Source: Phycisphaerae bacterium
GTDB taxonomy: Bacteria; Planctomycetota; Phycisphaerae; Sedimentisphaerales; Anaerobacaceae
Length of the DNA: 64,000 nt
NCBI GenBank assembly: GCA_012744475.1
Contig: JAAYBV010000080.1
Location: 1 to 64,000, forward strand
Direction of reading: 5' to 3'
Of the stretch, positions 1 to 64,000 are shown one piece after another. Below the pieces are notes generated by a model. The model did not search any database and had not been told where the DNA came from. It was given only the letters and a program-made list of their open reading frames with translations. Within the stretch, counting starts at the first letter, position 1, and the number at the start of each line of letters is the position of its first letter. The position numbers and the translations under genes were made by a program.

Positions 1-19
1 CAGGCATCGTTGCCCACGC

Positions 20-868
20 TCACCCTGTCGATAGGCCATCCAGGACTCCTTTCCTTACCCCGCCACCAGCATACACACCCACCCCTAACATGCAACCATC
101 CGCCAACTCCATTGTGACACAGCCTGTCAACTCGACCTCGCGCGGCACATCGACCGCTTCGTCCTCGGGGCTGGGATCATCCGCCAGCTCGACATTCATG
201 CCCGCCATCACGTCGGCGATCTCGGCCGGCGTCAGGGCCTGGTCGAAGACACACACCTCGTCGATAATGCCGTTCCAGAGCTCACCGGCGCCGTTGACCT
301 GTTCGCCGATGTACGCCCGGTTCAGGACCAGGTCCCAGTTCTTGGCTGCCGAGGCAATCTCCACGGCGTCGGCGTACAGGCGCGCGGTGGTCCCATCGTA
401 CGTCAGGGCCAGATGGTGCCACTCCCCCACCGTCCAGAAGTCGGCCATCTCCACGTCGTCGGCGTTGTAGCCGCCGCCGATGGCCCGGGTGCCATTCATG
501 CCGATGAAGCAGGCCTGTGACGTGCCGGCGGTCCCGTAGGCTGCGAACCACCGGTAACCGGTGGCGACCGTGTTGGTCAGACCCCACCCGCACAGCGAAC
601 GCGGCGAGCGACCCGCAGGCCAGTCGGGCGGACTGCCAAGGTTGATGTAGTCTCCGTTGCCGTCCAGGCTCAGCGCACCCTTGAACACGCCGGCGACCCA
701 CGTGGGATTGCCCATGATCGTGCCGTCATAGCCGTTCCCGGTGGCGTCATAGGCAGTCGTGCCGGTCCCCTCATCCAATCGCCAGTGTGCCACCAGGGCA
801 GCTCCCGCATCTAAGGTCGCGCCGAGCACGACGGCAAGGCAAATCAGCAGATACAGTCCTCTACACAT
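20..868 (-). CDS. Secreted LamG-domain protein, probably truncated
   Basis: 282 aa. A signal peptide (hydrophobic core about residues 5-22, ending near DAGAA) precedes one LamG/concanavalin A-like domain (about residues 26-215; AHWRLDEGTGTTAYDATG start and IDEVCVFDQALTPAEIADV end are typical). The start is fixed by an AAGGAGGA ribosome-binding site 7-8 nt upstream. After the LamG domain comes PSPEDEAVDVPREVELT, which in this family opens a further Ig-like domain, but the next 30 residues (rich in G, V and C) do not resemble one and the frame stops. I infer a C-terminal truncation or rearrangement; the intact family member would be longer and extracellular, probably glycan-binding. Confidence 0.75.
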   Translation of the reverse strand: MCRGLYLLICLAVVLGATLDAGAALVAHWRLDEGTGTTAYDATGNGYDGTIMGNPTWVAGVFKGALSLDGNGDYINLGSPPDWPAGRSPRSLCGWGLTNTVATGYRWFAAYGTAGTSQACFIGMNGTRAIGGGYNADDVEMADFWTVGEWHHLALTYDGTTARLYADAVEIASAAKNWDLVLNRAYIGEQVNGAGELWNGIIDEVCVFDQALTPAEIADVMAGMNVELADDPSPEDEAVDVPREVELTGCVTMELADGCMLGVGVYAGGGVRKGVLDGLSTG

Positions 869-1043
869 AGGAGTCCTCCTTCAGACAACCAGCTCACTCA
901 CGTCACAACGCTTCAGCCGCATGGCGGAAGACACTCTTCCTCCACGTGATGATCCGATGATTCCGCTCGTTCAGAGGCTACCCGACACCGTGCCGCTCCT
1001 CGTCTGAATCGCCGCCGCCCAGCCGCACCGTACGCTCCACTGG

Positions 1044-1125
1044 AGTCCTTTCGGTCTCTTTGGTCCCTGCGGTCCCTCCGGCCGAACAAGGACCCCAAGG
1101 ACCGCAGGGACCTGAGAGACCTCCG
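1044..1125. repeat. 9-nt-unit inverted repeat, copy 1
   Basis: Four 9-nt units of the form GGTCCCTNN (1044-1079) are followed by a loop of about 10 nt and four units of the form GGACCNNAG (1090-1125). The arms pair into a long GC-rich hairpin. The same architecture occurs at 6763-6834, 8984-9055 and 16006-16078. This copy lies in the leader of the LamG gene. Confidence 0.85.
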
Positions 1126-1238
1126 GCCGGCACCACTGCCGCCCGCCGATTCGAAACCCGCTGCACCGATCTCGCACGCCCCGACGTATGGGGGAGAGCC
1201 GCGCGAGAACCTGCGTCACATACGCTTCTCAACCCTTC

Positions 1239-1267
1239 TTTATATCAGATCGAACGCCCGCGTGCAA
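1239..1267 (-). promoter_or_regulatory. Sigma-70-like promoter for the LamG gene
   Basis: On the minus strand TTGCAC (1262-1267) is separated by 17 nt from TATAAA (1239-1244). The match is close to consensus. The next start codon downstream is the LamG gene at 868, giving a leader of about 360 nt that contains repeat copy 1. Confidence 0.6.
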
Positions 1268-1421
1268 CAGGTTTTCCCGGCGAGATCGGCGGTATACGAA
1301 AGGCTGTCCCGCTGACCGAGAACTCACCCACAAGTCCTTGTCCAACAAAGAGTAGAGGCAGCCTTGCCGGCCGCGAGGAAACGGCAGCACATTGGACGGA
1401 ACGCTCCGGCGGAATCCGACG

Positions 1422-2549
1422 CTATTTGTAGGTGCGGCCGAGATACTCAACGACGGCTCGCTTGACTTCCAACGGGTCGATCAACCCCATGTGGCGATAG
1501 ATGATCTGGCCGCCGGGCTTGACCAGCAGCGTGTAGGGGATCGCCCCGAGCCAGTCCTTGTCCACCGCCTCGATGAACGGATAGATGTCATCGCTGGCGA
1601 AGTGGTAGTTCTTGAACGAGGCCTGCCTGTCCTTCAGGAAGGCAAGCACCTTGTCGTTGCGGCTGGCCGGATCGACGTTCACCGCCACCACCTCGAATTC
1701 GCGGCCCCGGTACATGCGGTTCATCGTCACGAACTCGGGAAACTCGACGATGCAGGGACCGCACGCCGTCGACCAGATGTTGATCAGGCGCAGCTTGTCG
1801 GTGTCGTTCTTGACCAGCTTCTTGACGCCTTCGAGATCGATCTCCTCGATGCCGACCGGCTCCTTGGCCCAAGTCTCGAACGCCTGCCTGACCGAGTCGC
1901 GCTTGTCGGACCACTTGATCGAGCAGCCCATCGTCCTGGTCGTCTCGACGGCGACGGGCTTGCCCGCCAGCACCGCTTCGATGGCGCTGCGGGTATCGTG
2001 CGACGTGGCCTTGTTCGGGTCCCTCTCGTTGTTGTCGACGCGGCCGGCGAATCGCAGCTTCCGCTCGCTGTCGAAGACGAACACGTGCGGCGTGGTCACC
2101 GGGCCATAGGCCTTCGAGACCTTCTGGTCCAGCCCATCGTAGAGATAAGGGAAGTTGAACTGGGCGGCCTTGGCGCGAATCTTCATGTCTTCGAGCGAAT
2201 CGCCCACGTCGGTATAGCCCAATTCGTCAAGCCGCACCGCCTCCGGGTCGTTGGGCGAGATCGCCACCAGCGCCACGCCCTTGTCCTTGAAGTCGGCCGT
2301 CAGCTTCTTGATTCGCCCTTCGTACGCCTGCGCCGTCGGGCAATGGTTGCACGTGAACACGATTACGAGAACCTTGGCCTGGTCGTAATCGGAGAGCTTG
2401 TGGACCTTGCCGTCGACGCCGGGCAGAGCGAAACCCGGCGCTCTGGCCCCGATCGCCAGCGTCTTGATCTCCTCCGCCCCCCACGCCGGAACGGTCACGA
2501 TTACCAGAGCAACGATCAGCGCGATGAGTCTGCAAATGGGCTTTTGCAT
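1422..2549 (-). CDS. Exported two-domain redoxin / thioredoxin-like protein
   Basis: 375 aa with an N-terminal signal peptide or anchor (MQKPICRLIALIVALVIVT). The start at 2549 is preceded by CAGGAGAAG at good spacing; an upstream in-frame start lacks this. Residues about 30-215 form an AhpC/TSA-like redoxin domain with the FTCNHCPTAQAYEGR motif. Residues about 220-375 form a TlpA/thioredoxin-like domain with a CGPC active site (STACGPC) and the cis-Pro signature AIPYT. It probably acts in periplasmic thiol-disulfide exchange or peroxide defence. The two fused thioredoxin folds may pass electrons to each other (inference). Confidence 0.8.
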   Translation of the reverse strand: MQKPICRLIALIVALVIVTVPAWGAEEIKTLAIGARAPGFALPGVDGKVHKLSDYDQAKVLVIVFTCNHCPTAQAYEGRIKKLTADFKDKGVALVAISPNDPEAVRLDELGYTDVGDSLEDMKIRAKAAQFNFPYLYDGLDQKVSKAYGPVTTPHVFVFDSERKLRFAGRVDNNERDPNKATSHDTRSAIEAVLAGKPVAVETTRTMGCSIKWSDKRDSVRQAFETWAKEPVGIEEIDLEGVKKLVKNDTDKLRLINIWSTACGPCIVEFPEFVTMNRMYRGREFEVVAVNVDPASRNDKVLAFLKDRQASFKNYHFASDDIYPFIEAVDKDWLGAIPYTLLVKPGGQIIYRHMGLIDPLEVKRAVVEYLGRTYK

Positions 2550-2705
2550 CAGTCTTCTCCTGGCAAGCAAGGGCGAAAGCAACCTTCCAAACCAACGTCG
2601 CCCCATTATACCCGTCTTTCGCCCTAATGGTTTAGAACTTCTTGCCTGCACGTAAACGCGTGGACAAAGAACCCGCCGTGCCCGCCTGTGCCATTACTCC
2701 TGTTC

Positions 2706-2748
2706 TTGTCACCCCAATCCCGATACACATCGGGACTCGGAATGACAA
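2706..2748. repeat. Small hairpin repeat of the TTGTCA...TGACAA type
   Basis: TTGTCA and TGACAA ends bracket an inner palindrome TCCCGAT-ACAC-ATCGGGA (2718-2735). It lies between two minus-strand genes. The inner palindrome matches the small palindrome in mfd at 3498-3515. Confidence 0.65.
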
Positions 2749-2757
2749 AGTCGTGGC

Positions 2758-3348
2758 TCAGCGGGTTCCCTCAGAAGAGCCTGGCACATTCGCCGACTTG
2801 CCTTCCGCATTCTCGCCATCGGCCCATTTCAATTGCGCCACTTCATCGGCTTTGACGAACCGCACACTGCTATCCACAAACGATACGCTGCAACCTTGCC
2901 CTTTGTGATTCTTCATCGTCAGCAACTCAGGACCGCCATACTGATTCCAACCCGGCTTGCTCTCAAACAGCAGTACGATGTCGCCGGCGCCGTTCGGATC
3001 GGCGTTCGGATTCATCGCATAGCTGCATGGCCCTTCTCGGTCGCCCGGGCAACGGAAGACCTTGTTCAAGTCTTCGTGCTCCCCGTATTCGGCGACGAGC
3101 ACGTCGCACCATTGCTGGGCCGGCGGATGCAAGCCTTCGTAGCCTTTGGCATAGGCAACCAAGCACACGCCCAGCGTCTTGAGATTATTCCTGCACGCGA
3201 CCTTTGTAGGCATAGGTCGGGGCCACCGCATACACTGGAGCCCCACCAGGATCCCCAGCAGCACAATCGCGAAGGTAATCGTAATGATCCCTATCAGACG
3301 AGATATCCCGAACGGCCGTTGCGTCGGTTTGCCAGAGGCATCACTCAT
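2758..3348 (-). CDS. DUF1559/prepilin-like membrane protein
   Basis: 196 aa. One N-terminal membrane segment (about residues 17-38) is followed by a soluble domain starting CRNNLKTLGVCL, with paired cysteines and a C-terminal SVSFVDSSVRFV stretch. These match the planctomycete prepilin-like proteins whose tail usually reads like NVLFADGHVEF. The start codon overlaps the mfd stop (ATGA), so translation is coupled to mfd. The function is unknown; a pilus-like or secreted-surface role is the family guess. Confidence 0.65.
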   Translation of the reverse strand: MSDASGKPTQRPFGISRLIGIITITFAIVLLGILVGLQCMRWPRPMPTKVACRNNLKTLGVCLVAYAKGYEGLHPPAQQWCDVLVAEYGEHEDLNKVFRCPGDREGPCSYAMNPNADPNGAGDIVLLFESKPGWNQYGGPELLTMKNHKGQGCSVSFVDSSVRFVKADEVAQLKWADGENAEGKSANVPGSSEGTR

Positions 3349-6300
3349 TTCGTCTCCTCTCTCAAAATCTTCCCGAGGACAGTGACGAGGGTTTGGGGTT
3401 CGAAGTAGCTGGGGGGCAGGCGGAGGTAGACGGTCTTGGGGTCGGCGATGCGGACGGTGCCTTTGACGTTGGTGAACAGCGCGCCCACCGTGGCGCGTCC
3501 CGATGGACATCGGGATTGCCCGCGCTTCGAGGGCGTCGCGCCCTCGACACTCTGGCGGAACGAGAAGATCAGGTCGCCCGCCTTCAGTGGGTTGGGCTGG
3601 GAGGCGACGATGCTGCGAATGTCCCACTTGGCCGCCGCGATGCGCAGCTCGGCCAGGTCGAGCAGGCCCTTCGTCTCGTCGGGGATCGGGCCATAGACAT
3701 CGGCCAGCTCCGCTTCGATCTGCTGGAGGTCACCGGGCGTTCGCGCCACGGCGATCTTGCGATAGACGTCCATGCGATGCCGGTCGATGGGAACATAGTT
3801 CTTCGGGATGACCGCGGAGAAGCCCAGGTCGATGTTGGCGGTCGGCAGAGGCTCGACCTTCTCGTTCTTCATCTCGCGAACCGCCTGTGCCAGCATGTCG
3901 CAGTACATCTGGTAGCCGACCATCTGAATATGGCCGGACTGCTCGGGGCCGAGGATGTTGCCGGCGCCGCGAATCTCCAGGTCGCGCAGCGCGATGCGAA
4001 AGCCCGCCCCGAGGTGCGAGTATTCCTCGATGGCCTTGAGCCGTTTGGCCGCGATCGGCGCGATGGGCCGGCTGTTCGGCAGCAGCATGTAGGCGTAAGC
4101 GCGGTGCTTGTAGCGTCCGACCCGGCCTCGAAGCTGGTGCATCTCCGCCAGGCCGAAGCGGTCGGCGTCGTTGATGAAGATCGTATTGGCGTTGGGAATG
4201 TCCAGACCCGACTCGATGATCGTCGTGCAGACCAGCACATCGGTCTGTCCCAGCACGAAGTGAATCATCGCGTCTTCGAGCTCTCGCTTGCTCATCTGGC
4301 CATGCGCGATGTCGATCCGCGCCTCCGGGGCCAGCTTCTGAATCTCCATCGCCTTGGCCTGGATCGATTGCACGCGATTGTGCAGGAAGAATACTTGGCC
4401 CTGGCGGTTCAGCTCACGGTAGATCGCCTTGCGGATCAGCTCGGGATTGTAGGCGGTCACCTGAGTGACGATGCTGCGCCGGTCCAGCGGCGCCGTCGTC
4501 AGCGAGCTGATGTCACGCAGGCCCAGCAGCGCCATGTGCAGCGTGCGCGGGATCGGCGTGGCGGTCATCGTCAGGATGTCCACGTTGACCCGCATCCGCT
4601 TGAGGCGCTCCTTGTGCTCGACGCCGAAGCGCTGCTCCTCGTCGATAATCAGCAGGCCCAGGTCCTTGAAGCCGACGTCGCCGCTGAGCAGGCGGTGCGT
4701 GCCGATCAGAATATCCACCCGGCCCGCCCGGGCGCCGGCGACGATGTCCTTAGCCTGCTTGGGCGTCTTGAAGCGGTTGAGGACCTCGACCGCAACGGGG
4801 AAGTCCGCGAACCGCTCGGCGAACGTCCGCGCGTGCTGGACCGACAGCACCGTCGTGGGCACGAGCACCGCGACCTGCTTGCCCGCTTCGACCGCCTTGA
4901 AGGCGGCCCGCATCGCCAGTTCGGTCTTGCCGTAGCCCACGTCGCCGCACAGCAGCCGGTCCATCGCCACTGGCTCCTGCATGTCCGCCTTGATCTCGCC
5001 GGCGGCAGTGATCTGGTCCGGCGTCTCCTGGTATGCGAACGACTCCTCGAACTCCATCTGCCAGTTCGAATCGGCGCCGTAGGTGATGCCGCCCATGGCC
5101 TGGCGTTTCGCCTGGATATCGAGCAGCTCCGCCGCCAGATCGCGAACCGACTGCGCCACCTTCTCCTTCTGCTTCTGCCAGCGCTTGGAGCCGACCTTGC
5201 TGAGCGTCGGGCGCTTCGGGCTGGTGCCGATGTATTTCTGCACCAGCGCGATGTTCGCCACCGCGACCTGAATCTTCACCTTGTCGGCGTACTCGATGGT
5301 CAGGTACTCGGCCTTGCCGGCTTTTTCGTCGATGGTCTCGGTCCCGAGGTACTTGCCGATCCCATACGACGCGTGAACCACTATGTCACCGGGCTGCAAG
5401 TCGGCCAGCGTATCGACGGGCGCCGTCGCGCGGACCGGCCGCTGCCGGCGGCGCAGCGCGTACTGCCCGAACAATTCGTGATGGCTGACGACGATCGTGT
5501 TGAGCGACTCGATGAAGAAGCCCTGGTGGACGTAGCCCAACGGAAGCTGGAAACCGCGAGGGACCTGCCCGTCGATCTCCTTGACGATCTCGCTGACGCG
5601 CTGCACTTCGGCGGGACTTTCACAATAGAGCAGGACGCGATTGCCTTCCTTGGCCCGCCCGATCAGTTCTTCGAGCGCCGCCCTGTGTCCGGCCCAGAGC
5701 GAGGTCGCCTTGCGCTCGAACTGCTGGATGCTCTTGACACCCAGCTTCAGGGATTCATCGGGCGCCCCGCTCGCAAACCGGCAGATGTGCAACTGCGTCC
5801 GTCGCGACACCGACTGATGAATATCCGCCCAGTTGTAGAGCCGGCCGGAATCCTCGACACGCGTCAGAAAGACCTTGGCGACCTCCTCGACGTCCAGCGG
5901 CTCTTCGAAGACGACGATCGCATCCTCCGGCAGTGTGTTGGTGAACAGCTCCCGCTGATCGGGCGCCGCGCCGCACGCGGCGCCGACGATGCCCAGGCCG
6001 GCGATCTCGTGCGTGGAACGCTGCGTGTCCAGATCGACCTGGCGAACGCTTTCGATCGTGTCGCCGAAGAACTCGATCCGAATCGCCTGCGACTGCCCGG
6101 ATTCCCTGCCGTCCGCACCGGCATGGGGGTCTGCCCCTACCCGGTCGCGGATCAGGGGGGCGTAGATGTCGATAATGCCGCCACGGCGGGCGAACTGCCC
6201 CGGAAGGTCCACCGCATCGACCCGCTCGAAGTTGTTGCTGACCAGCCACTCGACGATCTTCTCCGGATCGACGGTCGCGTTGGTCTGAAGGTGCAGCGAG

Positions 6301-6710
6301 CCGGCCGCAAGGGCCGCCGGCGGGGCGACCGGCTGGCACAGCGCCTGCACCGGCGCGACGATCACTCCACTGCGACGAAGCGCGCTGTCCGGTCCGGACA
6401 TCAGAGACACGAGGCGCAGCCGCTCGGCGCGGGTCTCGTCCGTCGCATCGGCCAGCTCTTCCTCGCCTTCCCAGGCGGGCAGCAATTCCACGCGTCCGGC
6501 TTCGAACGTCCGCAGATCGTCCAGCGCCCTATCGGCGTCGTCGATATGAGGACAGACGTACAACACGAGACGACCGGCGGTCCGCGCAACGTGAGCGGCC
6601 AGCAGGCGCGCAAAAGATCCCCAAGTCCCCTCGACTTTGACGGCCCCCTTCTCGGACGCCGCCAGCCGGGAGATCATCTGCGAAACCACCTTGTCCCGCG
6701 AGAGATCCAT
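3345..6710 (-). CDS. mfd: Transcription-repair coupling factor Mfd
   Basis: 1121 aa, close to the usual Mfd length. It displaces stalled RNA polymerase and recruits UvrABC to transcribed-strand lesions. Visible parts: N-terminal UvrB-like region, the CarD-like RNAP-interacting domain (LQPGDIVVHASYGIGKYLG), helicase motif I GDVGYGKTE (K595), motif II DEEQRFG, motif III TATPIPRTL, motif VI QLRGRVGR and the C-terminal TRCF domain. Two segments look foreign and in frame: residues about 188-206 and about 1053-1075. Both coincide with palindromic DNA (6105-6150 and 3490-3550). It lies downstream of tkt and upstream of the coupled prepilin-like gene. Confidence 0.97.
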   Translation of the reverse strand: MDLSRDKVVSQMISRLAASEKGAVKVEGTWGSFARLLAAHVARTAGRLVLYVCPHIDDADRALDDLRTFEAGRVELLPAWEGEEELADATDETRAERLRLVSLMSGPDSALRRSGVIVAPVQALCQPVAPPAALAAGSLHLQTNATVDPEKIVEWLVSNNFERVDAVDLPGQFARRGGIIDIYAPLIRDRVGADPHAGADGRESGQSQAIRIEFFGDTIESVRQVDLDTQRSTHEIAGLGIVGAACGAAPDQRELFTNTLPEDAIVVFEEPLDVEEVAKVFLTRVEDSGRLYNWADIHQSVSRRTQLHICRFASGAPDESLKLGVKSIQQFERKATSLWAGHRAALEELIGRAKEGNRVLLYCESPAEVQRVSEIVKEIDGQVPRGFQLPLGYVHQGFFIESLNTIVVSHHELFGQYALRRRQRPVRATAPVDTLADLQPGDIVVHASYGIGKYLGTETIDEKAGKAEYLTIEYADKVKIQVAVANIALVQKYIGTSPKRPTLSKVGSKRWQKQKEKVAQSVRDLAAELLDIQAKRQAMGGITYGADSNWQMEFEESFAYQETPDQITAAGEIKADMQEPVAMDRLLCGDVGYGKTELAMRAAFKAVEAGKQVAVLVPTTVLSVQHARTFAERFADFPVAVEVLNRFKTPKQAKDIVAGARAGRVDILIGTHRLLSGDVGFKDLGLLIIDEEQRFGVEHKERLKRMRVNVDILTMTATPIPRTLHMALLGLRDISSLTTAPLDRRSIVTQVTAYNPELIRKAIYRELNRQGQVFFLHNRVQSIQAKAMEIQKLAPEARIDIAHGQMSKRELEDAMIHFVLGQTDVLVCTTIIESGLDIPNANTIFINDADRFGLAEMHQLRGRVGRYKHRAYAYMLLPNSRPIAPIAAKRLKAIEEYSHLGAGFRIALRDLEIRGAGNILGPEQSGHIQMVGYQMYCDMLAQAVREMKNEKVEPLPTANIDLGFSAVIPKNYVPIDRHRMDVYRKIAVARTPGDLQQIEAELADVYGPIPDETKGLLDLAELRIAAAKWDIRSIVASQPNPLKAGDLIFSFRQSVEGATPSKRGQSRCPSGRATVGALFTNVKGTVRIADPKTVYLRLPPSYFEPQTLVTVLGKILREETK
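3498..3515. repeat. Small palindrome inside mfd
   Basis: TCCCGATGGACATCGGGA, a perfect palindrome with a short loop, lies within the 3′ part of mfd. Next to it is a second palindrome (GAGGGCGTCGCGCCCTC, about 3529-3545). Together they encode the atypical segment SVEGATPSKRGQSRCPSG. Confidence 0.75.
6105..6150. repeat. GTAGGGGCAGACCCC-type palindromic insert inside mfd
   Basis: The DNA reads, on the coding strand, GTAGGGGCAGACCCCCATGC flanked by complementary CCGG blocks. It encodes RVGADPHAGADGRESG between conserved Mfd blocks (PLIRD and QAIRIEFFGD). A related GTAGGGGC sequence occurs near 11357-11391. Confidence 0.55.
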
Positions 6711-6721
6711 AAGTCGCGGTT

Positions 6722-6741
6722 CTCACGGCCGAAGCCGTGAG
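6722..6741 (-). promoter_or_regulatory. Hairpin with UUCG loop in the mfd leader
   Basis: On the minus strand CTCACGGC-TTCG-GCCGTGAG forms a perfect 8-bp stem with a stable cUUCGg tetraloop, 11 nt upstream of the mfd start. It could limit translation or protect mRNA after tkt transcripts run through. The role is inference. Confidence 0.5.
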
Positions 6742-6762
6742 CAACCCGCAAATCTGAAATTG

Positions 6763-6834
6763 GGTCTCTTAGGTCCCTTTCGTCCTTTCAGTCTCCAAGG
6801 ACCTAAGGGACCAAAGGGACCTAAAGGACTTGGC
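6763..6834. repeat. 9-nt-unit inverted repeat, copy 2
   Basis: Exactly 72 nt, made of four left units (GGTCTCTTA, GGTCCCTTT, CGTCCTTTC, AGTCTCCAA) and four right units (GGACCTAAG, GGACCAAAG, GGACCTAAA, GGACTTGGC). It starts 4 nt after the transketolase stop and lies between tkt and mfd, which are on the same strand. Confidence 0.88.
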
Positions 6835-6838
6835 CCGA

Positions 6839-8866
6839 TCAACCTTCTTGCTTGAGCTTCTTGACGAGATCTCGGGCGGCATTCGCGACGTTCTCCGGCG
6901 TGATGCCGAACTCCTTGAAGCAGACCTTGCCCGGCGCCGAGGCACCGAAACCCGTCATGCCGACGAAGACGCCGTCGTCGCCCAACCACTTGCGCCAGCC
7001 CATCTCGATGCCCGCCTCGACGGCCACGCGGACCTTGACATCGCGCGGGATCACCGAGTTCTTATACTTGTCGTCCTGCTTGTCGAAGAGCTTCCAGCAC
7101 GGCATGCTGACGACCTGCGGCGACAGGCCATCGGCCTCCAGCATCCTGGCCGCCTCCAGCGCGACGGCTACCTCTGAGCCGGTCGCGAGCAGGATCACGT
7201 CGGGCTTGCCCCGGCTGGTGAGGATATACGCCCCGCGGCTGATGTTGGCCGCCGAGGCGTACTTGCTCTGATCGATCACAGGAACGCCCTGGCGGGTCAG
7301 CAGCAGCGCGACCGGACCGTCCCGATGCTCCAGAGCGTATTTCCACGCGTGAGCAGTCTCGTTGGCGTCGGCCGGACGGAAGACCAGCAGGTTGGGAATC
7401 GCCCGCAGCGCCGCAAAGTGCTCTACCGGCTGGTGCGTGGGCCCATCCTCGCCGATCCCGATGCTGTCGTGCGTCCAGACGAAGATCGTCGGATACTTCG
7501 ACAGGGCCGCCACGCGGACGGCGCCGCGCATGTAGTCGCTGAAGACCATGAACGTGCCGCCGTAGGCCCGCAGCAGGCCGGACAGGTTGATCCCGTTGAG
7601 GATCGCCCCCATCGCGTGCTCGCGGACGCCGTAGCGAATGTACCGGCCGTCGGGCACATCCTTCTGGAAGTCCTTGGCATCCTTGAATCGCGTGTTATTC
7701 GATGGCGTCAGGTCCGCCGAACCGCCCAGCACCAGCGGCATGTGCGGCATCAGGGCGCTGAGCACCTGGCCGGACGCCTGACGCGTCGCCAGCGGCTTGT
7801 CCACCGCGAACTTCGGCAGGAGTGAATCGATCTTCACCGGCAGTTTGCCCTCTGCGGCGGCGCGGAACGCCTTCGCCAGATCCGGATACTTCTTCGCGTA
7901 GGACTCGAACAGCGCGATCCACTCGCTCTCGGCCTCTTTGCCCCGTTCGACCGCCTGGCCCATGTGCTCGCGAACCTCGTCGGGCACGTGGAAGGTCTTG
8001 TCGGGGTCCCAGCCGAACTTCTCCTTGACCAAACGGATCTCCGCATCGCCCAGCGGCGACCCGTGGGCTTCGGCGGTGTCCTGCATGTTCGGAGCGCCGT
8101 AGGCGATGTGCGTACGCAATGCGATGATCGAAGGCCGCTCGACCTCGCTCTTGGCGTTGATCAGGGCCTTCTCGAACTTCTTCATGTCGTTGCCGTCGCC
8201 AACGACCTTCTGCACGTACCAGCCATAGGCCTCGTAGCGTTTGGCACGGTCCTCCGTGAACGACAGCTCGGTGGGGCCATCGATGGAGATGTGGTTGTCG
8301 TCGTAGACCACGACGAGATTGCTCAGTCCGAGGTGTCCGGCCAGCGAAGACGCCTCGCCGGAGATGCCCTCCTGCAGGTCACCGTCGCCGGCAAAGACGT
8401 ACACCTTGTAGTCCACGATCGGGAAGCCCTCGCGATTGAAGTGGTTCGCCAGGTACCTCTGGGCGATGGCCATGCCGACGCCGTTGGAAATGCCCTGGCC
8501 AAGCGGGCCGGTCGTCGCCTCGATGCCCAGCGACGGATCGTACTCGGGGTGTCCCGGCGTCTTGCTGCCCCACTGCCGGAAGCTCTTCAGGTCGTCCAGG
8601 CTCATCTCATAGCCGGTCAGGTGCAGCAGCGAGTACAGCAGCATGCTGCCATGCCCGCCGGAGAGGATGAAGCGGTCGCGATTGTGCCAGAGCGGATTGG
8701 CCGGACTGTACTTCAGGTGACGCGTCCATAGGACATAGGCTGCCGGCGCCATGCCCATCGGCATGCCCGGATGGCCCGAATTGGCCTTCTGGACCCCGTC
8801 GACCGCCAGCAAACGGATCGTATTGACGCACAACTCATCGAGTTTCGACAAACCAGGATGACCCAT
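6839..8866 (-). CDS. tkt: Transketolase
   Basis: 675 aa, full length. It transfers two-carbon units in the pentose phosphate pathway and needs thiamine diphosphate. The thiamine-binding GDG...N motif is seen as VFAGDGDLQEGISGEASSLA, the substrate region as NSGHPGMPMG and SGGHGSMLLY, and the transketolase signature as IFVWTHDSIGIGEDGPTHQP. The start MGHPGLSKLDEL has a GGGAAGG site upstream. It also supplies sedoheptulose 7-phosphate, the precursor of the heptose made by the gmhA/hldE/gmhB genes elsewhere in the window. Confidence 0.97.
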   Translation of the reverse strand: MGHPGLSKLDELCVNTIRLLAVDGVQKANSGHPGMPMGMAPAAYVLWTRHLKYSPANPLWHNRDRFILSGGHGSMLLYSLLHLTGYEMSLDDLKSFRQWGSKTPGHPEYDPSLGIEATTGPLGQGISNGVGMAIAQRYLANHFNREGFPIVDYKVYVFAGDGDLQEGISGEASSLAGHLGLSNLVVVYDDNHISIDGPTELSFTEDRAKRYEAYGWYVQKVVGDGNDMKKFEKALINAKSEVERPSIIALRTHIAYGAPNMQDTAEAHGSPLGDAEIRLVKEKFGWDPDKTFHVPDEVREHMGQAVERGKEAESEWIALFESYAKKYPDLAKAFRAAAEGKLPVKIDSLLPKFAVDKPLATRQASGQVLSALMPHMPLVLGGSADLTPSNNTRFKDAKDFQKDVPDGRYIRYGVREHAMGAILNGINLSGLLRAYGGTFMVFSDYMRGAVRVAALSKYPTIFVWTHDSIGIGEDGPTHQPVEHFAALRAIPNLLVFRPADANETAHAWKYALEHRDGPVALLLTRQGVPVIDQSKYASAANISRGAYILTSRGKPDVILLATGSEVAVALEAARMLEADGLSPQVVSMPCWKLFDKQDDKYKNSVIPRDVKVRVAVEAGIEMGWRKWLGDDGVFVGMTGFGASAPGKVCFKEFGITPENVANAARDLVKKLKQEG

Positions 8867-9144
8867 GGCACCTTCCCGTAATCATCTGTTAGTATTCAGT
8901 TTGGGTAACTTGACCGAACGCATAAGCATACTCGCCGGCCCGTCCCCTGGCAAGCCCTTTCCCAGCCTGAAGCGGTACTGTTGGGTCTCTTGGGTCCCTT
9001 TGGTCCTTGGAGAGCGAAAGGACCTAGGGGACCAAAGGGACCTGAAGGACGAAACTCTCGCGATTGGCGCAGCCGGATCGAGGAGCTACCATCGCACAAC
9101 ACTACTGGATCGTTATGGGGCGCCGACTCGCGGGAGGTTATTGG
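8867..9144. other. Divergent intergenic region between tkt and sulfatase
   Basis: 278 bp containing repeat copy 3 (8984-9055). It must hold promoters for both divergent genes, but I find no clear -35/-10 pair on either strand. The sulfatase ribosome-binding site is at its right end (GGGAGG near 9131). Confidence 0.5.
8984..9055. repeat. 9-nt-unit inverted repeat, copy 3
   Basis: 72 nt again. Three GGTC units (GGTCTCTTG, GGTCCCTTT, GGTCCTTGG), a degenerate central unit, then GGACCTAGG, GGACCAAAG, GGACCTGAA and GGACGAAAC. It lies between the divergent tkt and sulfatase genes. Confidence 0.87.
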
Positions 9145-10698
9145 ATGAATCGAAGAGAATTTCTGGTACGGTCGGGCCTATCGTGCGCGGGGCTGGGGGC
9201 TGTCGCGGGCTTCCCGGCGCGCCGGGACGCCGAGCAAAGGACCTCACGACGGCCGAATATCATCTATCTGCTGGCCGACCAGTTGCGGTATCAGTCGTGC
9301 GGGTACGCCGGCGATCCGCCTCTGGCGGAGACGCCCAACCTCGACCGCCTCGCGTCGGAAGGGGTGAGCTTCCGTCAGGCCGTCTCGCACATGCCCGTCT
9401 GCTCGGCGTACCGCGCGTCGCTGTTCACGGGCAAGCACACGACCGGCACGGGCATGGTCATCAACGAGCTGCGGATGAACCCGAACCAGAGGTGCCTGGG
9501 TCACGTGCTGACGGAGGCCGGCTACGAGACGGGATACATCGGCAAGTGGCACCTCTACGCCAACCAGCTCGGCAATCACTTCGATCCGGCCAATTCGTTC
9601 GTCCCGCGCGGGCCCCACCGCCTCGGCTTCGACGGCTACTGGGCGGCGTACAACTTCCACCATGACTACTACGGCAGCTACTACCACACCGAATCACCCG
9701 AGAAGATCTTCTATGGCGATGGCGTCTTCGAGCCGGATGCGCAGACGGACATGGCGATCGACTTTATCTCGAAGCAGGCAGGCGGCGAGAAGCCCTTCTT
9801 CCTGATGGTCTCGTACGGGACGCCGCACGACCCGTGGGTCAAGAGCAACGTGCCCGCGAAGTTCTACGACATGTTCAAGGACGTGACGTTTGAGATGCCG
9901 CCCAACTACTCCGACGAGTTGGACCCATACGGCGACGAGTGGTCCAACATCGAGAAGAGCCCTAAGCAGATCAACGAGTGGATGCGCAACTACTATGCGA
10001 TGACCGCCAATCTCGACTGGAACATCGGCTGCATCGTCGACGCGGTCGACAAGGCGGGCCTGGCCGAAGACACCCTGATCGTGTTCACCAGCGATCATGG
10101 CGAGATGTTCGGCGGGCATGGTCGGATGAAGAAGAACATCTTCTACGAAGAGGCCGCCCGCGTGCCGTTCCTGATGCGCTGGCACGGCCGCATCCCCGCG
10201 GGCATCGTCTCGGATGCGTGTCTCAATACGCCGGACATCATGCCCACGCTGCTGGGCCTGGCGGCCTTAAGCTCGCGCATCCCGCAGAGCGTCGAGGGCA
10301 TGGACCTGAGCCACGTGGCGCAGGGCAAGAGCGGCCCGGAACCCGATGCGGCCTTCCTCATGAACACCGGCGCCTGCGCCATCTGGGAGGACGGCCACGA
10401 GTGGCGCGCCCTGCGGGACCAGCGCCACACCTACGCCGTCTTCCGAGGCGAAGGACCCAAGAACCTCCCGCGAAAAGAGGTCCTGTTTGACCACGTCACC
10501 GACCCCTGGCAGATGAAGGATCTGTCCGCCGATCCGGCTCATGCCGAGACCTTGCAGAAGTACCGGGCCATGCTCCAGGCGAAGATGGCCGGACTCCACG
10601 ACACGTTTCCGGCTTCAAGCTGGTACCGCGACCACTGGACCGACGGCACCCGCCGTATCACCGCCGCCGCCCAAGGCCCCTTCCCGCGTGAAGTGTGA
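9145..10698 (+). CDS. Tat-exported sulfatase
   Basis: 517 aa. The start at 9145 has a GGGAGG site and opens a twin-arginine signal (NRREFLVRSGLSCAGLGAV). The alkaline phosphatase-like sulfatase fold begins PNIIYLLADQ with the metal Asp. The formylglycine motif is CSAYR (C86), a CxAxR variant of CxPxR. IGKWHL and FTSDHGEMFGGHG supply further metal and catalytic residues. The substrate is probably a sulfated polysaccharide (inference). A TCCCGGCGCGCCGGGA palindrome lies in frame at residues 23-28, and the C-terminus ITAAAQGPFPRE is encoded by DNA repeated at 12521-12557. Confidence 0.93.
   Translation: MNRREFLVRSGLSCAGLGAVAGFPARRDAEQRTSRRPNIIYLLADQLRYQSCGYAGDPPLAETPNLDRLASEGVSFRQAVSHMPVCSAYRASLFTGKHTTGTGMVINELRMNPNQRCLGHVLTEAGYETGYIGKWHLYANQLGNHFDPANSFVPRGPHRLGFDGYWAAYNFHHDYYGSYYHTESPEKIFYGDGVFEPDAQTDMAIDFISKQAGGEKPFFLMVSYGTPHDPWVKSNVPAKFYDMFKDVTFEMPPNYSDELDPYGDEWSNIEKSPKQINEWMRNYYAMTANLDWNIGCIVDAVDKAGLAEDTLIVFTSDHGEMFGGHGRMKKNIFYEEAARVPFLMRWHGRIPAGIVSDACLNTPDIMPTLLGLAALSSRIPQSVEGMDLSHVAQGKSGPEPDAAFLMNTGACAIWEDGHEWRALRDQRHTYAVFRGEGPKNLPRKEVLFDHVTDPWQMKDLSADPAHAETLQKYRAMLQAKMAGLHDTFPASSWYRDHWTDGTRRITAAAQGPFPREV
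9212..9227. repeat. Small palindrome in the sulfatase signal region
   Basis: TCCCGGCGCGCCGGGA, perfectly palindromic, within codons 23-28. An identical 16-mer occurs at 28648-28663 inside an intergenic repeat element. Confidence 0.75.
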
Positions 10699-10925
10699 CG
10701 CGTAGAGCCGGCGGCTTGTGTGTGTGAAAACATTCTGGCATTCGTGTGGCAGCCTCAAACGCGCAGCGTTTGGGGATGGCGGACTTGACTGCCGAAGCGA
10801 TGGCAGAGGGTCGCCCATGCACGGAACCATCCCCAAGCTCTTCGAGCTTGAGGCTGCCACACACGGTTCTCTACGGCTCAGCGGGCCGTGCCGTGAAATC
10901 CGCTCAGACACGGCGGCTTTGCACT
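10699..10925. repeat. TGGCAGCCTCAA element, long copy 1
   Basis: A core inverted repeat (10744-10862) begins GTGTGGCAGCCTCAA and ends TTGAGGCTGCCACAC. Inner arms TTTGGGGATGG and CCATCCCCAA also pair. Sequence on both sides (from about 10700 and to about 10925) resembles the flanks of the copy at 21620-21850, so the unit is about 230 bp. It fills the gap between the sulfatase and the HTH gene. Confidence 0.8.
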
Positions 10926-10937
10926 TCACAGTCGATC

Positions 10938-10966
10938 TTGACGCGCCGGCGGGCGTGTGGTATCGT
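10938..10966 (+). promoter_or_regulatory. Sigma-70-like promoter for the HTH gene
   Basis: TTGACG (10938-10943), a 17-nt spacer and TATCGT (10961-10966). It is placed 27 nt upstream of the HTH start codon and follows the repeat element directly. Confidence 0.65.
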
Positions 10967-10992
10967 GGGATGTTCGCTTGGAGGTGCCCCGA

Positions 10993-11232
10993 ATGCCGTT
11001 GACCAAGAAAGAACTCGACGCGCTGAGCCGGCTGTTCCGACTCTCGGCGCGGGAGGTGGAACTGATTGCTCTGATCCTGGACGGGGTCAGCACGAACGCC
11101 GAACTGGCCCAGCGCACCGGGCTGTCCGTCGCGACGGTCAAGGTCTACGTGCACCAGCTTCTCTCGAAGATCGGCGCGCCCGACAAGCTGGCCGGCGCGA
11201 TCGTCTGTCTCAAGAACGTCGGGCGCCTCTGA
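10993..11232 (+). CDS. LuxR/GerE-type helix-turn-helix protein
   Basis: 79 aa, consisting almost only of a GerE DNA-binding domain: LSAREVELIALILDGVSTNAELAQ is the start of the fold and LSVATVKVYVHQLLSKIG the recognition helix. There is no receiver or ligand domain. The start at 10993 has GGAGGTG upstream. It is probably a small transcription regulator for the genes that follow; the target is unknown. A good promoter lies at 10938-10966. Confidence 0.85.
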   Translation: MPLTKKELDALSRLFRLSAREVELIALILDGVSTNAELAQRTGLSVATVKVYVHQLLSKIGAPDKLAGAIVCLKNVGRL

Positions 11233-11262
11233 CATTTCCGATTGCGGATTGGGGATTTCCGC

Positions 11263-11352
11263 GGGTGGCAGCCTCAAGCGCAGCTTGGGGATGGCTCATT
11301 CACGCGTACCATCCCCAAGGCTTCGTTTCACTGCGCCTTGAGGCTGCCACCC
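11263..11352. repeat. TGGCAGCCTCAA element, copy 2
   Basis: Ends GGGTGGCAGCCTCAA and TTGAGGCTGCCACCC; inner arms CTTGGGGATGG and CCATCCCCAAG. It is 90 bp, without the long flanks of copies 1 and 3. A GTAGGGGC-type palindrome follows it immediately. Confidence 0.82.
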
Positions 11353-11526
11353 AGCCTGCCCCTACGGGCGAATGATGATTCGCCCCTACGTGGTCTGTGG
11401 CCTCCTCGGAAAAAAATCTGCGAATTCTGTCGAAAGTTCTTGCATTGGGCTCAAGTCCCGATAACCTATCGGTCGATAGTATCCATAGATGGCTCCTTTC
11501 ACTCCGTTGCGGGCGCGTGCGGCGGA

Positions 11527-11542
11527 TCCGCCAGAAGGCGGA
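11527..11542. repeat. TCCGCC/GGCGGA small palindrome
   Basis: TCCGCC-AGAA-GGCGGA. It is one of six such palindromes in the window (also 11614, 12240, 15302, 16828 and 39431). Confidence 0.6.
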
Positions 11543-11613
11543 CTGCCCGCCCTTGCAAGCCGCACACCGCACGCCGGAAAGGGTCACCACGAGAGGCCTC
11601 TACAAACGGTGGT

Positions 11614-11628
11614 TCCGCCGAAGGCGGA
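11614..11628. repeat. TCCGCC/GGCGGA small palindrome
   Basis: TCCGCC-GAA-GGCGGA in the leader region of the next gene. A second hairpin, GGCGCCCCGG...CGCCGGGGACGCC, follows within 10 nt. Confidence 0.6.
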
Positions 11629-11729
11629 CGGGCGCCCCGGTTCTGCGCCGGGGACGCCGCAAACGAGGAAGCGACGCGGGATTCGTCGCGCTGCGCGAGA
11701 GGAACGCGCGAAGAATGGGAGAAATCTGT

Positions 11730-12176
11730 ATGCAAAGCAACCAACACAGACCGATTCCGATGCCGTCGGCGCGCCAGGAAGCCCCGGACGACAGCGAGGC
11801 GCGTGTCGCGCGGCTGCTGGACCGCCCGGCGGTGACGCGCCTGTTCGACAGTTGGCTGATCGACCTGGAGATCCTGTCGGGCGCGCTGAGCCGGCGCGAG
11901 ATCAGCGAACAAGCCTACATGGGCGCGCTGCCGAGAATCCACGAGCAGTTGCGCTACTACGGCAGCGGGGGCGAACTGCGCCGGGACCTGGAGCGCCTGG
12001 AGGCGATCCTGACCGGCCTCGACGGGGCCGGGACCGCGCCGCCGGAGGCCGGGGCAGACCCGAAATCGTCCCCGGTGGCGGAGGCGGAGAAACAAGATAG
12101 TTCCGCTCCGGAATCGGGTTCTGGCACGGAAGTTGCAACTTCGAATTCGAAACGAATGCGAAAGATCAGGAAGTAA
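11730..12176 (+). CDS. Small protein of unknown function
   Basis: 148 aa, not recognised. The start MQSNQHRPIPMPS is preceded by GGGAGAA. The middle (about residues 25-105) is predicted mostly helical (ARLLDRPAVTRLFDSWLIDL; LRRDLERLEAILTG). The tail after residue 110 is low-complexity (P, E, A, S), ending NSKRMRKIRK in repeat-like DNA. It lies 500 bp after the HTH gene and 98 bp before the next small frame, so the three may form one cassette. Confidence 0.55.
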   Translation: MQSNQHRPIPMPSARQEAPDDSEARVARLLDRPAVTRLFDSWLIDLEILSGALSRREISEQAYMGALPRIHEQLRYYGSGGELRRDLERLEAILTGLDGAGTAPPEAGADPKSSPVAEAEKQDSSAPESGSGTEVATSNSKRMRKIRK

Positions 12177-12191
12177 ATCGAAAGCGAAATC

Positions 12192-12236
12192 CCGAGTTCG
12201 AAAGGGAATGGAAACTACTCTTTTTTTCGAACTCGG
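12192..12236. repeat. Inverted repeat with 12-bp arms
   Basis: CCGAGTTCGAAA (12192-12203) and TTTCGAACTCGG (12225-12236) are perfect reverse complements around a 21-nt loop. It is followed at once by a TCCGCCTGCGGCGGA palindrome (12240-12254). A run of seven T lies before the right arm, so it does not look like an intrinsic terminator. Confidence 0.75.
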
Positions 12237-12239
12237 TGG

Positions 12240-12254
12240 TCCGCCTGCGGCGGA
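12240..12254. repeat. TCCGCC/GGCGGA small palindrome
   Basis: TCCGCC-TGC-GGCGGA directly after the 12-bp inverted repeat and 20 nt upstream of the start codon at 12275. Confidence 0.6.
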
Positions 12255-12274
12255 CTCGAACTTCGGAGAAAAAG

Positions 12275-12667
12275 ATGAATTTTTCGATTTCGCTTCGCAC
12301 TCGCTCGCTGGCGTTCTACGAGAGCCTGCTGGCGGCGCTTCCGGCCCGGACGGTCAGCGACCGCACGGGCTACCGCCGGATCGCCGCCTGGCTGATCGAG
12401 CAGGTCGAGGCCGGACAGCGCGGCGACGACATCTTCGCCATCGTCCTGAGCTACGCGACGGAAGCCGCCGCCGCGGCGCTGCGCTGCGGCCCGCCGGCCC
12501 TGCTGGATCCCGACGCGGCCGCATCACCGCCAGCGCCCAAGGCCCCTTCCCCCGGGAAAAACCAATTTCCTGAGGGTTTTTGGCGATTCAGCCGTTACCA
12601 TTCGTTTGTGTCCCGCCTTGTAACAATGGGGGACCAAGGTCAGTTTGTTAGTACGAGGCCGACGCGG
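12275..12667 (+). other. Small open frame running into the ankyrin-serpin gene
   Basis: A start codon at 12275 with a CGGAGAA site opens MNFSISLRTRSLAFYESLLA... and a plausible compact helical protein through about residue 90. The frame has no stop before the ankyrin-serpin gene, which has its own lipoprotein signal at 12668. A single +1/-1 shift near 12510 would instead end it at 12573 as ...ITASAQGPFPREKPIS, like the sulfatase tail. I infer a small gene that has lost its stop, or a frameshifted one. The product is not recognised. Confidence 0.45.
12521..12557 (+). repeat. 37-nt repeat shared with the sulfatase 3′ end
   Basis: About 32 of 37 bases match 10655-10691. At 10655 the sequence encodes the sulfatase C-terminus; here the same peptide (ITA-AQGPFPRE) is encoded in a frame different from the open one. 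Confidence 0.6.
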
Positions 12668-15274
12668 ATGGGATGCAGAACACTGTTGCGGCTGATTCTG
12701 ATGGGGACGTTGGCGATTGCCGGTGGCTGCAAGAAGGAGCCTCAGCAGAGCGCAAGCCCACCCAAACACGCACGATCCAAAGCAGCCACACCACTGCACA
12801 GGGCCGCCGAGAAAGGCGACATCGAACAGGTGCGATCGCTCATCATCGGAGGGGCGGACGTCAGCGCACAGACCACGGGCGATTGGACGCCGCTCCACTT
12901 TGCGGTCGGAGAAGGACATGGGGAGATCGTTGCTCTGCTGCTCCATCACGGAGCCGCCTTGAATGCCAGAGATACGGGCGGGAACACGCCCCTGGATGTC
13001 GCGATCTGGTCGAGACACCCTGATTTGGCGGAACGGCTCATCGCCGAAGGCGCCGATGTCAAGGTGGAGGATCGTCACGGGGAGACACCACTTCACGAGG
13101 CGGCCAATGCAGGCTATGACGACATCGTAAAGCTCCTGATCACACGAGGGGCCGATGTCAAGGCGGCAAACGCATGGAACGGGACTCCTCTGAACTGCGC
13201 CGCTTCAGGCGGCCATCTTCAGGTCGCCCGATTGCTAGTCGAGGCGGGGGCGGACGTCCATGCGAAGTGCATTGGACACAAGACCCCGTTGCATTACGCC
13301 GTAGAGTCCGGGCATGCGGACGTCGCTGAATTCCTTGTCGCCAAGGGCGCCTCACTGGAAGAGAGAAACGATGCAGGCGACACGCCTTTGCACGTTGCGG
13401 CATCGCGCGGTTGGGAAGAGGTCGCAGAGCTTCTCGTCACACAAGGTGCTGCGATAGAATCGCTGACGTCCGATGACCAAACGGCGTTACACCTGGCTGC
13501 CAAGGAAGGTCGTAGCGACGTGGTGAAGGTTCTGGTGGCTCACGGCGCCAACGTCAAGGCCCGTGATCGGGCGGGTTCCACGCCGCTGCATCTGGCGGCC
13601 GCTTCAGGAGAAGGCATGAGCATCGAATGTCTCATCGCCGCCGGCGCCGACGTCAGTGCCCGGGCGGACAACGGACGAACCCCGCTGTACGCGGCGGTCC
13701 TGCGAGGGCACGGCGAGGGAACGTATGTGCTGCTGAGCCACGGGGCCGACCCCAACGCAGCGATCTCGTCGGGCTCGACGCCGCTGCACTGTGCGGCTCG
13801 CAAGGGCCTCGTCCAGTTGGCCGAACTGCTCCTGGCCCACGGCGCCGATGTCGACGCAACCACGAACGCAGGCTATACGCCGTTACACAGTGCGGTCCGC
13901 GCGAGTCACGCCGACGTGGCCGCCTTACTGATCGCCCACGGCGCCGATGCAGCAGCCCGAACGAGCGAGGGCAGGACACCTATCGATCTTGCGCCTGAGA
14001 TGAGCCGGCAGGATTTCGTGGCAGTTCTGACGCAGGACCGCTCCGGCAGCGCAGCGGAAGGACCGCCGACGGCAAGCGATTCGCACGCGGAGATGATCGA
14101 GGCGCCCTTGCCGGAGCCGAACACTCCTCTGGAGGTCCTCGTCCGCGGCAACACGGCGTTCGCACTCGATCTGTACCGCCAGTTGCGGACGCCGGAACGC
14201 AACCTGTTCTTCTCGCCGTACAGCATTTCGACGGGTTTGGCGATGGCCTTTGCCGCCGCCCGGGAGAACACGGAGAAGCAGATGGCCCGGACGCTGCATT
14301 TCACGCTGGACCAGGAGAGGCTGCATCCGGCCTTCGCAGAGTTGCGGACGATGCTGGAGAATATCCAGCAGGCCGGCGACATCAAGCTGAGCCAGGCCAA
14401 TTCTCTGTGGCCGCAACAGGGATACCCGTTTCTGCCTGCATACCTTTCGCTGATCGAGCGGCACTACGGGGTCTCGATCACGGCGGTCGATTACACGAGC
14501 CTAGCCGCGCGGCAGGCCGCCTGCAAGACGATCAACACGTGGGTCCAAGAGAAGACGGAAGGCCGAATCGCAGATCTCATCAGTGAAGCGAATCTCGACA
14601 AGTGGACGCGTCTGGTGCTGACCAACGCGATCTATTTCAAAGGCCGATGGGAAAGCGAGTTCGACTCCAAACGCTCGAAGGACGCTCTGTTCTTTCTCTC
14701 GGCCCGCAAGTGCGTCGAAGTCGCGATGATGGATCAAACCGAGCACTTCAAGTACGCCGAGACCGATTCGGTGCAGATCGTCGAGCTGCCCTATCGCGGC
14801 GGCGAGGTGTCGATGCTGGTGCTGCTGCCCAGGCAGATTGAAGGGCTTGCCACACTCGAAGCGAGTCTGTCGGTGGCAAGGTTGAATGCGTGGCGAAACG
14901 CCCTGACCGAGCGGAGGGTCAACGTCATGCTGCCGAAATTCGCGATGACCTTCGAGGCACGGTTGGGCAAGACGCTCAAGGCCATGGGCATGGCAGAGGC
15001 CTTGACGTGGCCCGGCGCGAATTTCGCCGGCTTCGACGGCGATCCGAATTGGTTCTACATCGACGAGGTCATCCACAAGGCCTACGTCGAGGTGAACGAA
15101 CGGGGCACGGAGGCGGCGGCCGCAACAGCGGTGGTGATGATGCTTGGGGGAATGCCCGCGCCTCCCCCGGTCTTCCGGGCGGATCATCCGTTCCTCTTCC
15201 TGATCCAGGAAAGGCAGACCGGCAGCATTCTGTTCATCGGCCGCGTAACCGATCCCACCTCATCGGGTCAGTAG
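12668..15274 (+). CDS. Lipoprotein with ankyrin repeats fused to a serpin
   Basis: 868 aa. The start at 12668 opens a lipoprotein-like signal (MGCRTLLRLILMGTLAIAGGC), predicting attachment to a membrane. Residues about 38-460 hold twelve ankyrin repeats plus a partial one (TPLHxAA, LLxxGADV). Residues about 485-868 are a complete serpin (NLFFSPYSISTGLAMAF; LTNAIYFKGRWESEF; FIGRV end). The reactive-loop hinge GTEAAAATA (about residues 813-821) has the small residues of inhibitory serpins, so it should trap serine or cysteine proteases. The ankyrin part probably binds a partner protein. This domain pairing is uncommon. A longer in-frame start at 12275 is possible. Confidence 0.88.
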   Translation: MGCRTLLRLILMGTLAIAGGCKKEPQQSASPPKHARSKAATPLHRAAEKGDIEQVRSLIIGGADVSAQTTGDWTPLHFAVGEGHGEIVALLLHHGAALNARDTGGNTPLDVAIWSRHPDLAERLIAEGADVKVEDRHGETPLHEAANAGYDDIVKLLITRGADVKAANAWNGTPLNCAASGGHLQVARLLVEAGADVHAKCIGHKTPLHYAVESGHADVAEFLVAKGASLEERNDAGDTPLHVAASRGWEEVAELLVTQGAAIESLTSDDQTALHLAAKEGRSDVVKVLVAHGANVKARDRAGSTPLHLAAASGEGMSIECLIAAGADVSARADNGRTPLYAAVLRGHGEGTYVLLSHGADPNAAISSGSTPLHCAARKGLVQLAELLLAHGADVDATTNAGYTPLHSAVRASHADVAALLIAHGADAAARTSEGRTPIDLAPEMSRQDFVAVLTQDRSGSAAEGPPTASDSHAEMIEAPLPEPNTPLEVLVRGNTAFALDLYRQLRTPERNLFFSPYSISTGLAMAFAAARENTEKQMARTLHFTLDQERLHPAFAELRTMLENIQQAGDIKLSQANSLWPQQGYPFLPAYLSLIERHYGVSITAVDYTSLAARQAACKTINTWVQEKTEGRIADLISEANLDKWTRLVLTNAIYFKGRWESEFDSKRSKDALFFLSARKCVEVAMMDQTEHFKYAETDSVQIVELPYRGGEVSMLVLLPRQIEGLATLEASLSVARLNAWRNALTERRVNVMLPKFAMTFEARLGKTLKAMGMAEALTWPGANFAGFDGDPNWFYIDEVIHKAYVEVNERGTEAAAATAVVMMLGGMPAPPPVFRADHPFLFLIQERQTGSILFIGRVTDPTSSGQ

Positions 15275-15301
15275 GATGTCGTCAGAGTTGCGCCAGCTCG
15301 C

Positions 15302-15316
15302 TCCGCCTGCGGCGGA
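15302..15316. repeat. TCCGCC/GGCGGA small palindrome between convergent genes
   Basis: TCCGCC-TGC-GGCGGA lies between the stop codons of the ankyrin-serpin gene and plsC. It could act as a bidirectional transcription stop, although there are no T runs. Confidence 0.5.
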
Positions 15317-15317
15317 C

Positions 15318-15995
15318 TCAATCGGGCGAAGCGGGTTCGTCGCTGTAGTCGTAGGGTGGCTTGCCCTGTTGGAGGCGGCAGTCGTGCTGCATCTGGCGGA
15401 GGGTCTGGGTGAGCCAGTCGGCCAGGTCCTCGTTGCTCATTTTGCGGATCTGCTCTGGCGGCAGGGGCTTTCCGAACCAGACGACGATCGAGCCCGGCCG
15501 GAAGAGCTTGCGATGGCGCGGCCAGCACTCGAACGCGCCGTCGACCAGGGCCGGCACGACCGGCGCCTGCGACCGGCGGCACAGCAGGCCGAAACCGGGC
15601 TTGAACGCAGTGATCCGTCCGTCGCGGCTGCGCGTGCCTTCGGGGTACAGACACACGCCGTGACCGTCCTTGAGGTTGGCGAGCACCAGCTTGATCGCGC
15701 CGATGTCGGCCCTGTCCCGCGACACGGGAATCGCGTTGGTCGAGCGGATCAGCCCGCCGAACCAGCGCGAGCGAAACAGCGTGTCGCGGGCCATGAACAG
15801 CAGGCGGCGTCCGGTCCCGATGCCCATGAAGACCGGATCGAGGAAGCTCTGGTGATTGCCGGCCATGATGAACGGCCCCCGCTCGGGAACGTGGTGGCGC
15901 CCGTACGCGCGGTACCGGAAGAACGCCAGCGTGAACATCTGGCAGAGGAACCGCGCCACGAAGTACCACTTGACTTTGATCGTTTCTTTCAGCAT
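15318..15995 (-). CDS. plsC: 1-acyl-sn-glycerol-3-phosphate acyltransferase
   Basis: 225 aa. It acylates lysophosphatidic acid to phosphatidic acid at the membrane. The HX4D motif is NHQSFLD, the glycerol-phosphate motif YPEGTRS, and a hydrophobic N-terminal segment is present. I place the start at 15995 (MLKETIKVKW); an upstream in-frame start would translate the 9-nt-unit repeat into glycine/proline-rich residues. It lies downstream of cmk with repeat copy 4 between. PlsY, which makes its substrate, is at 61176. Confidence 0.92.
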   Translation of the reverse strand: MLKETIKVKWYFVARFLCQMFTLAFFRYRAYGRHHVPERGPFIMAGNHQSFLDPVFMGIGTGRRLLFMARDTLFRSRWFGGLIRSTNAIPVSRDRADIGAIKLVLANLKDGHGVCLYPEGTRSRDGRITAFKPGFGLLCRRSQAPVVPALVDGAFECWPRHRKLFRPGSIVVWFGKPLPPEQIRKMSNEDLADWLTQTLRQMQHDCRLQQGKPPYDYSDEPASPD

Positions 15996-16005
15996 GGCCG
16001 AAATT

Positions 16006-16078
16006 CGTCCCTTAGGTCCCTGGGGTCCTTCTTTGGCCAAAAGGACCTAAGGGACCAAAGGGACCTAAAGGACTCTGT
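16006..16078. repeat. 9-nt-unit inverted repeat, copy 4
   Basis: Left units CGTCCCTTA, GGTCCCTGG, GGTCCTTCT; centre TTGGCCAAA; right units GGACCTAAG, GGACCAAAG, GGACCTAAA, GGACTCTGT. It separates cmk from plsC, and the cmk stop codon (16065-16067) lies inside it, so the repeat provides the end of that gene. Confidence 0.87.
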
Positions 16079-16754
16079 TTGCATTTTGCCTTCGATTGAT
16101 GTGGCGCAGCAGACACTCGACGACTTCCTCGATGGTCATGCGGGTCGTGTCGACGCAGATGGCATCGGGCGCCGGCTTGAGCGGGCCGACCGCCCTGCTT
16201 TCGTCGCTGCGGTCCCGCGACTCGATCGCCCGGTGCAGCTCGTCCAGGTCGGCCTCCACGCCCTGCGATTCCAGCTCGAGCTGGCGCCGCCGGGCCCGCT
16301 CGCGCGAATCGGCGACGAGATAGAACTTGACGCCGGCGTCGGGAAACACCACCGTGCCCTGATCGCGTCCTTCGGTGACCACGCGTCCCCATCGCCGGCC
16401 GAACTGCCTCTGCATCTGGACCAGCCTGGCGCGCATCGGAGGCGACGAGGCGACGCAGCGGACGTTGGCGGTCAGCTCGGGGCTGCGGATCCGGTCCGTG
16501 ACGAGCTGCCCGTCGACGAAGACACGCATGGCGTCGTCGCCCGGCTCGAATCCGAACGTATGGCGGCCGATCACGCCGATCAACTGCGATTCATCCTTCA
16601 GATCGACCCCGTCCTGCATCGCGGCGAAGGTGACGGCGCGGTACATCGCGCCGGTGTCGAGGAATGTCGCGCCGATCCGCGAGGCCAGTCGTCGGGCCAC
16701 GGTGCTCTTGCCGCTGGCGGCCGGACCATCGATTGTCACGACAAACAAAGCCAT
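16065..16754 (-). CDS. cmk: Cytidylate kinase
   Basis: 229 aa. It phosphorylates CMP and dCMP with ATP. The P-loop is DGPAASGKST, followed by FLDTGAMYRAVTFAA and the GRDQGTVVFPDA motif, where most Cmk proteins read EGRDxGTVVFP. The start is the ATG at 16754, with GTG at 16757 as an alternative. The last residues (NRRQNANRVL) and the stop fall in or beside repeat copy 4. The 5′ 44-52 bp are duplicated upstream at 16970-17013. Confidence 0.93.
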   Translation of the reverse strand: MALFVVTIDGPAASGKSTVARRLASRIGATFLDTGAMYRAVTFAAMQDGVDLKDESQLIGVIGRHTFGFEPGDDAMRVFVDGQLVTDRIRSPELTANVRCVASSPPMRARLVQMQRQFGRRWGRVVTEGRDQGTVVFPDAGVKFYLVADSRERARRRQLELESQGVEADLDELHRAIESRDRSDESRAVGPLKPAPDAICVDTTRMTIEEVVECLLRHINRRQNANRVL

Positions 16755-16803
16755 CACTCCTGTCCTGCCCTCTCAAGCCCTTTCCCGACTCGCGACGCGG
16801 GCC

Positions 16804-16966
16804 GCAAGCACGAAATCCGAATATCGATCCGCCTATGGCGGACGAAACAAGCACGAAAGCCCAAACCCTCAAATTCGAAAGGGGCCTTCGGCCGGGAGTT
16901 TGGAACATTCGCATTTGCGTCATTCGAATTTGTTTCGGATTTCGAGATTCGTGCTTCGAATTTCAG
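16804..16966. repeat. AAGCACGAAATCCGAAA element, copy 1
   Basis: Left arm GCAAGCACGAAATCCGAATA and right arm ending ATTTCGAGATTCGTGCTTCG are roughly inverted, AT-richer than the surroundings. A TCCGCC-TAT-GGCGGA palindrome (16828-16842) and a GGGGCCTTCGGCC hairpin (about 16879-16891) are nested in it. The same family is at 28501-28680 with nested palindromes at other places. Confidence 0.75.
16828..16842. repeat. TCCGCC/GGCGGA small palindrome nested in a larger element
   Basis: TCCGCC-TAT-GGCGGA interrupts the left arm of the AAGCACGAAATCC element. The copy at 28501 lacks it, which suggests secondary insertion. Confidence 0.6.
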
Positions 16967-16969
16967 CCC

Positions 16970-17013
16970 GTGCTCTTGCCGCTGGCGGCCGGACCATCGA
17001 TTGTCACGACAAA
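16970..17013 (-). pseudogene. Duplicated fragment of the cmk 5′ end
   Basis: 44 bp identical to 16702-16745, extending with mismatches over the start codon (complement of CAT at 17020-17022). It encodes VTIDGPAASGKST and then stops in repeat DNA. It is a broken start of cytidylate kinase, left by an insertion with long target duplication or by a tandem duplication. Confidence 0.8.
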
Positions 17014-17046
17014 ACGAGCCATCGCCGCTCCGGTACTCGTCGGTTC

Positions 17047-17108
17047 TCAGTTCCCAGTTGACAGTTCTCAGTTCCCAGTCCACCGCCAACTGACAACTGA
17101 CAACTGAC
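17047..17108. repeat. CAACTGACA-type inverted repeat
   Basis: CAGTTCCCAGTTGACAGTTC on the left faces CAACTGACAACTGACAACTG on the right. It lies directly 3′ of the SpoIIE phosphatase gene (stop at 17114), so it may end its transcript, or be a member of the same dispersed family type as 18533-18582. Confidence 0.65.
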
Positions 17109-17113
17109 CGCTG

Positions 17114-18475
17114 TCAACTTCCCCCCGCAGACTCGCACTCGCGGCACCCCTCGGTCCGCCGCGGCGGGCCCACCTTGACGGCGATCAGACTGGTGTCGTC
17201 AATCTGTCGAGCCAGGCCGGCGAATCGGCGGCGGTAGGCCAGGATGTTGCGCACCACGTGGTCGGCCGGGCAATCGGTGAACCGCTTGGCTGCATCGATC
17301 AACCGTTCGCGGCCCCACACTGTGCCGTTGAAGTCCATGGCGTCGACCAGACCATCCGTGTAGAACAGCAGACAATCGCCGTCCTCGAGCTGCACCGTAT
17401 CGATTTCGAACTTCGCCTGCGGGTCCACACCCAGGACCAGTCCGCCCTTGGCAAGGTCTTCGACCTGCCCGTTTCGGATCAATGCCGTCGGCTCATGTCC
17501 GCAACTGCAATACGTCATGGTCCTTTCGCGGGCATCGACGGTCGCATAGAACAGCGTAATGAATTCCCCTTCGCGGCACTCGATGCACGCCATCTTGTTG
17601 AAATTCTCAATCGCGTTCTTGGTGCGGATGGCCGCCTTCAGACCGCTGTTCAGGTCGCCGGCCACCGGGCCCATGTCCTTGAGGATCTCGCGGAACCCCT
17701 CGGTGTAGGCCTGGACCGCGCCGCGGAACCAGCTCATCATGATCGCCGCAGGGACGCCCTTTCCGATGACGTCGGCGATGGTGATGACGACCCGGCCGTC
17801 GCTGATGGGCAGGAAGTCGTAGAAATCGCCGCCGACGTCAAAACAGGGAATATAGGTTGCCGCGATGTCCAGCCCTGTGATCCTGGGGGCTTTCTCAGGG
17901 ACCATGCGGCGCTGGATCAGTCCGGCCAGACGCATCTGCTCGGCGATCCGCTGTCCGGCAATCGCCTCGCTGTAGAGCTTGGCGTTGGTGATGGCCACGG
18001 CGCACTGCGAGGCCACCGCCCGCGCGACGGTGGTATCGGCCTCCTTGAACCCTCGCGGCCGGGGGCTGTACAGGCGCAGGACGCCGATCGGATGGTTCCG
18101 GAACTGCATGGCAACCGTCAACTGGCTGACCAACCCCTCTTTGAGGGTCGTTTCCTTGTACTGGATGCGGCTGTCATCCCGCATGTCGTCGATGACGATC
18201 GCTTCGCCGGCAAAGGCGGCGCGAATGACCTCGTCATCCTTGGTCACGGGGCCTTTGTTGCGATACTCCTCGCTGAGTCCGTAGGTGCTGCGCATCCTCA
18301 GATCGTTGGTCTCTTCGTCCAGCAGCCGGATCGAACAGGCCTTGGCGCCGACAATCTTTACCGCCGCCTCGGCCAGTTGGTCGAGCACTTCCTGAAGCGA
18401 GAACTCCCCCGCCACCAGCGTGCTGAGCTGATAGATCTGCTCGTTTCGTGCGATGTCTCTCTTGGTTCTACCCAT
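17114..18475 (-). CDS. GAF domain - SpoIIE/RsbU-type protein phosphatase
   Basis: 453 aa. A GAF domain (about residues 10-180; VGAKACSIRLLDEETNDLRM) is joined by a helical linker (KLYSEAIAGQRIAEQMRLAGLIQRRM) to a PP2C-like SpoIIE domain (GGDFYDFLPISDGRVVITIADVIGKGVPAAIMM; DTSLIAVKV end) with the metal-binding Asp residues. Such proteins dephosphorylate anti-sigma-factor antagonists, switching a stress or envelope sigma factor in reply to a signal bound by GAF. No partner switch gene is adjacent. The start MGRTKRDIAR is chosen because a clear promoter ends shortly upstream. Confidence 0.88.
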   Translation of the reverse strand: MGRTKRDIARNEQIYQLSTLVAGEFSLQEVLDQLAEAAVKIVGAKACSIRLLDEETNDLRMRSTYGLSEEYRNKGPVTKDDEVIRAAFAGEAIVIDDMRDDSRIQYKETTLKEGLVSQLTVAMQFRNHPIGVLRLYSPRPRGFKEADTTVARAVASQCAVAITNAKLYSEAIAGQRIAEQMRLAGLIQRRMVPEKAPRITGLDIAATYIPCFDVGGDFYDFLPISDGRVVITIADVIGKGVPAAIMMSWFRGAVQAYTEGFREILKDMGPVAGDLNSGLKAAIRTKNAIENFNKMACIECREGEFITLFYATVDARERTMTYCSCGHEPTALIRNGQVEDLAKGGLVLGVDPQAKFEIDTVQLEDGDCLLFYTDGLVDAMDFNGTVWGRERLIDAAKRFTDCPADHVVRNILAYRRRFAGLARQIDDTSLIAVKVGPPRRTEGCRECESAGGS

Positions 18476-18506
18476 ACTTCGACAATTCCACCCTTTCAGC
18501 GGGGGC

Positions 18507-18535
18507 ATTATAAACGACATCGGGCCTGGGTTGAA
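18507..18535 (-). promoter_or_regulatory. Sigma-70-like promoter for the GAF-SpoIIE gene
   Basis: On the minus strand TTCAAC (18530-18535), a 17-nt spacer and a perfect TATAAT (18507-18512). The gene start at 18475 lies about 25 nt past the expected transcription start. Confidence 0.68.
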
Positions 18536-18582
18536 GTCTGAAGTGTCAAACACCCGACTTCACACTTGACACTTCAAACTTC
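18533..18582. repeat. 17-bp-arm inverted repeat overlapping a -35 box
   Basis: GAAGTCTGAAGTGTCAA (18533-18549) and TTGACACTTCAAACTTC (18566-18582) pair at 16 of 17 positions. It touches the -35 box of the GAF-SpoIIE promoter and lies 16 bp downstream of the stop codon of the membrane protein gene. It could be an operator, a terminator stem or a mobile palindrome. Confidence 0.7.
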
Positions 18583-18598
18583 AAACTTGCCCCTGGCG

Positions 18599-20560
18599 TC
18601 AGAAAGGTCCGACCAGGGTCACGCTCCCCCCCACCGGCGGCGGGGTGAACGCCTTGTATTGGTGCTTGTCCCAATCCCACCAGAGCCACTTCAACGACGG
18701 ATCTTCCAGTGGCACCTCGAATTCGAAGGCCACTTCCGCCGGGAAGCCTTGTCCATCGACGGCGCGGACCTCGGCGGTCATCCGTTCGAGACGGACCCGG
18801 TCGCCGGCCTTGAGCGGATGGCCGGGACCGCGAACGTCGCTGAGAACGCGGTAGAAGAACACGAAATCGAGCCGCTCGCCTTCCTGCTGGCAGTCGAAGA
18901 GACTCCGCGAGACGGATCGGACGGTCAGCACGTTCGCCGCCGGACGGGCCACTTCGACGGCCCCGAAGCCCGGAGCCAGAATGCGCAGGCCTCTGGGCAG
19001 GGTCTGACGCCCGTAGGCCCGAAGGAAGGGCTCGTAAAGAAACGAGGCGGGATTCGGAGCGTTGACGATGACCAGGTCCTGCCCGTCAAGGCCCGCCATC
19101 GTGCCCAGATCCATCGTCCTGGCCACTCGCAGCTCCATCTGTCCGGTCACGCGAGGGGCCATCAACCGGGCGACCGCCGCAAAGGGGACGTGCACCACCA
19201 CGAACAAGACAAAGAGGTTTCGCGCCGAGGCCCGCAGCCACCATGGCCTGGCATAGACCGCCCGGACTGGCGGGAGCCTGCCGGAATCATCCCAGGAATC
19301 GGGGAGCCAGCCGGCGATGAACTCGGCGATCAAACCGAATGCTCCGATCGCAACGAACAGAAGCGAACGGCTCATCGGAAGGGTCGCGCAGAACGGAACC
19401 GCCGCCAGGACCATTGCGAGCAACCAGAACCCAGCGCGCCGATGCGACCTCACGAAACGCCAGAGAACCAGCGGGATCAGAACCGTCAGAATACACAGGA
19501 CAAGCCAGAGCAACGTCCGGCTCGCCGGCGGCAAGAAGCTGTGCAGTTCCGGCGGGATGGTCGTCCACTGTCCGGCCAGCAGGAAGGGGGCCCGCTGGAG
19601 GAAGGCCACAGCGTAGCCGAGCGGCTCGCGGACCGGATCGAAGTAGAAGCCCCCGCCGGAGGCGCCGTAGCCCAGCAGGTTGTAGACGAGACGCCAGAGA
19701 ACAATCACGCCCGCCGCCGGAGCCAAGGCGAGCAGCCGATTCCGCCAGTGATCGGTCCGCAACGCAACCTCATACGCGAACAGATAGGCCATCGTCGCGA
19801 TGCCCGCTTCGGCCGACAGCACCGACAGCAACACGCACAGAGGCGCCAGCACCGCGCCGGGCCGCCACCGGTCCTTCCGCCAGCGGTCATGCGCGAGGAT
19901 CGCCAGCAGCCCGAAGAACAGGCAGATCAGCAGGTTGCGGTTGGCAATCCACATCGTGGGAAAAAAGCTGCTGTCCTCCAGCACGAACAGCAGAGCCGCC
20001 AGTCCCGCCACCGGCGCCGCGTCGATGAACCTGCGGTAAAGCGCCGCAACCAGCCACACAACCGCCGCGAACCAGAGGATGTTGTGCAGGTGCATCAGGA
20101 CCGGCCGGTCGGGAAAGAGCCGGTAGTCCAGCCAGTGGGTCAGTGCCGCTGCCGGCCGCCAGAAAGCGACCCGGTGGCCTTCATACGTCCACCAGGGCAG
20201 AGCGCCATACGCCTTCAGCGCGTCGAGGTTCTGCCCCGGCGTCACCGCAACAAACAGATCAGAGAGACTTGGCCCCAGAGAACCCGAACCGTCGGGCGCC
20301 AGCCCCTTTTCAGACAACTGATCGAGGAACGGCGAAGGCCCCACGAGTATCGCACGGTGCATGTAGTCGTCGTTGAGCAGTCCCCTGCCGACCGCCGGCA
20401 GCGAGAACGCAATCGCTGCGACCACCAGAACCACACGCAGACGCCGCGAGCCGAGCCATCGCGCGGCGCATGCCAGCACCGTCGTCGCGGCAGTCCCGAA
20501 CCGGGACCGCGCAGCGACACGAACGTGGCTCTTCTGGGCCAGCCCTTTGCTGCGTTCCAT
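18599..20560 (-). CDS. Large polytopic membrane protein, GT-C-like, unknown
   Basis: 653 aa with about ten or eleven hydrophobic segments in the first 480 residues (for example VVLVVAAIAFSLPAVG, GLAALLFVLE, TLLWLVLCILTVLIPLVLW) and a soluble C-terminal part. A luminal loop LLNDDYMHRAIL near the N-terminus resembles the acidic first loop of GT-C glycosyltransferases, but I cannot confirm a family. The start at 20560 has GGGAGTGAG upstream; a TTG further upstream would overlap the acyP promoter. It is divergent from acyP. Confidence 0.6.
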   Translation of the reverse strand: MERSKGLAQKSHVRVAARSRFGTAATTVLACAARWLGSRRLRVVLVVAAIAFSLPAVGRGLLNDDYMHRAILVGPSPFLDQLSEKGLAPDGSGSLGPSLSDLFVAVTPGQNLDALKAYGALPWWTYEGHRVAFWRPAAALTHWLDYRLFPDRPVLMHLHNILWFAAVVWLVAALYRRFIDAAPVAGLAALLFVLEDSSFFPTMWIANRNLLICLFFGLLAILAHDRWRKDRWRPGAVLAPLCVLLSVLSAEAGIATMAYLFAYEVALRTDHWRNRLLALAPAAGVIVLWRLVYNLLGYGASGGGFYFDPVREPLGYAVAFLQRAPFLLAGQWTTIPPELHSFLPPASRTLLWLVLCILTVLIPLVLWRFVRSHRRAGFWLLAMVLAAVPFCATLPMSRSLLFVAIGAFGLIAEFIAGWLPDSWDDSGRLPPVRAVYARPWWLRASARNLFVLFVVVHVPFAAVARLMAPRVTGQMELRVARTMDLGTMAGLDGQDLVIVNAPNPASFLYEPFLRAYGRQTLPRGLRILAPGFGAVEVARPAANVLTVRSVSRSLFDCQQEGERLDFVFFYRVLSDVRGPGHPLKAGDRVRLERMTAEVRAVDGQGFPAEVAFEFEVPLEDPSLKWLWWDWDKHQYKAFTPPPVGGSVTLVGPF

Positions 20561-20618
20561 CAGGCGAAGACTCACTCCCTGAAATCTGTCGGTAGTCTTC
20601 CCGCGACGCGGCTCGTCC

Positions 20619-20647
20619 TTGAAGACGGACGAGACAACCGTTAGAAT
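20619..20647 (+). promoter_or_regulatory. Sigma-70-like promoter for acyP
   Basis: TTGAAG (20619-20624), a 17-nt spacer and TAGAAT (20642-20647). The next plus-strand start is acyP at 20722. Confidence 0.55.
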
Positions 20648-20721
20648 GGCGACGTACGGGAAGTATCGGGCATAGAATACCGGCTTCGAAAGATTCGTCA
20701 ACCGCAAACGGGCCAGAGCGA

Positions 20722-20997
20722 ATGGACCGAATCGCCAAGCACGTCATCTTCAAGGGACAGGTTCAGGGCGTGGGCTTCCGCTACACCACGCACCGGATCG
20801 CGGGCCGATACGAGATCACGGGTTTCGTGCGGAATCTGCCCGACGGGACGGTGGAGATGCTCGCCCAGGGTCCGGCCGACGAGGTGGACCGCTGCCTTGC
20901 AGACGTGCAGGATTCTTTCTCTGGCTATATCCGAGAGGCCCGGATCGTGGAGATTCCCCACCACCCTCAGTACGACGACTTCCGCATCACCCGCTGA
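20722..20997 (+). CDS. acyP: Acylphosphatase
   Basis: 91 aa, the normal length. It hydrolyses acyl phosphates in the cytoplasm. The signature GQVQGVGFRYTTHRIA carries the phosphate-binding Arg, and GFVRNLPDGTVEMLAQG carries the catalytic Asn. It is a single gene, with the membrane protein diverging on the left and the hydrolase-like gene converging on the right. Confidence 0.95.
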   Translation: MDRIAKHVIFKGQVQGVGFRYTTHRIAGRYEITGFVRNLPDGTVEMLAQGPADEVDRCLADVQDSFSGYIREARIVEIPHHPQYDDFRITR

Positions 20998-21035
20998 CGT
21001 CTGCAGCAGAGGCCCTCAGGCGCCGAGCGAGCCCT

Positions 21036-21605
21036 CTACACTTTGGCCAGGAGCACGACGTAGTTTTTGCCGTAGGTCTGGGCGCACTTCGGGCAGGTCG
21101 TGTAGAAGAAGTACAGCTTCTCCATCGCCTTCTTCTTCGACGTGACGTAGTCCTTCATCTGCGCGACCCATTTGCGAATGTCCTTGTACGGTCCTTCGAA
21201 GACCCGCGACAGGAAGGTCCCGGAGATCCTCGCCATCTCGGCGCCAGGCACGTCCTTGCTCACAGCGATGTACACGTCGGCGCCCCAGAGCGAATTCTCG
21301 TCCGACAGCATCAGTGGCTGCGGCACCAGCGCGCCGGCCGCCTGTATCCGCTCCATGTTGCGAACCATCACCCGCCCGAAGTTCAGCGGGATGTGCAGGA
21401 AGCTGCGGACGCGATCCTTCACAAACAGCTTGTTTTCGAGCACCACTTCCTTGTCGTCCCAGGGTCCCGGATCGAATCGCGGGCAGCATCCGGTCTCCGC
21501 CTGCTCATAAAGCTTTTCCATGGCGATCGCCCCTTCAAAAGAATCATCCTTGGTCTCCACACCACACGTACCGCCCGCTATCATAACGTCGAGTTCCATC
21601 GTCAT
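21036..21605 (-). CDS. Conserved hydrolase-like protein of unknown function
   Basis: 189 aa. Conserved blocks include ETGCCPRFDPGPWDDKE, LFVKDRVRSFLHIPLNFG and, at the C-terminus, LYFFYTTCPKCAQTYGKNYV with a CxxC pair. I recall this pattern from proteins labelled only as hydrolase. The cysteines suggest metal binding. The start at 21605 is chosen because of the strong GGAGGAA site; an internal ATG at 21521 with GAAGGGG would also preserve the conserved part. The leader is in the long repeat copy at 21620-21850. Confidence 0.7.
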   Translation of the reverse strand: MTMELDVMIAGGTCGVETKDDSFEGAIAMEKLYEQAETGCCPRFDPGPWDDKEVVLENKLFVKDRVRSFLHIPLNFGRVMVRNMERIQAAGALVPQPLMLSDENSLWGADVYIAVSKDVPGAEMARISGTFLSRVFEGPYKDIRKWVAQMKDYVTSKKKAMEKLYFFYTTCPKCAQTYGKNYVVLLAKV

Positions 21606-21619
21606 CAACACACTTCCTC

Positions 21620-21850
21620 CGAGAACCAGCCTTGCAGCCGTGTGTGCATGTAGGCAAACACCCTGGCATGCGTGTGGCAGCCTCAAGGCGCAGCCTTGGG
21701 GATGGCGGTTTGCAGTGTGCCCGCAAGGGCATAACGCCTGACGGCGTCACTACGAACAGCTCTTCGAGCTCGGGGCTGCCACACACGACTCTCTACGCCC
21801 CAACGACGCTTGCCGTGAAATCTGTCCAGACACTCGCCGCCCCAAGAAAA
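21620..21850. repeat. TGGCAGCCTCAA element, long copy 3
   Basis: The core (21672-21784) begins GTGTGGCAGCCTCAA and ends GGGGCTGCCACAC. Its flanks (GCCGTGTGTGCATGTAGGCA on the left; CACGACTCTCTACG and GCCGTGAAATCTGTCCAGAC on the right) match those of the copy at 10699-10925. A further pair of palindromes (GCCCGCAAGGGC, ACGCCTGACGGCGT) is nested in the loop. It lies between two divergent genes. Confidence 0.8.
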
Positions 21851-21876
21851 GGCAGGCGACGGGCCGTGGCATCCGA

Positions 21877-21882
21877 TATAGT
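21877..21882 (+). promoter_or_regulatory. Possible -10 box for the SGNH-TPR gene
   Basis: TATAGT, 50 nt upstream of the chosen GTG start, just beyond the repeat element. No good -35 box is seen, so this is weak. Confidence 0.3.
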
Positions 21883-21931
21883 GAGATGGGTTCGTGAGCA
21901 GGCATCGCAGTATCAGAAAGGGACCCGGCAA

Positions 21932-24160
21932 GTGACGAGTCGACACAAGAAGAAGGCATCCGCCGGCGCCGGCAAGGGACCTGGACGTGCCGAATCGCGA
22001 AAGCCGGTGTCGAAGGCAAGCTCCGGCCCTGCCGCCCCCGGGCCAACGGGCGGACGGCTCTGGGCATTTCGGCTTATCGCGGCCGTCGGCGTGCCCGCTC
22101 TGCTGCTGGCGACGGCGGAACTGGGTCTGCGTCTGGTCGGCTACGGACACCATGCCAGCGCCATCATCGAGACCAGGATGGACGGCACTGCGTGGGCCTG
22201 CGACAACAGCCGGTTCGCGTGGCGGTTCTTCCCCCGGCATCTGGCTCGCGAGGCCAGCCCGTACATCTTCCCCGAAACCAAGCCGGACAACACGTGCCGA
22301 ATCTTCGTGCTCGGCGCCTCGGCGGCGATGGGCGTGCCCGAGCCGGCCTTCAGCTTCGGACGGATGCTCCGCGTGATGCTGGCGGACCGCTATCCGGGCG
22401 TGCGTTTCGAGGTCGTCACCACCGCCATGGCCGCCATCAACTCGCACGTCGTCCTGCCGATCGCCCGCGACTGTGCGCGCTATGACCCGGACCTCTTCGT
22501 TGTGTATATGGGCAACAACGAAGTGACCGGGCCGTACGGGGCCGGCAGCGTGTTCGCGCCCCTGGCGGGGAACCTGTCGGCCATCCGGGCGGCCATCGCA
22601 GTCAAGGGCACGCGGCTGGGGCAGTTGGCGACCAACCTGCTGGCCGCGATCGGACCGCGCGAAGGAACACCCGAGATGTGGCGCGGCCTGGAGATGTTTG
22701 TGGACAAACAGGTGCGGGCCGACGATCCCGGCTTGCAGGCGGTCTATGCCCATTTTCGCGCCAACCTTCGGGACATCGTCCAAGTCGGCCGAGACAGCGG
22801 CGCCAGGGTGATCCTCTGCACTGTCGGCAGCAACCTCAAAGACAATCCGCCCTTCGGCTCGCTGCACCGACGCGATCTGACGGAGGCGGACACCGAACGA
22901 TGGGACAAGACCTATCAGCAGGCCGTTGCCCACGAAGAAGCCGGCCGCTGTGTCGAGGCCATACAGGCGTATCTGGCGGCGGCGGAAATCGACGACACCT
23001 ATGCCGACCTGCAATTCCGACTGGGCCGATGCTACTGGCTTCAGGGCGAGTACGAGAGGGCCGCCGAGAGGTACGCCAAGGCCAGGGAGATGGACACGCT
23101 GCGTTTTCGCGCCGACAACGGGATCGACAAGGCCATTCGCGATACAGCGGCGGATTATCCCGACGGCGTATTCCTGGCCGATGCCGCCAAGGTCTTCGCG
23201 GAGAACAGCCCCCACCGGGTCCCCGGCGAAGAGCTGTTCTACGAGCACGTCCACATGAACTTCCGCGGCACGTACGTGCTGGCCCGCTCGATCCTGGAGC
23301 AGGTCGAAGCGGCGCTGCCGGACCGCATCCGGAAGATGAAAGCGGATGGACGAGAACCGCTAAGCGAGCAGGAATGCGCATCGCGTCTGGCCTGCACCGA
23401 CGTGGATCGCTATGTCATCGCCGGCAAGATTCTCAACGACTTTCTCAAGCGGCCCCCTTTCAGCAACCGCCTTTATCACGCCGAGCAGATCGAGCGGATG
23501 GAACGGGACTTGGCGGCGCTCCGAGCAGCCGTGACGCCATCGGCAATCCAGCAGGCCACCGAGCAGTGTCGCCAGGCCGTCGAGAGCGATCCTGAGGACT
23601 GGCTTGGGCGCTGGAAGTACGGCCAGTTCCTCGCCGAGTACACGAGGGACCCGCGCGCTGCGGCCGAGCAGTTTCGCTGGGTGCGGGACCACCTGCCCCA
23701 CTCGTGGCTGGCCCACCAGAGCTTAGCCACCGTCCTGGCGGCCCTGGGCAACACGGACGAAGCCATTGCGCTGTACGAGCAGGCCCTTCGACTCCAACCG
23801 ACCTCCGGCCGCACCCATTACTATCTGGGTGAACAGTGGCACAGCAGAGGCAGGAACGACAAGGCCAGGAAGCACTACGTCGAAGCGATGCGATGGGAAC
23901 CCGATTGCGTGCCGGCGTACAACAACCTCGCCAAGATCCTCGCTGCGGAAGGCAAACACGCCGAGGCGACGGAGGTCTGCCGGCGAGGCCTGATCTTCTC
24001 GCCCGACAGCGCCGTCCTCCATTGTACTCTGGGCACGCTGCTCGCCCGACAGGGCCGGCGGACCGAGGCAATCGAAGAGTTCCGGACCGCCCTGCGATTC
24101 GACCCGAATTCGGCGCCGGCCCGCGACTCACTGAGAATCCTCCTGGGCCGGCCCAACTGA
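21932..24160 (+). CDS. Membrane-anchored SGNH-like / TPR protein
   Basis: 742 aa if it starts at the GTG at 21932 (AAAGGG site). A basic, G/A/P-rich N-terminus is followed by one membrane helix (about residues 45-65). Then comes an SGNH/GDSL-like region (IFVLGASAAMGVPEPAFSFG for block I, VYMGNNEVTGPYG for block III, EHVHMNFRGTYVLA for block V), interrupted by a TPR pair. A C-terminal TPR array (about residues 590-740) follows. The layout resembles the large membrane-linked SGNH/TPR proteins of planctomycetes. Possible role in acyl or sugar modification outside the cytoplasm. Confidence 0.7.
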   Translation: MTSRHKKKASAGAGKGPGRAESRKPVSKASSGPAAPGPTGGRLWAFRLIAAVGVPALLLATAELGLRLVGYGHHASAIIETRMDGTAWACDNSRFAWRFFPRHLAREASPYIFPETKPDNTCRIFVLGASAAMGVPEPAFSFGRMLRVMLADRYPGVRFEVVTTAMAAINSHVVLPIARDCARYDPDLFVVYMGNNEVTGPYGAGSVFAPLAGNLSAIRAAIAVKGTRLGQLATNLLAAIGPREGTPEMWRGLEMFVDKQVRADDPGLQAVYAHFRANLRDIVQVGRDSGARVILCTVGSNLKDNPPFGSLHRRDLTEADTERWDKTYQQAVAHEEAGRCVEAIQAYLAAAEIDDTYADLQFRLGRCYWLQGEYERAAERYAKAREMDTLRFRADNGIDKAIRDTAADYPDGVFLADAAKVFAENSPHRVPGEELFYEHVHMNFRGTYVLARSILEQVEAALPDRIRKMKADGREPLSEQECASRLACTDVDRYVIAGKILNDFLKRPPFSNRLYHAEQIERMERDLAALRAAVTPSAIQQATEQCRQAVESDPEDWLGRWKYGQFLAEYTRDPRAAAEQFRWVRDHLPHSWLAHQSLATVLAALGNTDEAIALYEQALRLQPTSGRTHYYLGEQWHSRGRNDKARKHYVEAMRWEPDCVPAYNNLAKILAAEGKHAEATEVCRRGLIFSPDSAVLHCTLGTLLARQGRRTEAIEEFRTALRFDPNSAPARDSLRILLGRPN

Positions 24161-24164
24161 TCGC

Positions 24165-24190
24165 GGCCTTGCCCCACAACGGACAAGGCC
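24165..24190. terminator. Hairpin after the SGNH-TPR gene
   Basis: GGCCTTG (24165-24171) and CAAGGCC (24184-24190) form a 7-bp stem four nt past the stop codon. There is no T run, so termination is uncertain. Confidence 0.4.
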
Positions 24191-24313
24191 CGCATCGCGA
24201 TCGCATGCGACGGAACGTTCTTGGCGATGGAACTTCTCCGGTCCCTCGCACGACTATAGCATGCAGGGCGAGCGTTCCCGTTCGCCTCGCGTCGGACACT
24301 TGAGGAGTATAGT

Positions 24314-26359
24314 ATGAAGCCGAAGACCGCGACAGCCACAGCCAGAAGGCGCGTGATAGTCCCCGCTCTGATCCTTGTCCTCGCAGGCGGCGCCTTGCAG
24401 GCGGCAGCCGACGCCAACGCGTCCTGCCCGTACTTTGCGATTCAGGTCGTGGACCGCCAGACCGGTCGCGGCGTACCACTGGTCGAATTGAAAACCACCA
24501 ACAACATCCGTCATTACACCGACAGCAACGGGATCGTCGCGTTTTGCGAGCCGGGCTTGATGGATCGAGAGGTATTCTTCTTCGTGCACAGCCACGGCTA
24601 CACGTTCCCCAAGGATGGCTTCGGGTCGCAGGGCACGCGACTGAAGACTACGCCCGGAGCAACGGCGACGATCCAGGTCGACCGCGTCAACATCGCCGAG
24701 CGGCTCTATCGCGTCACCGGCCAGGGCATTTATCGCGACAGCGTCCTGACCGGCCGCGCCGTCCCGCTGAAGAATCCCGTTCTCAACGGCCAGGTGATGG
24801 GGCAGGATTCAGTCTTTACGTGCCTCTATCGCGGGCGCATCTTCTGGATGTGGGGCGACACCGGTCGGCCTTCCTACCCGCTGGGCAACTTTGCCATGAG
24901 CGGCGCCGTGTCGGACCTGTCCGAGCGCGGCGGACTCGATCCAGCGGTCGGTGTCGATCTGAGCTACTTCGTGGACGAGAGCGGCTTCAGCCGGAAGATG
25001 GCGCCCTTCAAGGAGCCTGGCTTGGTCTGGCTCGACGGACTGCTGACGGTGCCGGACCCGCAGGGCAACGAGCGGATGGTCGCGAAGTTCGCTCGACTGA
25101 GCGGACTGGACAAGGTGCTCGAACGCGGGCTGATGGTCTATAACGACGATACCGACACGTTCGAACCGCTGGTGCGGCCGGGTCTGGAGTTTCTGCCCTA
25201 CCGCAACACAGGACATGCCTTTCCCGTTAGTGTGCAGCGCCAGCCCTATTACTACTTCACGTCGCCTTCGCCTATGGCCGCGCGCCTGCGCGTCCGCGCC
25301 CGGTGGGACGATGTGATCGACGCCAACCGCTATGAGGTCCTCACCGCCCTGCCGCCTGCACCCTCCCGAGCGACGAGCGACGAGCGACGGATTTCCGCCG
25401 CCCGCTGGGTCAAGTTCGGCGAAGTGCTGGCTCGGCGCGGGTCGAGCAAGGCGGATGTCATCGAGGCCCTGGAGGCCGAAGCCAGGGACGTGCGGGTCTA
25501 CGACATCGAGTCGGGCAAGGCCGTCACGCCCCACAACGGAACGGTGTATTACAACGCGCATCGTAAACGCTGGATCGGCATCTTCGTCCAGCACTTCGGC
25601 GGCCCGTCCGTTCTGGGCGAAGTCTGGTACGCCGAGGCCGACACGCCTGTCGGTCCGTGGGCTTACGCCCGCAGGATCGTGACGCACGACAAGTATTCCT
25701 TCTACAACCCCAAGCACCATCCGCTCTTCGATCAGGACAGCGGGCGAACGATCTACTTCGAGGGTACGTATTCCTTCACGTTCTCCGGCTCGGAGGAAGC
25801 TGCGACGCCCCGTTACGACTACAACCAGATCATGCACCGTCTGAACCTCGACGATCCGCGATTGACCCTGCCGGTTCCGGTGTATCACGTGCAAGGCAAC
25901 ACCTACCGATTGGGAAGGGACGGTGTGGCAGCCTCAACTCCGAAGGAGTTGGGGATGGCTCCGACAGCGCACCATCCTCAGGCAGCGATTGAGACTGCAA
26001 CGCCCGGTGTTGCATGGGTCGCTTTTCTCGCTGTGGAGCCCGATCGGGCCAGTAGCGGTCTCATCCCCATCTATGCGACGAGCGGATCGAGCGTCCGTCT
26101 GACCGCGGAACGTCCTGTGGAATTGGCTGCTCCGCTGTTCTTCGCGATGCCACCGACCGAAACCGCAGATGCGAATCCGTGTGTCGTGGACCTTTACGAG
26201 TGGCGGAACACCGAGTCCGAACAGGTTCTCTACGACACCGATCCACAATTAAACCGCCAGGGTTGGAAGCGCGCCGACAAACCGTTGTGCCGCGTCTGGA
26301 AGACCCCGCCCGGACCGCTGCTGATCGACCCTCAGGCCGGACCTCGTGATGGCAACTGA
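24314..26359 (+). CDS. Secreted DUF4185-like propeller protein
   Basis: 681 aa with a signal peptide (about residues 12-33) and a GAGGAG site 8 nt upstream. Residues about 40-130 look like a carboxypeptidase-regulatory/Ig-like domain (VPLVELKTTNNIRHYTDSNG). The rest has the repeated tryptophan- and GD-rich motifs of a DUF4185-type beta-propeller (FWMWGDTGRPSYPLG; EVWYAEADTPVGPWAYA; NPKHHPLFDQDSGRTIYFEG), related to glycoside hydrolase propellers. Residues about 537-563 are encoded by a TGGCAGCC palindromic element in frame. It is convergent with a gene carrying a similar propeller. Substrate unknown. Confidence 0.72.
   Translation: MKPKTATATARRRVIVPALILVLAGGALQAAADANASCPYFAIQVVDRQTGRGVPLVELKTTNNIRHYTDSNGIVAFCEPGLMDREVFFFVHSHGYTFPKDGFGSQGTRLKTTPGATATIQVDRVNIAERLYRVTGQGIYRDSVLTGRAVPLKNPVLNGQVMGQDSVFTCLYRGRIFWMWGDTGRPSYPLGNFAMSGAVSDLSERGGLDPAVGVDLSYFVDESGFSRKMAPFKEPGLVWLDGLLTVPDPQGNERMVAKFARLSGLDKVLERGLMVYNDDTDTFEPLVRPGLEFLPYRNTGHAFPVSVQRQPYYYFTSPSPMAARLRVRARWDDVIDANRYEVLTALPPAPSRATSDERRISAARWVKFGEVLARRGSSKADVIEALEAEARDVRVYDIESGKAVTPHNGTVYYNAHRKRWIGIFVQHFGGPSVLGEVWYAEADTPVGPWAYARRIVTHDKYSFYNPKHHPLFDQDSGRTIYFEGTYSFTFSGSEEAATPRYDYNQIMHRLNLDDPRLTLPVPVYHVQGNTYRLGRDGVAASTPKELGMAPTAHHPQAAIETATPGVAWVAFLAVEPDRASSGLIPIYATSGSSVRLTAERPVELAAPLFFAMPPTETADANPCVVDLYEWRNTESEQVLYDTDPQLNRQGWKRADKPLCRVWKTPPGPLLIDPQAGPRDGN
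25923..26002. repeat. TGGCAGCCTCAA element, copy 4, inside a gene
   Basis: GTGTGGCAGCCTCAA (25923-25937) and ATTGAGACTGCAAC (25989-26002) are the ends; inner arms GTTGGGGATGG and ACCATCCTCA still partly pair. The reading frame stays open through it. Confidence 0.78.
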
Positions 26360-26383
26360 CCCGCAGGATGCGCACGGCGCACG

Positions 26384-28477
26384 CTACGGCCGCTCAAAGA
26401 CGCCGCGCAGCACATTCCACGAATCATTCTCCTGCCGGCCGGTGAAGATCAGCGAGAATCCCGTCCCGTCCGGGCTGAGCCACTTGTTGGAGAAGTTCCA
26501 GTAGAATGTATTCAACGGCACGTGTTGCTCGCCCCAGTTTTCGAAATACGCCACCGTCGTCCAGGGTCCCCACGGCTCCGGCGCGTCGAAGATGCCGAGC
26601 TTGCCGCGATGCGTTTCGCTGTGCTCCGTGCACATCAGATAGCGCTTCAGGCCCGCATTGTAGCTGACGCTGATACACCAGCCGACGCCGTTGTCGTCGC
26701 GGAACACCGGCCGGCGTCGCGACAAATCCTTCGTCCAGACGGCTTGGCCGTCTTCGTCCAGGCGTTCGAAGAACTCCCACGCGGTGCGGTTGAGCGCGTC
26801 GCGGTGCGGGACGCGAGCCAGGTCGATGCGCCCGGGACGCTGGACCACCAGCCACGGGACCTTGTCGGGATAGTCGTCCGGCCCTTCCTCGCTCTGATAG
26901 CGAATCAGGTAGTGATAGACGTACGCGTCACGGGCTCCGGCGTAGTTGCGGCCGAACTGGCAGATGGTCGGCATCATCACGCCGTCTTGCCTGGTGAACG
27001 ACCAGTCGGCCAGCGTCCATGTGGCGCCGTGATCGCAGGAGGTCGCCAGCCGCACTTCTTTAAACGGATCGTTACGAGGCGTGAACATGCCCACCCACAC
27101 GGTGAGCACGCCGTCGATGCAGACGATGCCGTAGCTCTTGCCTTCGAGCGTAGCCGGATGCTCCGCCTCATGACCACCCCAGACGTTGTACCCTTGGTGA
27201 TCGTCCCACGGCCCCTCAATACGGGCAACGCCCAGGCTCACGCGTCCCTGCGAGTTGGTGCCGCCGAACCCCCCGCCATCGCCCCATGCGGCGTATTGAT
27301 GCCCATCGTCGGCCCACGTCACCGGCCAGTTGTCGCTGCCCGGTGCGGCCCGCCTGTGCGTCGACCAGTCGAACGAAACGCCCTTGATGCAATCGCTCGG
27401 CGGATACGGGACGGTCGGTCCCGCGACCGCCTCGCCGAGTCTCTTCAGGGCTTCGTTTTCCATGTCACGACCGTCGATGCGGGTGTCGTTCCAACTGACG
27501 ATCAGGTCCAGGCTCGGCACGACGATCATCGCGCGCTTGCCGCCGTGGCCGAAGCAGCCGTAGGCGTCGATCGGCGTATCGGGCCAGTGACGCTTCCCTT
27601 CGCGGTCGACGCCGTTGATCCACCACAGCCAGCTATAGCTGCCCATGTGGTCGGTCTGGTTGTCGGGGAGCCGCCGCGAGCCGATGGACCGCTGACCCGG
27701 GATCATCTCAGCGGCCTGGTCGCCCGCCCTCGGGATCGAGTTGGGAACCGGACTCGTCACCGCCATTCGCGCCAGATCGGGACGCAGAAGGCGCCCGTCC
27801 TTCCACTTGCCGCCTCGCAGGTACAGCAGTCCGAACCGTGCGAAGTCACGAGGAGAGATCGCGGCTCGTCCCGGCCGGTCGTCCGTCCCAAACGCCATGA
27901 AGCTCGGATCGTCCTGGCAACCGATCCGGTCGGTCAGTTGCGCGTGCAGGACCTTGTCGTCGACCGTCTCGTGCGTCGCCCCGTAGACCTTGGTGAACAG
28001 CGTGTCGAACAGCAGCGCCATCTGCCAGTCGTTGTAGGCGTAGGCGGCGCCGGGCTCTTCGACCAGGCCGTAGCACGAAATCTGGTTGGCCATGTGACGC
28101 CATGTGATCCGCGCATCCTTGTGATCCAGGTTCGCATTGATCTCCTTGAGCCTCGGCTCCCATTCGCTCACCGGCTGATCGACGCTCGGAATCCTGCCGG
28201 CCTCGACGGCCTTGAGCAGAAAGTGCGTGTAGAGCGGCTTGGCGGCCGACGCCACATCCATCCGCCGCGACGCATCCCCCCAGGTGTAGACCATGTACCC
28301 GTGCCGGACGACGCAACCGAAGCCGCCCGTATACCCGCTGAACGCCCGGAGCTTCTCCGCATCGAGCCCCACTTCACCGGGCGCCTTCGCCGCCCACTCC
28401 TGGCCGGGATAAACCGCTCCGACAGCTATGCCGCCGAGGCACAATACCAGCATCGAACAGGAAAGCCACTTGTTCAT
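26384..28477 (-). CDS. Secreted beta-lactamase-type serine hydrolase fused to a propeller
   Basis: 697 aa. A signal peptide (about 1-20) is followed by a class C beta-lactamase/PBP-like domain (about 30-370): SAAK catalytic motif at S77-K80, AYNDW as the YxN box, and HGGKRAM as the KTG-like box. Residues about 380-697 form a DUF4185-like propeller (AWGDGGGFGGTNSQG; GIFDAPEPWGPWTTVAYF). I expect an extracytoplasmic esterase or peptidase joined to a glycan-binding or hydrolytic propeller. The fusion and its convergent neighbour with the same propeller type suggest a shared substrate. Confidence 0.78.
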   Translation of the reverse strand: MNKWLSCSMLVLCLGGIAVGAVYPGQEWAAKAPGEVGLDAEKLRAFSGYTGGFGCVVRHGYMVYTWGDASRRMDVASAAKPLYTHFLLKAVEAGRIPSVDQPVSEWEPRLKEINANLDHKDARITWRHMANQISCYGLVEEPGAAYAYNDWQMALLFDTLFTKVYGATHETVDDKVLHAQLTDRIGCQDDPSFMAFGTDDRPGRAAISPRDFARFGLLYLRGGKWKDGRLLRPDLARMAVTSPVPNSIPRAGDQAAEMIPGQRSIGSRRLPDNQTDHMGSYSWLWWINGVDREGKRHWPDTPIDAYGCFGHGGKRAMIVVPSLDLIVSWNDTRIDGRDMENEALKRLGEAVAGPTVPYPPSDCIKGVSFDWSTHRRAAPGSDNWPVTWADDGHQYAAWGDGGGFGGTNSQGRVSLGVARIEGPWDDHQGYNVWGGHEAEHPATLEGKSYGIVCIDGVLTVWVGMFTPRNDPFKEVRLATSCDHGATWTLADWSFTRQDGVMMPTICQFGRNYAGARDAYVYHYLIRYQSEEGPDDYPDKVPWLVVQRPGRIDLARVPHRDALNRTAWEFFERLDEDGQAVWTKDLSRRRPVFRDDNGVGWCISVSYNAGLKRYLMCTEHSETHRGKLGIFDAPEPWGPWTTVAYFENWGEQHVPLNTFYWNFSNKWLSPDGTGFSLIFTGRQENDSWNVLRGVFERP

Positions 28478-28585
28478 ATCATCTCTCCACCGGACGGCGG
28501 GAAATACGAAGCACGAAATCCGAAATCCGAAACAAATTCGAATGATCCAAATTCGAATTCTTCAAATGGTCCTCGCTGTGCGACT

Positions 28586-28599
28586 CCGATGGACATCGG
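28586..28599. repeat. Small palindrome nested in a larger element
   Basis: CCGATGGACATCGG, the same core as the palindrome in mfd (3498-3515). Confidence 0.65.
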
Positions 28600-28647
28600 G
28601 GCTTCGGTCATTGGTACTTCGGGCTTTGGGTTTGTTTCGTGTTTCGA

Positions 28648-28663
28648 TCCCGGCGCGCCGGGA
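28648..28663. repeat. Small palindrome nested in a larger element
   Basis: TCCCGGCGCGCCGGGA, identical to the copy in the sulfatase gene at 9212-9227. Confidence 0.7.
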
Positions 28664-28698
28664 CGGATTTCGGATTTGCGGCCGCCTCGGCCGCGTGC

Positions 28699-29160
28699 TT
28701 AGTTTTCCTTGAGAACGACGTCGTCGTACTCGATCTCGAAGCGCAGCTTGTGTCTGGCCTCTTCGGCCGCCAGTGAGCGGAACAGATCCGCCAGTTCGCC
28801 CGCCCCGGCGGCGGCCGCCAGGTCGAGATACAGCTTGTAGGCGGCCTTCTCCTTCTTCATCGCCAGGATCAGGGCCTCGGCATACGTCATGTCACCTTTC
28901 GGCGGCGACTCGACAAGATAGTCGGCCAGGCCAAGGCTCTGAACTCGCTCGCTCATCACACCGAAAGACCGCGAGCCGCGTTTGACCGCTTCGAGCCTGG
29001 CCTTGTGCCCCAACTCCTCGGCCGCGAACTCCTCGAACACCTGCTTCATCGCCGGCACATCCATCTTCCGCGCCAGTTCAAGATAGAAGGCATGCGCCTC
29101 GACCTCGTTGCCAATCGCAAAATCCAGCGCCGCCTCAACGCTCTCAAACCGCTCAGCCAT
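28699..29160 (-). CDS. Rubrerythrin-like ferritin-fold protein
   Basis: 153 aa. A four-helix ferritin-like domain with two sets of diiron ligands is seen: NEVEAHAFYLEL...EEFAAEELGHKARLE and KKEKAAYKLYLDL...LAAEEARHKLRFE. There is no C-terminal rubredoxin domain. It probably reduces peroxide or handles iron in an anaerobic or microaerobic cell. The start MAERFESVEAA follows GGGGGACGAG at fair spacing. Confidence 0.88.
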   Translation of the reverse strand: MAERFESVEAALDFAIGNEVEAHAFYLELARKMDVPAMKQVFEEFAAEELGHKARLEAVKRGSRSFGVMSERVQSLGLADYLVESPPKGDMTYAEALILAMKKEKAAYKLYLDLAAAAGAGELADLFRSLAAEEARHKLRFEIEYDDVVLKEN

Positions 29161-29463
29161 CTCGTCCCCCGATTCGTCTTCGAGTCTTCTGTCACGGAAG
29201 CACACCGCCGCCGAGCACGCCATGGATTCTACCAGGGACCGCCCCATGACAGAAGGTCGAAACCCCTGGCGAAACGCGGATCAATTGAGTTGGTCCCCTG
29301 CGCCTGATTCGAGAGCGTCCGCGATGTGGCAGAATGGAAACGCAGAAGGGTGTTGCCCGCGTAGGGGAATTGGGCCGGGTCGTGCATCGATGCTCCGTAC
29401 GTGGATCGGTACGCTCCCGGATCGCCCCAGCGTAGAACGCCGTGCTTTCTGGCCGGATGCAGG
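29161..29463. other. Intergenic region with one arm of a direct repeat
   Basis: 303 bp between rubrerythrin and the toxin remnant. It contains the direct repeat 29311-29373, which recurs at 30071-30134 on the other side of the toxin-antitoxin pair. No gene is seen. Confidence 0.55.
29311..29373. repeat. Direct repeat flanking the toxin-antitoxin locus, left copy
   Basis: About 62 bp with a perfect core AAACGCAGAAGGGTGTTGC and about 80-85% overall match to 30071-30134. Confidence 0.75.
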
Positions 29464-29760
29464 TCACTCGGACATCAGACGTTGGCGTGTCCAGCTTGGG
29501 TTCCGCCTGCAATCGAGCACCGCCATGATGAGAACCTGCCCTTCGCGTACCTGGTAGTACACGGCAAATGGGAACCGCTTCACAAGAAGCCGATGGTGTC
29601 CAAGAACCACCTGATGGATACCGCCATACTCGGCCAGTGAATCGATGTCGGAGTAGACTGAGTCAAGAAAATAGGAGCCGAGTCCCAGGGATTACCTCTC
29701 ATAGAACCAGAATCCGTCCAGGAGGTCCTTCTCGGCGGCATCGAGGATGGCGACCTTCAC
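29464..29760 (-). pseudogene. RelE/ParE-family toxin gene interrupted by a stop
   Basis: A GTG at 29760 overlaps the antitoxin stop (GTGA). The frame reads VKVAILDAAEKDLLDGFWFYER, then TAA (29692-29694), and then continues open for 75 codons with typical ParE/RelE-superfamily sequence (YFLDSVYSDIDSLAEYGG; KRFPFAVYYQV; AVLDCRRNP) to the stop at 29464. Intact, it would be a 98-aa toxin. The early TAA probably inactivates it; no good restart codon is seen soon after it. Confidence 0.8.
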
Positions 29761-29978
29761 GAGACATTCCTTCGGATTCTCTGCTTGGCCTCCTCCCAGT
29801 CGCAGACCTTCGCCTTGCCGGCCTCCAGGGCTTTCTGCCGATCTCGGAGGACGTCCGCGTGCCAGCTTGGCAGTTCCAGCGACTGCTGGTCCTTGGTGAC
29901 ATCGTCCCAGATCGCTTCGATCAGATCGAGCTTCTCCGCGACTGTCATTTCCGACAAGGGCAGATTCACGCGTTCCAT
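29757..29978 (-). CDS. Addiction-module antitoxin
   Basis: 73 aa. The sequence PLSEMTVAEKLDLIEAIWDD and WEEAKQRIRR fits the short antitoxin family paired with ParE/RelE-like toxins (putative addiction module component). The start has a strong GAGGAG site. Its stop overlaps the toxin start. An inverted repeat over the likely -10 box (30013-30032) would allow autoregulation. Confidence 0.85.
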   Translation of the reverse strand: MERVNLPLSEMTVAEKLDLIEAIWDDVTKDQQSLELPSWHADVLRDRQKALEAGKAKVCDWEEAKQRIRRNVS

Positions 29979-30012
29979 GTGCTCTCCTCAAGGTACTACT
30001 GTTTTCGACCTT

Positions 30013-30032
30013 TCATATCATACCAGATATGA
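30013..30032 (-). promoter_or_regulatory. Operator-like palindrome over the antitoxin -10 box
   Basis: TCATATC-ATACCA-GATATGA has 7-bp arms. On the minus strand it contains TATGAT (30017-30022), a likely -10 box 40 nt upstream of the antitoxin start. This is where an antitoxin or toxin-antitoxin complex usually binds. Confidence 0.5.
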
Positions 30033-30070
30033 CGCGTCTGGGCCAGCCCATCCAAGCACCGATGGGCCCG

Positions 30071-30134
30071 CAGGAGCGTTCGGGATGTGGTGGAATCCAA
30101 ACGCAGAAGGGTGTTGCTCGGGGCAGGTGATTGG
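30071..30134. repeat. Direct repeat flanking the toxin-antitoxin locus, right copy
   Basis: Matches 29311-29373 in the same orientation. It lies directly upstream of the GH51 gene and may form part of its leader. Confidence 0.75.
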
Positions 30135-30207
30135 CATAGGCTGGGTGGCGAATCCCGACCTGCATCGGGGCCGGGCCAGTTTGCAGATTCAAGGAAAGGT
30201 GAAAGAC

Positions 30208-32610
30208 ATGAGTGGACGAGGCAAAGATCTGATCGGGCGCGGCGTTCTGGGCTGCGCAATGCTGGCAATACTCGGCGCGGCGGCGCTCGGCCAGAGTAGC
30301 CAAAGCAAAGAAGTCTCCTATACGATCTATCCGGGGCAGGTGCTGAACGGGATCGACGAGAAGGTCTATGGGCACTTTTTCGAGCACATCTACCACTCGG
30401 CCAACGGCGGGCTGTGGGGCGAGCTGGTGTGGAACCGCAGCTTCGAGGAGAACACGGCGGGCCGCTGGTCGGTCGAGGACGGCCAGCTCGTCCAGAGCGG
30501 CTCCGGCACGGACCTGCGGCTGGTCTTCGGAGACCGCGCGTGGACCGACTACGAGTACACGCTCGAAGCCATGAAGACCGGTGGGGCCGAGGGCTTTCTC
30601 ATCCTGTTCCGCGCCGCCAGCGACCAGGCGTATTACTGGTACAACCTCGGCGGCTGGGGCAACCTGCGGCACCAGTTGGAGAAGGGTGTCGGCGGCGGTC
30701 GTCGCACCGTGGGCCGGGCCGTTGAAGGCAAGATCGAGACGGGCAGATGGTACCCGATCCGTGTTCGATGCGAAGGCAACCACCTCCAGGTCTGGCTCGA
30801 CAGCCAGCAGGTACTCGACTACACCGACGAGCGCTCTGCGCATCTGTCTGGCCAGGTAGGCGTCAGCACGTGGTCCACGCAGGCGAGGTTCCGCAACTTC
30901 AAAGTCACCACGCTCGACGGCAAGACGCTGTATGAAGGTCTGCCCTCCGTCGGCGAGGACAGGTTCGGCGCCAAGCACTGGCGCATCGTCGGCGGTGGCA
31001 AGGCCAGCATCGAATCCGAGAACCCCTCCAACAGCAACTTCTGTGTGCAGATCGACACCTCCGAGCAGAGCGAAACGGCTCTGGCCCAAGACCAGTTCAA
31101 CATCCGCAAGGACGACGTCTACGCCGGCTCGCTCTGGGCTCGTGGCCGGGCTTCGCGCGGCCTGATCGTGCGACTCGCCGATGGCACCGACAGAACCATC
31201 GCCGAGCAGAAACTCGACGCGCCGGGAAGTGACTGGCGAGAGCTGAAGTTCGAGTTGCATCCGAAGGTCTCCGACGCCAACGCGACGTTCCAGGTCGTGG
31301 TGCCTGCTGGCGGCAACGTCCGGCTCGACCAGGTGAGCATGATGCCGCGATCGTGGCAGGCTGCCGGCGGCTTCCGTCCCGACCTGCTGAAGGCCGTCGC
31401 GGAGATTCGGCCGCCGATCATCCGCTGGCCCGGCGGCTGTTTCGCGTCCCCCTACCGCTGGAAGGACGGCATCGGCCCGCAACACAAGCGTCGCGCGACG
31501 CCGCGCGAGATGTGGGACGACCTGGACATCAACAGCCTGGGGACCGACGAGTTCATCGCGCTGTGCCGCGAGGTGGGCGCCGAGCCGCTGCTCGTCGCCA
31601 GTATCGGCACGCCGCAGTGGAACGACGACGCCGACACCCACGACTTCCTCCAGGATGTACTCGACTGGATCGAGTACTGCAACGGCCCGGCGACGTCCAA
31701 ATGGGGCAAGGTCCGCGCCGCCAACGGCCATCCCGAGCCCTACAACATCACGTACTGGGAGATTGACAACGAGACGTGGGGCATGGGCATCGACAATTAC
31801 ATCGCGGCGGTCAAGAAGTTCGCCCCCGCGATGCGCCAGGCCGATCCGTCGATCAAGCTGGCCGCCTGCGGCAGCGGCAGCTTCGATCTGAACTGGAACC
31901 GGCGGATGATCGAGGACTGCGCCAAGCTGATCGACTACCTGAGCATCCATCACTACGAGAATCCTGACCACTTCGCCGACGGTCCGTATAACTACGAGCG
32001 GTTCATCCGCCAGACGGGCGAGATCATCGCCGCCAGCGCCAATCCCCAGATGAAGATCTACTGCTCGGAATGGAACGCCCAGAGCACCGACTGGCGCACG
32101 GGCCTGTACGCCGGCGGCGTGCTCAACGGGTTCGAGCGGTGCGGCGACGTCTTCGAAATCGGCGGGCCCGCCCTGTTTCTGCGTCACGTCTCGGCCACCG
32201 CCTGGGACAACGCCTTCATCAACTTCGACCAGTCCTCGTGGTTTGGTGCTCCAAACTACGTCGTGATGCAGCTGTGGCGCGATCATTACGCGCCGAATCG
32301 GATAAGCATCGGCCCCGAATCGCAAACGCTCAACACCGTCGCGACCAAATCGCAGGACGGCAAGACGCTGTACGTCAAGACCGTCAACGCGGGCGATGCG
32401 CCCGTTGCGGTCTCGTTGAAGCTGGCCGACGGCTTCTCCCCCGTCGCCGCGACGATGCAGATGGTCGCCCCCGGCTCGCTCCAGTCCCGCAACACAATCG
32501 CCCGTCCACAGGCCGTCCGCGCTGAGCCCGGCGACGTCCGGATCAAGAACGGCGTCCTGCGTCTGACTCTGCCCGCCCTCTCGGCGGCGGTGATCACCAT
32601 CGGACTGTAG
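30208..32610 (+). CDS. Secreted GH51 alpha-L-arabinofuranosidase with inserted modules
   Basis: 800 aa. A signal peptide (about 8-27) is followed by the first GH51 strand (GIDEKVYGHFFEHIYHSANG). An inserted concanavalin-like/DUF1080-like module (about 82-245) and a CBM4/9-like module (about 250-385) come next, then the catalytic barrel (IIRWPGGCFASPYRWKDGIG). The acid/base is E522 in EIDNETW and the nucleophile E621 in YCSEWN. It releases arabinose from arabinan or arabinoxylan outside the cell. The start at 30208 has AAGGAAAGG upstream. Confidence 0.92.
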   Translation: MSGRGKDLIGRGVLGCAMLAILGAAALGQSSQSKEVSYTIYPGQVLNGIDEKVYGHFFEHIYHSANGGLWGELVWNRSFEENTAGRWSVEDGQLVQSGSGTDLRLVFGDRAWTDYEYTLEAMKTGGAEGFLILFRAASDQAYYWYNLGGWGNLRHQLEKGVGGGRRTVGRAVEGKIETGRWYPIRVRCEGNHLQVWLDSQQVLDYTDERSAHLSGQVGVSTWSTQARFRNFKVTTLDGKTLYEGLPSVGEDRFGAKHWRIVGGGKASIESENPSNSNFCVQIDTSEQSETALAQDQFNIRKDDVYAGSLWARGRASRGLIVRLADGTDRTIAEQKLDAPGSDWRELKFELHPKVSDANATFQVVVPAGGNVRLDQVSMMPRSWQAAGGFRPDLLKAVAEIRPPIIRWPGGCFASPYRWKDGIGPQHKRRATPREMWDDLDINSLGTDEFIALCREVGAEPLLVASIGTPQWNDDADTHDFLQDVLDWIEYCNGPATSKWGKVRAANGHPEPYNITYWEIDNETWGMGIDNYIAAVKKFAPAMRQADPSIKLAACGSGSFDLNWNRRMIEDCAKLIDYLSIHHYENPDHFADGPYNYERFIRQTGEIIAASANPQMKIYCSEWNAQSTDWRTGLYAGGVLNGFERCGDVFEIGGPALFLRHVSATAWDNAFINFDQSSWFGAPNYVVMQLWRDHYAPNRISIGPESQTLNTVATKSQDGKTLYVKTVNAGDAPVAVSLKLADGFSPVAATMQMVAPGSLQSRNTIARPQAVRAEPGDVRIKNGVLRLTLPALSAAVITIGL

Positions 32611-32624
32611 AACGCAAACGCCAC

Positions 32625-32649
32625 CCGGCCCTGCCCCGCGCAGGGCCGG
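32625..32649. terminator. Strong hairpin after the GH51 gene
   Basis: CCGGCCCTG (32625-32633) and CAGGGCCGG (32641-32649) form a perfect 9-bp stem 14 nt past the stop. There is no T tract, so it may stabilise the mRNA end or terminate with help. Confidence 0.5.
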
Positions 32650-32707
32650 GGCATTCCATGTCTGAGGCGTCCCATCTCTGCCACAGCCTGTCTCCACGGG
32701 TTTTGCG

Positions 32708-32737
32708 TTGGCGCGGAGTCCTGCGCCTCTCTATAAT
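32708..32737 (+). promoter_or_regulatory. Sigma-70-like promoter with palindrome in the spacer
   Basis: TTGGCG (32708-32713), an 18-nt spacer and TATAAT (32732-32737). GGCGC...GCGCC within the spacer could bind a regulator. A CCCCAC-AGGCC-GTGGGG hairpin (32738-32754) would begin the transcript. The promoter serves the isomerase-like gene and the hydrolase that follows. Confidence 0.62.
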
Positions 32738-32793
32738 CCCCACAGGCCGTGGGGCCCTATGCGACCGATCAACTGCAATCCGGGAGTCGATTC

Positions 32794-33759
32794 GTGACGA
32801 TAGAGAAAATGACACGCCGAAGCCTATTGTGCGGTGCAGTCGCCGGTGCAGCGGGCGGCGCGATGGCGCGCTTCGCGGCGGCGGGCAACTCAGAGCATGC
32901 GGCGCATACGAAGCGATGGAAGACCGCGGTCGGGCTCAATGGATTCGAGTCGGTGCGCTCGTATGGCTACCGAATGGATCTCCAGGAGGTTCTGGAGTTC
33001 GTGCGCGTTTGCGGGTTCGACGGCGTCGAGCTGGTGGACTGGCCGCAGCCGTATCCGCAGACGGAGGAAGAGGCCCGCGCGGTCAAACGCATGTACGACC
33101 GGCTGGGCCTGGAGATCATGACGCTCCAGGGTCGCGGCCTGGACGGCGACTGCGGCTCACCCGATACGGCGAGCCGGAGCCGCTACCTGACCCACCTCAA
33201 GCACCAAGTCGATCTGCTGCATGGCTGGGAATGCCAGTTCATCGCGCTCTGGTCGGGCGGGCCGGTCGGGCCGGGCAGCGAAGAATTCTGCAAGTGGACC
33301 GCGGACACCTGGGCAAAGCTCACTGAGTACGCGTGGCAGTACGGCATGTACGTCACGACCGAGCCGGAGCCGGTCATGGCAACCCACACGTTCGAGCTGC
33401 TGCACAAGCTCGTCGACTGGATCGACTCGCCGCACTTCTTTGTGACGTTCGACCCGAGCCACAGCACGATCCTCGGCAACGGCGATCCGATGAGCTTCCT
33501 CCGGGAGTTTCGCGGTCGCGTCGGCCACGTCCACTTCACCGACACGGACGGCACCTGCCGCCCCGAGGGCGGGACATCGAAGCACTTGACGCTCGGCGAC
33601 GGCAAGCTCGACCTCCTCGCGCTGCTGCGCGAGCTGAAAGACCAGGGCTACGACAAGTGGATCATGCTCGACTTGTGGCTGCTGCCCGACATCTATCGCG
33701 GCGCCTACGTCGGCAAGAAACGGCTCGACGCCATGCTGGACACGCTGTTCCCAGTCTGA
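32794..33759 (+). CDS. Tat-exported sugar isomerase/epimerase-like protein
   Basis: 321 aa from a GTG at 32794 (CGGGAG site); ATG at 32809 is the alternative. A twin-arginine signal (TRRSLLCGAVAGAAGG) precedes a xylose-isomerase-like TIM barrel: GFDGVELVDWP, GLEIMTLQGRG, VTTEPEP, FDPSHS, VGHVHFTDTDG carry the usual metal-binding Glu, Asp and His. It probably converts or binds a sugar or inositol derivative outside the cytoplasm. It shares a promoter and direction with the GH-A hydrolase 20 bp downstream. Confidence 0.82.
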   Translation: MTIEKMTRRSLLCGAVAGAAGGAMARFAAAGNSEHAAHTKRWKTAVGLNGFESVRSYGYRMDLQEVLEFVRVCGFDGVELVDWPQPYPQTEEEARAVKRMYDRLGLEIMTLQGRGLDGDCGSPDTASRSRYLTHLKHQVDLLHGWECQFIALWSGGPVGPGSEEFCKWTADTWAKLTEYAWQYGMYVTTEPEPVMATHTFELLHKLVDWIDSPHFFVTFDPSHSTILGNGDPMSFLREFRGRVGHVHFTDTDGTCRPEGGTSKHLTLGDGKLDLLALLRELKDQGYDKWIMLDLWLLPDIYRGAYVGKKRLDAMLDTLFPV

Positions 33760-33779
33760 GTCTTTGGAGGACGCCAAAT

Positions 33780-35795
33780 ATGAACCAGGCCCAGACGTCT
33801 TACATTGCCGCCGCTATGCTGGCCCTGCTGTTCGGTGCGACTGCGGCCGATGGCACAGTGACAGAACCGGCCATCGAACGAAGTGTCCCCAACGCCAGGG
33901 AACTGCCGGCGGTGTTCGTGGAAGGACAGGTGGTCACGGCGCCGGTTCCGTCGGGGGCCGTGACGCATTGGCGTGCGCTCGACGACCGCGAGACCGAAGT
34001 CCGCACCGGCGATCTCGATCCATCTATGTCGCAGATCGACCTCGGCCCGTTGGGCATCGGATGGTACCGTATCGAGTTCCTCTCGGAAGACGGCGAATGC
34101 GTCGCCTGGACGACGGCGGCCGTGCTCGGGCGTCCGCTGGCGCCGGTCCCGCAAGACTCGCCGATCTGCATCGACTCGGCCACGGCGTGGTTCGCACCGA
34201 ACGATTCGGCTAAGCAGGAGCGGTTCGCGCGACTGGCGGCGCTGGCGGGCGTCAACTGGATTCGCGACCGGATGCGCTGGCGGGACGTCGAGCCGCAGCC
34301 GGGACGCTTCGCCGATGCGACAACGACGTACGACCTCTCGGCCGACCTCCAGGCCAGGCATGGACTGAAGGTCCTCCAGGTCTTTCACGGCACGCCTCGG
34401 TGGGCGGTCGACGACGGCGAATCGAGCGGGCGCTATCCTGCCGACCTGCGCCATGCGTACCGCTTCTGCCGGGCAATGGCGAGCCGGTACAAGGGCCGGG
34501 TGCAGGCGTGGGAGCCTTGGAACGAAGCCAATGTCGCCACCTTCGGAGGCCATACCAGCGACGAGATGTGCTCGTACCAGAAGGCGGCCTATCTCGGTTT
34601 CAAGGCGGGCGACCCAAACCTGATCGTCTGCTGGAACGTCTCGACCGCGGTCCCGACGATGCTGCACACGCGTCTGATCCTGGCGAACGAGACATGGCCG
34701 TACTTCGACACGTACAACATCCACACGTACGACTGGCCCGATTCGTATGAGCGGCTGTGGGGACCGGTGCACATCGCGGCGTGCGGCCGGCCCATCTGGG
34801 TAACGGAGAGCGACCGGGGTCTGCAATGCGTGGGCCCGGAGCCATGGTGCGAGCTGTCGCGCGAAGGCGAGCGGCAGAAGGCGGAGTTCATGGCGCAGTC
34901 ATACGCCAGCAGTCTGTTTGCCGGCGCCGACCGGCACTTCCACTTCATCCTCGGCAATTACTATGAGCCCAGCAAGGTTCAGTTCGGCTTGCTGCGGCTG
35001 GACCAGACGCCGCGACCGAGCTATGTCGCGATGGCGGCAATCGGCCGCTTCCTGGCCGGCGCCATGTGTCTGGGCCGGTGGAACCTGACGGGCCAACCGG
35101 ACGCTCAGGTCTATGCCTTCCGCGCCGAGCCTGATGGCAAAGCGCGCGACGTCCTCGTGGCCTGGGCCGAGAAACCGGGGGACTGGTCCCAGCGAGGCAA
35201 GACGACTGTCCCGTGGAGCCTGCCCAGAGCCGTCGCGGTCGACCGCGTGTACGACTACCTCGGACGCCTGCTGGAATCGGGAGTCCCCGAACGGCTGCAA
35301 TCGACCCCGGTCTTCGTTCTCTTGCGTTCCGGCGACGCCTCCGAGCTGTCGCTCGAATCGCCGCCCCGGCGATCCGAGCATCGTCCGGGCGAGATCTGTC
35401 CTGTCGTTCTGCAACTGCACATGCCTGGTTCGACCAGCGTCGACGTCGAGCAGATCGCCTGGGCCTCCGATTACGAGCACCGGGTCGAGCCTGAGACGGA
35501 AACCGTCCTGCCTTTCTACGCCTACAACTTCGGCGACACAGCCGTCAAAGGCCGTATCACCGTCGACCACGCACCCGAAGGCTGGCGGCTGGAGCCGAAG
35601 GCGTGGAATGTCACCCTAGAGGCGATGGGCCGCACAGCACTGCCCTGCTGCTTCTTCATGCCCGGACGAGACCGTGACAAGACCTCCGATTGTTGGATTC
35701 GACTCCGGGGTGATTTCGGCAAGGCCGGCCGCCCCGTTCTGGTCTTCCGTCTGATCTCCGCGCCCGGCGAAGGCTACGACGCCCCGCCTCCGTAG
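33780..35795 (+). CDS. Secreted clan GH-A glycoside hydrolase
   Basis: 671 aa with a signal peptide (about 1-23) and a GGAGG site. An Ig-like N-terminal region (about 25-125) precedes a (beta/alpha)8 barrel: WIRDRMRWRDVEPQPGRF, then the acid/base E249 in EPWNEAN and the nucleophile E343 in IWVTESD, as in GH39/GH5-type enzymes. C-terminal beta domains follow from about residue 450. The exact family and substrate cannot be fixed by eye. It works beside the GH51 enzyme. Confidence 0.82.
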   Translation: MNQAQTSYIAAAMLALLFGATAADGTVTEPAIERSVPNARELPAVFVEGQVVTAPVPSGAVTHWRALDDRETEVRTGDLDPSMSQIDLGPLGIGWYRIEFLSEDGECVAWTTAAVLGRPLAPVPQDSPICIDSATAWFAPNDSAKQERFARLAALAGVNWIRDRMRWRDVEPQPGRFADATTTYDLSADLQARHGLKVLQVFHGTPRWAVDDGESSGRYPADLRHAYRFCRAMASRYKGRVQAWEPWNEANVATFGGHTSDEMCSYQKAAYLGFKAGDPNLIVCWNVSTAVPTMLHTRLILANETWPYFDTYNIHTYDWPDSYERLWGPVHIAACGRPIWVTESDRGLQCVGPEPWCELSREGERQKAEFMAQSYASSLFAGADRHFHFILGNYYEPSKVQFGLLRLDQTPRPSYVAMAAIGRFLAGAMCLGRWNLTGQPDAQVYAFRAEPDGKARDVLVAWAEKPGDWSQRGKTTVPWSLPRAVAVDRVYDYLGRLLESGVPERLQSTPVFVLLRSGDASELSLESPPRRSEHRPGEICPVVLQLHMPGSTSVDVEQIAWASDYEHRVEPETETVLPFYAYNFGDTAVKGRITVDHAPEGWRLEPKAWNVTLEAMGRTALPCCFFMPGRDRDKTSDCWIRLRGDFGKAGRPVLVFRLISAPGEGYDAPPP

Positions 35796-35814
35796 TCGGC
35801 GGATCGACACGCAT

Positions 35815-37029
35815 TCAGTCGGGGTAAAGCAGGTACGGGCGGCTGATGCGCTGGAAGGATTCGCAGGCAGCGCGGTGCGTCTCGCACAATGGGGGCAAGG
35901 GCCTGCGATTGGCAATGGCCTCGCGAATCGCAGCGGTTCCGCACAGCCGGTCGAAATGGTCTGCCCTCCATTCGAACTTCTCGGGAGCCATTCGCGCGAT
36001 TTCGTTGATGATGCGAACGCCCGACCAGAATGGCTCCAGGCGATCGCGGTCGGTGACCTCGATGCGGACGCCGGAGCAGAGGAGTCCCTGGTGCTTCGAT
36101 GCGGTCGGCGTGAACGTGGTCGCGTGGAACTTCAGACCGGTCAGATTCAGGCCGTTCAATCGAGCAGCCAGTTTCGCACCGTCGATCCAGGGCGCGCCGA
36201 ACTGGCGAAACGGCATCGTCGTGCCTCGCCCCTCAGAGAGATTGGTGCCCTCCAGGAGACAGAGCCCCGGATACACGGTGGCGGTTTCGAGGTCCGGCAT
36301 GTTCGGAGACGGCTTGCGAAAGACGAGTCCGGTCCGGTCGTACCACATCGTGCGGTCCCACCCCGTCATCGGGACAACGCTCAGATCGACGTGGACCCCG
36401 CCGGCGAGCCATCCCCGGCCGTCGATCATTCGCGCCAGCTCCCCCACCGTCAGGCCGTGCCGGACGGGGATGGCATGCATGCCGACGAAACTGGCCAGCG
36501 ACGGCTCCAGAATGGGACCTTCGACCTTGGTTCCGCCGATCGGGTTCGGGCGATCCAGCACGATGAAGCGTTTGCCGCATTCGGCGGCCGCCTCCATCAC
36601 CAGGGACATCGTCGAGATGTAGGTATAGAACCGCACGCCGACGTCCTGGATGTCGAAAACCAGCACGTCGATCCCTTCGAGCATCTGGGGCGTCGGCTTG
36701 CGGGTCCGGCCATAGAGACTGTGCACCGGCAGGCCGTACTTCGGGTCGCGCCGGTCGTCGATCGTTTCGCCCGCCTCCTCGACGCCGTACAACCCGTGCT
36801 CCGGGCTGAACAGCGCCACCACCTGCGCGCCGTCGATACCCCTAAAGACATCGACGATGAACCGACCCTGCCGGTCGTACGCGGTGTGATTGGCGATAAT
36901 CCCGATACGCCGGCCGGCAAACAGTGAGCGGTGATTCGCGACGTTGTCGAGTCCCGTGCGAACCTCGGCTGTGCAAGCCACCGTCGACCAGCACAGGATC
37001 ACAAGGCTGAGCGCGCGTGTCCGTCTCAT
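35815..37029 (-). CDS. NamZ-type exo-beta-N-acetylmuramidase (DUF1343)
   Basis: 404 aa with a signal peptide (about 1-21). Family blocks: GRRIGIIANHTAYDRQGR, FSPEHGLYGVEEAGE, DIQDVGVRFYTYISTM, LDRPNPIGG and LEGTNLSEGRGT. NamZ (GH171) enzymes remove terminal N-acetylmuramic acid from peptidoglycan fragments, so the gene probably serves muropeptide scavenging. Its start overlaps the stop of the peptidase gene (ATGA), and both share a GGAGGTGA site region, so they are co-translated. Confidence 0.9.
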   Translation of the reverse strand: MRRTRALSLVILCWSTVACTAEVRTGLDNVANHRSLFAGRRIGIIANHTAYDRQGRFIVDVFRGIDGAQVVALFSPEHGLYGVEEAGETIDDRRDPKYGLPVHSLYGRTRKPTPQMLEGIDVLVFDIQDVGVRFYTYISTMSLVMEAAAECGKRFIVLDRPNPIGGTKVEGPILEPSLASFVGMHAIPVRHGLTVGELARMIDGRGWLAGGVHVDLSVVPMTGWDRTMWYDRTGLVFRKPSPNMPDLETATVYPGLCLLEGTNLSEGRGTTMPFRQFGAPWIDGAKLAARLNGLNLTGLKFHATTFTPTASKHQGLLCSGVRIEVTDRDRLEPFWSGVRIINEIARMAPEKFEWRADHFDRLCGTAAIREAIANRRPLPPLCETHRAACESFQRISRPYLLYPD

Positions 37030-39311
37030 CTGTCACCTCCTTCGGGAGCACGGCGTGCGCCGGGCAGATTCTCTTCGAGATAGCGCGTCAGCAACGAATA
37101 GAGATGGACCGTGGTGCCGTCGCCCTCGCCGATGCCGTGCGTGCGGCCCGGATACGACATCATCGTGAACGCCTTGTCGTGCTTGACCAGCTCGTTGACC
37201 AGCGCCTCGCAGTTCTGGTAGTGAACGTTGTCGTCGGCGGTGCCGTGCACCAGCAGCAGGCGGCCCCGGAGCTGGTGCGCGAAGGTGATCGGCGAGCCGT
37301 TCTTGTAGCCCTCGGCGTTGTCGTCGGGCAGCCCCATGTAGCGTTCCTGGTAGATCGTGTCGTAGAAGCGCTCATCGCTGACGAAGGCAATCGCCATCGC
37401 CATGCGATACAGGTCGGGATAGCGGAAGATCGCATTGAGACTCATCGAGCCGCCCCCGCTCCAGCCCCAGATGCCGATGGCGTTCGGGTCCACAAAGGGT
37501 CTCGTCTCGACGATCTTGCCGACGGCCGCCGCCTGGTCGGCCGAGGCGAGGATGCCGACCTGGTGGTAGACGCTCTTGCGCCACTGACGACCCCTCGGCG
37601 CGGGCGTGCCGCGATTGTCCACGCTGGCGATCACATAACCCTTCTGGGCCAGCATCAGGTGCCAGAGATAGCCCTTGCCGCCCCACCGGTCGAGCACGGT
37701 CTGGCCGGCCGGCTCGCCGTAGACGTGAAACAGCGTGGGATACCGCTCGTTCGGATCGAACTGCGGCGGCCTGATGCACCAGCCATCCAGCTCCACGCCG
37801 TCGCCGATGTCGACGCGGAAGAACTCGGACGGTCCCCTGTCGAGCTTCTCCAACGTCTCGCGCAGCTCGGCATTGTCCGCCAGCACGCGTACGGTCTCGT
37901 GGCCAGGCAACGACACCAGCTCGGTCACGGGAGGAACGCCAAAAGATGAGTACGTGTGAAACGCCCATTTCGCATCGGGCGAGATGTCGTAGGCGTGCGT
38001 GCCGGCGTGGTCCTGCGGCGTGATCCGTTCGGCCGGACTGTTCGCGTCGAGCGAGACGCGGTACAGGTACCGCTGGGTCGGATTGTCGGGCGAGGCGGTG
38101 TAGTAGGCCCAGCCACCTTCCTTGTCGACACATTCGAGATCGATCACGTCGAACGCCCCCGGCGTCAGCAGCTTCGCTTTCCGGCCCGAACGGGAGACCG
38201 CATACAGGTGCCGCCAGCCATCTCGCTCGCTCAGCCAGGTGAAGCGACGGCCGTCGTCGAACCACTTCAAGCAGTCGGTGACATCGAGCCAGGCGGCATC
38301 GCGTTCGGTCATCACGGTCCGGCTGGCACCCTTCCGCACGTTCGCCAGGATGACTTCGTTTCTGTTCTGCAGGCGGTTGAGGTGCTGGAGGACAATGTCC
38401 TTGGAGTTGTCGGCCCAGTCCATCGTGGGGATGTAGTGGTTGCGTGTGTCGTCGCTCAGCTCGAACCAGCGCGTCGAGCCGCCCTCGACGTGGACCACGC
38501 CCACGCGGACCGCCGAGTTCGTCTGGCCCGCCTTGGGATAGCCGAACGTGGTGATCTCCGGATACAGCCCGCGCGTGTTGTCGATCAGGTGGAACATCGG
38601 GACGCCGGACGTGTCGAACTGCCAGTAGGCGATCCACTTGCCGTTGGGACTCCAGCGGAAACCGTCCCGCAGGTAGAACTCCTCTTCGTAGACCCAGTCG
38701 CTGGTCCCGTTGATGACCGTCTCCGAGCCGTCGTGCGTCAGTTGCGCGATCTCCAGGTCGCCGACGTTCTGGACGTAGAGATTGTTCTCGCGAACGTAGG
38801 CGACCTTGCGGCCGTCGGGAGAGAACTTCGCGAACATCAGCGACGAGGCCGGCGCATCGCCGCCCAGCTTCTTCAGTCGCCCGTTGGCCGGCGTCAGCAC
38901 CCAGTAGTCGCCGCGCGTGTTGGCGCGCCAGACCCGCTGCGCGTTGGTGAAGATCAGCAGCCTCTTGCCGTCGTCGGACCAAGTGTAGCCATCGATGCTC
39001 AGGGGCTTGGATTGTCCCTTGGGAATGAGCTTCTCGGCGGGCACGAGAATGTCGCGCTCGCCTGTCTGCGGATCGTGTCGCACGATGTCCTTGGCCTTGT
39101 CGAGGTCGTTGGAGTCCTTCAGCGTGGTGTAGCCAGAGCCGTCCTTGAGCCAGCGGGCCGGACCGAAGGACTCGCCCTTGAAGTCGTTCGAATCGAAGAT
39201 CCGCTTGATGGTGAGAACGGATGGATCGTCCGCTTGTCCGGCCCCAAGCGCGCCCTCGACGAGGATCAGAGCTGCTATGCAAAAAAGAAAGAGACCAAGT
39301 CGCTGCTTCAT
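37026..39311 (-). CDS. Secreted dipeptidyl-peptidase IV-like peptidase (S9)
   Basis: 761 aa. A signal peptide (MKQRLGLFLFCIAALILVEG) is followed by an eight-bladed propeller of DPP IV type (DWVYEEEFYLRDGFRWSPNG is the DPP IV Glu-Glu motif binding the peptide N-terminus) and an alpha/beta hydrolase domain. S618 is in GWSGGG, Asp in HGTADDNVHYQN and His in GRTHGI. It removes dipeptides, probably X-Pro. Coupling to NamZ suggests joint use of peptidoglycan or protein debris. Confidence 0.93.
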   Translation of the reverse strand: MKQRLGLFLFCIAALILVEGALGAGQADDPSVLTIKRIFDSNDFKGESFGPARWLKDGSGYTTLKDSNDLDKAKDIVRHDPQTGERDILVPAEKLIPKGQSKPLSIDGYTWSDDGKRLLIFTNAQRVWRANTRGDYWVLTPANGRLKKLGGDAPASSLMFAKFSPDGRKVAYVRENNLYVQNVGDLEIAQLTHDGSETVINGTSDWVYEEEFYLRDGFRWSPNGKWIAYWQFDTSGVPMFHLIDNTRGLYPEITTFGYPKAGQTNSAVRVGVVHVEGGSTRWFELSDDTRNHYIPTMDWADNSKDIVLQHLNRLQNRNEVILANVRKGASRTVMTERDAAWLDVTDCLKWFDDGRRFTWLSERDGWRHLYAVSRSGRKAKLLTPGAFDVIDLECVDKEGGWAYYTASPDNPTQRYLYRVSLDANSPAERITPQDHAGTHAYDISPDAKWAFHTYSSFGVPPVTELVSLPGHETVRVLADNAELRETLEKLDRGPSEFFRVDIGDGVELDGWCIRPPQFDPNERYPTLFHVYGEPAGQTVLDRWGGKGYLWHLMLAQKGYVIASVDNRGTPAPRGRQWRKSVYHQVGILASADQAAAVGKIVETRPFVDPNAIGIWGWSGGGSMSLNAIFRYPDLYRMAMAIAFVSDERFYDTIYQERYMGLPDDNAEGYKNGSPITFAHQLRGRLLLVHGTADDNVHYQNCEALVNELVKHDKAFTMMSYPGRTHGIGEGDGTTVHLYSLLTRYLEENLPGARRAPEGGDR

Positions 39312-39430
39312 GAGACCATCCCGTCGCCTTAACCCGATGATGCGATCCCAAGCCGGACCGTCGCCGCCAAGCTTGCCAGCCGCCCCCCGCTTTTTCAAGC
39401 CTTTTCTGGGTCTGTCGAAGCCATCCTCCA

Positions 39431-39460
39431 TCCGCCTGCGGCGGATGAGGCTGCCACACG
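39431..39460. repeat. TCCGCC palindrome joined to half a TGGCAGCC element
   Basis: TCCGCCTGCGGCGGA is followed directly by GAGGCTGCCACACGG, the right end of the TGGCAGCC family. No left end is near, so this is a truncated copy. Confidence 0.6.
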
Positions 39461-39559
39461 GGCTTCGCAACGCCATGGCGACTGCTGGGGTCGAAGAACC
39501 GCACAGATCTCTTGAGCGCAGGCCTGTGCGAATCTTCTCGCGATTCGGGCTCAATCGCG

Positions 39560-39565
39560 TATAAT
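39560..39565 (+). promoter_or_regulatory. Likely -10 box for the TraB-like gene
   Basis: A perfect TATAAT 45 nt upstream of the start codon. The best -35 candidate (TTCTCG, 19-nt spacing) is weak. Confidence 0.45.
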
Positions 39566-39610
39566 TTGTGGCCGATAAGACCAGAAACGTCTTTGATTTC
39601 AAGGCAACCA

Positions 39611-40789
39611 ATGGAAACCACCGATAAGATCGCCCTGCCCGAGCGTGTTGCGCACGTGAGGGTCGGTGACAGAAATATATACCTCGTTGGCACCGCGCAC
39701 CTGTCCAAGGAGAGCGTCGAGGACGTCCGCACGACGGTCGAAGCGGTCAAACCCGACGCCATCTGCATTGAGCTGTGCAAGGGACGCTACCAGGCGATGA
39801 CCCAGGCGGACAACTGGGCGAAGATGGACATCTTCAAGGTCATCCGGCAGAAGAAGGCCACCTTCCTGTTGGCGCAACTGATCATGACCAGCTTCTATCG
39901 GCGTCTGGGCGAGAAGCTGGGCATCCAGCCGGGCGCCGAGATGCTCAAGGGCATCGAGCTGGCGGAAGAAACCGGAGCCCAACTCGTCCTGGCCGATCGC
40001 GACATCGAGATCACGCTGAAACGCGTCTGGGGCTATCTGGGCCTCTGGAACAAGCTCAAGCTGTTCATGCAACTGGCCACGGGCATCTTCGTCCACGAGG
40101 AAATCGACACCGACATGATCGAGGCCCTCAAGAAGCAGGACCAGCTCGAAGCGGTGATGGCCGAGTTCGCCGGAAAGTATCCCGAGATCAAGAGAAGGCT
40201 GATCGACGAGCGGGACATCTACCTGGCGCAAAAGATTCGCACCGCGCCCGGTCCGACCGTTGTCGCAATCGTCGGCGCCGGACACCTGGACGGGATCCAA
40301 CGTCACATCCAACAGGACGAGCCCCTCGATGAGCTGATGACGCTGCCACCCAAATCGATCTGGCCGACGGTCTTCGCGTGGGGCATCCCCCTGCTGATCG
40401 TGGCCCTGATCGCTCACGGCTTCACGAAGGACACCACGCACGGCTTCGAGAACATCTACATCTGGATTCTCGTGACAGGGACGCTGGCAGCCGCCGGGGC
40501 GGCGCTGGCGCTGGCCCATCCGTTAACGATCCTGTCGGCCTTCCTCGCGGCCCCGATCACGACGCTGCATCCACTCCTGGCCGCGGGCTGGGTCGCCGGC
40601 ATCGTTCAGGCGTTTGTCCGAAGGCCAACGGTCAGCGACTTCGAAGACCTGCCCGAGGCCATCGGCAGCCTCAAGGGTTTCTGGACCAACCCGGTGACAC
40701 GGATCCTTCTGATCATCGCCTTGGCGAATGTGGGCGCGATGATTGGCGTTCCGATCGCCGGCGCGTGGATCGCCGCCCGGTCGGTGTAG
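39611..40789 (+). CDS. TraB/PrgY-family membrane protein
   Basis: 392 aa. The TraB domain shows YLVGTAHLSKESVEDV, ICIELCKGRY and VVAIVGAGHLDGI. About four hydrophobic segments in the last 140 residues place the C-terminus in the membrane. The family is related to GTxH proteins thought to act as metal-dependent peptidases or pheromone-binding proteins; the role here is unknown. AAGG lies 7 nt before the start. Confidence 0.85.
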   Translation: METTDKIALPERVAHVRVGDRNIYLVGTAHLSKESVEDVRTTVEAVKPDAICIELCKGRYQAMTQADNWAKMDIFKVIRQKKATFLLAQLIMTSFYRRLGEKLGIQPGAEMLKGIELAEETGAQLVLADRDIEITLKRVWGYLGLWNKLKLFMQLATGIFVHEEIDTDMIEALKKQDQLEAVMAEFAGKYPEIKRRLIDERDIYLAQKIRTAPGPTVVAIVGAGHLDGIQRHIQQDEPLDELMTLPPKSIWPTVFAWGIPLLIVALIAHGFTKDTTHGFENIYIWILVTGTLAAAGAALALAHPLTILSAFLAAPITTLHPLLAAGWVAGIVQAFVRRPTVSDFEDLPEAIGSLKGFWTNPVTRILLIIALANVGAMIGVPIAGAWIAARSV

Positions 40790-40796
40790 GTCCGCG

Positions 40797-42212
40797 CTAC
40801 GGCATGACGGCACGATCGTAGAACCGCACGTCGTCGACCATTCCGGCCCAGAACGCCCCGGGGGCGAACCCCTCGCCGGCGCCCAGAAGGAAACCTGCGT
40901 TCGAGGACCTCAGATTGCTCAGGTCACGATCGTCGGAGGCTACTTCCTGCCCATCGACGTAGAGATGCCGCCGCAGGCCCGTCCAGACCAGCCGGACGCG
41001 ATGCCACTGGCCGTCGGTGACGACGCGATCCGACGCGAGCGGGACGGTCATGCGCCCGCCGTCGGTCAGACGCGTCATGATCGCGCCGGTCACAACATCG
41101 GTGCCGATCCACGTGACACCCGCACCGGAGGAATCCGCCTGGGCCAGGATCACCTGCCCCGGCTGCCCCCCCTTGACCCAGGCGAACACCGTGAACGCGC
41201 CATCGGTCGGACGCAGAATCGTACGAGCGCTGACGTAGTCGTCGATCCCATCCAGTTCCAGGGCCCCGCCGATCATGCCGCCATCGGGTCGCCACTGGGG
41301 TCCTCCTTCCAGCGTCCCGTCGAACTTCCCGAGCACATCGATCGCCAGGTTGCCCTCGGCCTCGTCAAGCGGCCAGTGCGTAATCAGATTGGGATACTTC
41401 AGCCAGTACATCCCCACGCCCGCCAAGTCGAGATAGCCAATCGAGCCGTCCCCATCGGGCGCCGGCGCGATGTCCAGGGTGCTCTCGCCGGCCAACCACT
41501 GCATGGCCAGATGCGCGAAGTCCAGCAGGTTCACCACGCCGTCGTGGTTGAAGTCGGGCGCCCGACGCACGCCCGTCAGATGCGGCAGAATGGCTTCAGC
41601 CATCAATCCCGCTCCCTCAGCATTGGGGTGAATGCCGTCGGGGAACAGGTCGCCATGGCCATCGAGCGCGGTGTACAGGTCGATCACCGGCGCACCGGTC
41701 TGAAGCGAAATCTCGTCGATCATCGGGAGGATCTCGTCGCGGATCACCTCCGGGCGGATGCTGAAATTCACATAGAAGGCAGGCACTGGCTTGCAGATCC
41801 ACACCACCGGCGCGCTCGGCAGCGAGCGGAACGCCTCGATCATCGCGATGTAGTCGGGGACATACTCATTCGCATAGACCCAGTTGTGCGGCTTGGAGTC
41901 GTTGGTGCCCAGCTTGATGATGACGATGTCCGGATTGCTCGCCCGCGCGCTCTGGTAGGCGCTTTCGCGGATGTAGGGCTTGTCGCCCTTGCTCAGCAGG
42001 GTCGCGCCGCTGACGCCGAAATTCTCGACCTCCCAGGCCGGGTCGAACTCCTTCAGCATCCGCTCCAACTGGGCGGGATAGCCGTCGCGCAACCGGTCCG
42101 AGATGCCCGATCCATAGGTGATGCTGTCGCCGACACAGGCGATGAGTTTGGCGTTCGCGGCCGACGCAGCGGCCAAGAGGATCAACGGGACGAACAGGGC
42201 TGTGCTTTTCAT
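40797..42212 (-). CDS. Secreted SGNH esterase with dockerin-like and LamG domains
   Basis: 471 aa. Signal peptide (1-21), then an SGNH/GDSL esterase domain: S30 in VGDSITYG, GTNDSKPHN, and the D/H pair in DGIHPN. Residues about 220-270 carry two dockerin-like calcium loops (DFNHDGVVNLLDFAHLAMQW and PDGDGSIGYLDLAGVGMYW). A LamG domain (about 278-465) ends the protein. It probably deacetylates extracellular glycan while bound to it or to a scaffold. Its stop is 7 bp from that of the TraB-like gene. Confidence 0.88.
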   Translation of the reverse strand: MKSTALFVPLILLAAASAANAKLIACVGDSITYGSGISDRLRDGYPAQLERMLKEFDPAWEVENFGVSGATLLSKGDKPYIRESAYQSARASNPDIVIIKLGTNDSKPHNWVYANEYVPDYIAMIEAFRSLPSAPVVWICKPVPAFYVNFSIRPEVIRDEILPMIDEISLQTGAPVIDLYTALDGHGDLFPDGIHPNAEGAGLMAEAILPHLTGVRRAPDFNHDGVVNLLDFAHLAMQWLAGESTLDIAPAPDGDGSIGYLDLAGVGMYWLKYPNLITHWPLDEAEGNLAIDVLGKFDGTLEGGPQWRPDGGMIGGALELDGIDDYVSARTILRPTDGAFTVFAWVKGGQPGQVILAQADSSGAGVTWIGTDVVTGAIMTRLTDGGRMTVPLASDRVVTDGQWHRVRLVWTGLRRHLYVDGQEVASDDRDLSNLRSSNAGFLLGAGEGFAPGAFWAGMVDDVRFYDRAVMP

Positions 42213-42328
42213 GACTCTCTCCTGTCAATGCAAGGTCTCTGCCCGCCTCGGGAGCCCCCTGGCGGCCAACATTCATCTTACCTCGCCTCGGGCCCACGTC
42301 AAAGCAGAATCCCGCCGCAGCCGAAGGT

Positions 42329-42357
42329 TGACCGGGGCCGCGATTGCCGGTAGGATA
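42329..42357 (+). promoter_or_regulatory. Sigma-70-like promoter for isocitrate dehydrogenase
   Basis: TTGACC (42329-42334), a 17-nt spacer and TAGGAT (42352-42357). A small GGCC-TTTAT-GGCC palindrome lies at the expected transcript start and an AGGAG site precedes the gene. Confidence 0.7.
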
Positions 42358-42390
42358 ACGGCCTTTATGGCCTATTAGGAGTACACGCGA

Positions 42391-43467
42391 ATGACGAATG
42401 TGACACTGATCAGCGGGGACGGAATCGGTCCGGAGATCGCCGAAGCGACGCGTCGATGCATCGACGCCACCGGCGCGGGCATCAAGTGGGACCTGGCAGA
42501 GGCGGGTCTGGACGTCATGGAACGCGAAGGCACTCCTCTGCCGGAGGCGACCGTCGAGTCCATCCGCCGCAACGGCATCGCGCTGAAGGCCCCCATCACC
42601 ACGCCCGTCGGCACCGGATTTCGCAGCATCAACGTCCATCTGCGTCAGGCGTTCGACCTGTATGCCTGCCTGCGGCCCTGCAAGAGCTACAAGGGCGTGC
42701 GGAGCCGGTATTCGGACATCGACCTGGTGATCGTCCGCGAGAACACCGAAGACCTGTACGCCGGCATCGAATTCGAGAAGGGCAAGGACGACACGCTCGA
42801 ACTGATCGCCTGGCTCAACCAGCGCAGCAAGCGGCAGATCAAGCCGGACGCCGGCGTCAGCATCAAACCGATTTCCGTGGCCGGAACCAAACGCATCATG
42901 CGGTACGCCTTCGACTACGCCCGCAAGATGGGACGAAAGAAGGTCACCAGCGTACACAAGGCCAATATCATGAAGTTCTCCGACGGGCTCTGGCTCGAGG
43001 TGAGCCGTCAGGTTGCCAAGGACTTCCCCGACATCGAGTTCGAGGACCGCATCGTCGACAACATGTGCATGCAACTGGTCCAGAAGCCGGAGCTGTACGA
43101 CGTGATCGTGCTGCCCAACCTCTACGGCGACATCCTCAGCGACCTGTGCGCCGGGCTGGTCGGCGGGCTGGGCGTCGCGCCGGGCGCCAATATCGGCCTC
43201 AAGGCCGCGATCTTCGAGGCCACGCACGGCAGCGCTCCGAAGTACAAAGGCCAGAACAAGGTCAACCCGACGGCCCTGATCCTCAGCGGCGTCCTGATGC
43301 TCCGCCACCTCGGCAAGACGCCCGAGGCCGACAAGCTCGAAAGCGCGGTGGCCACCGTGATCGCTGAGGGCAAGAACGTCACGTACGACATGAAGCCAAA
43401 CCGGGACGACCCGACCGCCGTCGGCACCCGCGAGATGGCCGATGCCATCATCGCGAAAATGAAGTGA
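42391..43467 (+). CDS. icd: NAD-type isocitrate dehydrogenase
   Basis: 358 aa. It belongs to the isocitrate/isopropylmalate dehydrogenase family: start [47 protein letters not shown], metal-binding [19 protein letters not shown] and [11 protein letters not shown]. The [12 protein letters not shown] block and short length fit the NAD-dependent isocitrate dehydrogenase group rather than LeuB. It would make 2-oxoglutarate in the TCA cycle. It is followed by a DJ-1 gene after a 122-bp AT-rich gap. Confidence 0.88.
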
Positions 43468-43589
43468 CCTCGAAGATCAAAGTGCAAAGATCAAACATAT
43501 GGAATCGCTTCGAGATAGTATCTTTGGATTTTGATTTGCCATCTTGATTCTTGCTTCTTGATATTCGACTTTCTTGTCTGGAGGCAAAC

Positions 43590-44144
43590 ATGGCTAAGAC
43601 AGCGCTGGTTCCGATCGCCGACGGGACGGAAGAGATCGAGGCGGCGTGCATCATCGACACGCTGCGTCGCGCCGGAATCGGGGTCACCGTCGCCTCGGTC
43701 GACGCGTTGCAGGTCACGGCCAGCCGGGGCGTAAAGATAGTCGCCGACCGCCTGATCGCCGACTGCGTCGCGCGGACGTACGACTGCATCGCTCTGCCCG
43801 GCGGGATGCCCGGCGCCGAGCACCTGCGCGATTCAGCTCCGCTGATCGTCAAGCTCAAGGAACAGAAGGACGCGGGGCGGCTCTACGCTGCGATCTGCGC
43901 CTCGCCGGCCGTTGTCCTGCACCATCACGGCCTGCTCAAGGGCCTCAAGGCCACGTGCTTTCCGGCGATGCAGAATCAGCTTGACTCCAAATGCCTCTCG
44001 CGCGAGCGCGTCGTCGTCGACGGCCATTGCGTCACCAGCCAGGGCCCGGCGACCGCCATCGAGTTCGCCCTGAGACTCGTCGAACTGCTCGCCGGCACCG
44101 ACAAAGCCAAACAAGTCGCCCAGGCCATGCTGGTCGCCACCTGA
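43590..44144 (+). CDS. DJ-1/YajL/PfpI-family protein
   Basis: 184 aa. The start at 43590 has a GGAGG site. Conserved blocks: PIADGTEEIEA (with the Glu that polarises the cysteine), ALPGGMPGAEHLRDS, and the nucleophile C103 in AAICASPAVVL. DJ-1 proteins protect against oxidative or glyoxal stress as chaperones or deglycases. The upstream gap (43468-43589) is AT-rich with GATCAAA/TTTGATTTG stretches that look repeat-derived. Confidence 0.92.
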   Translation: MAKTALVPIADGTEEIEAACIIDTLRRAGIGVTVASVDALQVTASRGVKIVADRLIADCVARTYDCIALPGGMPGAEHLRDSAPLIVKLKEQKDAGRLYAAICASPAVVLHHHGLLKGLKATCFPAMQNQLDSKCLSRERVVVDGHCVTSQGPATAIEFALRLVELLAGTDKAKQVAQAMLVAT

Positions 44145-44193
44145 CCCAAGCTGCCCGCGACAATCGCCACGAGACTATCCGGGGGACCGTCCG

Positions 44194-45312
44194 GTGGACC
44201 AACAGACCTATCGAAAGCTCATTTCCGGGCAGATCTCCCCTTGGCTCGGCATTCCCACTCGAATGCTCTTGACACTTCTTTCATGGCCCTATTCACTTGT
44301 AACCCTTCTTCGAAATTGGCTTTACGCACATGACTTACTGCGGATCCATCGGGTCGGCGTGCCGGTTCTGTGCGTGGGCAATCTGACCACGGGCGGGACG
44401 GGCAAGACGCCTCTGGTGGTTTGGCTGGCCCGCTTGATGGGCCAGAAGGGGCTGCGTGCGGCCATCCTGACACGGGGGTACAAGGCTCGTAGGGTGTGCA
44501 CCGCATACCATGACACGAAGGTGGGCAATGCCCACCCTACGACTACAAACACGGACGAGCCGGCGGAACTGGCCGCCGCCTGTCCGGGAGTGCCGGTGAT
44601 CATCAATCCGGACCGGGTCGCCGGAGCCGCCGAGGCGATTCGCAGCCACGGCACCCAAATTCTCCTCATGGACGACGGCTTCCAGCATCGCCGGCTGGGA
44701 CGCGACCTCGATATCGTCACCGTAGACGCCACCTGCCCTTTCGGCTACGGCCGGCTTCTGCCCGCCGGTCTGCTTCGCGAGCCCCTCAGCGGGCTGGCGC
44801 GGGCCCACGCCGTGGTCCTGACCCGCAGCGATCAGGTTTGCGAGGAGACGCTCCGCCAGATCGAGACGGAAGTCCGCCAGATGAATCCCGACCTCGTGGT
44901 CGTCCGCTCCATTCACGCACCAGTTGGGGTACGTCGAGGCGGCGGGGTCGAAATCCCGTTGGAAGACCTAAGGGGCAAGAGGGTCTTTGTGTTCTGCGGC
45001 TTGGGCAACCCGGCGGCCTTTTTCACGACGGTTCACGCCTGCGGCTGCGTCATGGCCGGTTCGCAGGCATACGACGACCACTATGCGTATGCGCAGGACG
45101 ACCTGGCCGATCTGTGCCAGGCCGCTCGCTCATGCGGGGCCGAACTGCTACTGACAACCCAAAAAGACTGGACCAAGATCGCGCCCCTGAACCGGCCCGA
45201 CGATGCGGTTCCGACGGCCTATCTGGCGGTAGAGCTTCGATTTACAGCCGGCGGAGATCCGTTAATGGCCTTGATCGAGCAGACCTTGGCCGGTACAATA
45301 CCGGCTTCGTAA
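44194..45312 (+). CDS. lpxK: Tetraacyldisaccharide 4′-kinase (LpxK)
   Basis: 372 aa from a GTG start. It phosphorylates the lipid A disaccharide at the inner membrane. Visible: an N-terminal membrane helix (LLTLLSWPYSLVTLL), the P-loop GNLTTGGTGKTP, ILTRGYK, and DDGFQHRRLGRDLDIVTVDAT. Between GYK and the DEP motif there are about 18 extra residues (VCTAYHDTKVGNAHPTTT) encoded by a palindromic repeat (44488-44541). It is the first gene of the lipid A/heptose/core cluster; hldE begins 6 bp after it. Confidence 0.93.
   Translation: MDQQTYRKLISGQISPWLGIPTRMLLTLLSWPYSLVTLLRNWLYAHDLLRIHRVGVPVLCVGNLTTGGTGKTPLVVWLARLMGQKGLRAAILTRGYKARRVCTAYHDTKVGNAHPTTTNTDEPAELAAACPGVPVIINPDRVAGAAEAIRSHGTQILLMDDGFQHRRLGRDLDIVTVDATCPFGYGRLLPAGLLREPLSGLARAHAVVLTRSDQVCEETLRQIETEVRQMNPDLVVVRSIHAPVGVRRGGGVEIPLEDLRGKRVFVFCGLGNPAAFFTTVHACGCVMAGSQAYDDHYAYAQDDLADLCQAARSCGAELLLTTQKDWTKIAPLNRPDDAVPTAYLAVELRFTAGGDPLMALIEQTLAGTIPAS
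44488..44541. repeat. CGTAGGGTG palindromic element inside lpxK
   Basis: 54 bp (18 codons). The ends CGTAGGGTG (44488-44496) and CACCCTACG (44533-44541) are perfect reverse complements, with an inner palindrome GTGGGCAATGCCCAC (44521-44535). It keeps the lpxK frame open and adds a segment not expected in the family. Confidence 0.85.
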
Positions 45313-45318
45313 GGATTT

Positions 45319-46836
45319 ATGGGATACGGCCGCGTTGGCGGTTCTGGTATGTACGAACAACTACTCAAGACAATTGGCAGCCTCGGTGCGCCGAAGGTCC
45401 TGGTCGCGGGCGACTTTATGCTCGACGTCTACGTCTATGGCGACGCCGTGCGGATCAGCCCCGAGGCCCCGGTGCCTGTGCTGAAGGTGACCGAGACGGA
45501 GTACCGCTGCGGCGGCGCCGCCTCGGTGGCCGCCGACCTGGCGGCGCTGGGCGCTGCGCCCGTCTGCGTCGGACTGGTGGGCCAGGATGCAGAGGGCCAA
45601 AGACTCAAGGGAATGCTCGCCGACCTCCGTGTGGACGTAAGCACGTTGCACGAGGCGCCGGACCGCCCTACGGTGACCAAGCAGCGGGTCGTCGGTCTGG
45701 CCCAGCACCGCCACAAGCAGCAGTTGATGCGAATCGACCGGGAGGTGGCCGATCCGGCTCGCATCGAGCTGGGCGAGGAGATGCTCCGCCAATACCGCGA
45801 GCGTCTGGACGGCGTCGATATCGTCTGCCTCCAGGACTATAACAAGGGCGTCTTGACGGACCTGCTCTGCCGGCACATGATCGTTATGGCGGTCGAGGCA
45901 GGCAAGAAAGTGCTCGTCGATCCTACTCCCGGGCGCGACTACACCAAATACAGCGGCGCGACGCTGATCACCCCGAACCGGCACGAGGCTTCGGTCGTGT
46001 ACGGCCTGGAGATTCGCACCGTATCCGACGCCGCCCGAGCCGCCAGGAATCTGCTGAAAAACCTTAGCCTCGAAGCGGTCGTGGTGACGCTCGACAGGGA
46101 AGGCGCATATCTGGCGACCCGAGAGCTGAGCCAACTGGTTCCCATCAAGCCGCGCACGGTCTACGACGTGACCGGCGCCGGCGACATCGTCCTGGCTACA
46201 CTCGCGGTCAGTCTGGCCGCCGAGAGCGACTATCTGACGGCCGTGCACCTGGCCAATATCGCCGGCGGAATCGAGGTCGAGAAGTTCGGCGCCGCCACGG
46301 TTAGCCGTGCCGAGATGGAGCGGGAGATCGCCCGGCTCTACAGCACGCGAAACGACAAGGTCCGCCCGCTGGAGGCCCTGCTGGAGGAGCTGGCGTGGCG
46401 CCGGGACCGCCAACAGAGCATCGTCTTCACAAACGGCTGCTTCGACGTGCTCCATCGCGGGCACATCGAATACCTGGAGTTCTGCCGGTCGCAGGGCGAC
46501 GTGGTGGTGGTGGGCCTCAACAGCGACCGCTCGGTGCGGGCTTTGAAAGGCCCCAATCGTCCGATCAACAGCGAACAGGATCGGGCCGCAGTGCTCAGCG
46601 GCCTGGAATCCGTCGATTTCATCACCGTTTTCGACGATCCAAGCGTCCTGGACCTGGTCAGGAAGGTGCGGCCCGATGTGCTCGTCAAGGGCGGCGACTA
46701 CGGCAAGGAAGGCGTCGTCGGCTGGGATTTCGTCGAGTCGTACGGCGGAAAGGTGGCGGTAGCGCCGCTCGTCAAGGACAAGAGCTCGACCGACACTATC
46801 GACAGAATCCGGGCCTTGCAGGCAAAGCCGGTATGA
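45319..46836 (+). CDS. hldE: Bifunctional heptose kinase / ADP-heptose synthase
   Basis: 505 aa. The PfkB-type kinase domain (about 10-330) phosphorylates D-glycero-D-manno-heptose 7-phosphate at O1 (DFMLDVYVYGDAVRISPEAPVPV start; DVTGAGDIVLAT catalytic motif). The cytidylyltransferase-like domain (about 355-500; FTNGCFDVLHRGHIEYL with the HxGH motif, KGGDYGKEG) adds AMP. The start at 45319 has a TAAGGA site; ATG at 45349 is an alternative. The stop overlaps the gmhA start (ATGA). Confidence 0.95.
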   Translation: MGYGRVGGSGMYEQLLKTIGSLGAPKVLVAGDFMLDVYVYGDAVRISPEAPVPVLKVTETEYRCGGAASVAADLAALGAAPVCVGLVGQDAEGQRLKGMLADLRVDVSTLHEAPDRPTVTKQRVVGLAQHRHKQQLMRIDREVADPARIELGEEMLRQYRERLDGVDIVCLQDYNKGVLTDLLCRHMIVMAVEAGKKVLVDPTPGRDYTKYSGATLITPNRHEASVVYGLEIRTVSDAARAARNLLKNLSLEAVVVTLDREGAYLATRELSQLVPIKPRTVYDVTGAGDIVLATLAVSLAAESDYLTAVHLANIAGGIEVEKFGAATVSRAEMEREIARLYSTRNDKVRPLEALLEELAWRRDRQQSIVFTNGCFDVLHRGHIEYLEFCRSQGDVVVVGLNSDRSVRALKGPNRPINSEQDRAAVLSGLESVDFITVFDDPSVLDLVRKVRPDVLVKGGDYGKEGVVGWDFVESYGGKVAVAPLVKDKSSTDTIDRIRALQAKPV

Positions 46837-47414
46837 CCGACGGACACAGACAGATCGTTCGAGAGACTCTTGACGACCACCGGGCGCTCGTCGCGCAGTT
46901 CGAGCGGGATGGGATCGACGTCGTCGGCCGGGTGGCCGAAATGATAACACAATCGCTCAGGCATGGCGGTACACTGTATCTCTGCGGCAACGGAGGCTCG
47001 GCCGCCGATGCCCAGCACGTGGCCGGGGAGTTTGTAGGCCGGTTTCGAACCGAGCGACGGGCCCTTCCGGCGGTGGCACTGTCGACCGACACGTCGGTGC
47101 TCACGTGCGTTGCCAACGACTATGATTACCAGAGCGTCTTCGCCCGACAGGTCGAAGCTCTCGTGAAGAAGGACGACGTCCTCTGGGCGTTCTCGACCAG
47201 CGGGACCTCTGCGAACGTGCTGAAGGCCGTAGAAGCGGCCCAACGCAAAGGCGCTCGCGTAATCGCCTTTACCGGCAGGAGCCCCAGTCCGCTGGAGACC
47301 CTGGCGGACCTGTGCCTGTGCGCCGAGGCGCGAGCCACAGCCCGAAGCCAGGAGATTCACCAGTTGGCCTATCACATTGTGTGCGACCTCGTGGAACGGA
47401 GTTTCACGGAGTAG
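46833..47414 (+). CDS. gmhA: Sedoheptulose-7-phosphate isomerase
   Basis: 193 aa. A SIS-domain isomerase making D-glycero-D-manno-heptose 7-phosphate: GGTLYLCGNGGSAADAQHVAGEFVGRF, TDTSVLTCVANDYDYQSVF and AFSTSGTSANVLKA. The metal-ligand pair is in the GEF and EIHQLAYH regions. Translation is coupled to hldE by the ATGA overlap. Confidence 0.95.
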   Translation: MTDGHRQIVRETLDDHRALVAQFERDGIDVVGRVAEMITQSLRHGGTLYLCGNGGSAADAQHVAGEFVGRFRTERRALPAVALSTDTSVLTCVANDYDYQSVFARQVEALVKKDDVLWAFSTSGTSANVLKAVEAAQRKGARVIAFTGRSPSPLETLADLCLCAEARATARSQEIHQLAYHIVCDLVERSFTE

Positions 47415-47435
47415 TCTTCTATTTTGCAGGATGCC

Positions 47436-48407
47436 ATGACCAGTGCAGCCGTGTTTTTCGATCGCGACGGGACCTTGATCGAGGACTCGGGGTACCTGAG
47501 CCACCCCGACCAGGTCAAGCTGTTTGACGGTGCGGCCGAGGTGATCAAGGAGTTCCATCTGCTCGGCTACAAAACGGTCGTGGTCTCGAACCAGTCGGGG
47601 GTCGCGCGGGGGATCGTCTCGGAAGAGATGCTCGGCCGAATACACGAGCGTCTCCAGGAGCTGCTGGCGCTGAAGGGGGCCGCGCTCGACGGTATCTATT
47701 ATTGCCCGTATCATCCGGATGGGGTGATCCCGAAGTACCGGCGCGACAGTGATCTACGGAAACCGCAGCCGGGCATGCTGCTGGCGGCGGCCGAGGCGAT
47801 GGACCTCGACCTGAAGCAATCGTGGATGATTGGCGACAGCGGACGGGACGTGGAGGCCGGGCGCCGCGCCGGCTGCCGGACCATTCTCCTGCGTCCAGGG
47901 CCTGCAGATCCCGATGATGCACAAGACTGCGCGCCCAACCATGTTGCGGTCAACATTAGAGAGGCTGCCAATATGATTAAGGATTTTCATCGCTCGTCGA
48001 GAGAAGAGCCGTCGCGGGCCGCTGCGACCGACGAAGTGGAATCGGTCAGCGAGCACGACTACAAGGTGACGCCTCTGGAGGCCGAAGAGCTGAGGATCGA
48101 GCCGCGTGCCGAGGCGACCGGCGCGATGGACGAACACGCCGAGCCGGATCAGGAGACGCCGGTGTTGCTCGTCGAGATTCTCGAGCAGCTCAAGCGGATG
48201 CAGAAATCCGAGATGTTCGGCGAGTTCTCGATCATGAGGCTGCTGGCCGGAATCGTCCAGGTCTTCGTGCTGTTCTGCCTGGTGATGGCCCTGTGGTTCC
48301 TTATGAGCCCGGACAGGAGGATTGAACCCATTCTCATGTCGTTGGGCTTCGGAATCGTTCTGCAATTGATGGCCCTGACGTTCTATATCATGCAGGGTCG
48401 ACGTTGA
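47436..48407 (+). CDS. gmhB: Heptose-bisphosphate phosphatase with a membrane tail
   Basis: 323 aa. Residues about 1-180 are a HAD phosphatase of the GmhB type (FFDRDGTLIEDSGYL; VVVSNQSGVARG; YYCPYHPDG zinc loop; RKPQPGMLLAAAE; WMIGDSGRDVEAG). Typical GmhB ends near residue 190. Here an acidic linker (about 185-255) and two membrane helices (LLAGIVQVFVLFCLVMALWFL and IVLQLMALTFYIM) follow, which would fix the enzyme to the inner membrane. The start is the ATG at 47436. Confidence 0.9.
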   Translation: MTSAAVFFDRDGTLIEDSGYLSHPDQVKLFDGAAEVIKEFHLLGYKTVVVSNQSGVARGIVSEEMLGRIHERLQELLALKGAALDGIYYCPYHPDGVIPKYRRDSDLRKPQPGMLLAAAEAMDLDLKQSWMIGDSGRDVEAGRRAGCRTILLRPGPADPDDAQDCAPNHVAVNIREAANMIKDFHRSSREEPSRAAATDEVESVSEHDYKVTPLEAEELRIEPRAEATGAMDEHAEPDQETPVLLVEILEQLKRMQKSEMFGEFSIMRLLAGIVQVFVLFCLVMALWFLMSPDRRIEPILMSLGFGIVLQLMALTFYIMQGRR

Positions 48408-48492
48408 GCCAGAGAATCGTTGTGAAGGTAGACCTGCAATTGGATACGTGGCTCCTTGCTTGTCGAGGGGCTGCGGATTTGAGATAACTGCC

Positions 48493-49542
48493 ATGGAATC
48501 GCCCCTTGCTCATGTCAAGACGCTGGCCGTACGCTGCCCCAACTGGGTCGGCGACATCGTCATGGCCACGCCCGTTTTCGAGTGTCTGCGACGGAATTTG
48601 CCGCAGGCCAGGATCTTCGGCGTGCTCAAGGGTTCGGCGCAGAAGATTTTGCGGGACAGCCCCTGGTTCGACGGATTCATCGACGGCAACGACAAATCCT
48701 GGGCCGGGTTCCAGAAGATGCGCAGCCAGTTGCGCCAGGCGCGTCCTGAGGCGGCGATCCTGCTGACCAACTCGCTGCGGTCCGCGCTGACGTTGCGGTT
48801 CAGTGGCATCGGGACTCTTTATGGCTACCGGCGCGAATGGCGGGCCGGCCTGCTGGCGGGCGGACCGGCGATCTCTCGCAATGGAGGCCGGATCACTCCG
48901 ATGCCCATGATCGACTACTACCTCGAAATCTGCCGCTGGCTCGGGTTGGAGATCCCGGCGGACCCGAGACCCCGGCTGTTCTACAGCAATTCCGTCCGCC
49001 GACAGGCGCAGACGGTTCTGGAGCGGCATGGAATCCGCGAAGGCGAGTTCGTGGTCGGCCTCAATCCCGGCGCCAGCTTCGGCTCGTCCAAGTGCTGGCC
49101 GCCGGAACACTTCGCAGAACTGGCCCGATTGTGCCAGCAGAACATGGGCGCCAAGGTCATACTTCTTTCGGGACCGGGCGAGGATGATATCGTGCAGGCC
49201 ATCATAGATCGCACCACAGCAAGCGTCATCGACCTGCGGGCCGACAAGATCGATCTGGAAATGCTCAAGCCCGTGGTCGAACGCTGTAACCTCATGATTA
49301 CCAACGACACCGGGCCGCGCCACTATGCGGTGGCCTTCGACGTGCCCGTCGTGGTCATCATGGGACCGACCGATCCACGGTACACCGAGGCAAACACGGA
49401 CCGCACCGTCGTCGTACGGAAGGATCTGGAGTGCTCGCCCTGCCATCTGAAGGTCTGCCCGAGGCAGCACGAGTGCATGAGAGAAATCAAGCCGGCCGAG
49501 GTCTTTTCGGCGGCCGAGACCCTGTTGAGCGTGTGTGCGTAA
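48493..49542 (+). CDS. waaF: ADP-heptose:LPS heptosyltransferase
   Basis: 349 aa, GT9 family. It adds heptose to the LPS core: VRCPNWVGDIVMATPVFECL at the N-terminus, GLNPGASFGSSKCWPPEHFAEL, TNDTGPRHYAVAFDVPVVVIMGPTDPRYT nucleotide-sugar site, and a C-terminal cysteine cluster (ECSPCHLKVCPRQHECM). The last is typical of WaaF-like proteins. ATG at 48493 is the start; the 85-bp gap before it shows nothing clear. The next gene begins one base after the stop. Confidence 0.92.
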   Translation: MESPLAHVKTLAVRCPNWVGDIVMATPVFECLRRNLPQARIFGVLKGSAQKILRDSPWFDGFIDGNDKSWAGFQKMRSQLRQARPEAAILLTNSLRSALTLRFSGIGTLYGYRREWRAGLLAGGPAISRNGGRITPMPMIDYYLEICRWLGLEIPADPRPRLFYSNSVRRQAQTVLERHGIREGEFVVGLNPGASFGSSKCWPPEHFAELARLCQQNMGAKVILLSGPGEDDIVQAIIDRTTASVIDLRADKIDLEMLKPVVERCNLMITNDTGPRHYAVAFDVPVVVIMGPTDPRYTEANTDRTVVVRKDLECSPCHLKVCPRQHECMREIKPAEVFSAAETLLSVCA

Positions 49543-49543
49543 C

Positions 49544-51127
49544 ATGGAACCGCTGGTTTATCAACAGAGATGGCACAAGCTGCGGGAGAGCAAGACGGAC
49601 GCCGACGCCCTCGGGCACCTGTCGCGTCAGATCGCTTTCTCGTTCATCGACCGCTATTTCCAGAAGGGCCTCTATGAGGCGGCCTACATCGACCTGCTCT
49701 GCGAGATGGGGACGTTCTACTCGAAGCCGGAGTTGGACAACGTCGTGGCGGCCGCGCTCTTCGGCATCGTCGTGGAGAAACTCTGCGATGATTTCGAGGA
49801 ACTGCCGGTCGAACTGTACAGCCGTGTCATGTGCCAGATCATCTCGTTCTGTCGCACGGTGCCGGCGGGCCGCACCCTCGATCAGGAACTGGCCGGCTTT
49901 GGCATCACCTCGCCGGAGCAGCTCTACCAGCGGGCGCTGGCCACCCACACGAAACCGTATCGCTATGACATCCGAAACGCCCCGTCGCGCATCCTGCTGC
50001 TTTCGCGCGTCACGATCGGCGCCGACGTGGCAATCCTCAGCGTGATGATCCAGCGGTTGCGAAAGCTCTTCCCTCAGACGGACATCGTAGTGCTCGGCAA
50101 CGGCAAGCTCGCCGGGCTGTTCGAAGGCGATCCGTCCATCCGCCTGCGGGCGATCAGCTATGCCCGCCGGGGAGGGCTGTTCGAGCGGTTCGCCGGCTGG
50201 CACGCGGCGCTGGAGATCCTCCGCGACGAACTGCCGGAGGAAGGCGAGTCATCCGTCCTGGTGATCGATCCGGATTCGCGCATCAGCCAGCTCGGCGTGC
50301 TCCCGCTGTTGCACGGCGAGAACTACCTGTTCTTCAACACGCGCAATCACGCCGAGGCGACGCGCGGACGGTGCATGGCGGAATTGACCAACGACTGGAT
50401 GGACTCGGTCTTCGGCGCCGCGCCGTTCTGCCACCCGACCGTCTGGACCGCCCCGACCACGCGGGAGACGGCGCAGATGCGGATCGATCTGCTGCGCGCC
50501 TCCGGCGCCAAACGCGTGATCGCCGTCAACTTCGGGGTCGGACAGAACCCGCGCAAGCGAGTCAGTCTGGAATTCGAGAAACGGCTCGTGCGGGCGTTGG
50601 CGGCGGTCCCGGAAACCGTCGTTCTCCTCGATCGCGGGTTCGGCCCCGACGAGACGGAGCGCGCCTGGCAGGTCATGACCGACATGCGCCGTTGCGGCCT
50701 GCCCTGCCTCGAAACGCACTTTTCCGCGGCGAACTTCCCGTCGATTCCTCACGGCGTTCTCGTCGTCGAGTGCGGGATCTCCGAGGTCGCCGCGCTGATC
50801 GCGCACAGCGACGAGTATATCGGATACGATTCGGCCTGCCAGCACGTGGCGGCGGCCGTGAAGACGCCCACGCTGACCATTTTCGCCGGCAGCAACAACA
50901 TGAATTTCGTTCGTCGCTGGAGCGCCTGCGGCCAGACGGAATGCCGGATCGTCCACGTCAACACGCTGACCGACCCGCAGCACGTCGACATCGATGAGAT
51001 CATCATGCGCATCACGCAGGAGCGGTCGGGCCGCACGCTCGAGAGTCCGCAGCAGAGGATTCACGAGATCCGAAAGGACCGACGCCGGCGCCGGTCGACG
51101 CAGACGCCGGTGGCGGAATCGGAATAG
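49544..51127 (+). CDS. GT9-like glycosyltransferase-related protein
   Basis: 527 aa. Residues about 150-480 follow a GT-B layout like WaaF (RILLLSRVTIGADVAILSVMIQRLRKLFP; AVNFGVGQNPRKRVSLEFEKRLV; ECGISEVAALIAHSDEYIGYDSACQHVAAAVKTPTLTIFAG). The first 145 residues are a helical extension of unknown role. The tail is very basic (KDRRRRRS). It probably transfers a core sugar; the donor is unknown. Confidence 0.75.
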   Translation: MEPLVYQQRWHKLRESKTDADALGHLSRQIAFSFIDRYFQKGLYEAAYIDLLCEMGTFYSKPELDNVVAAALFGIVVEKLCDDFEELPVELYSRVMCQIISFCRTVPAGRTLDQELAGFGITSPEQLYQRALATHTKPYRYDIRNAPSRILLLSRVTIGADVAILSVMIQRLRKLFPQTDIVVLGNGKLAGLFEGDPSIRLRAISYARRGGLFERFAGWHAALEILRDELPEEGESSVLVIDPDSRISQLGVLPLLHGENYLFFNTRNHAEATRGRCMAELTNDWMDSVFGAAPFCHPTVWTAPTTRETAQMRIDLLRASGAKRVIAVNFGVGQNPRKRVSLEFEKRLVRALAAVPETVVLLDRGFGPDETERAWQVMTDMRRCGLPCLETHFSAANFPSIPHGVLVVECGISEVAALIAHSDEYIGYDSACQHVAAAVKTPTLTIFAGSNNMNFVRRWSACGQTECRIVHVNTLTDPQHVDIDEIIMRITQERSGRTLESPQQRIHEIRKDRRRRRSTQTPVAESE

Positions 51128-51151
51128 AGGACAGCCAACACCTCCATTGCC

Positions 51152-52669
51152 ATGAGAGTATTGTTCCTATATCCGTCGGCCGAATCCCAGTTGGGTTTCA
51201 ACTACGGCGTAGCGCATATGGCGTCTATCCTGAAACAGGCCGGACACCACGTCGCGTTCTGGCAGCTCTGCGAGGACATCGAGCCCCTGCCGACGGAGCA
51301 GCAGTTTCTCGACCGCCTCGCCCGCGAGAAGCCCGACGTTCTGGCTTTCTCCGTGGTGACCAACCAATGGGCCTACGCGAAACAACTGGCTCGATGGGCG
51401 CGTCCGCGATTCGCGATCCCCTTCGTCATCGGCGGCGTCCACACCCTGATGAGCGTCGAGGAGGTGCTCCGGACGGGCCTGTTCGACTACGCCTTCCGGG
51501 GCGAGTGCGAAGACGCGTTTCTCGAATTCGTCGAACGGCTCGGCCGTCACGAATCCGTGGAATCTGTCCCCAATCTGGCCTGCGCGCGTGACGGACAGAT
51601 GCAGGTCAATCCCGTCGGCCCTCTGCCGGAGCTGACCCGGCTGCCGCAGAAAGACTACGAGGTCATGGACTTTCAGCGTCTGATCGACGCCAAGCACGGC
51701 TGGGTCGGGCTCATGGCCTCGCGCGGCTGCCCGTTCTCGTGCACGTACTGCTTCAACCACGTGATGGTCGAGACCTACAAGCAGGACCTCAGGTGCAGCT
51801 TCAAGGGCCTCAACTACATCCGCCGGTTCAGCGTCGCGCAGATGATCGAGGAGGTCGAGTACCTTCTGAAGAACTATCGCAACATCCGGATGTTCATCTT
51901 CGACGACGACCTGTTCACCTTCGACAAGAGCTACGTCGAGGAGTTCTGCCGCGCGTATCGCAAGGTCAGTGACATTCCGTTCGTGGTCAACGCCCACGTC
52001 GGGTTCTTCGACGACGAGTGCGCCGCGGCGCTGGCGCAGGCCGGCTGCCAGATCGTTAAGTTTGGCGTCGAGTCGGGCAGCGAGACCGTCCGCCGCACCA
52101 TCCTGAACCGGCACATGAGCAACGACAGCATCGTCGAGGCGATGGCGACGGTGCGGCGTCACGGCATGCATAGCTCGGTGTTCATCATCATCGGCTTTCC
52201 CCACGAGAGCGCCGACGACGTGTTCGACACGATCCGGCTGCTCGGCCGCGCCCGGCCGGGACGCTTCCGCTGGACGTTCTTCTTTCCCTTCCCGGGCACC
52301 CGGAGCCATCAAATCAGTCTCGACGGCGGCTACATCAACGCCGAGAAGATGGAGCGGCTCAAGAACTTCACGGACGAGTCGTGTCTGGACTTCGAGCCGC
52401 AGCACAACCTGCTGCTCAAGAAGATCGGGCGAATCATGCCGTGGTTCGTCAACGCCTACTCCGACCTGCCCGTGGCCGGGTTCTATCGCGACAAGGTCGA
52501 GGAGATCCTGGGCATAGACGAGGCCCAGTGGAACCGCGTCAGCGGCGCGCTGCTCGACCGCGACAAGGAGTATTCGCAGCAGCATTGCGCCAAGGGGCTG
52601 TCGCACTACGCCGTCAAATACAACCGCTTCATGGGCGTGATCTCGGACTACTTCCTCCGCGATCCGTAG
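51152..52669 (+). CDS. B12-binding-domain radical SAM protein
   Basis: 505 aa. A cobalamin-binding-like Rossmann domain (about 1-130; VLFLYPSAESQLGFNYGVAHMASILK, FVIGGVHTLM, YAFRGECEDAF) precedes a radical SAM core with the 4Fe-4S cysteines C193, C197 and C200 in RGCPFSCTYC. The DxHxxG cobalamin motif is not obvious, so B12 use is uncertain. Members near LPS or capsule genes methylate or rearrange unreactive carbons of sugars or lipids. It lies 24 bp after the GT9-like gene. Confidence 0.85.
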   Translation: MRVLFLYPSAESQLGFNYGVAHMASILKQAGHHVAFWQLCEDIEPLPTEQQFLDRLAREKPDVLAFSVVTNQWAYAKQLARWARPRFAIPFVIGGVHTLMSVEEVLRTGLFDYAFRGECEDAFLEFVERLGRHESVESVPNLACARDGQMQVNPVGPLPELTRLPQKDYEVMDFQRLIDAKHGWVGLMASRGCPFSCTYCFNHVMVETYKQDLRCSFKGLNYIRRFSVAQMIEEVEYLLKNYRNIRMFIFDDDLFTFDKSYVEEFCRAYRKVSDIPFVVNAHVGFFDDECAAALAQAGCQIVKFGVESGSETVRRTILNRHMSNDSIVEAMATVRRHGMHSSVFIIIGFPHESADDVFDTIRLLGRARPGRFRWTFFFPFPGTRSHQISLDGGYINAEKMERLKNFTDESCLDFEPQHNLLLKKIGRIMPWFVNAYSDLPVAGFYRDKVEEILGIDEAQWNRVSGALLDRDKEYSQQHCAKGLSHYAVKYNRFMGVISDYFLRDP

Positions 52670-52710
52670 CCCTTGGGTGCATCCATCCCATGGACCGCAA
52701 AGAGAACGCA

Positions 52711-53841
52711 ATGCTGGCCTTCTGTCTGTACCGGTACTTCCCTCACGGGGGGTTGCAGCGGGACATGCTGCGCATCGCCCTGGCCTGCCGGCAGCGAGGC
52801 CACAAGATCGCGGTCTACACCACCGCCTGGGAAGGCGAGGTGCCGGAGGGGTTCGAGCTGCACGTGCATCGCCCCGCCGGCCTGACGAACCATGGGCGAA
52901 TGCGACGCTATCATGCATGGCTGACCCGTGAACTGACGCAATGCCCGCCCGCCTGCGTGGTCGGTTTCAACAAGATGCCGGGGCTGGACGTCTACTATGC
53001 CGCCGACGGTTGTCTGAAGGCCCGCGCGCTCGAACAGCGAGGTCGTCTCTACCGACTGCTGCCTCGCTATTGTCAGTATCAGGCGTTTGAAAAGGCCGTC
53101 TTCGCAAGCGAATCGCACACGCAGATCCTGATGCTCTCGACAATCCAGAAGGCCCTCTATGTCCGGCATTACGGAACCCCCGAGCATCGAATTCACTTCC
53201 TGCCGCCGAATGTGGCGAAGGATCGTGTTGCCGGGCCGGACGCACCCCGAATCCGCCATGCCTTCCGACGGGAACTCGGCCTGCAGGACAACGACCGCCT
53301 GCTCGTTCAGGTGGGGTCGGGCTTTCGCGCGAAGGGTCTGGATCGTTCCTTGCGGGCCGTCGCAAGCCTGCCCGACAATCTGCGGGCGCGGACGCATTTC
53401 CACGTCGTGGGGGATGACAACAGGAATCCGTATGTGCGATTGTCCCGGCGGCTGGGCATCGCCGACCGCGTGACGTTTCTCGGGCCCCGCGAGGATGTCC
53501 CCCGAATCCTCCTGGGGGCCGATCTGCTGATCCATCCGGCGTACCACGAGAACACCGGCACCGTGCTGGTCGAGGCCCTGGTCGCCGGCCTTCCGGCGAT
53601 CGCCAGCGCCGTCTGCGGCTACGCCCACTACATCGACGAGGCACAGGCCGGCTGGATCGTTCCGGAGCCATTCGATCAACGTGTCTTCAATCGCCTTGTC
53701 CGAGACGCCTTGGAGAACGATCAGTTGCGAGAGTTCGGAAAGCGCGGTATCGCGTTCGCCCAAACCGAAGACCTGCACGGCATGGTGGAGGCCGCCGTGG
53801 AAACCATCGAGACGGTTGCGTCTGCGAGAGCCGGACGATAG
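52711..53841 (+). CDS. WaaG-like GT4 glycosyltransferase
   Basis: 376 aa. The start at 52711 follows AAAGAGA; ATG at 52690 is possible. It begins FCLYRYFPHGGLQRDMLRIA as in LPS glucosyltransferase I (WaaG/RfaG), with VGFNKMPGLDVYYAADGC, VGSGFRAKGLDRSL, ADLLIHPAYHENTGTVLVEALVAGLPAIA and the E-x7-E donor site. It probably adds a hexose to heptose in the core. Confidence 0.88.
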   Translation: MLAFCLYRYFPHGGLQRDMLRIALACRQRGHKIAVYTTAWEGEVPEGFELHVHRPAGLTNHGRMRRYHAWLTRELTQCPPACVVGFNKMPGLDVYYAADGCLKARALEQRGRLYRLLPRYCQYQAFEKAVFASESHTQILMLSTIQKALYVRHYGTPEHRIHFLPPNVAKDRVAGPDAPRIRHAFRRELGLQDNDRLLVQVGSGFRAKGLDRSLRAVASLPDNLRARTHFHVVGDDNRNPYVRLSRRLGIADRVTFLGPREDVPRILLGADLLIHPAYHENTGTVLVEALVAGLPAIASAVCGYAHYIDEAQAGWIVPEPFDQRVFNRLVRDALENDQLREFGKRGIAFAQTEDLHGMVEAAVETIETVASARAGR

Positions 53842-53875
53842 ACTTGGGCCTTGTCCATGTGGCGGGCACGTAAAG

Positions 53876-53894
53876 GCCGGCACGCGATGCCGGC
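53876..53894. terminator. Hairpin between the WaaG-like and WaaP-like genes
   Basis: GCCGGCA-CGCGA-TGCCGGC forms a 7-bp stem in the 75-bp gap. There is no T run; it may be a small palindrome of the repeat type rather than a terminator. Confidence 0.4.
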
Positions 53895-53916
53895 GCGTTC
53901 TGCGGTTTCGTGATCT

Positions 53917-54768
53917 ATGAGAGAGATGTTCCTATCTGAGACCTTTCGCAATCTCTGGCGGGACAAAGACCCTTTTCACGAAGCCGACCGGTTGACCGGC
54001 AAGGTCTTTCGCCAGATGAAGTCGCGCAAGACCCTTCGCTTCGCCGTGGACGGAAGGGGCCACTTCGCCAAGGTCCACTACGGTATCGGTTGGTGGGAGA
54101 TCGCCAAAGAGATGGTCCAATTCAAGCGTCCGGTGTTGGGCGCGGAAAACGAGTGGCAGGCCCTGAACCTGCTCAAGCGGATCGGGGTCGAGACGATGAC
54201 GCCCGCCGCGTATGGAGCCAGAGGCGTCAGTCCGGCGTCGCGACGCTCGTTCCTCATCACGGAGGAGCTGACTGGGACCGAGAGCCTGGAGGACTTCTGC
54301 CGGGACTGGCCGGGCCGGCCACCTTCGTTCCGGCTCCGCGTCGCTTTGATCGAGCGGGTCGCCTCGATGGTCCGCCAGATGCACCGGAACGGCATGAATC
54401 ATCGCGACTGCTACATCTGTCATTTCCATCTGGATGTTTCGGCCGGACGCCACCGGGTCGATCCGCAGCACTTGCACCTGTACGTGATCGATCTGCACCG
54501 GGCCCGGATTCGCCGCCGGGTGCCCCGGCGATGGATCGTCAAAGACCTTGGGGGCCTCTACTTCTCCGCCATGGACATCGGCCTGACCCGAGCGGACTGT
54601 CTGCGATTCATCAAGACCTACGAACAAAGGCCGCTGCGTGATCTCTTCCAGGATCACGGGGGGTTCTGGAGGCAAGTCGAGCGGACAGCCCGCGCCCTGC
54701 ACCGGAAGCTCTCGAAAACGAAGCCCGGCGTTGCGCAGGCACAACGTATGTCGAAGAGGTGCCCGTGA
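53917..54768 (+). CDS. waaP: WaaP-like lipopolysaccharide core heptose kinase
   Basis: 283 aa. Kinase-like fold of the LPS kinase family: FAKVHYGIGWWEIAKEMVQFKRPVLGAENEW (ATP lysine and Glu), RRSFLITEEL, and the catalytic loop GMNHRDCYICHFHLD with HLYVIDLHRARIR carrying the metal Asp. It should phosphorylate heptose I of the core, which stiffens the outer membrane. It follows the WaaG-like gene, as in other LPS core operons. Confidence 0.92.
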   Translation: MREMFLSETFRNLWRDKDPFHEADRLTGKVFRQMKSRKTLRFAVDGRGHFAKVHYGIGWWEIAKEMVQFKRPVLGAENEWQALNLLKRIGVETMTPAAYGARGVSPASRRSFLITEELTGTESLEDFCRDWPGRPPSFRLRVALIERVASMVRQMHRNGMNHRDCYICHFHLDVSAGRHRVDPQHLHLYVIDLHRARIRRRVPRRWIVKDLGGLYFSAMDIGLTRADCLRFIKTYEQRPLRDLFQDHGGFWRQVERTARALHRKLSKTKPGVAQAQRMSKRCP

Positions 54769-54942
54769 CAGCCAGGGAGGACGCTCTGAAGTCAAGGGTC
54801 TCCATTCGTCACGTTGCCCGTCCGATTCTCAGTCTCCGCCTGTCGGTCTTTGAGGCATGCGGATACCACTGTCGCGGCCGGGTGCGACTGATGTTTCTGG
54901 TACGGCGTAACTCCATTTGCGGCAATACATTGGACCGACTTT

Positions 54943-55056
54943 GTCATCGTGAGCGCAGCGAAGAGCCTGCCCTGAGCCTGCCGAAGGGATCTGGTCCACG
55001 AACGGGAGGGACCTCCTGTTCGGTGCTCGGGTGCTTCGGCTTCGCCTCAGCATGAC
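54943..55056. repeat. GTCATCGTGAGCGCAGCGAAG inverted element
   Basis: Starts GTCATCGTGAGCGCAGCGAA and ends CTTCGGCTTCGCCTCAGCATGAC-like sequence (last 20: CGGCTTCGCCTCAGCATGAC), an imperfect inverted repeat. An inner GAGCCTGCCCTGAGCCTGCC stretch is a short direct repeat. Elements of this general look occur in many environmental bacteria. Confidence 0.75.
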
Positions 55057-55120
55057 AGGTCAACGGGCACCGCCAGAGAATCTGGTCACACCAGTCGCGG
55101 CCCCCACCGTTAGAAAGCGG

Positions 55121-55150
55121 TTGACGGCGCGTTTCGCCCCTGCGTATAAT
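55121..55150 (+). promoter_or_regulatory. Strong sigma-70-like promoter for the second half of the core cluster
   Basis: TTGACG (55121-55126), an 18-nt spacer and a perfect TATAAT (55145-55150). The methyltransferase gene at 55211 and the glycosyltransferase and methyltransferase after it would form one transcript. Confidence 0.75.
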
Positions 55151-55210
55151 GCACGCGGATATGGCCATGCCGCTTGGGGAAGACCCGTGTCAAGCCCGAC
55201 GAGTGATGAC

Positions 55211-56032
55211 ATGAAGTGTACCGCGTGCGGAAGCACGAACGGAGCGGAGGTGATTCGCGTCAAGGAAGGCGCATACCGTCAGTGCGCCGACTGTGGGTTG
55301 ATCTACGCATCTCCCATGCCCGCGTCTCTGGAGCAGATCAACGAAGAGTCGTTCACCCGAAAGCTGGACTATTACGCCGCCAAGATTCACACCCAGCAAC
55401 GACGCAGCCGCAAGAAGTTGAGCATGTTCACCCCATACCGACAGACCGGCAACCTGCTTGAAATCGGCTGCAATGCCGGCGCGGTCCTGGATGTCGCCCG
55501 GCAGATGGGCTGGAATGTCAAGGGCGTGGACTTGTGCGCATCGGCCAGTGACTTTGCGCGAACAGAGTTGGGTCTTGATGTTTTCACTGGAACCGTCGAG
55601 GCAGCCGCACTTCCTGACAATCATTTCGACGCAGTCTTCACGAATGCCGTGCTGGAGCACTGCCGCGATCCATTGTCCGTTCTCCGGGAGTGCCGCCGGA
55701 TTCTGCGTCCCGGCGGCGTCTTCTATGGCGACACGGTGAACTGGGATAGTATCACCCGCCGACTGCTTGGAATTCACTGGGAGTATTTGAATCCCAGGGG
55801 CCATGTTCACCTGTACACCCCGCAAAACGTGGTTTCCCTCTGCAAACAGGCCGGGTTGGAGCACGTCAGGACATGGACTCACGGCGTGAGGGTATGCCCT
55901 CGATCCACCGAGGGTTTCGACAGATCGCGGTGCTGGCGCCTTCTCAAGGGCCCATTCCTGCTCGCGGCGCCGTGGATGAACAAGGGGGATCACATCAGAT
56001 TCCTGGCGAGGAAACCGGTAGCTGATCGATGA
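55211..56032 (+). CDS. SAM methyltransferase with N-terminal zinc ribbon
   Basis: 273 aa. An N-terminal CxxC...CxxC ribbon (MKCTACGSTNG; YRQCADCGLIY) is followed by a class I methyltransferase: motif I LLEIGCNAGAVLD, VKGVDLCASA, and FDAVFTNAVLEHCRDP. Such proteins often act in sugar or polysaccharide modification clusters. The stop overlaps the next start (ATGA), coupling it to the glycosyltransferase. Confidence 0.87.
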   Translation: MKCTACGSTNGAEVIRVKEGAYRQCADCGLIYASPMPASLEQINEESFTRKLDYYAAKIHTQQRRSRKKLSMFTPYRQTGNLLEIGCNAGAVLDVARQMGWNVKGVDLCASASDFARTELGLDVFTGTVEAAALPDNHFDAVFTNAVLEHCRDPLSVLRECRRILRPGGVFYGDTVNWDSITRRLLGIHWEYLNPRGHVHLYTPQNVVSLCKQAGLEHVRTWTHGVRVCPRSTEGFDRSRCWRLLKGPFLLAAPWMNKGDHIRFLARKPVADR

Positions 56033-57153
56033 AGATCTGTCTGTTGCTGCCATCCTTTCTACCCGACGTCGGAGGCCTCGAGAAGGCCGCCGACAGACTG
56101 GCAGGCGAGCTGACCGCGCGGCGCCACACCGTGGTCATCCTCACCCGCGCTCCGGATGCGCCTCAACCGGTCATTGACCGTCCCTTTCCCATTCGACACT
56201 ACGCCAAGCCCGCCTCGCCCACGTGGTGGCCTCACTCCATTAAACGGTCCCTGCGGAAGGTCCATGCGGAGTTCGACTTCGAGATTGTCTGTGCGTATCA
56301 TCCCTATCCGCCGGGCTACTGCGCCGTACGCTTCGCCCGAAGGTGCGGCATTCCAACGGTGATTTCCTGCCGAGGAGGCGATATTGATGAGCGCAGTCGC
56401 TACCTGAGGCGGTGGATTTCGCGCAGGCGAACCATATGGAGTCTCAGGCATGCCGATGCCGTCCACGTGTTGAGTACAGACCTTGGTGAATTGGTGTCGG
56501 CCCTGACCGGGGGACAGGTCCGATCCCACGTGATCCACAACGGCGTCGACCTGTTGAGCAGCCGCCCCGTCGGCGGGCTACCCGCGGAGGTTGAATCTCT
56601 GCGGGGACGCCCGTTCATCCTGACGCTGGGGCGCCTTCGCCGGTTCAAGGGTATCCACGTACTGCTCGACGCACTGGCTATTCTCCTGCGCAATCACGTG
56701 GAATTGCCGCTGCTCGTCATTGCGGGGGACGGACCAGAGCGGGATTCACTCGAAGGCCAGGCGAGGAAAGCAGGACTCACCGGCCAGATTCGGCTGTTGG
56801 GCGAGGTTCTGGGGCAGGCCAAGGCCTGGCTGCTGGCCAACTGTCTGTTCTTTGTGCACCCCTCCTTGGGCGGGGAGGGCATGCCGAACTCAGTCCTGGA
56901 GGCAATGAGCTACGGCAAGCCTGTCGTGGGAACACGCATTGGTGGCGTCAAAGACCTGATCACGGATGACGGCACCGGCCTTCTCGTAGATCCGGGGGAT
57001 CCAGCGGCGTTAGCTTGGGGAATTCAACAAATGCTTGAGTCAGATCCGGAACGATATGGCCACGCGGCTATACGAATCGCTCAGGCACACTCGTGGGACT
57101 GCATCGTGCGGGAATACCTGCATCTATTTGAATCTCTCGCAAAGGCCCGGTAG
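56029..57153 (+). CDS. GT4 glycosyltransferase
   Basis: 374 aa. GT-B fold: N-terminal LLLPSFLPDVGGLEKAADRLA, HVIHNGVDL, ILTLGRLRRFKGIHVLLDAL, and C-terminal FVHPSLGGEGMPNSVLEAMSYGKPVVGTRIGGVKDLI with the E-x7-E donor-binding pattern. It probably adds a core or O-antigen-like sugar. Overlaps the preceding methyltransferase gene by 4 bp. Confidence 0.92.
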   Translation: MKICLLLPSFLPDVGGLEKAADRLAGELTARRHTVVILTRAPDAPQPVIDRPFPIRHYAKPASPTWWPHSIKRSLRKVHAEFDFEIVCAYHPYPPGYCAVRFARRCGIPTVISCRGGDIDERSRYLRRWISRRRTIWSLRHADAVHVLSTDLGELVSALTGGQVRSHVIHNGVDLLSSRPVGGLPAEVESLRGRPFILTLGRLRRFKGIHVLLDALAILLRNHVELPLLVIAGDGPERDSLEGQARKAGLTGQIRLLGEVLGQAKAWLLANCLFFVHPSLGGEGMPNSVLEAMSYGKPVVGTRIGGVKDLITDDGTGLLVDPGDPAALAWGIQQMLESDPERYGHAAIRIAQAHSWDCIVREYLHLFESLAKAR

Positions 57154-57211
57154 CTGTGCCCCGAGGACGCGGCCTTCGTCGTGGGGATTCGTGCAGATGG
57201 GTAAGGTGGAT

Positions 57212-57895
57212 ATGGATGATACACATAAGGATGTGAAGTGCCGTGAAGAGATCTACCTTCCCGACTTGTCGGCGGTGGCAAAGGAGCGCGCAGCGTGCCT
57301 GGCTCGCTATGTCCATGCTCGCCCGTTCGTGGTCGGAAAACGCGTGTGCGACGCCGCATGCGGCGTGGGGTACGGAAGCTTCTATCTGGCCGAGGTCGCC
57401 GACCGTGTGATCGGCATGGACCTCGGTGAGGAAGAGATCGCATGGGCGGACCGATACTACAAGAGGGACAACGTATCGTTCTTGCGTGCGGATCTCTGCA
57501 TGCCTTGGCCGGTCGATGGCCTGTTCGATGTGGTTACAAGTTTCGAAACCCTGGAGCACCTCAATGAACCCGACCAGTTCCTCACGCTGGTGAGGGAGCG
57601 ACTGAAAGCTGGCGGTCAGGTACTGCTGTCCGTTCCGAATGGGGTATTGGACGCCGAGCATCATCCCGAAGATGACCGTCATGTGCAGCACTTCACACAG
57701 GAGTCTTTGCGGAGCCTCATCGTACGTCATTTCACGCAGGCGGACTACTTCAGTCAGATCTACCGGAAAGACATCCGCCATTATGCGGCCAAGGTCCTGC
57801 GTCACTGGCGAAGCACACGCAGAGTCGCCAACTATGCATTCGTCCCCCACCTGCGGGCCAGTGCACGCACATGGCTCGTCGTCGCGCAGAAGTGA
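57212..57895 (+). CDS. Class I SAM methyltransferase
   Basis: 227 aa. The start at 57212 is chosen for the AAGGTGG site; ATG at 57197 is possible. Motif I VCDAACGVGYGSFYLAEVAD, VIGMDLGEEEIAWA, and FDVVTSFETLEHLNEPDQF. It is the last plus-strand gene of the core cluster and converges on another methyltransferase gene 11 bp away. Confidence 0.88.
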   Translation: MDDTHKDVKCREEIYLPDLSAVAKERAACLARYVHARPFVVGKRVCDAACGVGYGSFYLAEVADRVIGMDLGEEEIAWADRYYKRDNVSFLRADLCMPWPVDGLFDVVTSFETLEHLNEPDQFLTLVRERLKAGGQVLLSVPNGVLDAEHHPEDDRHVQHFTQESLRSLIVRHFTQADYFSQIYRKDIRHYAAKVLRHWRSTRRVANYAFVPHLRASARTWLVVAQK

Positions 57896-57906
57896 CGCCG
57901 GTGCCA

Positions 57907-58794
57907 TCAGGGCAGGAGATGCGTCGCAAGTGGGGACTGCGCATCCTGCTTGCACAGGATATAGGCCGACACCGTGTACAGGCCCAGTCTCTCCAGCACC
58001 CGGCGGACCCGTTCATACCCGAACCTGTAACCGGAACTGAACGCAACCCTTTTGACGGCCAAGACCCGAAAGCCGGCAAGTTGGAACTCGTGAACCCAGC
58101 GCGCCTTGCCGAAGGCGAGAAACTCTGCGAGGGTATTGCCGGAGACCCCGTGGGTCCGTGGCAGGAACTGTTTCGTGAGAAAGCTCTGCTTTCTCCTGGC
58201 CAGCTTGAGGTTGTTGCCCCCGTAGGGAGGCCGACGTGTACTGTGCGTGCGTCCGGACGACGGCGTAGCGGCGATGAGCAACTTCTCCACCGACGTAAGC
58301 AGACGATTCGGCATGTAGAGAAGCACGGTCGTGCCTTTCCACAGCCTGTTGGGCATCAGATGAATGCTAATGCCGTCGTCCCGCAGAATCCTGTGGATGC
58401 CGCGAAGCGCTCGACCGGGGTCGGGCAGGTGCTCTAGAAGACTGGAGGAGTAGACCAGATCGAATTCCCCGGAAGAGAACTGCTCTCCAACCTCCTCGGC
58501 ATCAAGTATGCGGAACGCGACGCTGTCGGTGTCGATGCCGGTGAGCCGTCGGGGATTCATGTCGGTACAGACCAACTCCTGCACATACTCGGCCAAGAGC
58601 GTGCTGGTGTACCCGTCACCGGCTCCAAGCTCCAGGGCTCTGCGAAAGAGCTTCCTGGGACAACGGCCGAATACCGCGGCGATCTCCCGCTGCTTGAAAC
58701 GGTGCAGAGATTCTGTCGGGTCCGCCTTGATTCTCACGCCTGCAATCCTCCCGAAGGCCTCCGGCGCATCGGCAGCCGTGACATAGCACGACAA
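57907..58794 (-). CDS. Class I SAM methyltransferase
   Basis: 295 aa. Motif I ALELGAGDGYTSTLLAEYV, LVCTDMNPRRL and FDLVYSSSLLEHLPDPGRAL, followed by a longer C-terminal part (residues about 150-295) without an obvious function. It follows the tandem kinase on the minus strand with a 13-bp gap, so they are co-transcribed. Confidence 0.87.
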   Translation of the reverse strand: MSCYVTAADAPEAFGRIAGVRIKADPTESLHRFKQREIAAVFGRCPRKLFRRALELGAGDGYTSTLLAEYVQELVCTDMNPRRLTGIDTDSVAFRILDAEEVGEQFSSGEFDLVYSSSLLEHLPDPGRALRGIHRILRDDGISIHLMPNRLWKGTTVLLYMPNRLLTSVEKLLIAATPSSGRTHSTRRPPYGGNNLKLARRKQSFLTKQFLPRTHGVSGNTLAEFLAFGKARWVHEFQLAGFRVLAVKRVAFSSGYRFGYERVRRVLERLGLYTVSAYILCKQDAQSPLATHLLP

Positions 58795-58807
58795 GCAGAG
58801 TGCCTCT

Positions 58808-60217
58808 TCACATTCGATTCACGTCTTGCAGAAAGCGGGCCATGTCGCTCCGGTAACGGCGCTGCAGTAACCACCCGATCCTGTGGACCTGCATCCCGTC
58901 AAGATCCGTGAGTGTGATTTTGTCCTCACGGCACAGGATGTTGGTGTGCTTGAGGTCGCCGTGACTGATGCGGTGGCCCGCCAGCCGGTCCAGCGTGTGC
59001 ACGACCTCGTCGACCAACCGCTGCTTTCGATCCGCAGGCACACTCTTATCGCGGAGGATTCCATGAAGCTCCCGTCCCCCGATGAACTCCGTTATGAAGT
59101 ACGAGCGGTGCAGGAGCGGACCTCGGTACTCCTCGACATAGGCCAGCGGCCTGGGTGTGGCGATCCCCACGAGCAACAGACGGTTGGCGTTCAGCCAGCT
59201 TCGTTTCGCCCGAGATTTCTTGAGCGTATGCCGCAAGGAATGCAGCAGGCCTTTGTGATTGTAGCGTTTGACTACGATTTCGATGCCGCCCAACGTCACG
59301 CGCGATACGAAGGAGGTTCTGCCATCCTTGAGGATATGGCCTTGGCTCATCGTTTCGTCAAGGCCGGCGGTGATCTCGTCAAGGCCCACCGCCTCGGAGA
59401 GCCGTCGATCGGCCAGACCTCGCCACGGGCCACGGCGAATCGCCTGATGGTGCCGGTTCGTGCGGAGAAACTTGCGAAGCCCTCGCTCAATGGCCCTTTT
59501 CCGGCATCGCCGCTGTCTCGTCCGAAGTTGCTCCATGTCCCGCGAGCCGATGGACCACGACCTGGCGGCGCCGTATTGCTGGAATACGGCGTCGATGGCC
59601 GGGCCGGCGTCCTCCGGCAGCATGCTCACCAGTCGTGCCACGAGGCGGATCGATCGTTTCGGTCCAATCGGCCCCCAACGAAAACTCATCATGGCCGGAT
59701 CGAGGGCAAAGACCTCCTCGTCGCGGATCATGAAATTCCCCAGGTGCATGTCCGACTGAATGACGCCTTTGTCGTGCTGGCGGGCCAGGTGTCTGGCGAC
59801 CAGACACAGCACCTGTGCCTTCCGGTCGATCGTGTCGGCCGTCGTGCATCGTTCCTGGGCGGTCACGGCGTCCTGGATCTTCTCGGTGACGACGGCCCAT
59901 CGACCGTCGTCCGTACGACCGTACAGGAGCACAGCCGGCACGGGGATTCCCCGCTGCGCCAGTCGCTCGAAACCTCGCCGCTCCCGTCGCGCGTGCAGGC
60001 GCGCCTTCCAGGGATGGCCGAAGACTTTGAGAATCACCGCGCGATCCTGCCAGGACGCCTCGAACGTCTCCCGCCGACGAATCAGAAGGCGCAACGACCG
60101 TCGGCAGACGACCTGCTGCACCGGCAAGGTCGGATCCGGCGATCGCACCCCGATCACAAAAGGCAATGCTCTCATATCATTCGGACCGTAAAACGCGACT
60201 CTGGTCGAGTCGGCCAT
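58808..60217 (-). CDS. Tandem LPS/RIO-like kinase-fold protein
   Basis: 469 aa with two kinase-like domains in one chain. The first (about 40-200) has VILKVFG as ATP lysine, GVIQSDMHLGNFMI as catalytic loop and FALDPAMM for the metal Asp. The second (about 290-465) has GIEIVVKRYNHKG, ISHGDLKHTNIL and ITLTDLDG. Both look like LPS-core heptose/Kdo kinases. Both keep their catalytic Asp, so each may be active, perhaps on different core positions. Start codon uncertain (60217 or 60175). Confidence 0.8.
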   Translation of the reverse strand: MADSTRVAFYGPNDMRALPFVIGVRSPDPTLPVQQVVCRRSLRLLIRRRETFEASWQDRAVILKVFGHPWKARLHARRERRGFERLAQRGIPVPAVLLYGRTDDGRWAVVTEKIQDAVTAQERCTTADTIDRKAQVLCLVARHLARQHDKGVIQSDMHLGNFMIRDEEVFALDPAMMSFRWGPIGPKRSIRLVARLVSMLPEDAGPAIDAVFQQYGAARSWSIGSRDMEQLRTRQRRCRKRAIERGLRKFLRTNRHHQAIRRGPWRGLADRRLSEAVGLDEITAGLDETMSQGHILKDGRTSFVSRVTLGGIEIVVKRYNHKGLLHSLRHTLKKSRAKRSWLNANRLLLVGIATPRPLAYVEEYRGPLLHRSYFITEFIGGRELHGILRDKSVPADRKQRLVDEVVHTLDRLAGHRISHGDLKHTNILCREDKITLTDLDGMQVHRIGWLLQRRYRSDMARFLQDVNRM

Positions 60218-60314
60218 TGGAAGGCGGCCAGCCAAAGCCGCATGCGTCCGACCTTCCGAGGTCGTTTCGAGCTTGTCATCGCGGCATGCGCCATCGTCTG
60301 CCGGAAGCGCGATC

Positions 60315-60962
60315 TCAGAAGCCCAGCGGCCTTGCCAGAAGCATGAAGGAGTGCGAGAAGTAGCTTCGGAACAGTTGGGGCCAGGTCTTCAGCACACCCC
60401 GGGAACTCGACCGCATCCAATAGACCGCATACGGCTCCAGCCCACACCGGCGGCATAGATAACGCAAGGTAATTGGATCGAACCAGCACGTATGCTCTTC
60501 GTGCACGGACGGCTTTCGGTATCGCCATATCTTCCAGACCTGCGCGGAATGGAAGGGGTTGGGCGTGGTGATCACCAGCGTCCCATCGGACACCAGATGC
60601 CGCGCCACGTTCCGCAGAAACTGTCCCGGGTCGACCATGTGTTCGATGATCTCGCCGGCCACGATGGTCTCGTATCGTTCCCCCAGGTCCATCGTCGCCG
60701 CGTCGGCCACCCGAACGCAGAAGCCCTGCTTTCGCAGGATGCCCACACCCTCTTCGTCGATATCTACCCCGACGGCATCGGGATTGATCTCGCAAATGCG
60801 CCGAAACAGAAAGCCTGGAAATTTCTCCAGACGCTGGGCCGTCCCTTGCCGGCAGCGACGGCTGTCCACGACGCCCAGATCCAGCGTCTTGCGCCCTCGC
60901 ACCAAAGGTGCAATGATCTCCATTCGGTCTTCAGTTGTTCGTTCAGTATCCGGTTCTGTCAT
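60315..60962 (-). CDS. SAM methyltransferase (UbiG-like)
   Basis: 215 aa. Motif I TLDLGVVDSRRCRQG is degenerate compared with the usual GxGxG; then AVGVDIDEEGVGILRKQG, YETIVAGEIIEHMVDPGQFL and GTLVITTPNPFHSAQV. The altered motif I may still bind SAM or may mark a changed enzyme. It starts the minus-strand group of the core cluster and is divergent from plsY. Confidence 0.82.
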   Translation of the reverse strand: MTEPDTERTTEDRMEIIAPLVRGRKTLDLGVVDSRRCRQGTAQRLEKFPGFLFRRICEINPDAVGVDIDEEGVGILRKQGFCVRVADAATMDLGERYETIVAGEIIEHMVDPGQFLRNVARHLVSDGTLVITTPNPFHSAQVWKIWRYRKPSVHEEHTCWFDPITLRYLCRRCGLEPYAVYWMRSSSRGVLKTWPQLFRSYFSHSFMLLARPLGF

Positions 60963-61175
60963 GTGGTTCCCATCGTACTGCGGCGGCACGGTTCCCGCAA
61001 CCTTTCCTGCGGACAATCACGCAAGACCGGCACGGCGGATGTCACGCGAAGGCTCCCGGATCGGCCAGGCTCTTGCCCACCACGACGGCGGCGTTTAGAA
61101 TCGTCGCGTCGGGCAGGTTGGCAATCGGATGTCGAGCGGCCCGGGAGATGTGTTGCATTCGGGATGGGAGTGAAG
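60963..61175. other. Divergent intergenic region
   Basis: 213 bp between the methyltransferase and plsY. No clear promoter or repeat was found; it must carry promoters for both directions. Confidence 0.4.
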
Positions 61176-61850
61176 ATGTCAGGCGTCTTTCTGCCAGCCA
61201 TCGTGGTCGCCTATCTGGTCGGGGCGATTCCGTTCGCTCAGATCATCGCCAGGGCGCATGGCAAGGACCTGCGGACGATCGGCTCGGGCAACATCGGCGC
61301 GACGAACCTGGCGCGGGCGTGCGGGCGCAAGTGGGGTTATGCGTGCTTCGCGATGGACGTGCTCAAGGGCCTGGTTCCGACGGCGGCTGCAAGAATCGTC
61401 GCGGGACACCTGCTCGAGGACGCCGCGACGGTCGGCCCGGCCTTTCTGGCCCTGTGGCTGGCGGTGGGAGTGGCCGCCATCCTGGGGCACGTCTTCCCGA
61501 TCTACCTGAAATTCAGAGGAGGCAAAGGCGTCTCGACCAGTTTCGGCGTAGGGCTGGGTCTATGGCCGTACTTCACCGTCGGCGCGCTGGTGGCTCTGCT
61601 GGTGTGGCTTCTGTGTGCGGCGATCTGGCGTTACGTCTCGCTGGCCTCCATCTGTGCGTCAGTCACCTTCCCAGTGACGCTGGCGGTCGCCATCACAATA
61701 CGAAGGGACTGGCTGCTGGCGAACCTGTGGCCCCTGCTGATCGCCGCGATCGCGATTCCTCTGCTGGTGATCTTGCTGCACCGCAAGAACATCAAACGAC
61801 TGTTGGCCGGCACGGAGAGCAAGATCGGCAGCAGGAAGAATCACTCATAG
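61176..61850 (+). CDS. plsY: Glycerol-3-phosphate acyltransferase PlsY
   Basis: 224 aa. Membrane acyl-phosphate-dependent acyltransferase that starts phospholipid synthesis. Motifs: VAYLVGAIPFAQII, GSGNIGATNLAR, and ILGHVFPIYLKFRGGKGVSTSFGV. At least five membrane segments. The start at 61176 has a GGGAG site; GTG at 61170 is an alternative. Its product feeds PlsC (15318). Confidence 0.95.
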   Translation: MSGVFLPAIVVAYLVGAIPFAQIIARAHGKDLRTIGSGNIGATNLARACGRKWGYACFAMDVLKGLVPTAAARIVAGHLLEDAATVGPAFLALWLAVGVAAILGHVFPIYLKFRGGKGVSTSFGVGLGLWPYFTVGALVALLVWLLCAAIWRYVSLASICASVTFPVTLAVAITIRRDWLLANLWPLLIAAIAIPLLVILLHRKNIKRLLAGTESKIGSRKNHS

Positions 61851-61875
61851 GCGAATCGGCAGCCCTTCCAGACCT

Positions 61876-62220
61876 TCACGACGCCGCGATTGGGACCAGG
61901 CACAGGAAACGCAGCGGCACGTCGCTGGTGTTCTGGAAGCAGTGCTCGGCCCCGCCGGGCACGAGAACGACGTCCTCGCTGCCAATGGGCGAGGTCGTGC
62001 CGTTGAAGACCACCACGCCGTGCCCGTCGAGCACGAAGACCTCGTGTTCGTGCGGATGCGTGTGCAGCGGCGTGTGCCCGCCGGGCTGGACCTCGAACAT
62101 CCGCATGGCGAAGGTCGGCGCGCCGTCGGGTTTGCCGATCAGCAGCCGCATCTGAACGCCCTCGGCGCCCGCGACATCGACGGGCTTCTTGGGAATGTCA
62201 TTGCTGTTGGCCAACTTCAT
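61876..62220 (-). CDS. Small cupin-domain protein
   Basis: 114 aa. Single cupin with motif 1 GGHTPLHTHPHEHEVFVLDG (metal His, His, Glu) and motif 2 PGGAEHCFQN. It could be a sugar or amino-acid-related isomerase, dioxygenase or ligand sensor; the fold does not decide. It begins 18 bp after gatB and so lies in the same transcript. Confidence 0.88.
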   Translation of the reverse strand: MKLANSNDIPKKPVDVAGAEGVQMRLLIGKPDGAPTFAMRMFEVQPGGHTPLHTHPHEHEVFVLDGHGVVVFNGTTSPIGSEDVVLVPGGAEHCFQNTSDVPLRFLCLVPIAAS

Positions 62221-62238
62221 GGACGTCCCTCCGATGCT

Positions 62239-63714
62239 TCATTTCAGCTTGCGGTCGAGAATCTCCGAAACCACCTTCGGATTCGCCTGCCCCTTCGTCT
62301 TCTGGATAACCTGCCCGAGCAGAAAGCCCCGGGCCTTTTTGCTCTTCTTGCTGCCTGTTACTACGTCCTGGACCGCCTGAACGTTCTCGGCCAATACCTG
62401 ATCGACGATGCCCTCCAGCTCGCCGGCGTCGCTGGTCTGAATCAGGTTCAGCTCCTGAGCCAGTGCGGTGGGCGCCTTGCCGGTGGCGACCATGGATTCG
62501 AGGATCGTGTTGGCGGCGGTGGCGCTGACCGTTCCGGCATCGGCCATCTTCGCCAGATCGGCCACTCCAGCGGGCTCCAGGCCCAGTGCGGCGAGATCCA
62601 CCCCCTCCTCCCTGGCCATCTTCAGGCCGACCTGGGTCAACAGATTGCAGACCCGCTTGGGCTCGCCTCCGGCCGCCAGCGCCCGCTCGAAGAAGTCGGC
62701 GGTGGGCCGCTCGGCCGTCAGGACGCCGGCGTCGTAGTCACTGAGTCCATACTCCGTCACGTACCGCGTTTGCCTGGCCAGCGGAAGCTCGCACAGGCGC
62801 GAGCGAATCTCCTCCAGCCACTGCGGCGTGGTCGTCACCGGGACGAGGTCTGGATCGGGGAAGTAGCGATAGTCGTGGGCCTCTTCCTTCTCGCGCTGGA
62901 GCACGGTGACCTCGTCCACGTCGTTCCAGCCGCGAGTCGATTTGTTGCCCATTTGCAGGGTCACGCCCGTCTCCAGGAACTCGTCGAGCTGACGCTGCAC
63001 CTCGTAGGCGATGCTGCGCTCCAGGGCCCGGAAGCTGTTGAGGTTCTTGACCTCGGCGATGGGGGTGCGGAACTCGCCGTCCGGCCGCTTGATCGCCAGG
63101 TTGATGTTGGGCTCAAAACGCATGTGCCCTTTCTGCATGTCGCCTTCGGACACGCCGAGATAGCGCACGATCCGCTGCAACTCGACCGCCAGCGCCCGAA
63201 CCTGCGAGGGGCTGTTCATGTCAGGCTCGGTGACGATCTCCAGCAGCGGCGTTCCGGCCCGGTTCAGATCGACCTGCGAGAAGTTGCCGGCGGTGTGGAG
63301 ATTCTTGCCCGCGTCCTCTTCGAGATGGACCCGCAGGATGCGCACCCGCTTGGTCTGCCCATCCTCCAGCGGAATCTCGATGTAGCCGTGACTGCCCAGA
63401 GGCAGATCATACTGGCTGATCTGGTAGTTCTTGGGCAGATCGGGATAGTAGTAGCTCTTGCGGTCCCACTTGGTAAACGGCGAGACCTCGCAATTCAGCG
63501 CCATCGCCGCCAGCATGGCATATTCGACCGCCTGCCTGTTCATCACCGGCAGCGCACCGGGCAGACCCAGGCAGACCGGGCAGACCCGCGCATTGGCCTC
63601 TTGCCCGAAGCTCAGCTCGCACGAGCAGAACATCTTGGTCTTCGTGCAGAGCTGGACGTGAATCTCCAGTCCGACGATCACCTCATACGATATGTCACTC
63701 ATGGTTGGGCTCAT
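62239..63714 (-). CDS. gatB: Asp-tRNA(Asn)/Glu-tRNA(Gln) amidotransferase subunit B
   Basis: 491 aa, full length. It carries the kinase/amidotransferase function that converts Glu-tRNA(Gln) and Asp-tRNA(Asn): [12 protein letters not shown], the zinc cysteines in FCSCELSFG...[36 protein letters not shown] and a C-terminal YqeY-like tail. The start at 63714 overlaps the gatA stop (ATGA). A start at 63702 is also possible. Confidence 0.96.
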
Positions 63715-64000
63715 TGGACCATCGCCGGTTTCTTCGTGTGCCAGTCGGTGGCCGCTTCGTACATGCGCGCGATCCGCAGCAGGCGGGCCTCGCTGAAAGC
63801 GGGCGTGAGCACTTGCAGGCCGATGGGCAGGTTGTTCTCGTCGAGGCCGCACGGTACGCTGATGCCCGGGATGCCCGCCAGGTTGGCGGAGATCGTGTAG
63901 ATGTCGCCCAAGTACATCTTCAGCGGGTCGTCCACTTTTTCGCCGATCCTGAACGCCGTGGTCGGCGCCACGGGCATGACGATGGCGTCGCACGTCTCGA
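63711..64000 (-). CDS. gatA: Amidotransferase subunit A, C-terminal part
   Basis: The last about 96 codons only; the gene continues past the right edge. [40 protein letters not shown] and [17 protein letters not shown] match the C-terminus of the GatA amidase, which frees ammonia from glutamine. It is coupled to gatB by the 4-bp overlap. Confidence 0.93.

Follow-up and report, generated by a model that had tools for sequence, protein, structure and literature searches.

The window analysed here is a stretch of 64,000 nucleotides from a Phycisphaerae bacterium (GCA_012744475.1, contig JAAYBV010000080.1). Its forward strand encodes, at 12668..15274, a protein of 868 aa (ATG at 12668, stop codon at 15272-15274) in which a lipoprotein-type N-terminus is followed by ankyrin repeats and a C-terminal serpin domain, hereafter Ank-serpin. 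The frame is open from 12236, upstream of 12668, and the start was set at 12668 because the signal peptide and three relatives fit there. The small ORF at 12236-12667 reads without a stop into Ank-serpin; its first ~70 residues are matched in 18 of the 88 other genomes of the family and represent a small protein family with no Pfam match. To the left of the gene lie a sulfatase, a LuxR-type HTH protein of ~80 residues and two small ORFs, neither of which has a Pfam match. To the right, a convergent acyltransferase gene is followed by a kinase-like gene, presumably encoding a cytidylate kinase. A 54-bp direct repeat (16702-16755 and 16970-17023, 94% identical), beside and overlapping the start of this kinase gene, looks like an incomplete duplication of the 5' end of that gene. 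Elsewhere in the window, short AAAGGACCT-type repeats occur 7 kb apart, at 8999-9050 and 16031-16073, also in inverted form.

The HTH gene, the two small ORFs and Ank-serpin are contained in a stretch of ~4.6 kb (10693..15317) between the sulfatase and acyltransferase genes. Congener G395 lacks this stretch at the corresponding position, and the two genes adjoin there with 94 bp between them. The 3' tip of the sulfatase gene also adjoins the acyltransferase gene in G396, the sulfatase was not found at the corresponding site in G393 and G394, and Ank-serpin is absent from all five congeners. Gain in the lineage of the window is the simplest reading of these comparisons, with losses in the congeners as a possible alternative. 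A 41-bp repeat on the forward strand has one copy at the 3' end of the sulfatase gene (10652..10692) and a second, 88% identical, 110 bp upstream of the Ank-serpin start (12518..12558); these are its only two copies in the whole genome. A terminator-like site precedes the Ank-serpin gene, the frequency of such sites there being not above chance. The sequence-only reading had linked Ank-serpin to the HTH regulator and the small genes. These genes do share a lineage-specific insert with it, but at none of the three other Ank-serpin loci described below does an HTH gene, a small ORF or any other neighbour of this locus recur, and the idea of a joint operon was dropped for this reason.

The N-terminus of the protein, MGCRTLLRLILMGTLAIAGGC, comprises a signal peptide and a lipobox with Cys at position 21 (residues 1-21, 12668..12730, forward strand). 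The lipobox pattern, which we take to be that of PROSITE, is found in all four Ank-serpins, and the protein is therefore probably lipid-anchored at the cell envelope. Residues 42-455 approximately (12791..14032, forward strand) form a solenoid of tandem helix-pair repeats of ~33 residues, as expected of ankyrin repeats. Pfam ankyrin families score 283-294 bits in this N-terminal half, a profile derived from the repeats of the protein itself detects 12 strong copies, with a weak thirteenth as a cap, and 13 helix pairs are seen in residues 42-455 of the AlphaFold model, with pLDDT mostly 85-96. The best PDB matches of the model in a fold search were DARPins and ankyrins. The serpin domain (residues 494-863, 14147..15256, forward strand) is full length, matching positions 2-370 of the 370 in Pfam Serpin (PF00079) with 374.8 bits (E 6.5e-112), and its closest solved relative is 8gxv (1e-98, 334 bits). 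Two AlphaFold models of this half, made with an alignment depth of four rows, both have pLDDT below 50, and the top 50 fold-search matches of the first model were all ankyrin-type chains. Pfam, the repeat profile and the lipobox Cys21 thus bear out the initial description of ankyrin repeats joined to a serpin in a lipoprotein-type protein, which is correct in all parts that can be checked in the sequence.

A scan of genome contigs with the whole protein as query returned three loci, of which one, L072 from a Lake Pavin Phycisphaerae MAG, is a full-length relative that aligns end to end with Ank-serpin (445 of 885 columns identical, 50%). A match in genome G721 gives the same frame as L072, and both were taken as one record. 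Searches of the class (397 genomes) and of the family (89 genomes), with 34 regions tested for an ankyrin fusion, plus follow-up added two further Ank-serpins, in G785 and G790. The same build is therefore present in the window genome and in three other genomes of its family, which rules out a chance open frame or a chimeric assembly. The four proteins vary in length from 711 to 868 aa. In the phylum search, the ankyrin test covered the listed matches with open frames of at least 564 aa and the loci returned by the search; among 131 distinct serpin ORFs at 158 loci, ankyrin repeats are present in exactly four proteins. When 161 genomes of the order were searched with a profile made from these four serpin domains, four matches scored 733-758 bits and the next best 500.5 bits; the fusion is therefore a genuine, rare family. 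The rarity claimed for this architecture in the sequence-only reading is thus upheld by both domain-architecture and profile searches (4/161 genomes of the order, all in the window's own family, 4/89), and by these searches Ank-serpins are a small, patchily distributed family. Its companion claim, that bacterial serpins are uncommon, does not apply to this phylum, in which 120 of 392 genomes have one. All four Ank-serpin genomes also encode a second, single-domain serpin (frames of 388-440 aa). Carriage by a phage or plasmid found no support: a viral scan returned no relative, and the serpin records from plasmids (71) and phages (2) are all less than 60% identical to the serpin half.

The hinge of the serpin is intact. 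ERGTEAAAATA occupies residues 811-821 and conforms to the pattern of inhibitory serpins (small residues at P12-P9, Gly at P15 and Thr or Ser at P14), and GTEAAAATA (813-821) is retained in all four Ank-serpins. The inhibitory-type hinge proposed earlier is thus in place, and it fits the consensus ExGTEAAAA given in the available text of PMC10090351. The same hinge pattern is matched by 112 of 117 serpin domains compared, the window copy included. The expectation that key serpin residues would withstand alignment held for the hinge and for 70 of the 75 core columns that are at least 90% uniform; it held less well at A523G, G530A, T670S and F779L, four departures that are private to the window copy or nearly so. 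The fifth departure, F609Y, also occurs in two other Ank-serpins, while positions 523, 530, 670 and 779 have the common residue in the three other members. Judging from the alignment, the four near-private substitutions could weaken folding or loop insertion in the window copy. They would also suit a serpin half that is folded but non-inhibitory, acting as a ligand binder or structural element while the ankyrin rod does the work. We consider this quite improbable, since GTEAAAATA is kept by all four members, the serpin halves (55-67% pairwise identity) are better conserved than the ankyrin halves (40-44%), and the 30-residue segment from G813 to F842 differs between the window copy and L072 at a single position, against 67% identity across the serpin.

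That segment, GTEAAAATAVVMMLGGMPAPPPVFRADHPF (residues 813-842, 15104..15193, forward strand), comprises the hinge and the reactive-centre loop up to F842. In the other two members, the loop is one residue shorter and differs in sequence, and its conservation was accordingly dropped as proof of a shared target. Counting from G813 as P15 places the nominal scissile bond at G827-G828, whereas the alignment with 8gxv, in which the P1 residue of 8gxv falls in a gap, would place it at L826-G827. Since the members vary in both the length and the register of the loop, the position of the bond is uncertain. Neither register gives a basic P1, and there is no basic residue in the loop near the scissile bond, which makes a trypsin-like enzyme, one of the two protease types put forward in the sequence-only reading, an unlikely target. 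An elastase- or subtilisin-like target appears to be the better guess. A charge-free loop is not a hallmark of Ank-serpins, and was dropped as such, given that P4-P4' is uncharged in 25 of the 112 hinge-bearing serpins, among them three of the four Ank-serpins.

Defence against external proteases is possible. The serpin might instead restrain subtilisin-like proteases that the bacterium itself exports, serving self-protection or timing at the envelope. In favour of this alternative are the 13 stretches of the window genome that match Peptidase_S8, spread over about 11 open frames, and the lack of a basic loop residue near the scissile bond, which suits subtilases over trypsin-like enzymes. Inspection by eye of the regions read around the Ank-serpins showed no adjacent S8 gene, which counts against this alternative, and we see it as possible but somewhat doubtful.

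A tree of 117 serpin domains drawn from the 131 distinct ORFs was built with a quick method and midpoint rooting, leaving out the truncated copy L076, domains shorter than 340 residues, and sequences identical to or contained within another. The serpin halves of the four Ank-serpins group in a single clade (SH-aLRT 100), whose neighbours are standalone serpins of WOR-3/Stahlbacteria MAGs and of G439, the wider group having a support of 91. Within the clade, the window copy pairs with that of G721 (92) and G785 with G790 (89), yet G721 and G790 belong to the same genus, a discordance in the tree that hints at transfer or differential loss. The window genome also encodes other ankyrin proteins, several of them starting lipoprotein-like. 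In the same comparison, the ankyrin half is 35-44% identical to these paralogs and 40-41% identical to the ankyrin halves of the three other members. One fusion of two parts already at hand, an ankyrin lipoprotein and a secreted serpin, is the simplest account.

Ankyrin solenoids serve, as a rule of the family, as binding scaffolds. The rod could be a built-in targeting cofactor that, by binding a specific protein of the envelope or a protease complex, keeps the serpin at the site of its protease, an idea that we regard as unlikely in this specific form. The ankyrin identities of only 40-44% appear to weaken the case for a single conserved docking partner, and the combination of a conserved serpin half with a varied rod would fit either a partner that varies or a stalk under loose constraint. 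The second option, in which the ankyrin half is a plain spacer or membrane stalk with no binding partner, also draws on the range of lengths among the members (711 to 868 aa), on the low identity of their ankyrin halves and on the fact that these are about as close to ankyrin lipoproteins of the same genome as to each other. A stalk, however, would not need twelve canonical repeats, and ankyrin solenoids usually bind; a mere stalk is therefore possible but, in our view, rather less than probable.

Taken together, these data are most consistent with an envelope-anchored inhibitory serpin carried on a built-in docking rod and derived from one fusion, a reading to which we give a probability of roughly 60%. 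The protein would be exported, lipidated on Cys21 and retained at the cell envelope. There, the ankyrin rod would bear the serpin distally and act either as a spacer or as a docking arm for a partner. The reactive loop would be cut near L826-G827-G828 by a serine protease, probably one with elastase- or subtilisin-like preference; the cut loop would then enter the serpin sheet, trapping the protease covalently, one per molecule. Ank-serpin would represent a duplicated, specialised serpin that arose when an ankyrin lipoprotein fused once with a secreted serpin, with patchy spread or loss thereafter. Given that the role of bacterial serpins is mostly open, an ankyrin-tethered serpin with an envelope anchor predicted from its motif offers a handle on this question: the ankyrin half could be used as bait for its partner and hence for the protease.

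Each half of Ank-serpin is ordinary by itself, and related parts occur in other arrangements in the window genome and its phylum. Ankyrin lipoprotein-like proteins encoded on contigs 10, 27 and 65 of the window genome likewise start with a short signal containing Cys, followed by 12-18 ankyrin repeats, but have no serpin. One of them, on contig 27 (L077:457-2547), has ~130 C-terminal residues past the repeats that matched no Pfam family. Standalone serpins of the family share the serpin domain, the hinge and the phylum with Ank-serpin; they differ in that their loops often read VVM[KR]LTSxGP and that they fall in a separate clade. An example is the second serpin of the window genome, a single domain in a 436-aa frame (L001, G000:C2:40645-41790), which has close tree relatives in congeners G394, G395 and G396. 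In the same phylum, an ECF-type sigma factor is fused to a C-terminal serpin in eight ORFs (L050, L051, L052, L054, L055, L057, L062 and L063) from genomes G141, G110, G171, G076 and G056 (family f54). As in Ank-serpin, the serpin is borne C-terminally by another module, but the N-terminal module is a sigma factor rather than ankyrin repeats. In L050:1141-3405, the two are separated by a hydrophobic segment and a linker rich in Pro and Ala, much as one might expect if the serpin lay outside the membrane and served a tethered sigma factor as its sensor; we found no relevant report of such fusions in the open-access literature. In L130:1648-4158 (G695), a multi-inhibitor protein, a chagasin-family (I42) inhibitor domain and a Cys-rich stretch, which we presume to be Kazal-like, precede the serpin. 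A single frame of 1488 residues, L126:1172-5635 (G686), combines a serpin domain with methyltransferase-like and PQQ/BamB-like domains. The serpins of this phylum are thus not only free secreted inhibitors but also modular parts joined to ankyrin rods, sigma factors and other inhibitors.

No bacterial ankyrin-serpin fusion was found described in the open-access literature; in the available portions of PMC9296628, PMC7848895 and PMC8233489, ankyrins and serpins are handled apart or are absent, and the word 'ankyrin' does not appear in the main text of PMC8233489 as available. Membrane anchoring of a serpin alone is already known, as the prokaryotic serpin classes in the available text of PMC8233489 include periplasmic and membrane-anchored ones. 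The closest solved relative, 8gxv, is by inference chloropin, the Chlorobium limicola serpin: its loop has the Arg-Ser bond named in the accessible part of PMC10090351. That text describes chloropin as a single-domain bacterial serpin that covalently traps proteases, with heparin and DNA serving as bridging cofactors that accelerate it. Chloropin, if correctly equated with 8gxv, resembles Ank-serpin as a bacterial inhibitory-type serpin with the same hinge, but it lacks an ankyrin half and has Arg at P1, where the Ank-serpin alignment has a gap. Because Ank-serpin has no P1 Arg, its target would be expected to belong to a different protease class from that of chloropin. Were the ankyrin rod a targeting cofactor, one chain would do the job for which antithrombin or chloropin relies on separate bridging by heparin or DNA.

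Follow-up and report, generated by a model that had tools for sequence, protein, structure and literature searches.

The region studied here lies in a window of 64,000 nucleotides (the whole stretch of DNA that was analysed) from a Phycisphaerae bacterium, in the gap between a phosphatase gene and the essential gene cmk. The order on the minus strand is phosphatase gene, 7-bp arrays, a cmk stub, an element built of CGAA heptamers, a leader, the intact cmk and an acyltransferase gene. The phosphatase gene (17114..18553, minus strand), a neighbour kept in relatives, encodes a GAF and SpoIIE-type (PP2C-like) protein (Pfam SpoIIE, 4.9e-42; GAF). It is followed by degenerate 7-bp arrays of GTTCCCA and CAACTGA units (17043..17119), detected with a tandem repeat finder, and by the stub (16970..17023, minus strand), which is a second, truncated cmk start. 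The stub breaks off after GGC AAG AGC AC, where the CGAA-heptamer inverted-repeat element starts (16803..16968, minus strand; ends approximate). This element is supported by related genomic copies and by its RNA fold, and its left end adjoins the stub. Its right arm holds a small palindrome, TCCGCCTATGGCGGA (16828..16842), which was read from the sequence and compared with other copies. A genome-unique 47-bp leader (16756..16802, minus strand) connects the element with the real cmk start (16702..16755, minus strand), which is the other copy of the direct repeat. No second source for the leader was found in the genome, where only short weak matches were obtained. The intact cmk gene (cytidylate kinase; 16065..16754, minus strand; Pfam Cytidylate_kin, 1.6e-68) has its ATG at 16754. 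The stub ORF, MARFVVTIDGPAASGKSTG (16963..17022, minus strand), was read from the sequence; it comprises 19 codons, its stop comes from the joint with the element, and GGAG is located five bases ahead of its ATG. No Rfam family was found within the window, and a search of a plasmid collection with the region gave no match. A second palindromic array, made of GGTCCCT/AGGGACC units, is located between cmk and the acyltransferase gene (16018-16075); together with the upstream CGAA element, repeats are therefore present on both sides of cmk.

The position and the identity of the 44-bp duplication reported in the first-pass annotation were both confirmed. The 44-mer GTGCTCTTGCCGCTGGCGGCCGGACCATCGATTGTCACGACAAA has exact matches at 16702-16745 and 16970-17013, in the same orientation and with an offset of 268 bp, and the repeat AAGCACGAAATCC (16806-16818) is indeed located between the two cmk starts. 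The blastn match extends to 54 bp (16702-16755 / 16970-17023; 94.4% identity, E = 1.6e-18 within the window) and far exceeds chance. ATG GCT is common to both copies, and the three mismatches all fall in codon 3, where cmk itself has TTG and the upstream copy CGT. Beyond ATG GCT the sequences upstream of the two copies do not match and are unrelated. In 1.6 Mb of the same genome, exact direct repeats of 40 bp or more with a spacing of 30-2000 bp numbered only 10, the cmk pair included. Among these, the spacing was below 900 bp only in the cmk pair and in three more repeats at two loci, whose spacings are multiples of three, as expected for repeats that would lie within coding sequence.

In most of the family genomes that were compared, cmk directly follows the phosphatase gene. 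In the closest relatives, the congeners G004 and G005 (80-81% protein identity), 10 bp separate the phosphatase stop from cmk; the distance is 15 bp for G003 and 106 bp for G029. In the present genome it amounts to 359 bp, and this gap holds the CAACTGA heptamer array, the cmk stub and the inverted-repeat element of ~160 bp. The empty site that had been proposed as a check was found in five relatives (G001, G003, G004, G005 and G029), which hold one copy of the target and no insert. Because array, stub and element are all missing at the cmk site of these genomes, the insert is specific to this lineage after its split from G004 and G005, unless several losses took place. The comparison was extended to 75 cmk loci, some of which represent the same genome from two collections, and in no other locus was a copy of the gene's own start present within 700 bp upstream (best score 12, versus 44 here). 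The perfect identity of the 44 bp had been taken as the sign of a recent event. This is weak evidence of recency, since G004 differs at only 3 of the 44 positions, and codon 3 of the stub is fully changed. Because codon 3 of the aligned cmk start is Leu in G004, G005 and G001, the TTG of the gene keeps the ancestral residue and the CGT of the stub is the changed codon. Third-position identity to G004/G005 is equal for cmk and the phosphatase gene (0.66-0.68). Replacement of either gene by DNA of another species was rejected, the divergence being unchanged.

Dozens of copies of the element were detected in the genome by nucleotide search, and many copies are present in G004, G005, G029 and G036. 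Its architecture consists of two complementary arms of degenerate heptamers ending in CGAA, the commonest being ATCCGAA, GCACGAA, ATTCGAA and ACTCGAA. Self-match in the arms reached 0.50 for a lag of 7 and 0.43 for a lag of 14, whereas the surrounding DNA gave 0.27 and 0.28. In RNA folding the cmk copy forms a single long hairpin (-64.6 kcal/mol, z -3.3); its nearest genomic relative is located at C27:42733-42859 (91% over 127 bp). An exact core motif was searched in 392 genomes of the phylum and found in 7, whereas the reversed control pattern gave no match. Eighteen of the exact core matches are in G147:C1, the single contig of a distant planctomycete genome, and the family therefore extends beyond this order. 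Another copy in the window, at 28501-28690, occupies a position common to G004 and, minus its left half, to G005; because of this shared position, the 28501-28680 copy is, on sequence comparison, an old one and no recent insertion. The small palindrome TCCCGGCGCGCCGGGA in the right arm of this copy is present in the window genome only, as compared with G004 and G005, which suggests that mini-palindromes may insert into CGAA elements. Further empty and filled pairs were sought in G004/G005 for elements on C29, C46 and C27, and no clean pair was obtained, their flanks either having no matching site or being on different contigs. A literature search on planctomycete palindromic repeats yielded nothing.

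One Y1 transposase gene of RAYT appearance is present in the genome (C22:1728-1952), and no copy of the element was found within 1.5 kb of it. Element clusters were present alongside only one of the 27 Y1 loci inspected in six genomes. At this locus (G004:C139, L342:730-1325) a 285-bp tandem unit, repeated 2.1 times, holds a CGAA element and the palindrome GTAGGGTGTGCACCGCACACC beside a RAYT-like Y1 gene; the palindrome looks like the transposase's own REP. Mobilization of the element through the genome's Y1 transposase was thus considered and discarded, no association having been found. REPINs, or REP doublets with RAYT (PMC3116915), resemble the CGAA elements in being intergenic inverted repeats with tens of copies per genome and a Y1 gene present, but the CGAA element is longer, consists of degenerate heptamers and does not flank the genome's own Y1 gene. 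Membership of this class is not claimed here, because the genome's own Y1 gene lacks an adjacent element and only one in 27 Y1 loci has clusters.

The first-pass annotation had interpreted the locus as an insertion with an unusually long target duplication that rebuilt the gene start. In favour of a transposition of the element into the cmk start with a target-site duplication of ~50 bp, the element begins at the end of the stub, and the site is empty in relatives. Such a repeat should abut both ends of the element, however; the stub adjoins the left end, but the right end is separated from the second copy by 47 bp of unique DNA, and the outer flanks are unrelated. Flanking repeats were also analysed in 43 copies from this genome and 19 from relatives, the background being set with 241 mismatched left/right flank pairs (95th percentile 11, maximum 18). 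The left versus right flank score was 45 for the cmk copy, 15 for the next one (part of another dispersed repeat) and 13 or less for the remainder; the best score in the relatives was 11. Direct repeats of tens of base pairs, which had been expected at the ends of other copies, thus rise above the background in one of 43 genome copies (cmk alone) and in none of 19 in relatives, and a more sensitive flank search returned only the cmk copy and the next-scoring one. The copy at 28501-28680, named beforehand as a possible counterexample, also lacks a flanking duplication. The evidence says that CGAA elements do not usually leave long target duplications, and transposition with target duplication is most improbable as the origin of the cmk stub. 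A wrong though attractive clue to the movement of these repeats is hereby removed.

After a simple tandem duplication, both starts should be preceded by the same DNA, but their upstream sequences do not match. A more elaborate version, in which element, leader and cmk start were duplicated in tandem, the upstream element was then lost or replaced by the CAACTGA array, and the stub drifted, is unlikely. The segment at G004:C139 (285 bp, 2.1 copies, 96% match) carries a CGAA element, and tandem duplication of element-bearing segments therefore occurs in the genus, but at cmk a second event would be needed to remove all the shared upstream sequence, no remnant of which is detectable, and all three changes of the stub are in one codon. 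The two copies, with their differences at codon 3 and in the leader, also resemble two alleles, and the metagenome-derived draft genome is in 118 contigs, as would fit a chimera of two strains made during assembly. We regard such a chimera as decidedly unlikely, since the joint between stub and element has no counterpart sequence able to confuse the assembler. In addition, assemblers commonly finish with word sizes longer than the 44 bp of this repeat. Finally, the stub might be a functional leader peptide or decoy that regulates cmk together with the hairpin, as the GGAG ahead of its ATG and the stop just before the strong hairpin would allow. This is extremely improbable: the stub is not conserved, none of the other cmk loci among the 75 compared has one, and a search for promoter-like or terminator-like sites found none. 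The stub is better regarded as a leftover, at most readable as a 19-residue peptide.

Because the predictions of target duplication and of simple tandem duplication both fail, the reading that remains is one junction, specific to this lineage, at which illegitimate recombination or repair brought together two copies of the region between the phosphatase gene and cmk. Recombination, offered earlier together with strand slippage as the alternative to insertion, stays the best reading. One copy would have given the sequence as far as codon 18 or so of cmk, and with it the stub, while the intact gene, its 47-bp leader and the palindromic element would derive from the other. The two cmk starts would already have differed upstream and at codon 3, and they would have been joined at the palindrome's left foot. 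The likely trigger is a break in this long imperfect palindrome or a polymerase that stalled there, because the joint sits where the left foot of the element begins. The partners may have been two strains of the same species or sister chromatids, since third-position identity to G004/G005 is the same for cmk and the phosphatase gene; this makes a donor from another species unneeded, and such a comparison, in which the divergence is equal on either side of the joint, would not reveal a donor from within the species. The duplication, the empty site, the lack of similar flanks at other copies, the unrelated outer sequences and the place of the joint were observed directly; we infer the breakage or stalling, which partners took part and in which order things happened. 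A one-off local junction at the palindrome foot that kept cmk intact agrees with the unrelated outer flanks, the difference between the copies at the whole of codon 3, the 10-bp gap without insert in G004 and G005, the lack of flanking repeats at other element copies and the folding of the element as a long hairpin. On the other side, neither an allele with the element and no stub nor the reverse was found, the partners are hypothetical, breakage at the CGAA family is an assumption, the genome is a draft, and the joint could also be explained by insertion of the element into an already duplicated gene start. Taken together, we give the one-off junction about an even chance of being correct.

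Palindromes are known points of breakage and template switching (PMC7999016), and the position of the joint, beside the foot of a long palindrome, recalls the rearrangements that they induce, although the one at cmk is imperfect. In bacteria, joints that have homology at just one end are documented (PMC3240628). In this homology-facilitated illegitimate recombination, homology on one side is combined with a random joint on the other, and the process would yield a partial gene copy beside an intact gene, as at cmk; here, however, no donor allele was found, and sister-chromatid exchange or template switching would look alike. That CGAA palindromes are recurrent breakage points at which repair copies neighbouring gene starts, with the family spreading and remodelling intergenic regions without a transposase, is very unlikely, but if true the cmk stub would preserve one such event.

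The heptamer/palindrome family is a better lead than the cmk duplication itself. Starting points for a study of this planctomycete repeat family are the gain at cmk, which is specific to this lineage and has its empty site in five relatives, and the old shared site at 28501. In form, the CGAA elements resemble the heptamer repeats (STRR) and small dispersed repeats of cyanobacteria, which also have degenerate 7-bp units, hairpin arms, nested small palindromes and an intergenic location; unit sequence and phylum differ. The same features are found in the TAACTGA heptamers of Beggiatoaceae (PMC4679880), again with another unit sequence and in another phylum. Elsewhere in the window, 17 CGAA/TTCG motifs whose unit sequence is different are densely clustered at 12140-12297, overlapping the 5' end of a large ankyrin-repeat/serpin-like ORF. 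CAACTGA-like arrays adjoin CGAA elements at two separate sites, 17043-17119 and G000:C46:166956-167145, and therefore the two heptamer families may cluster together.
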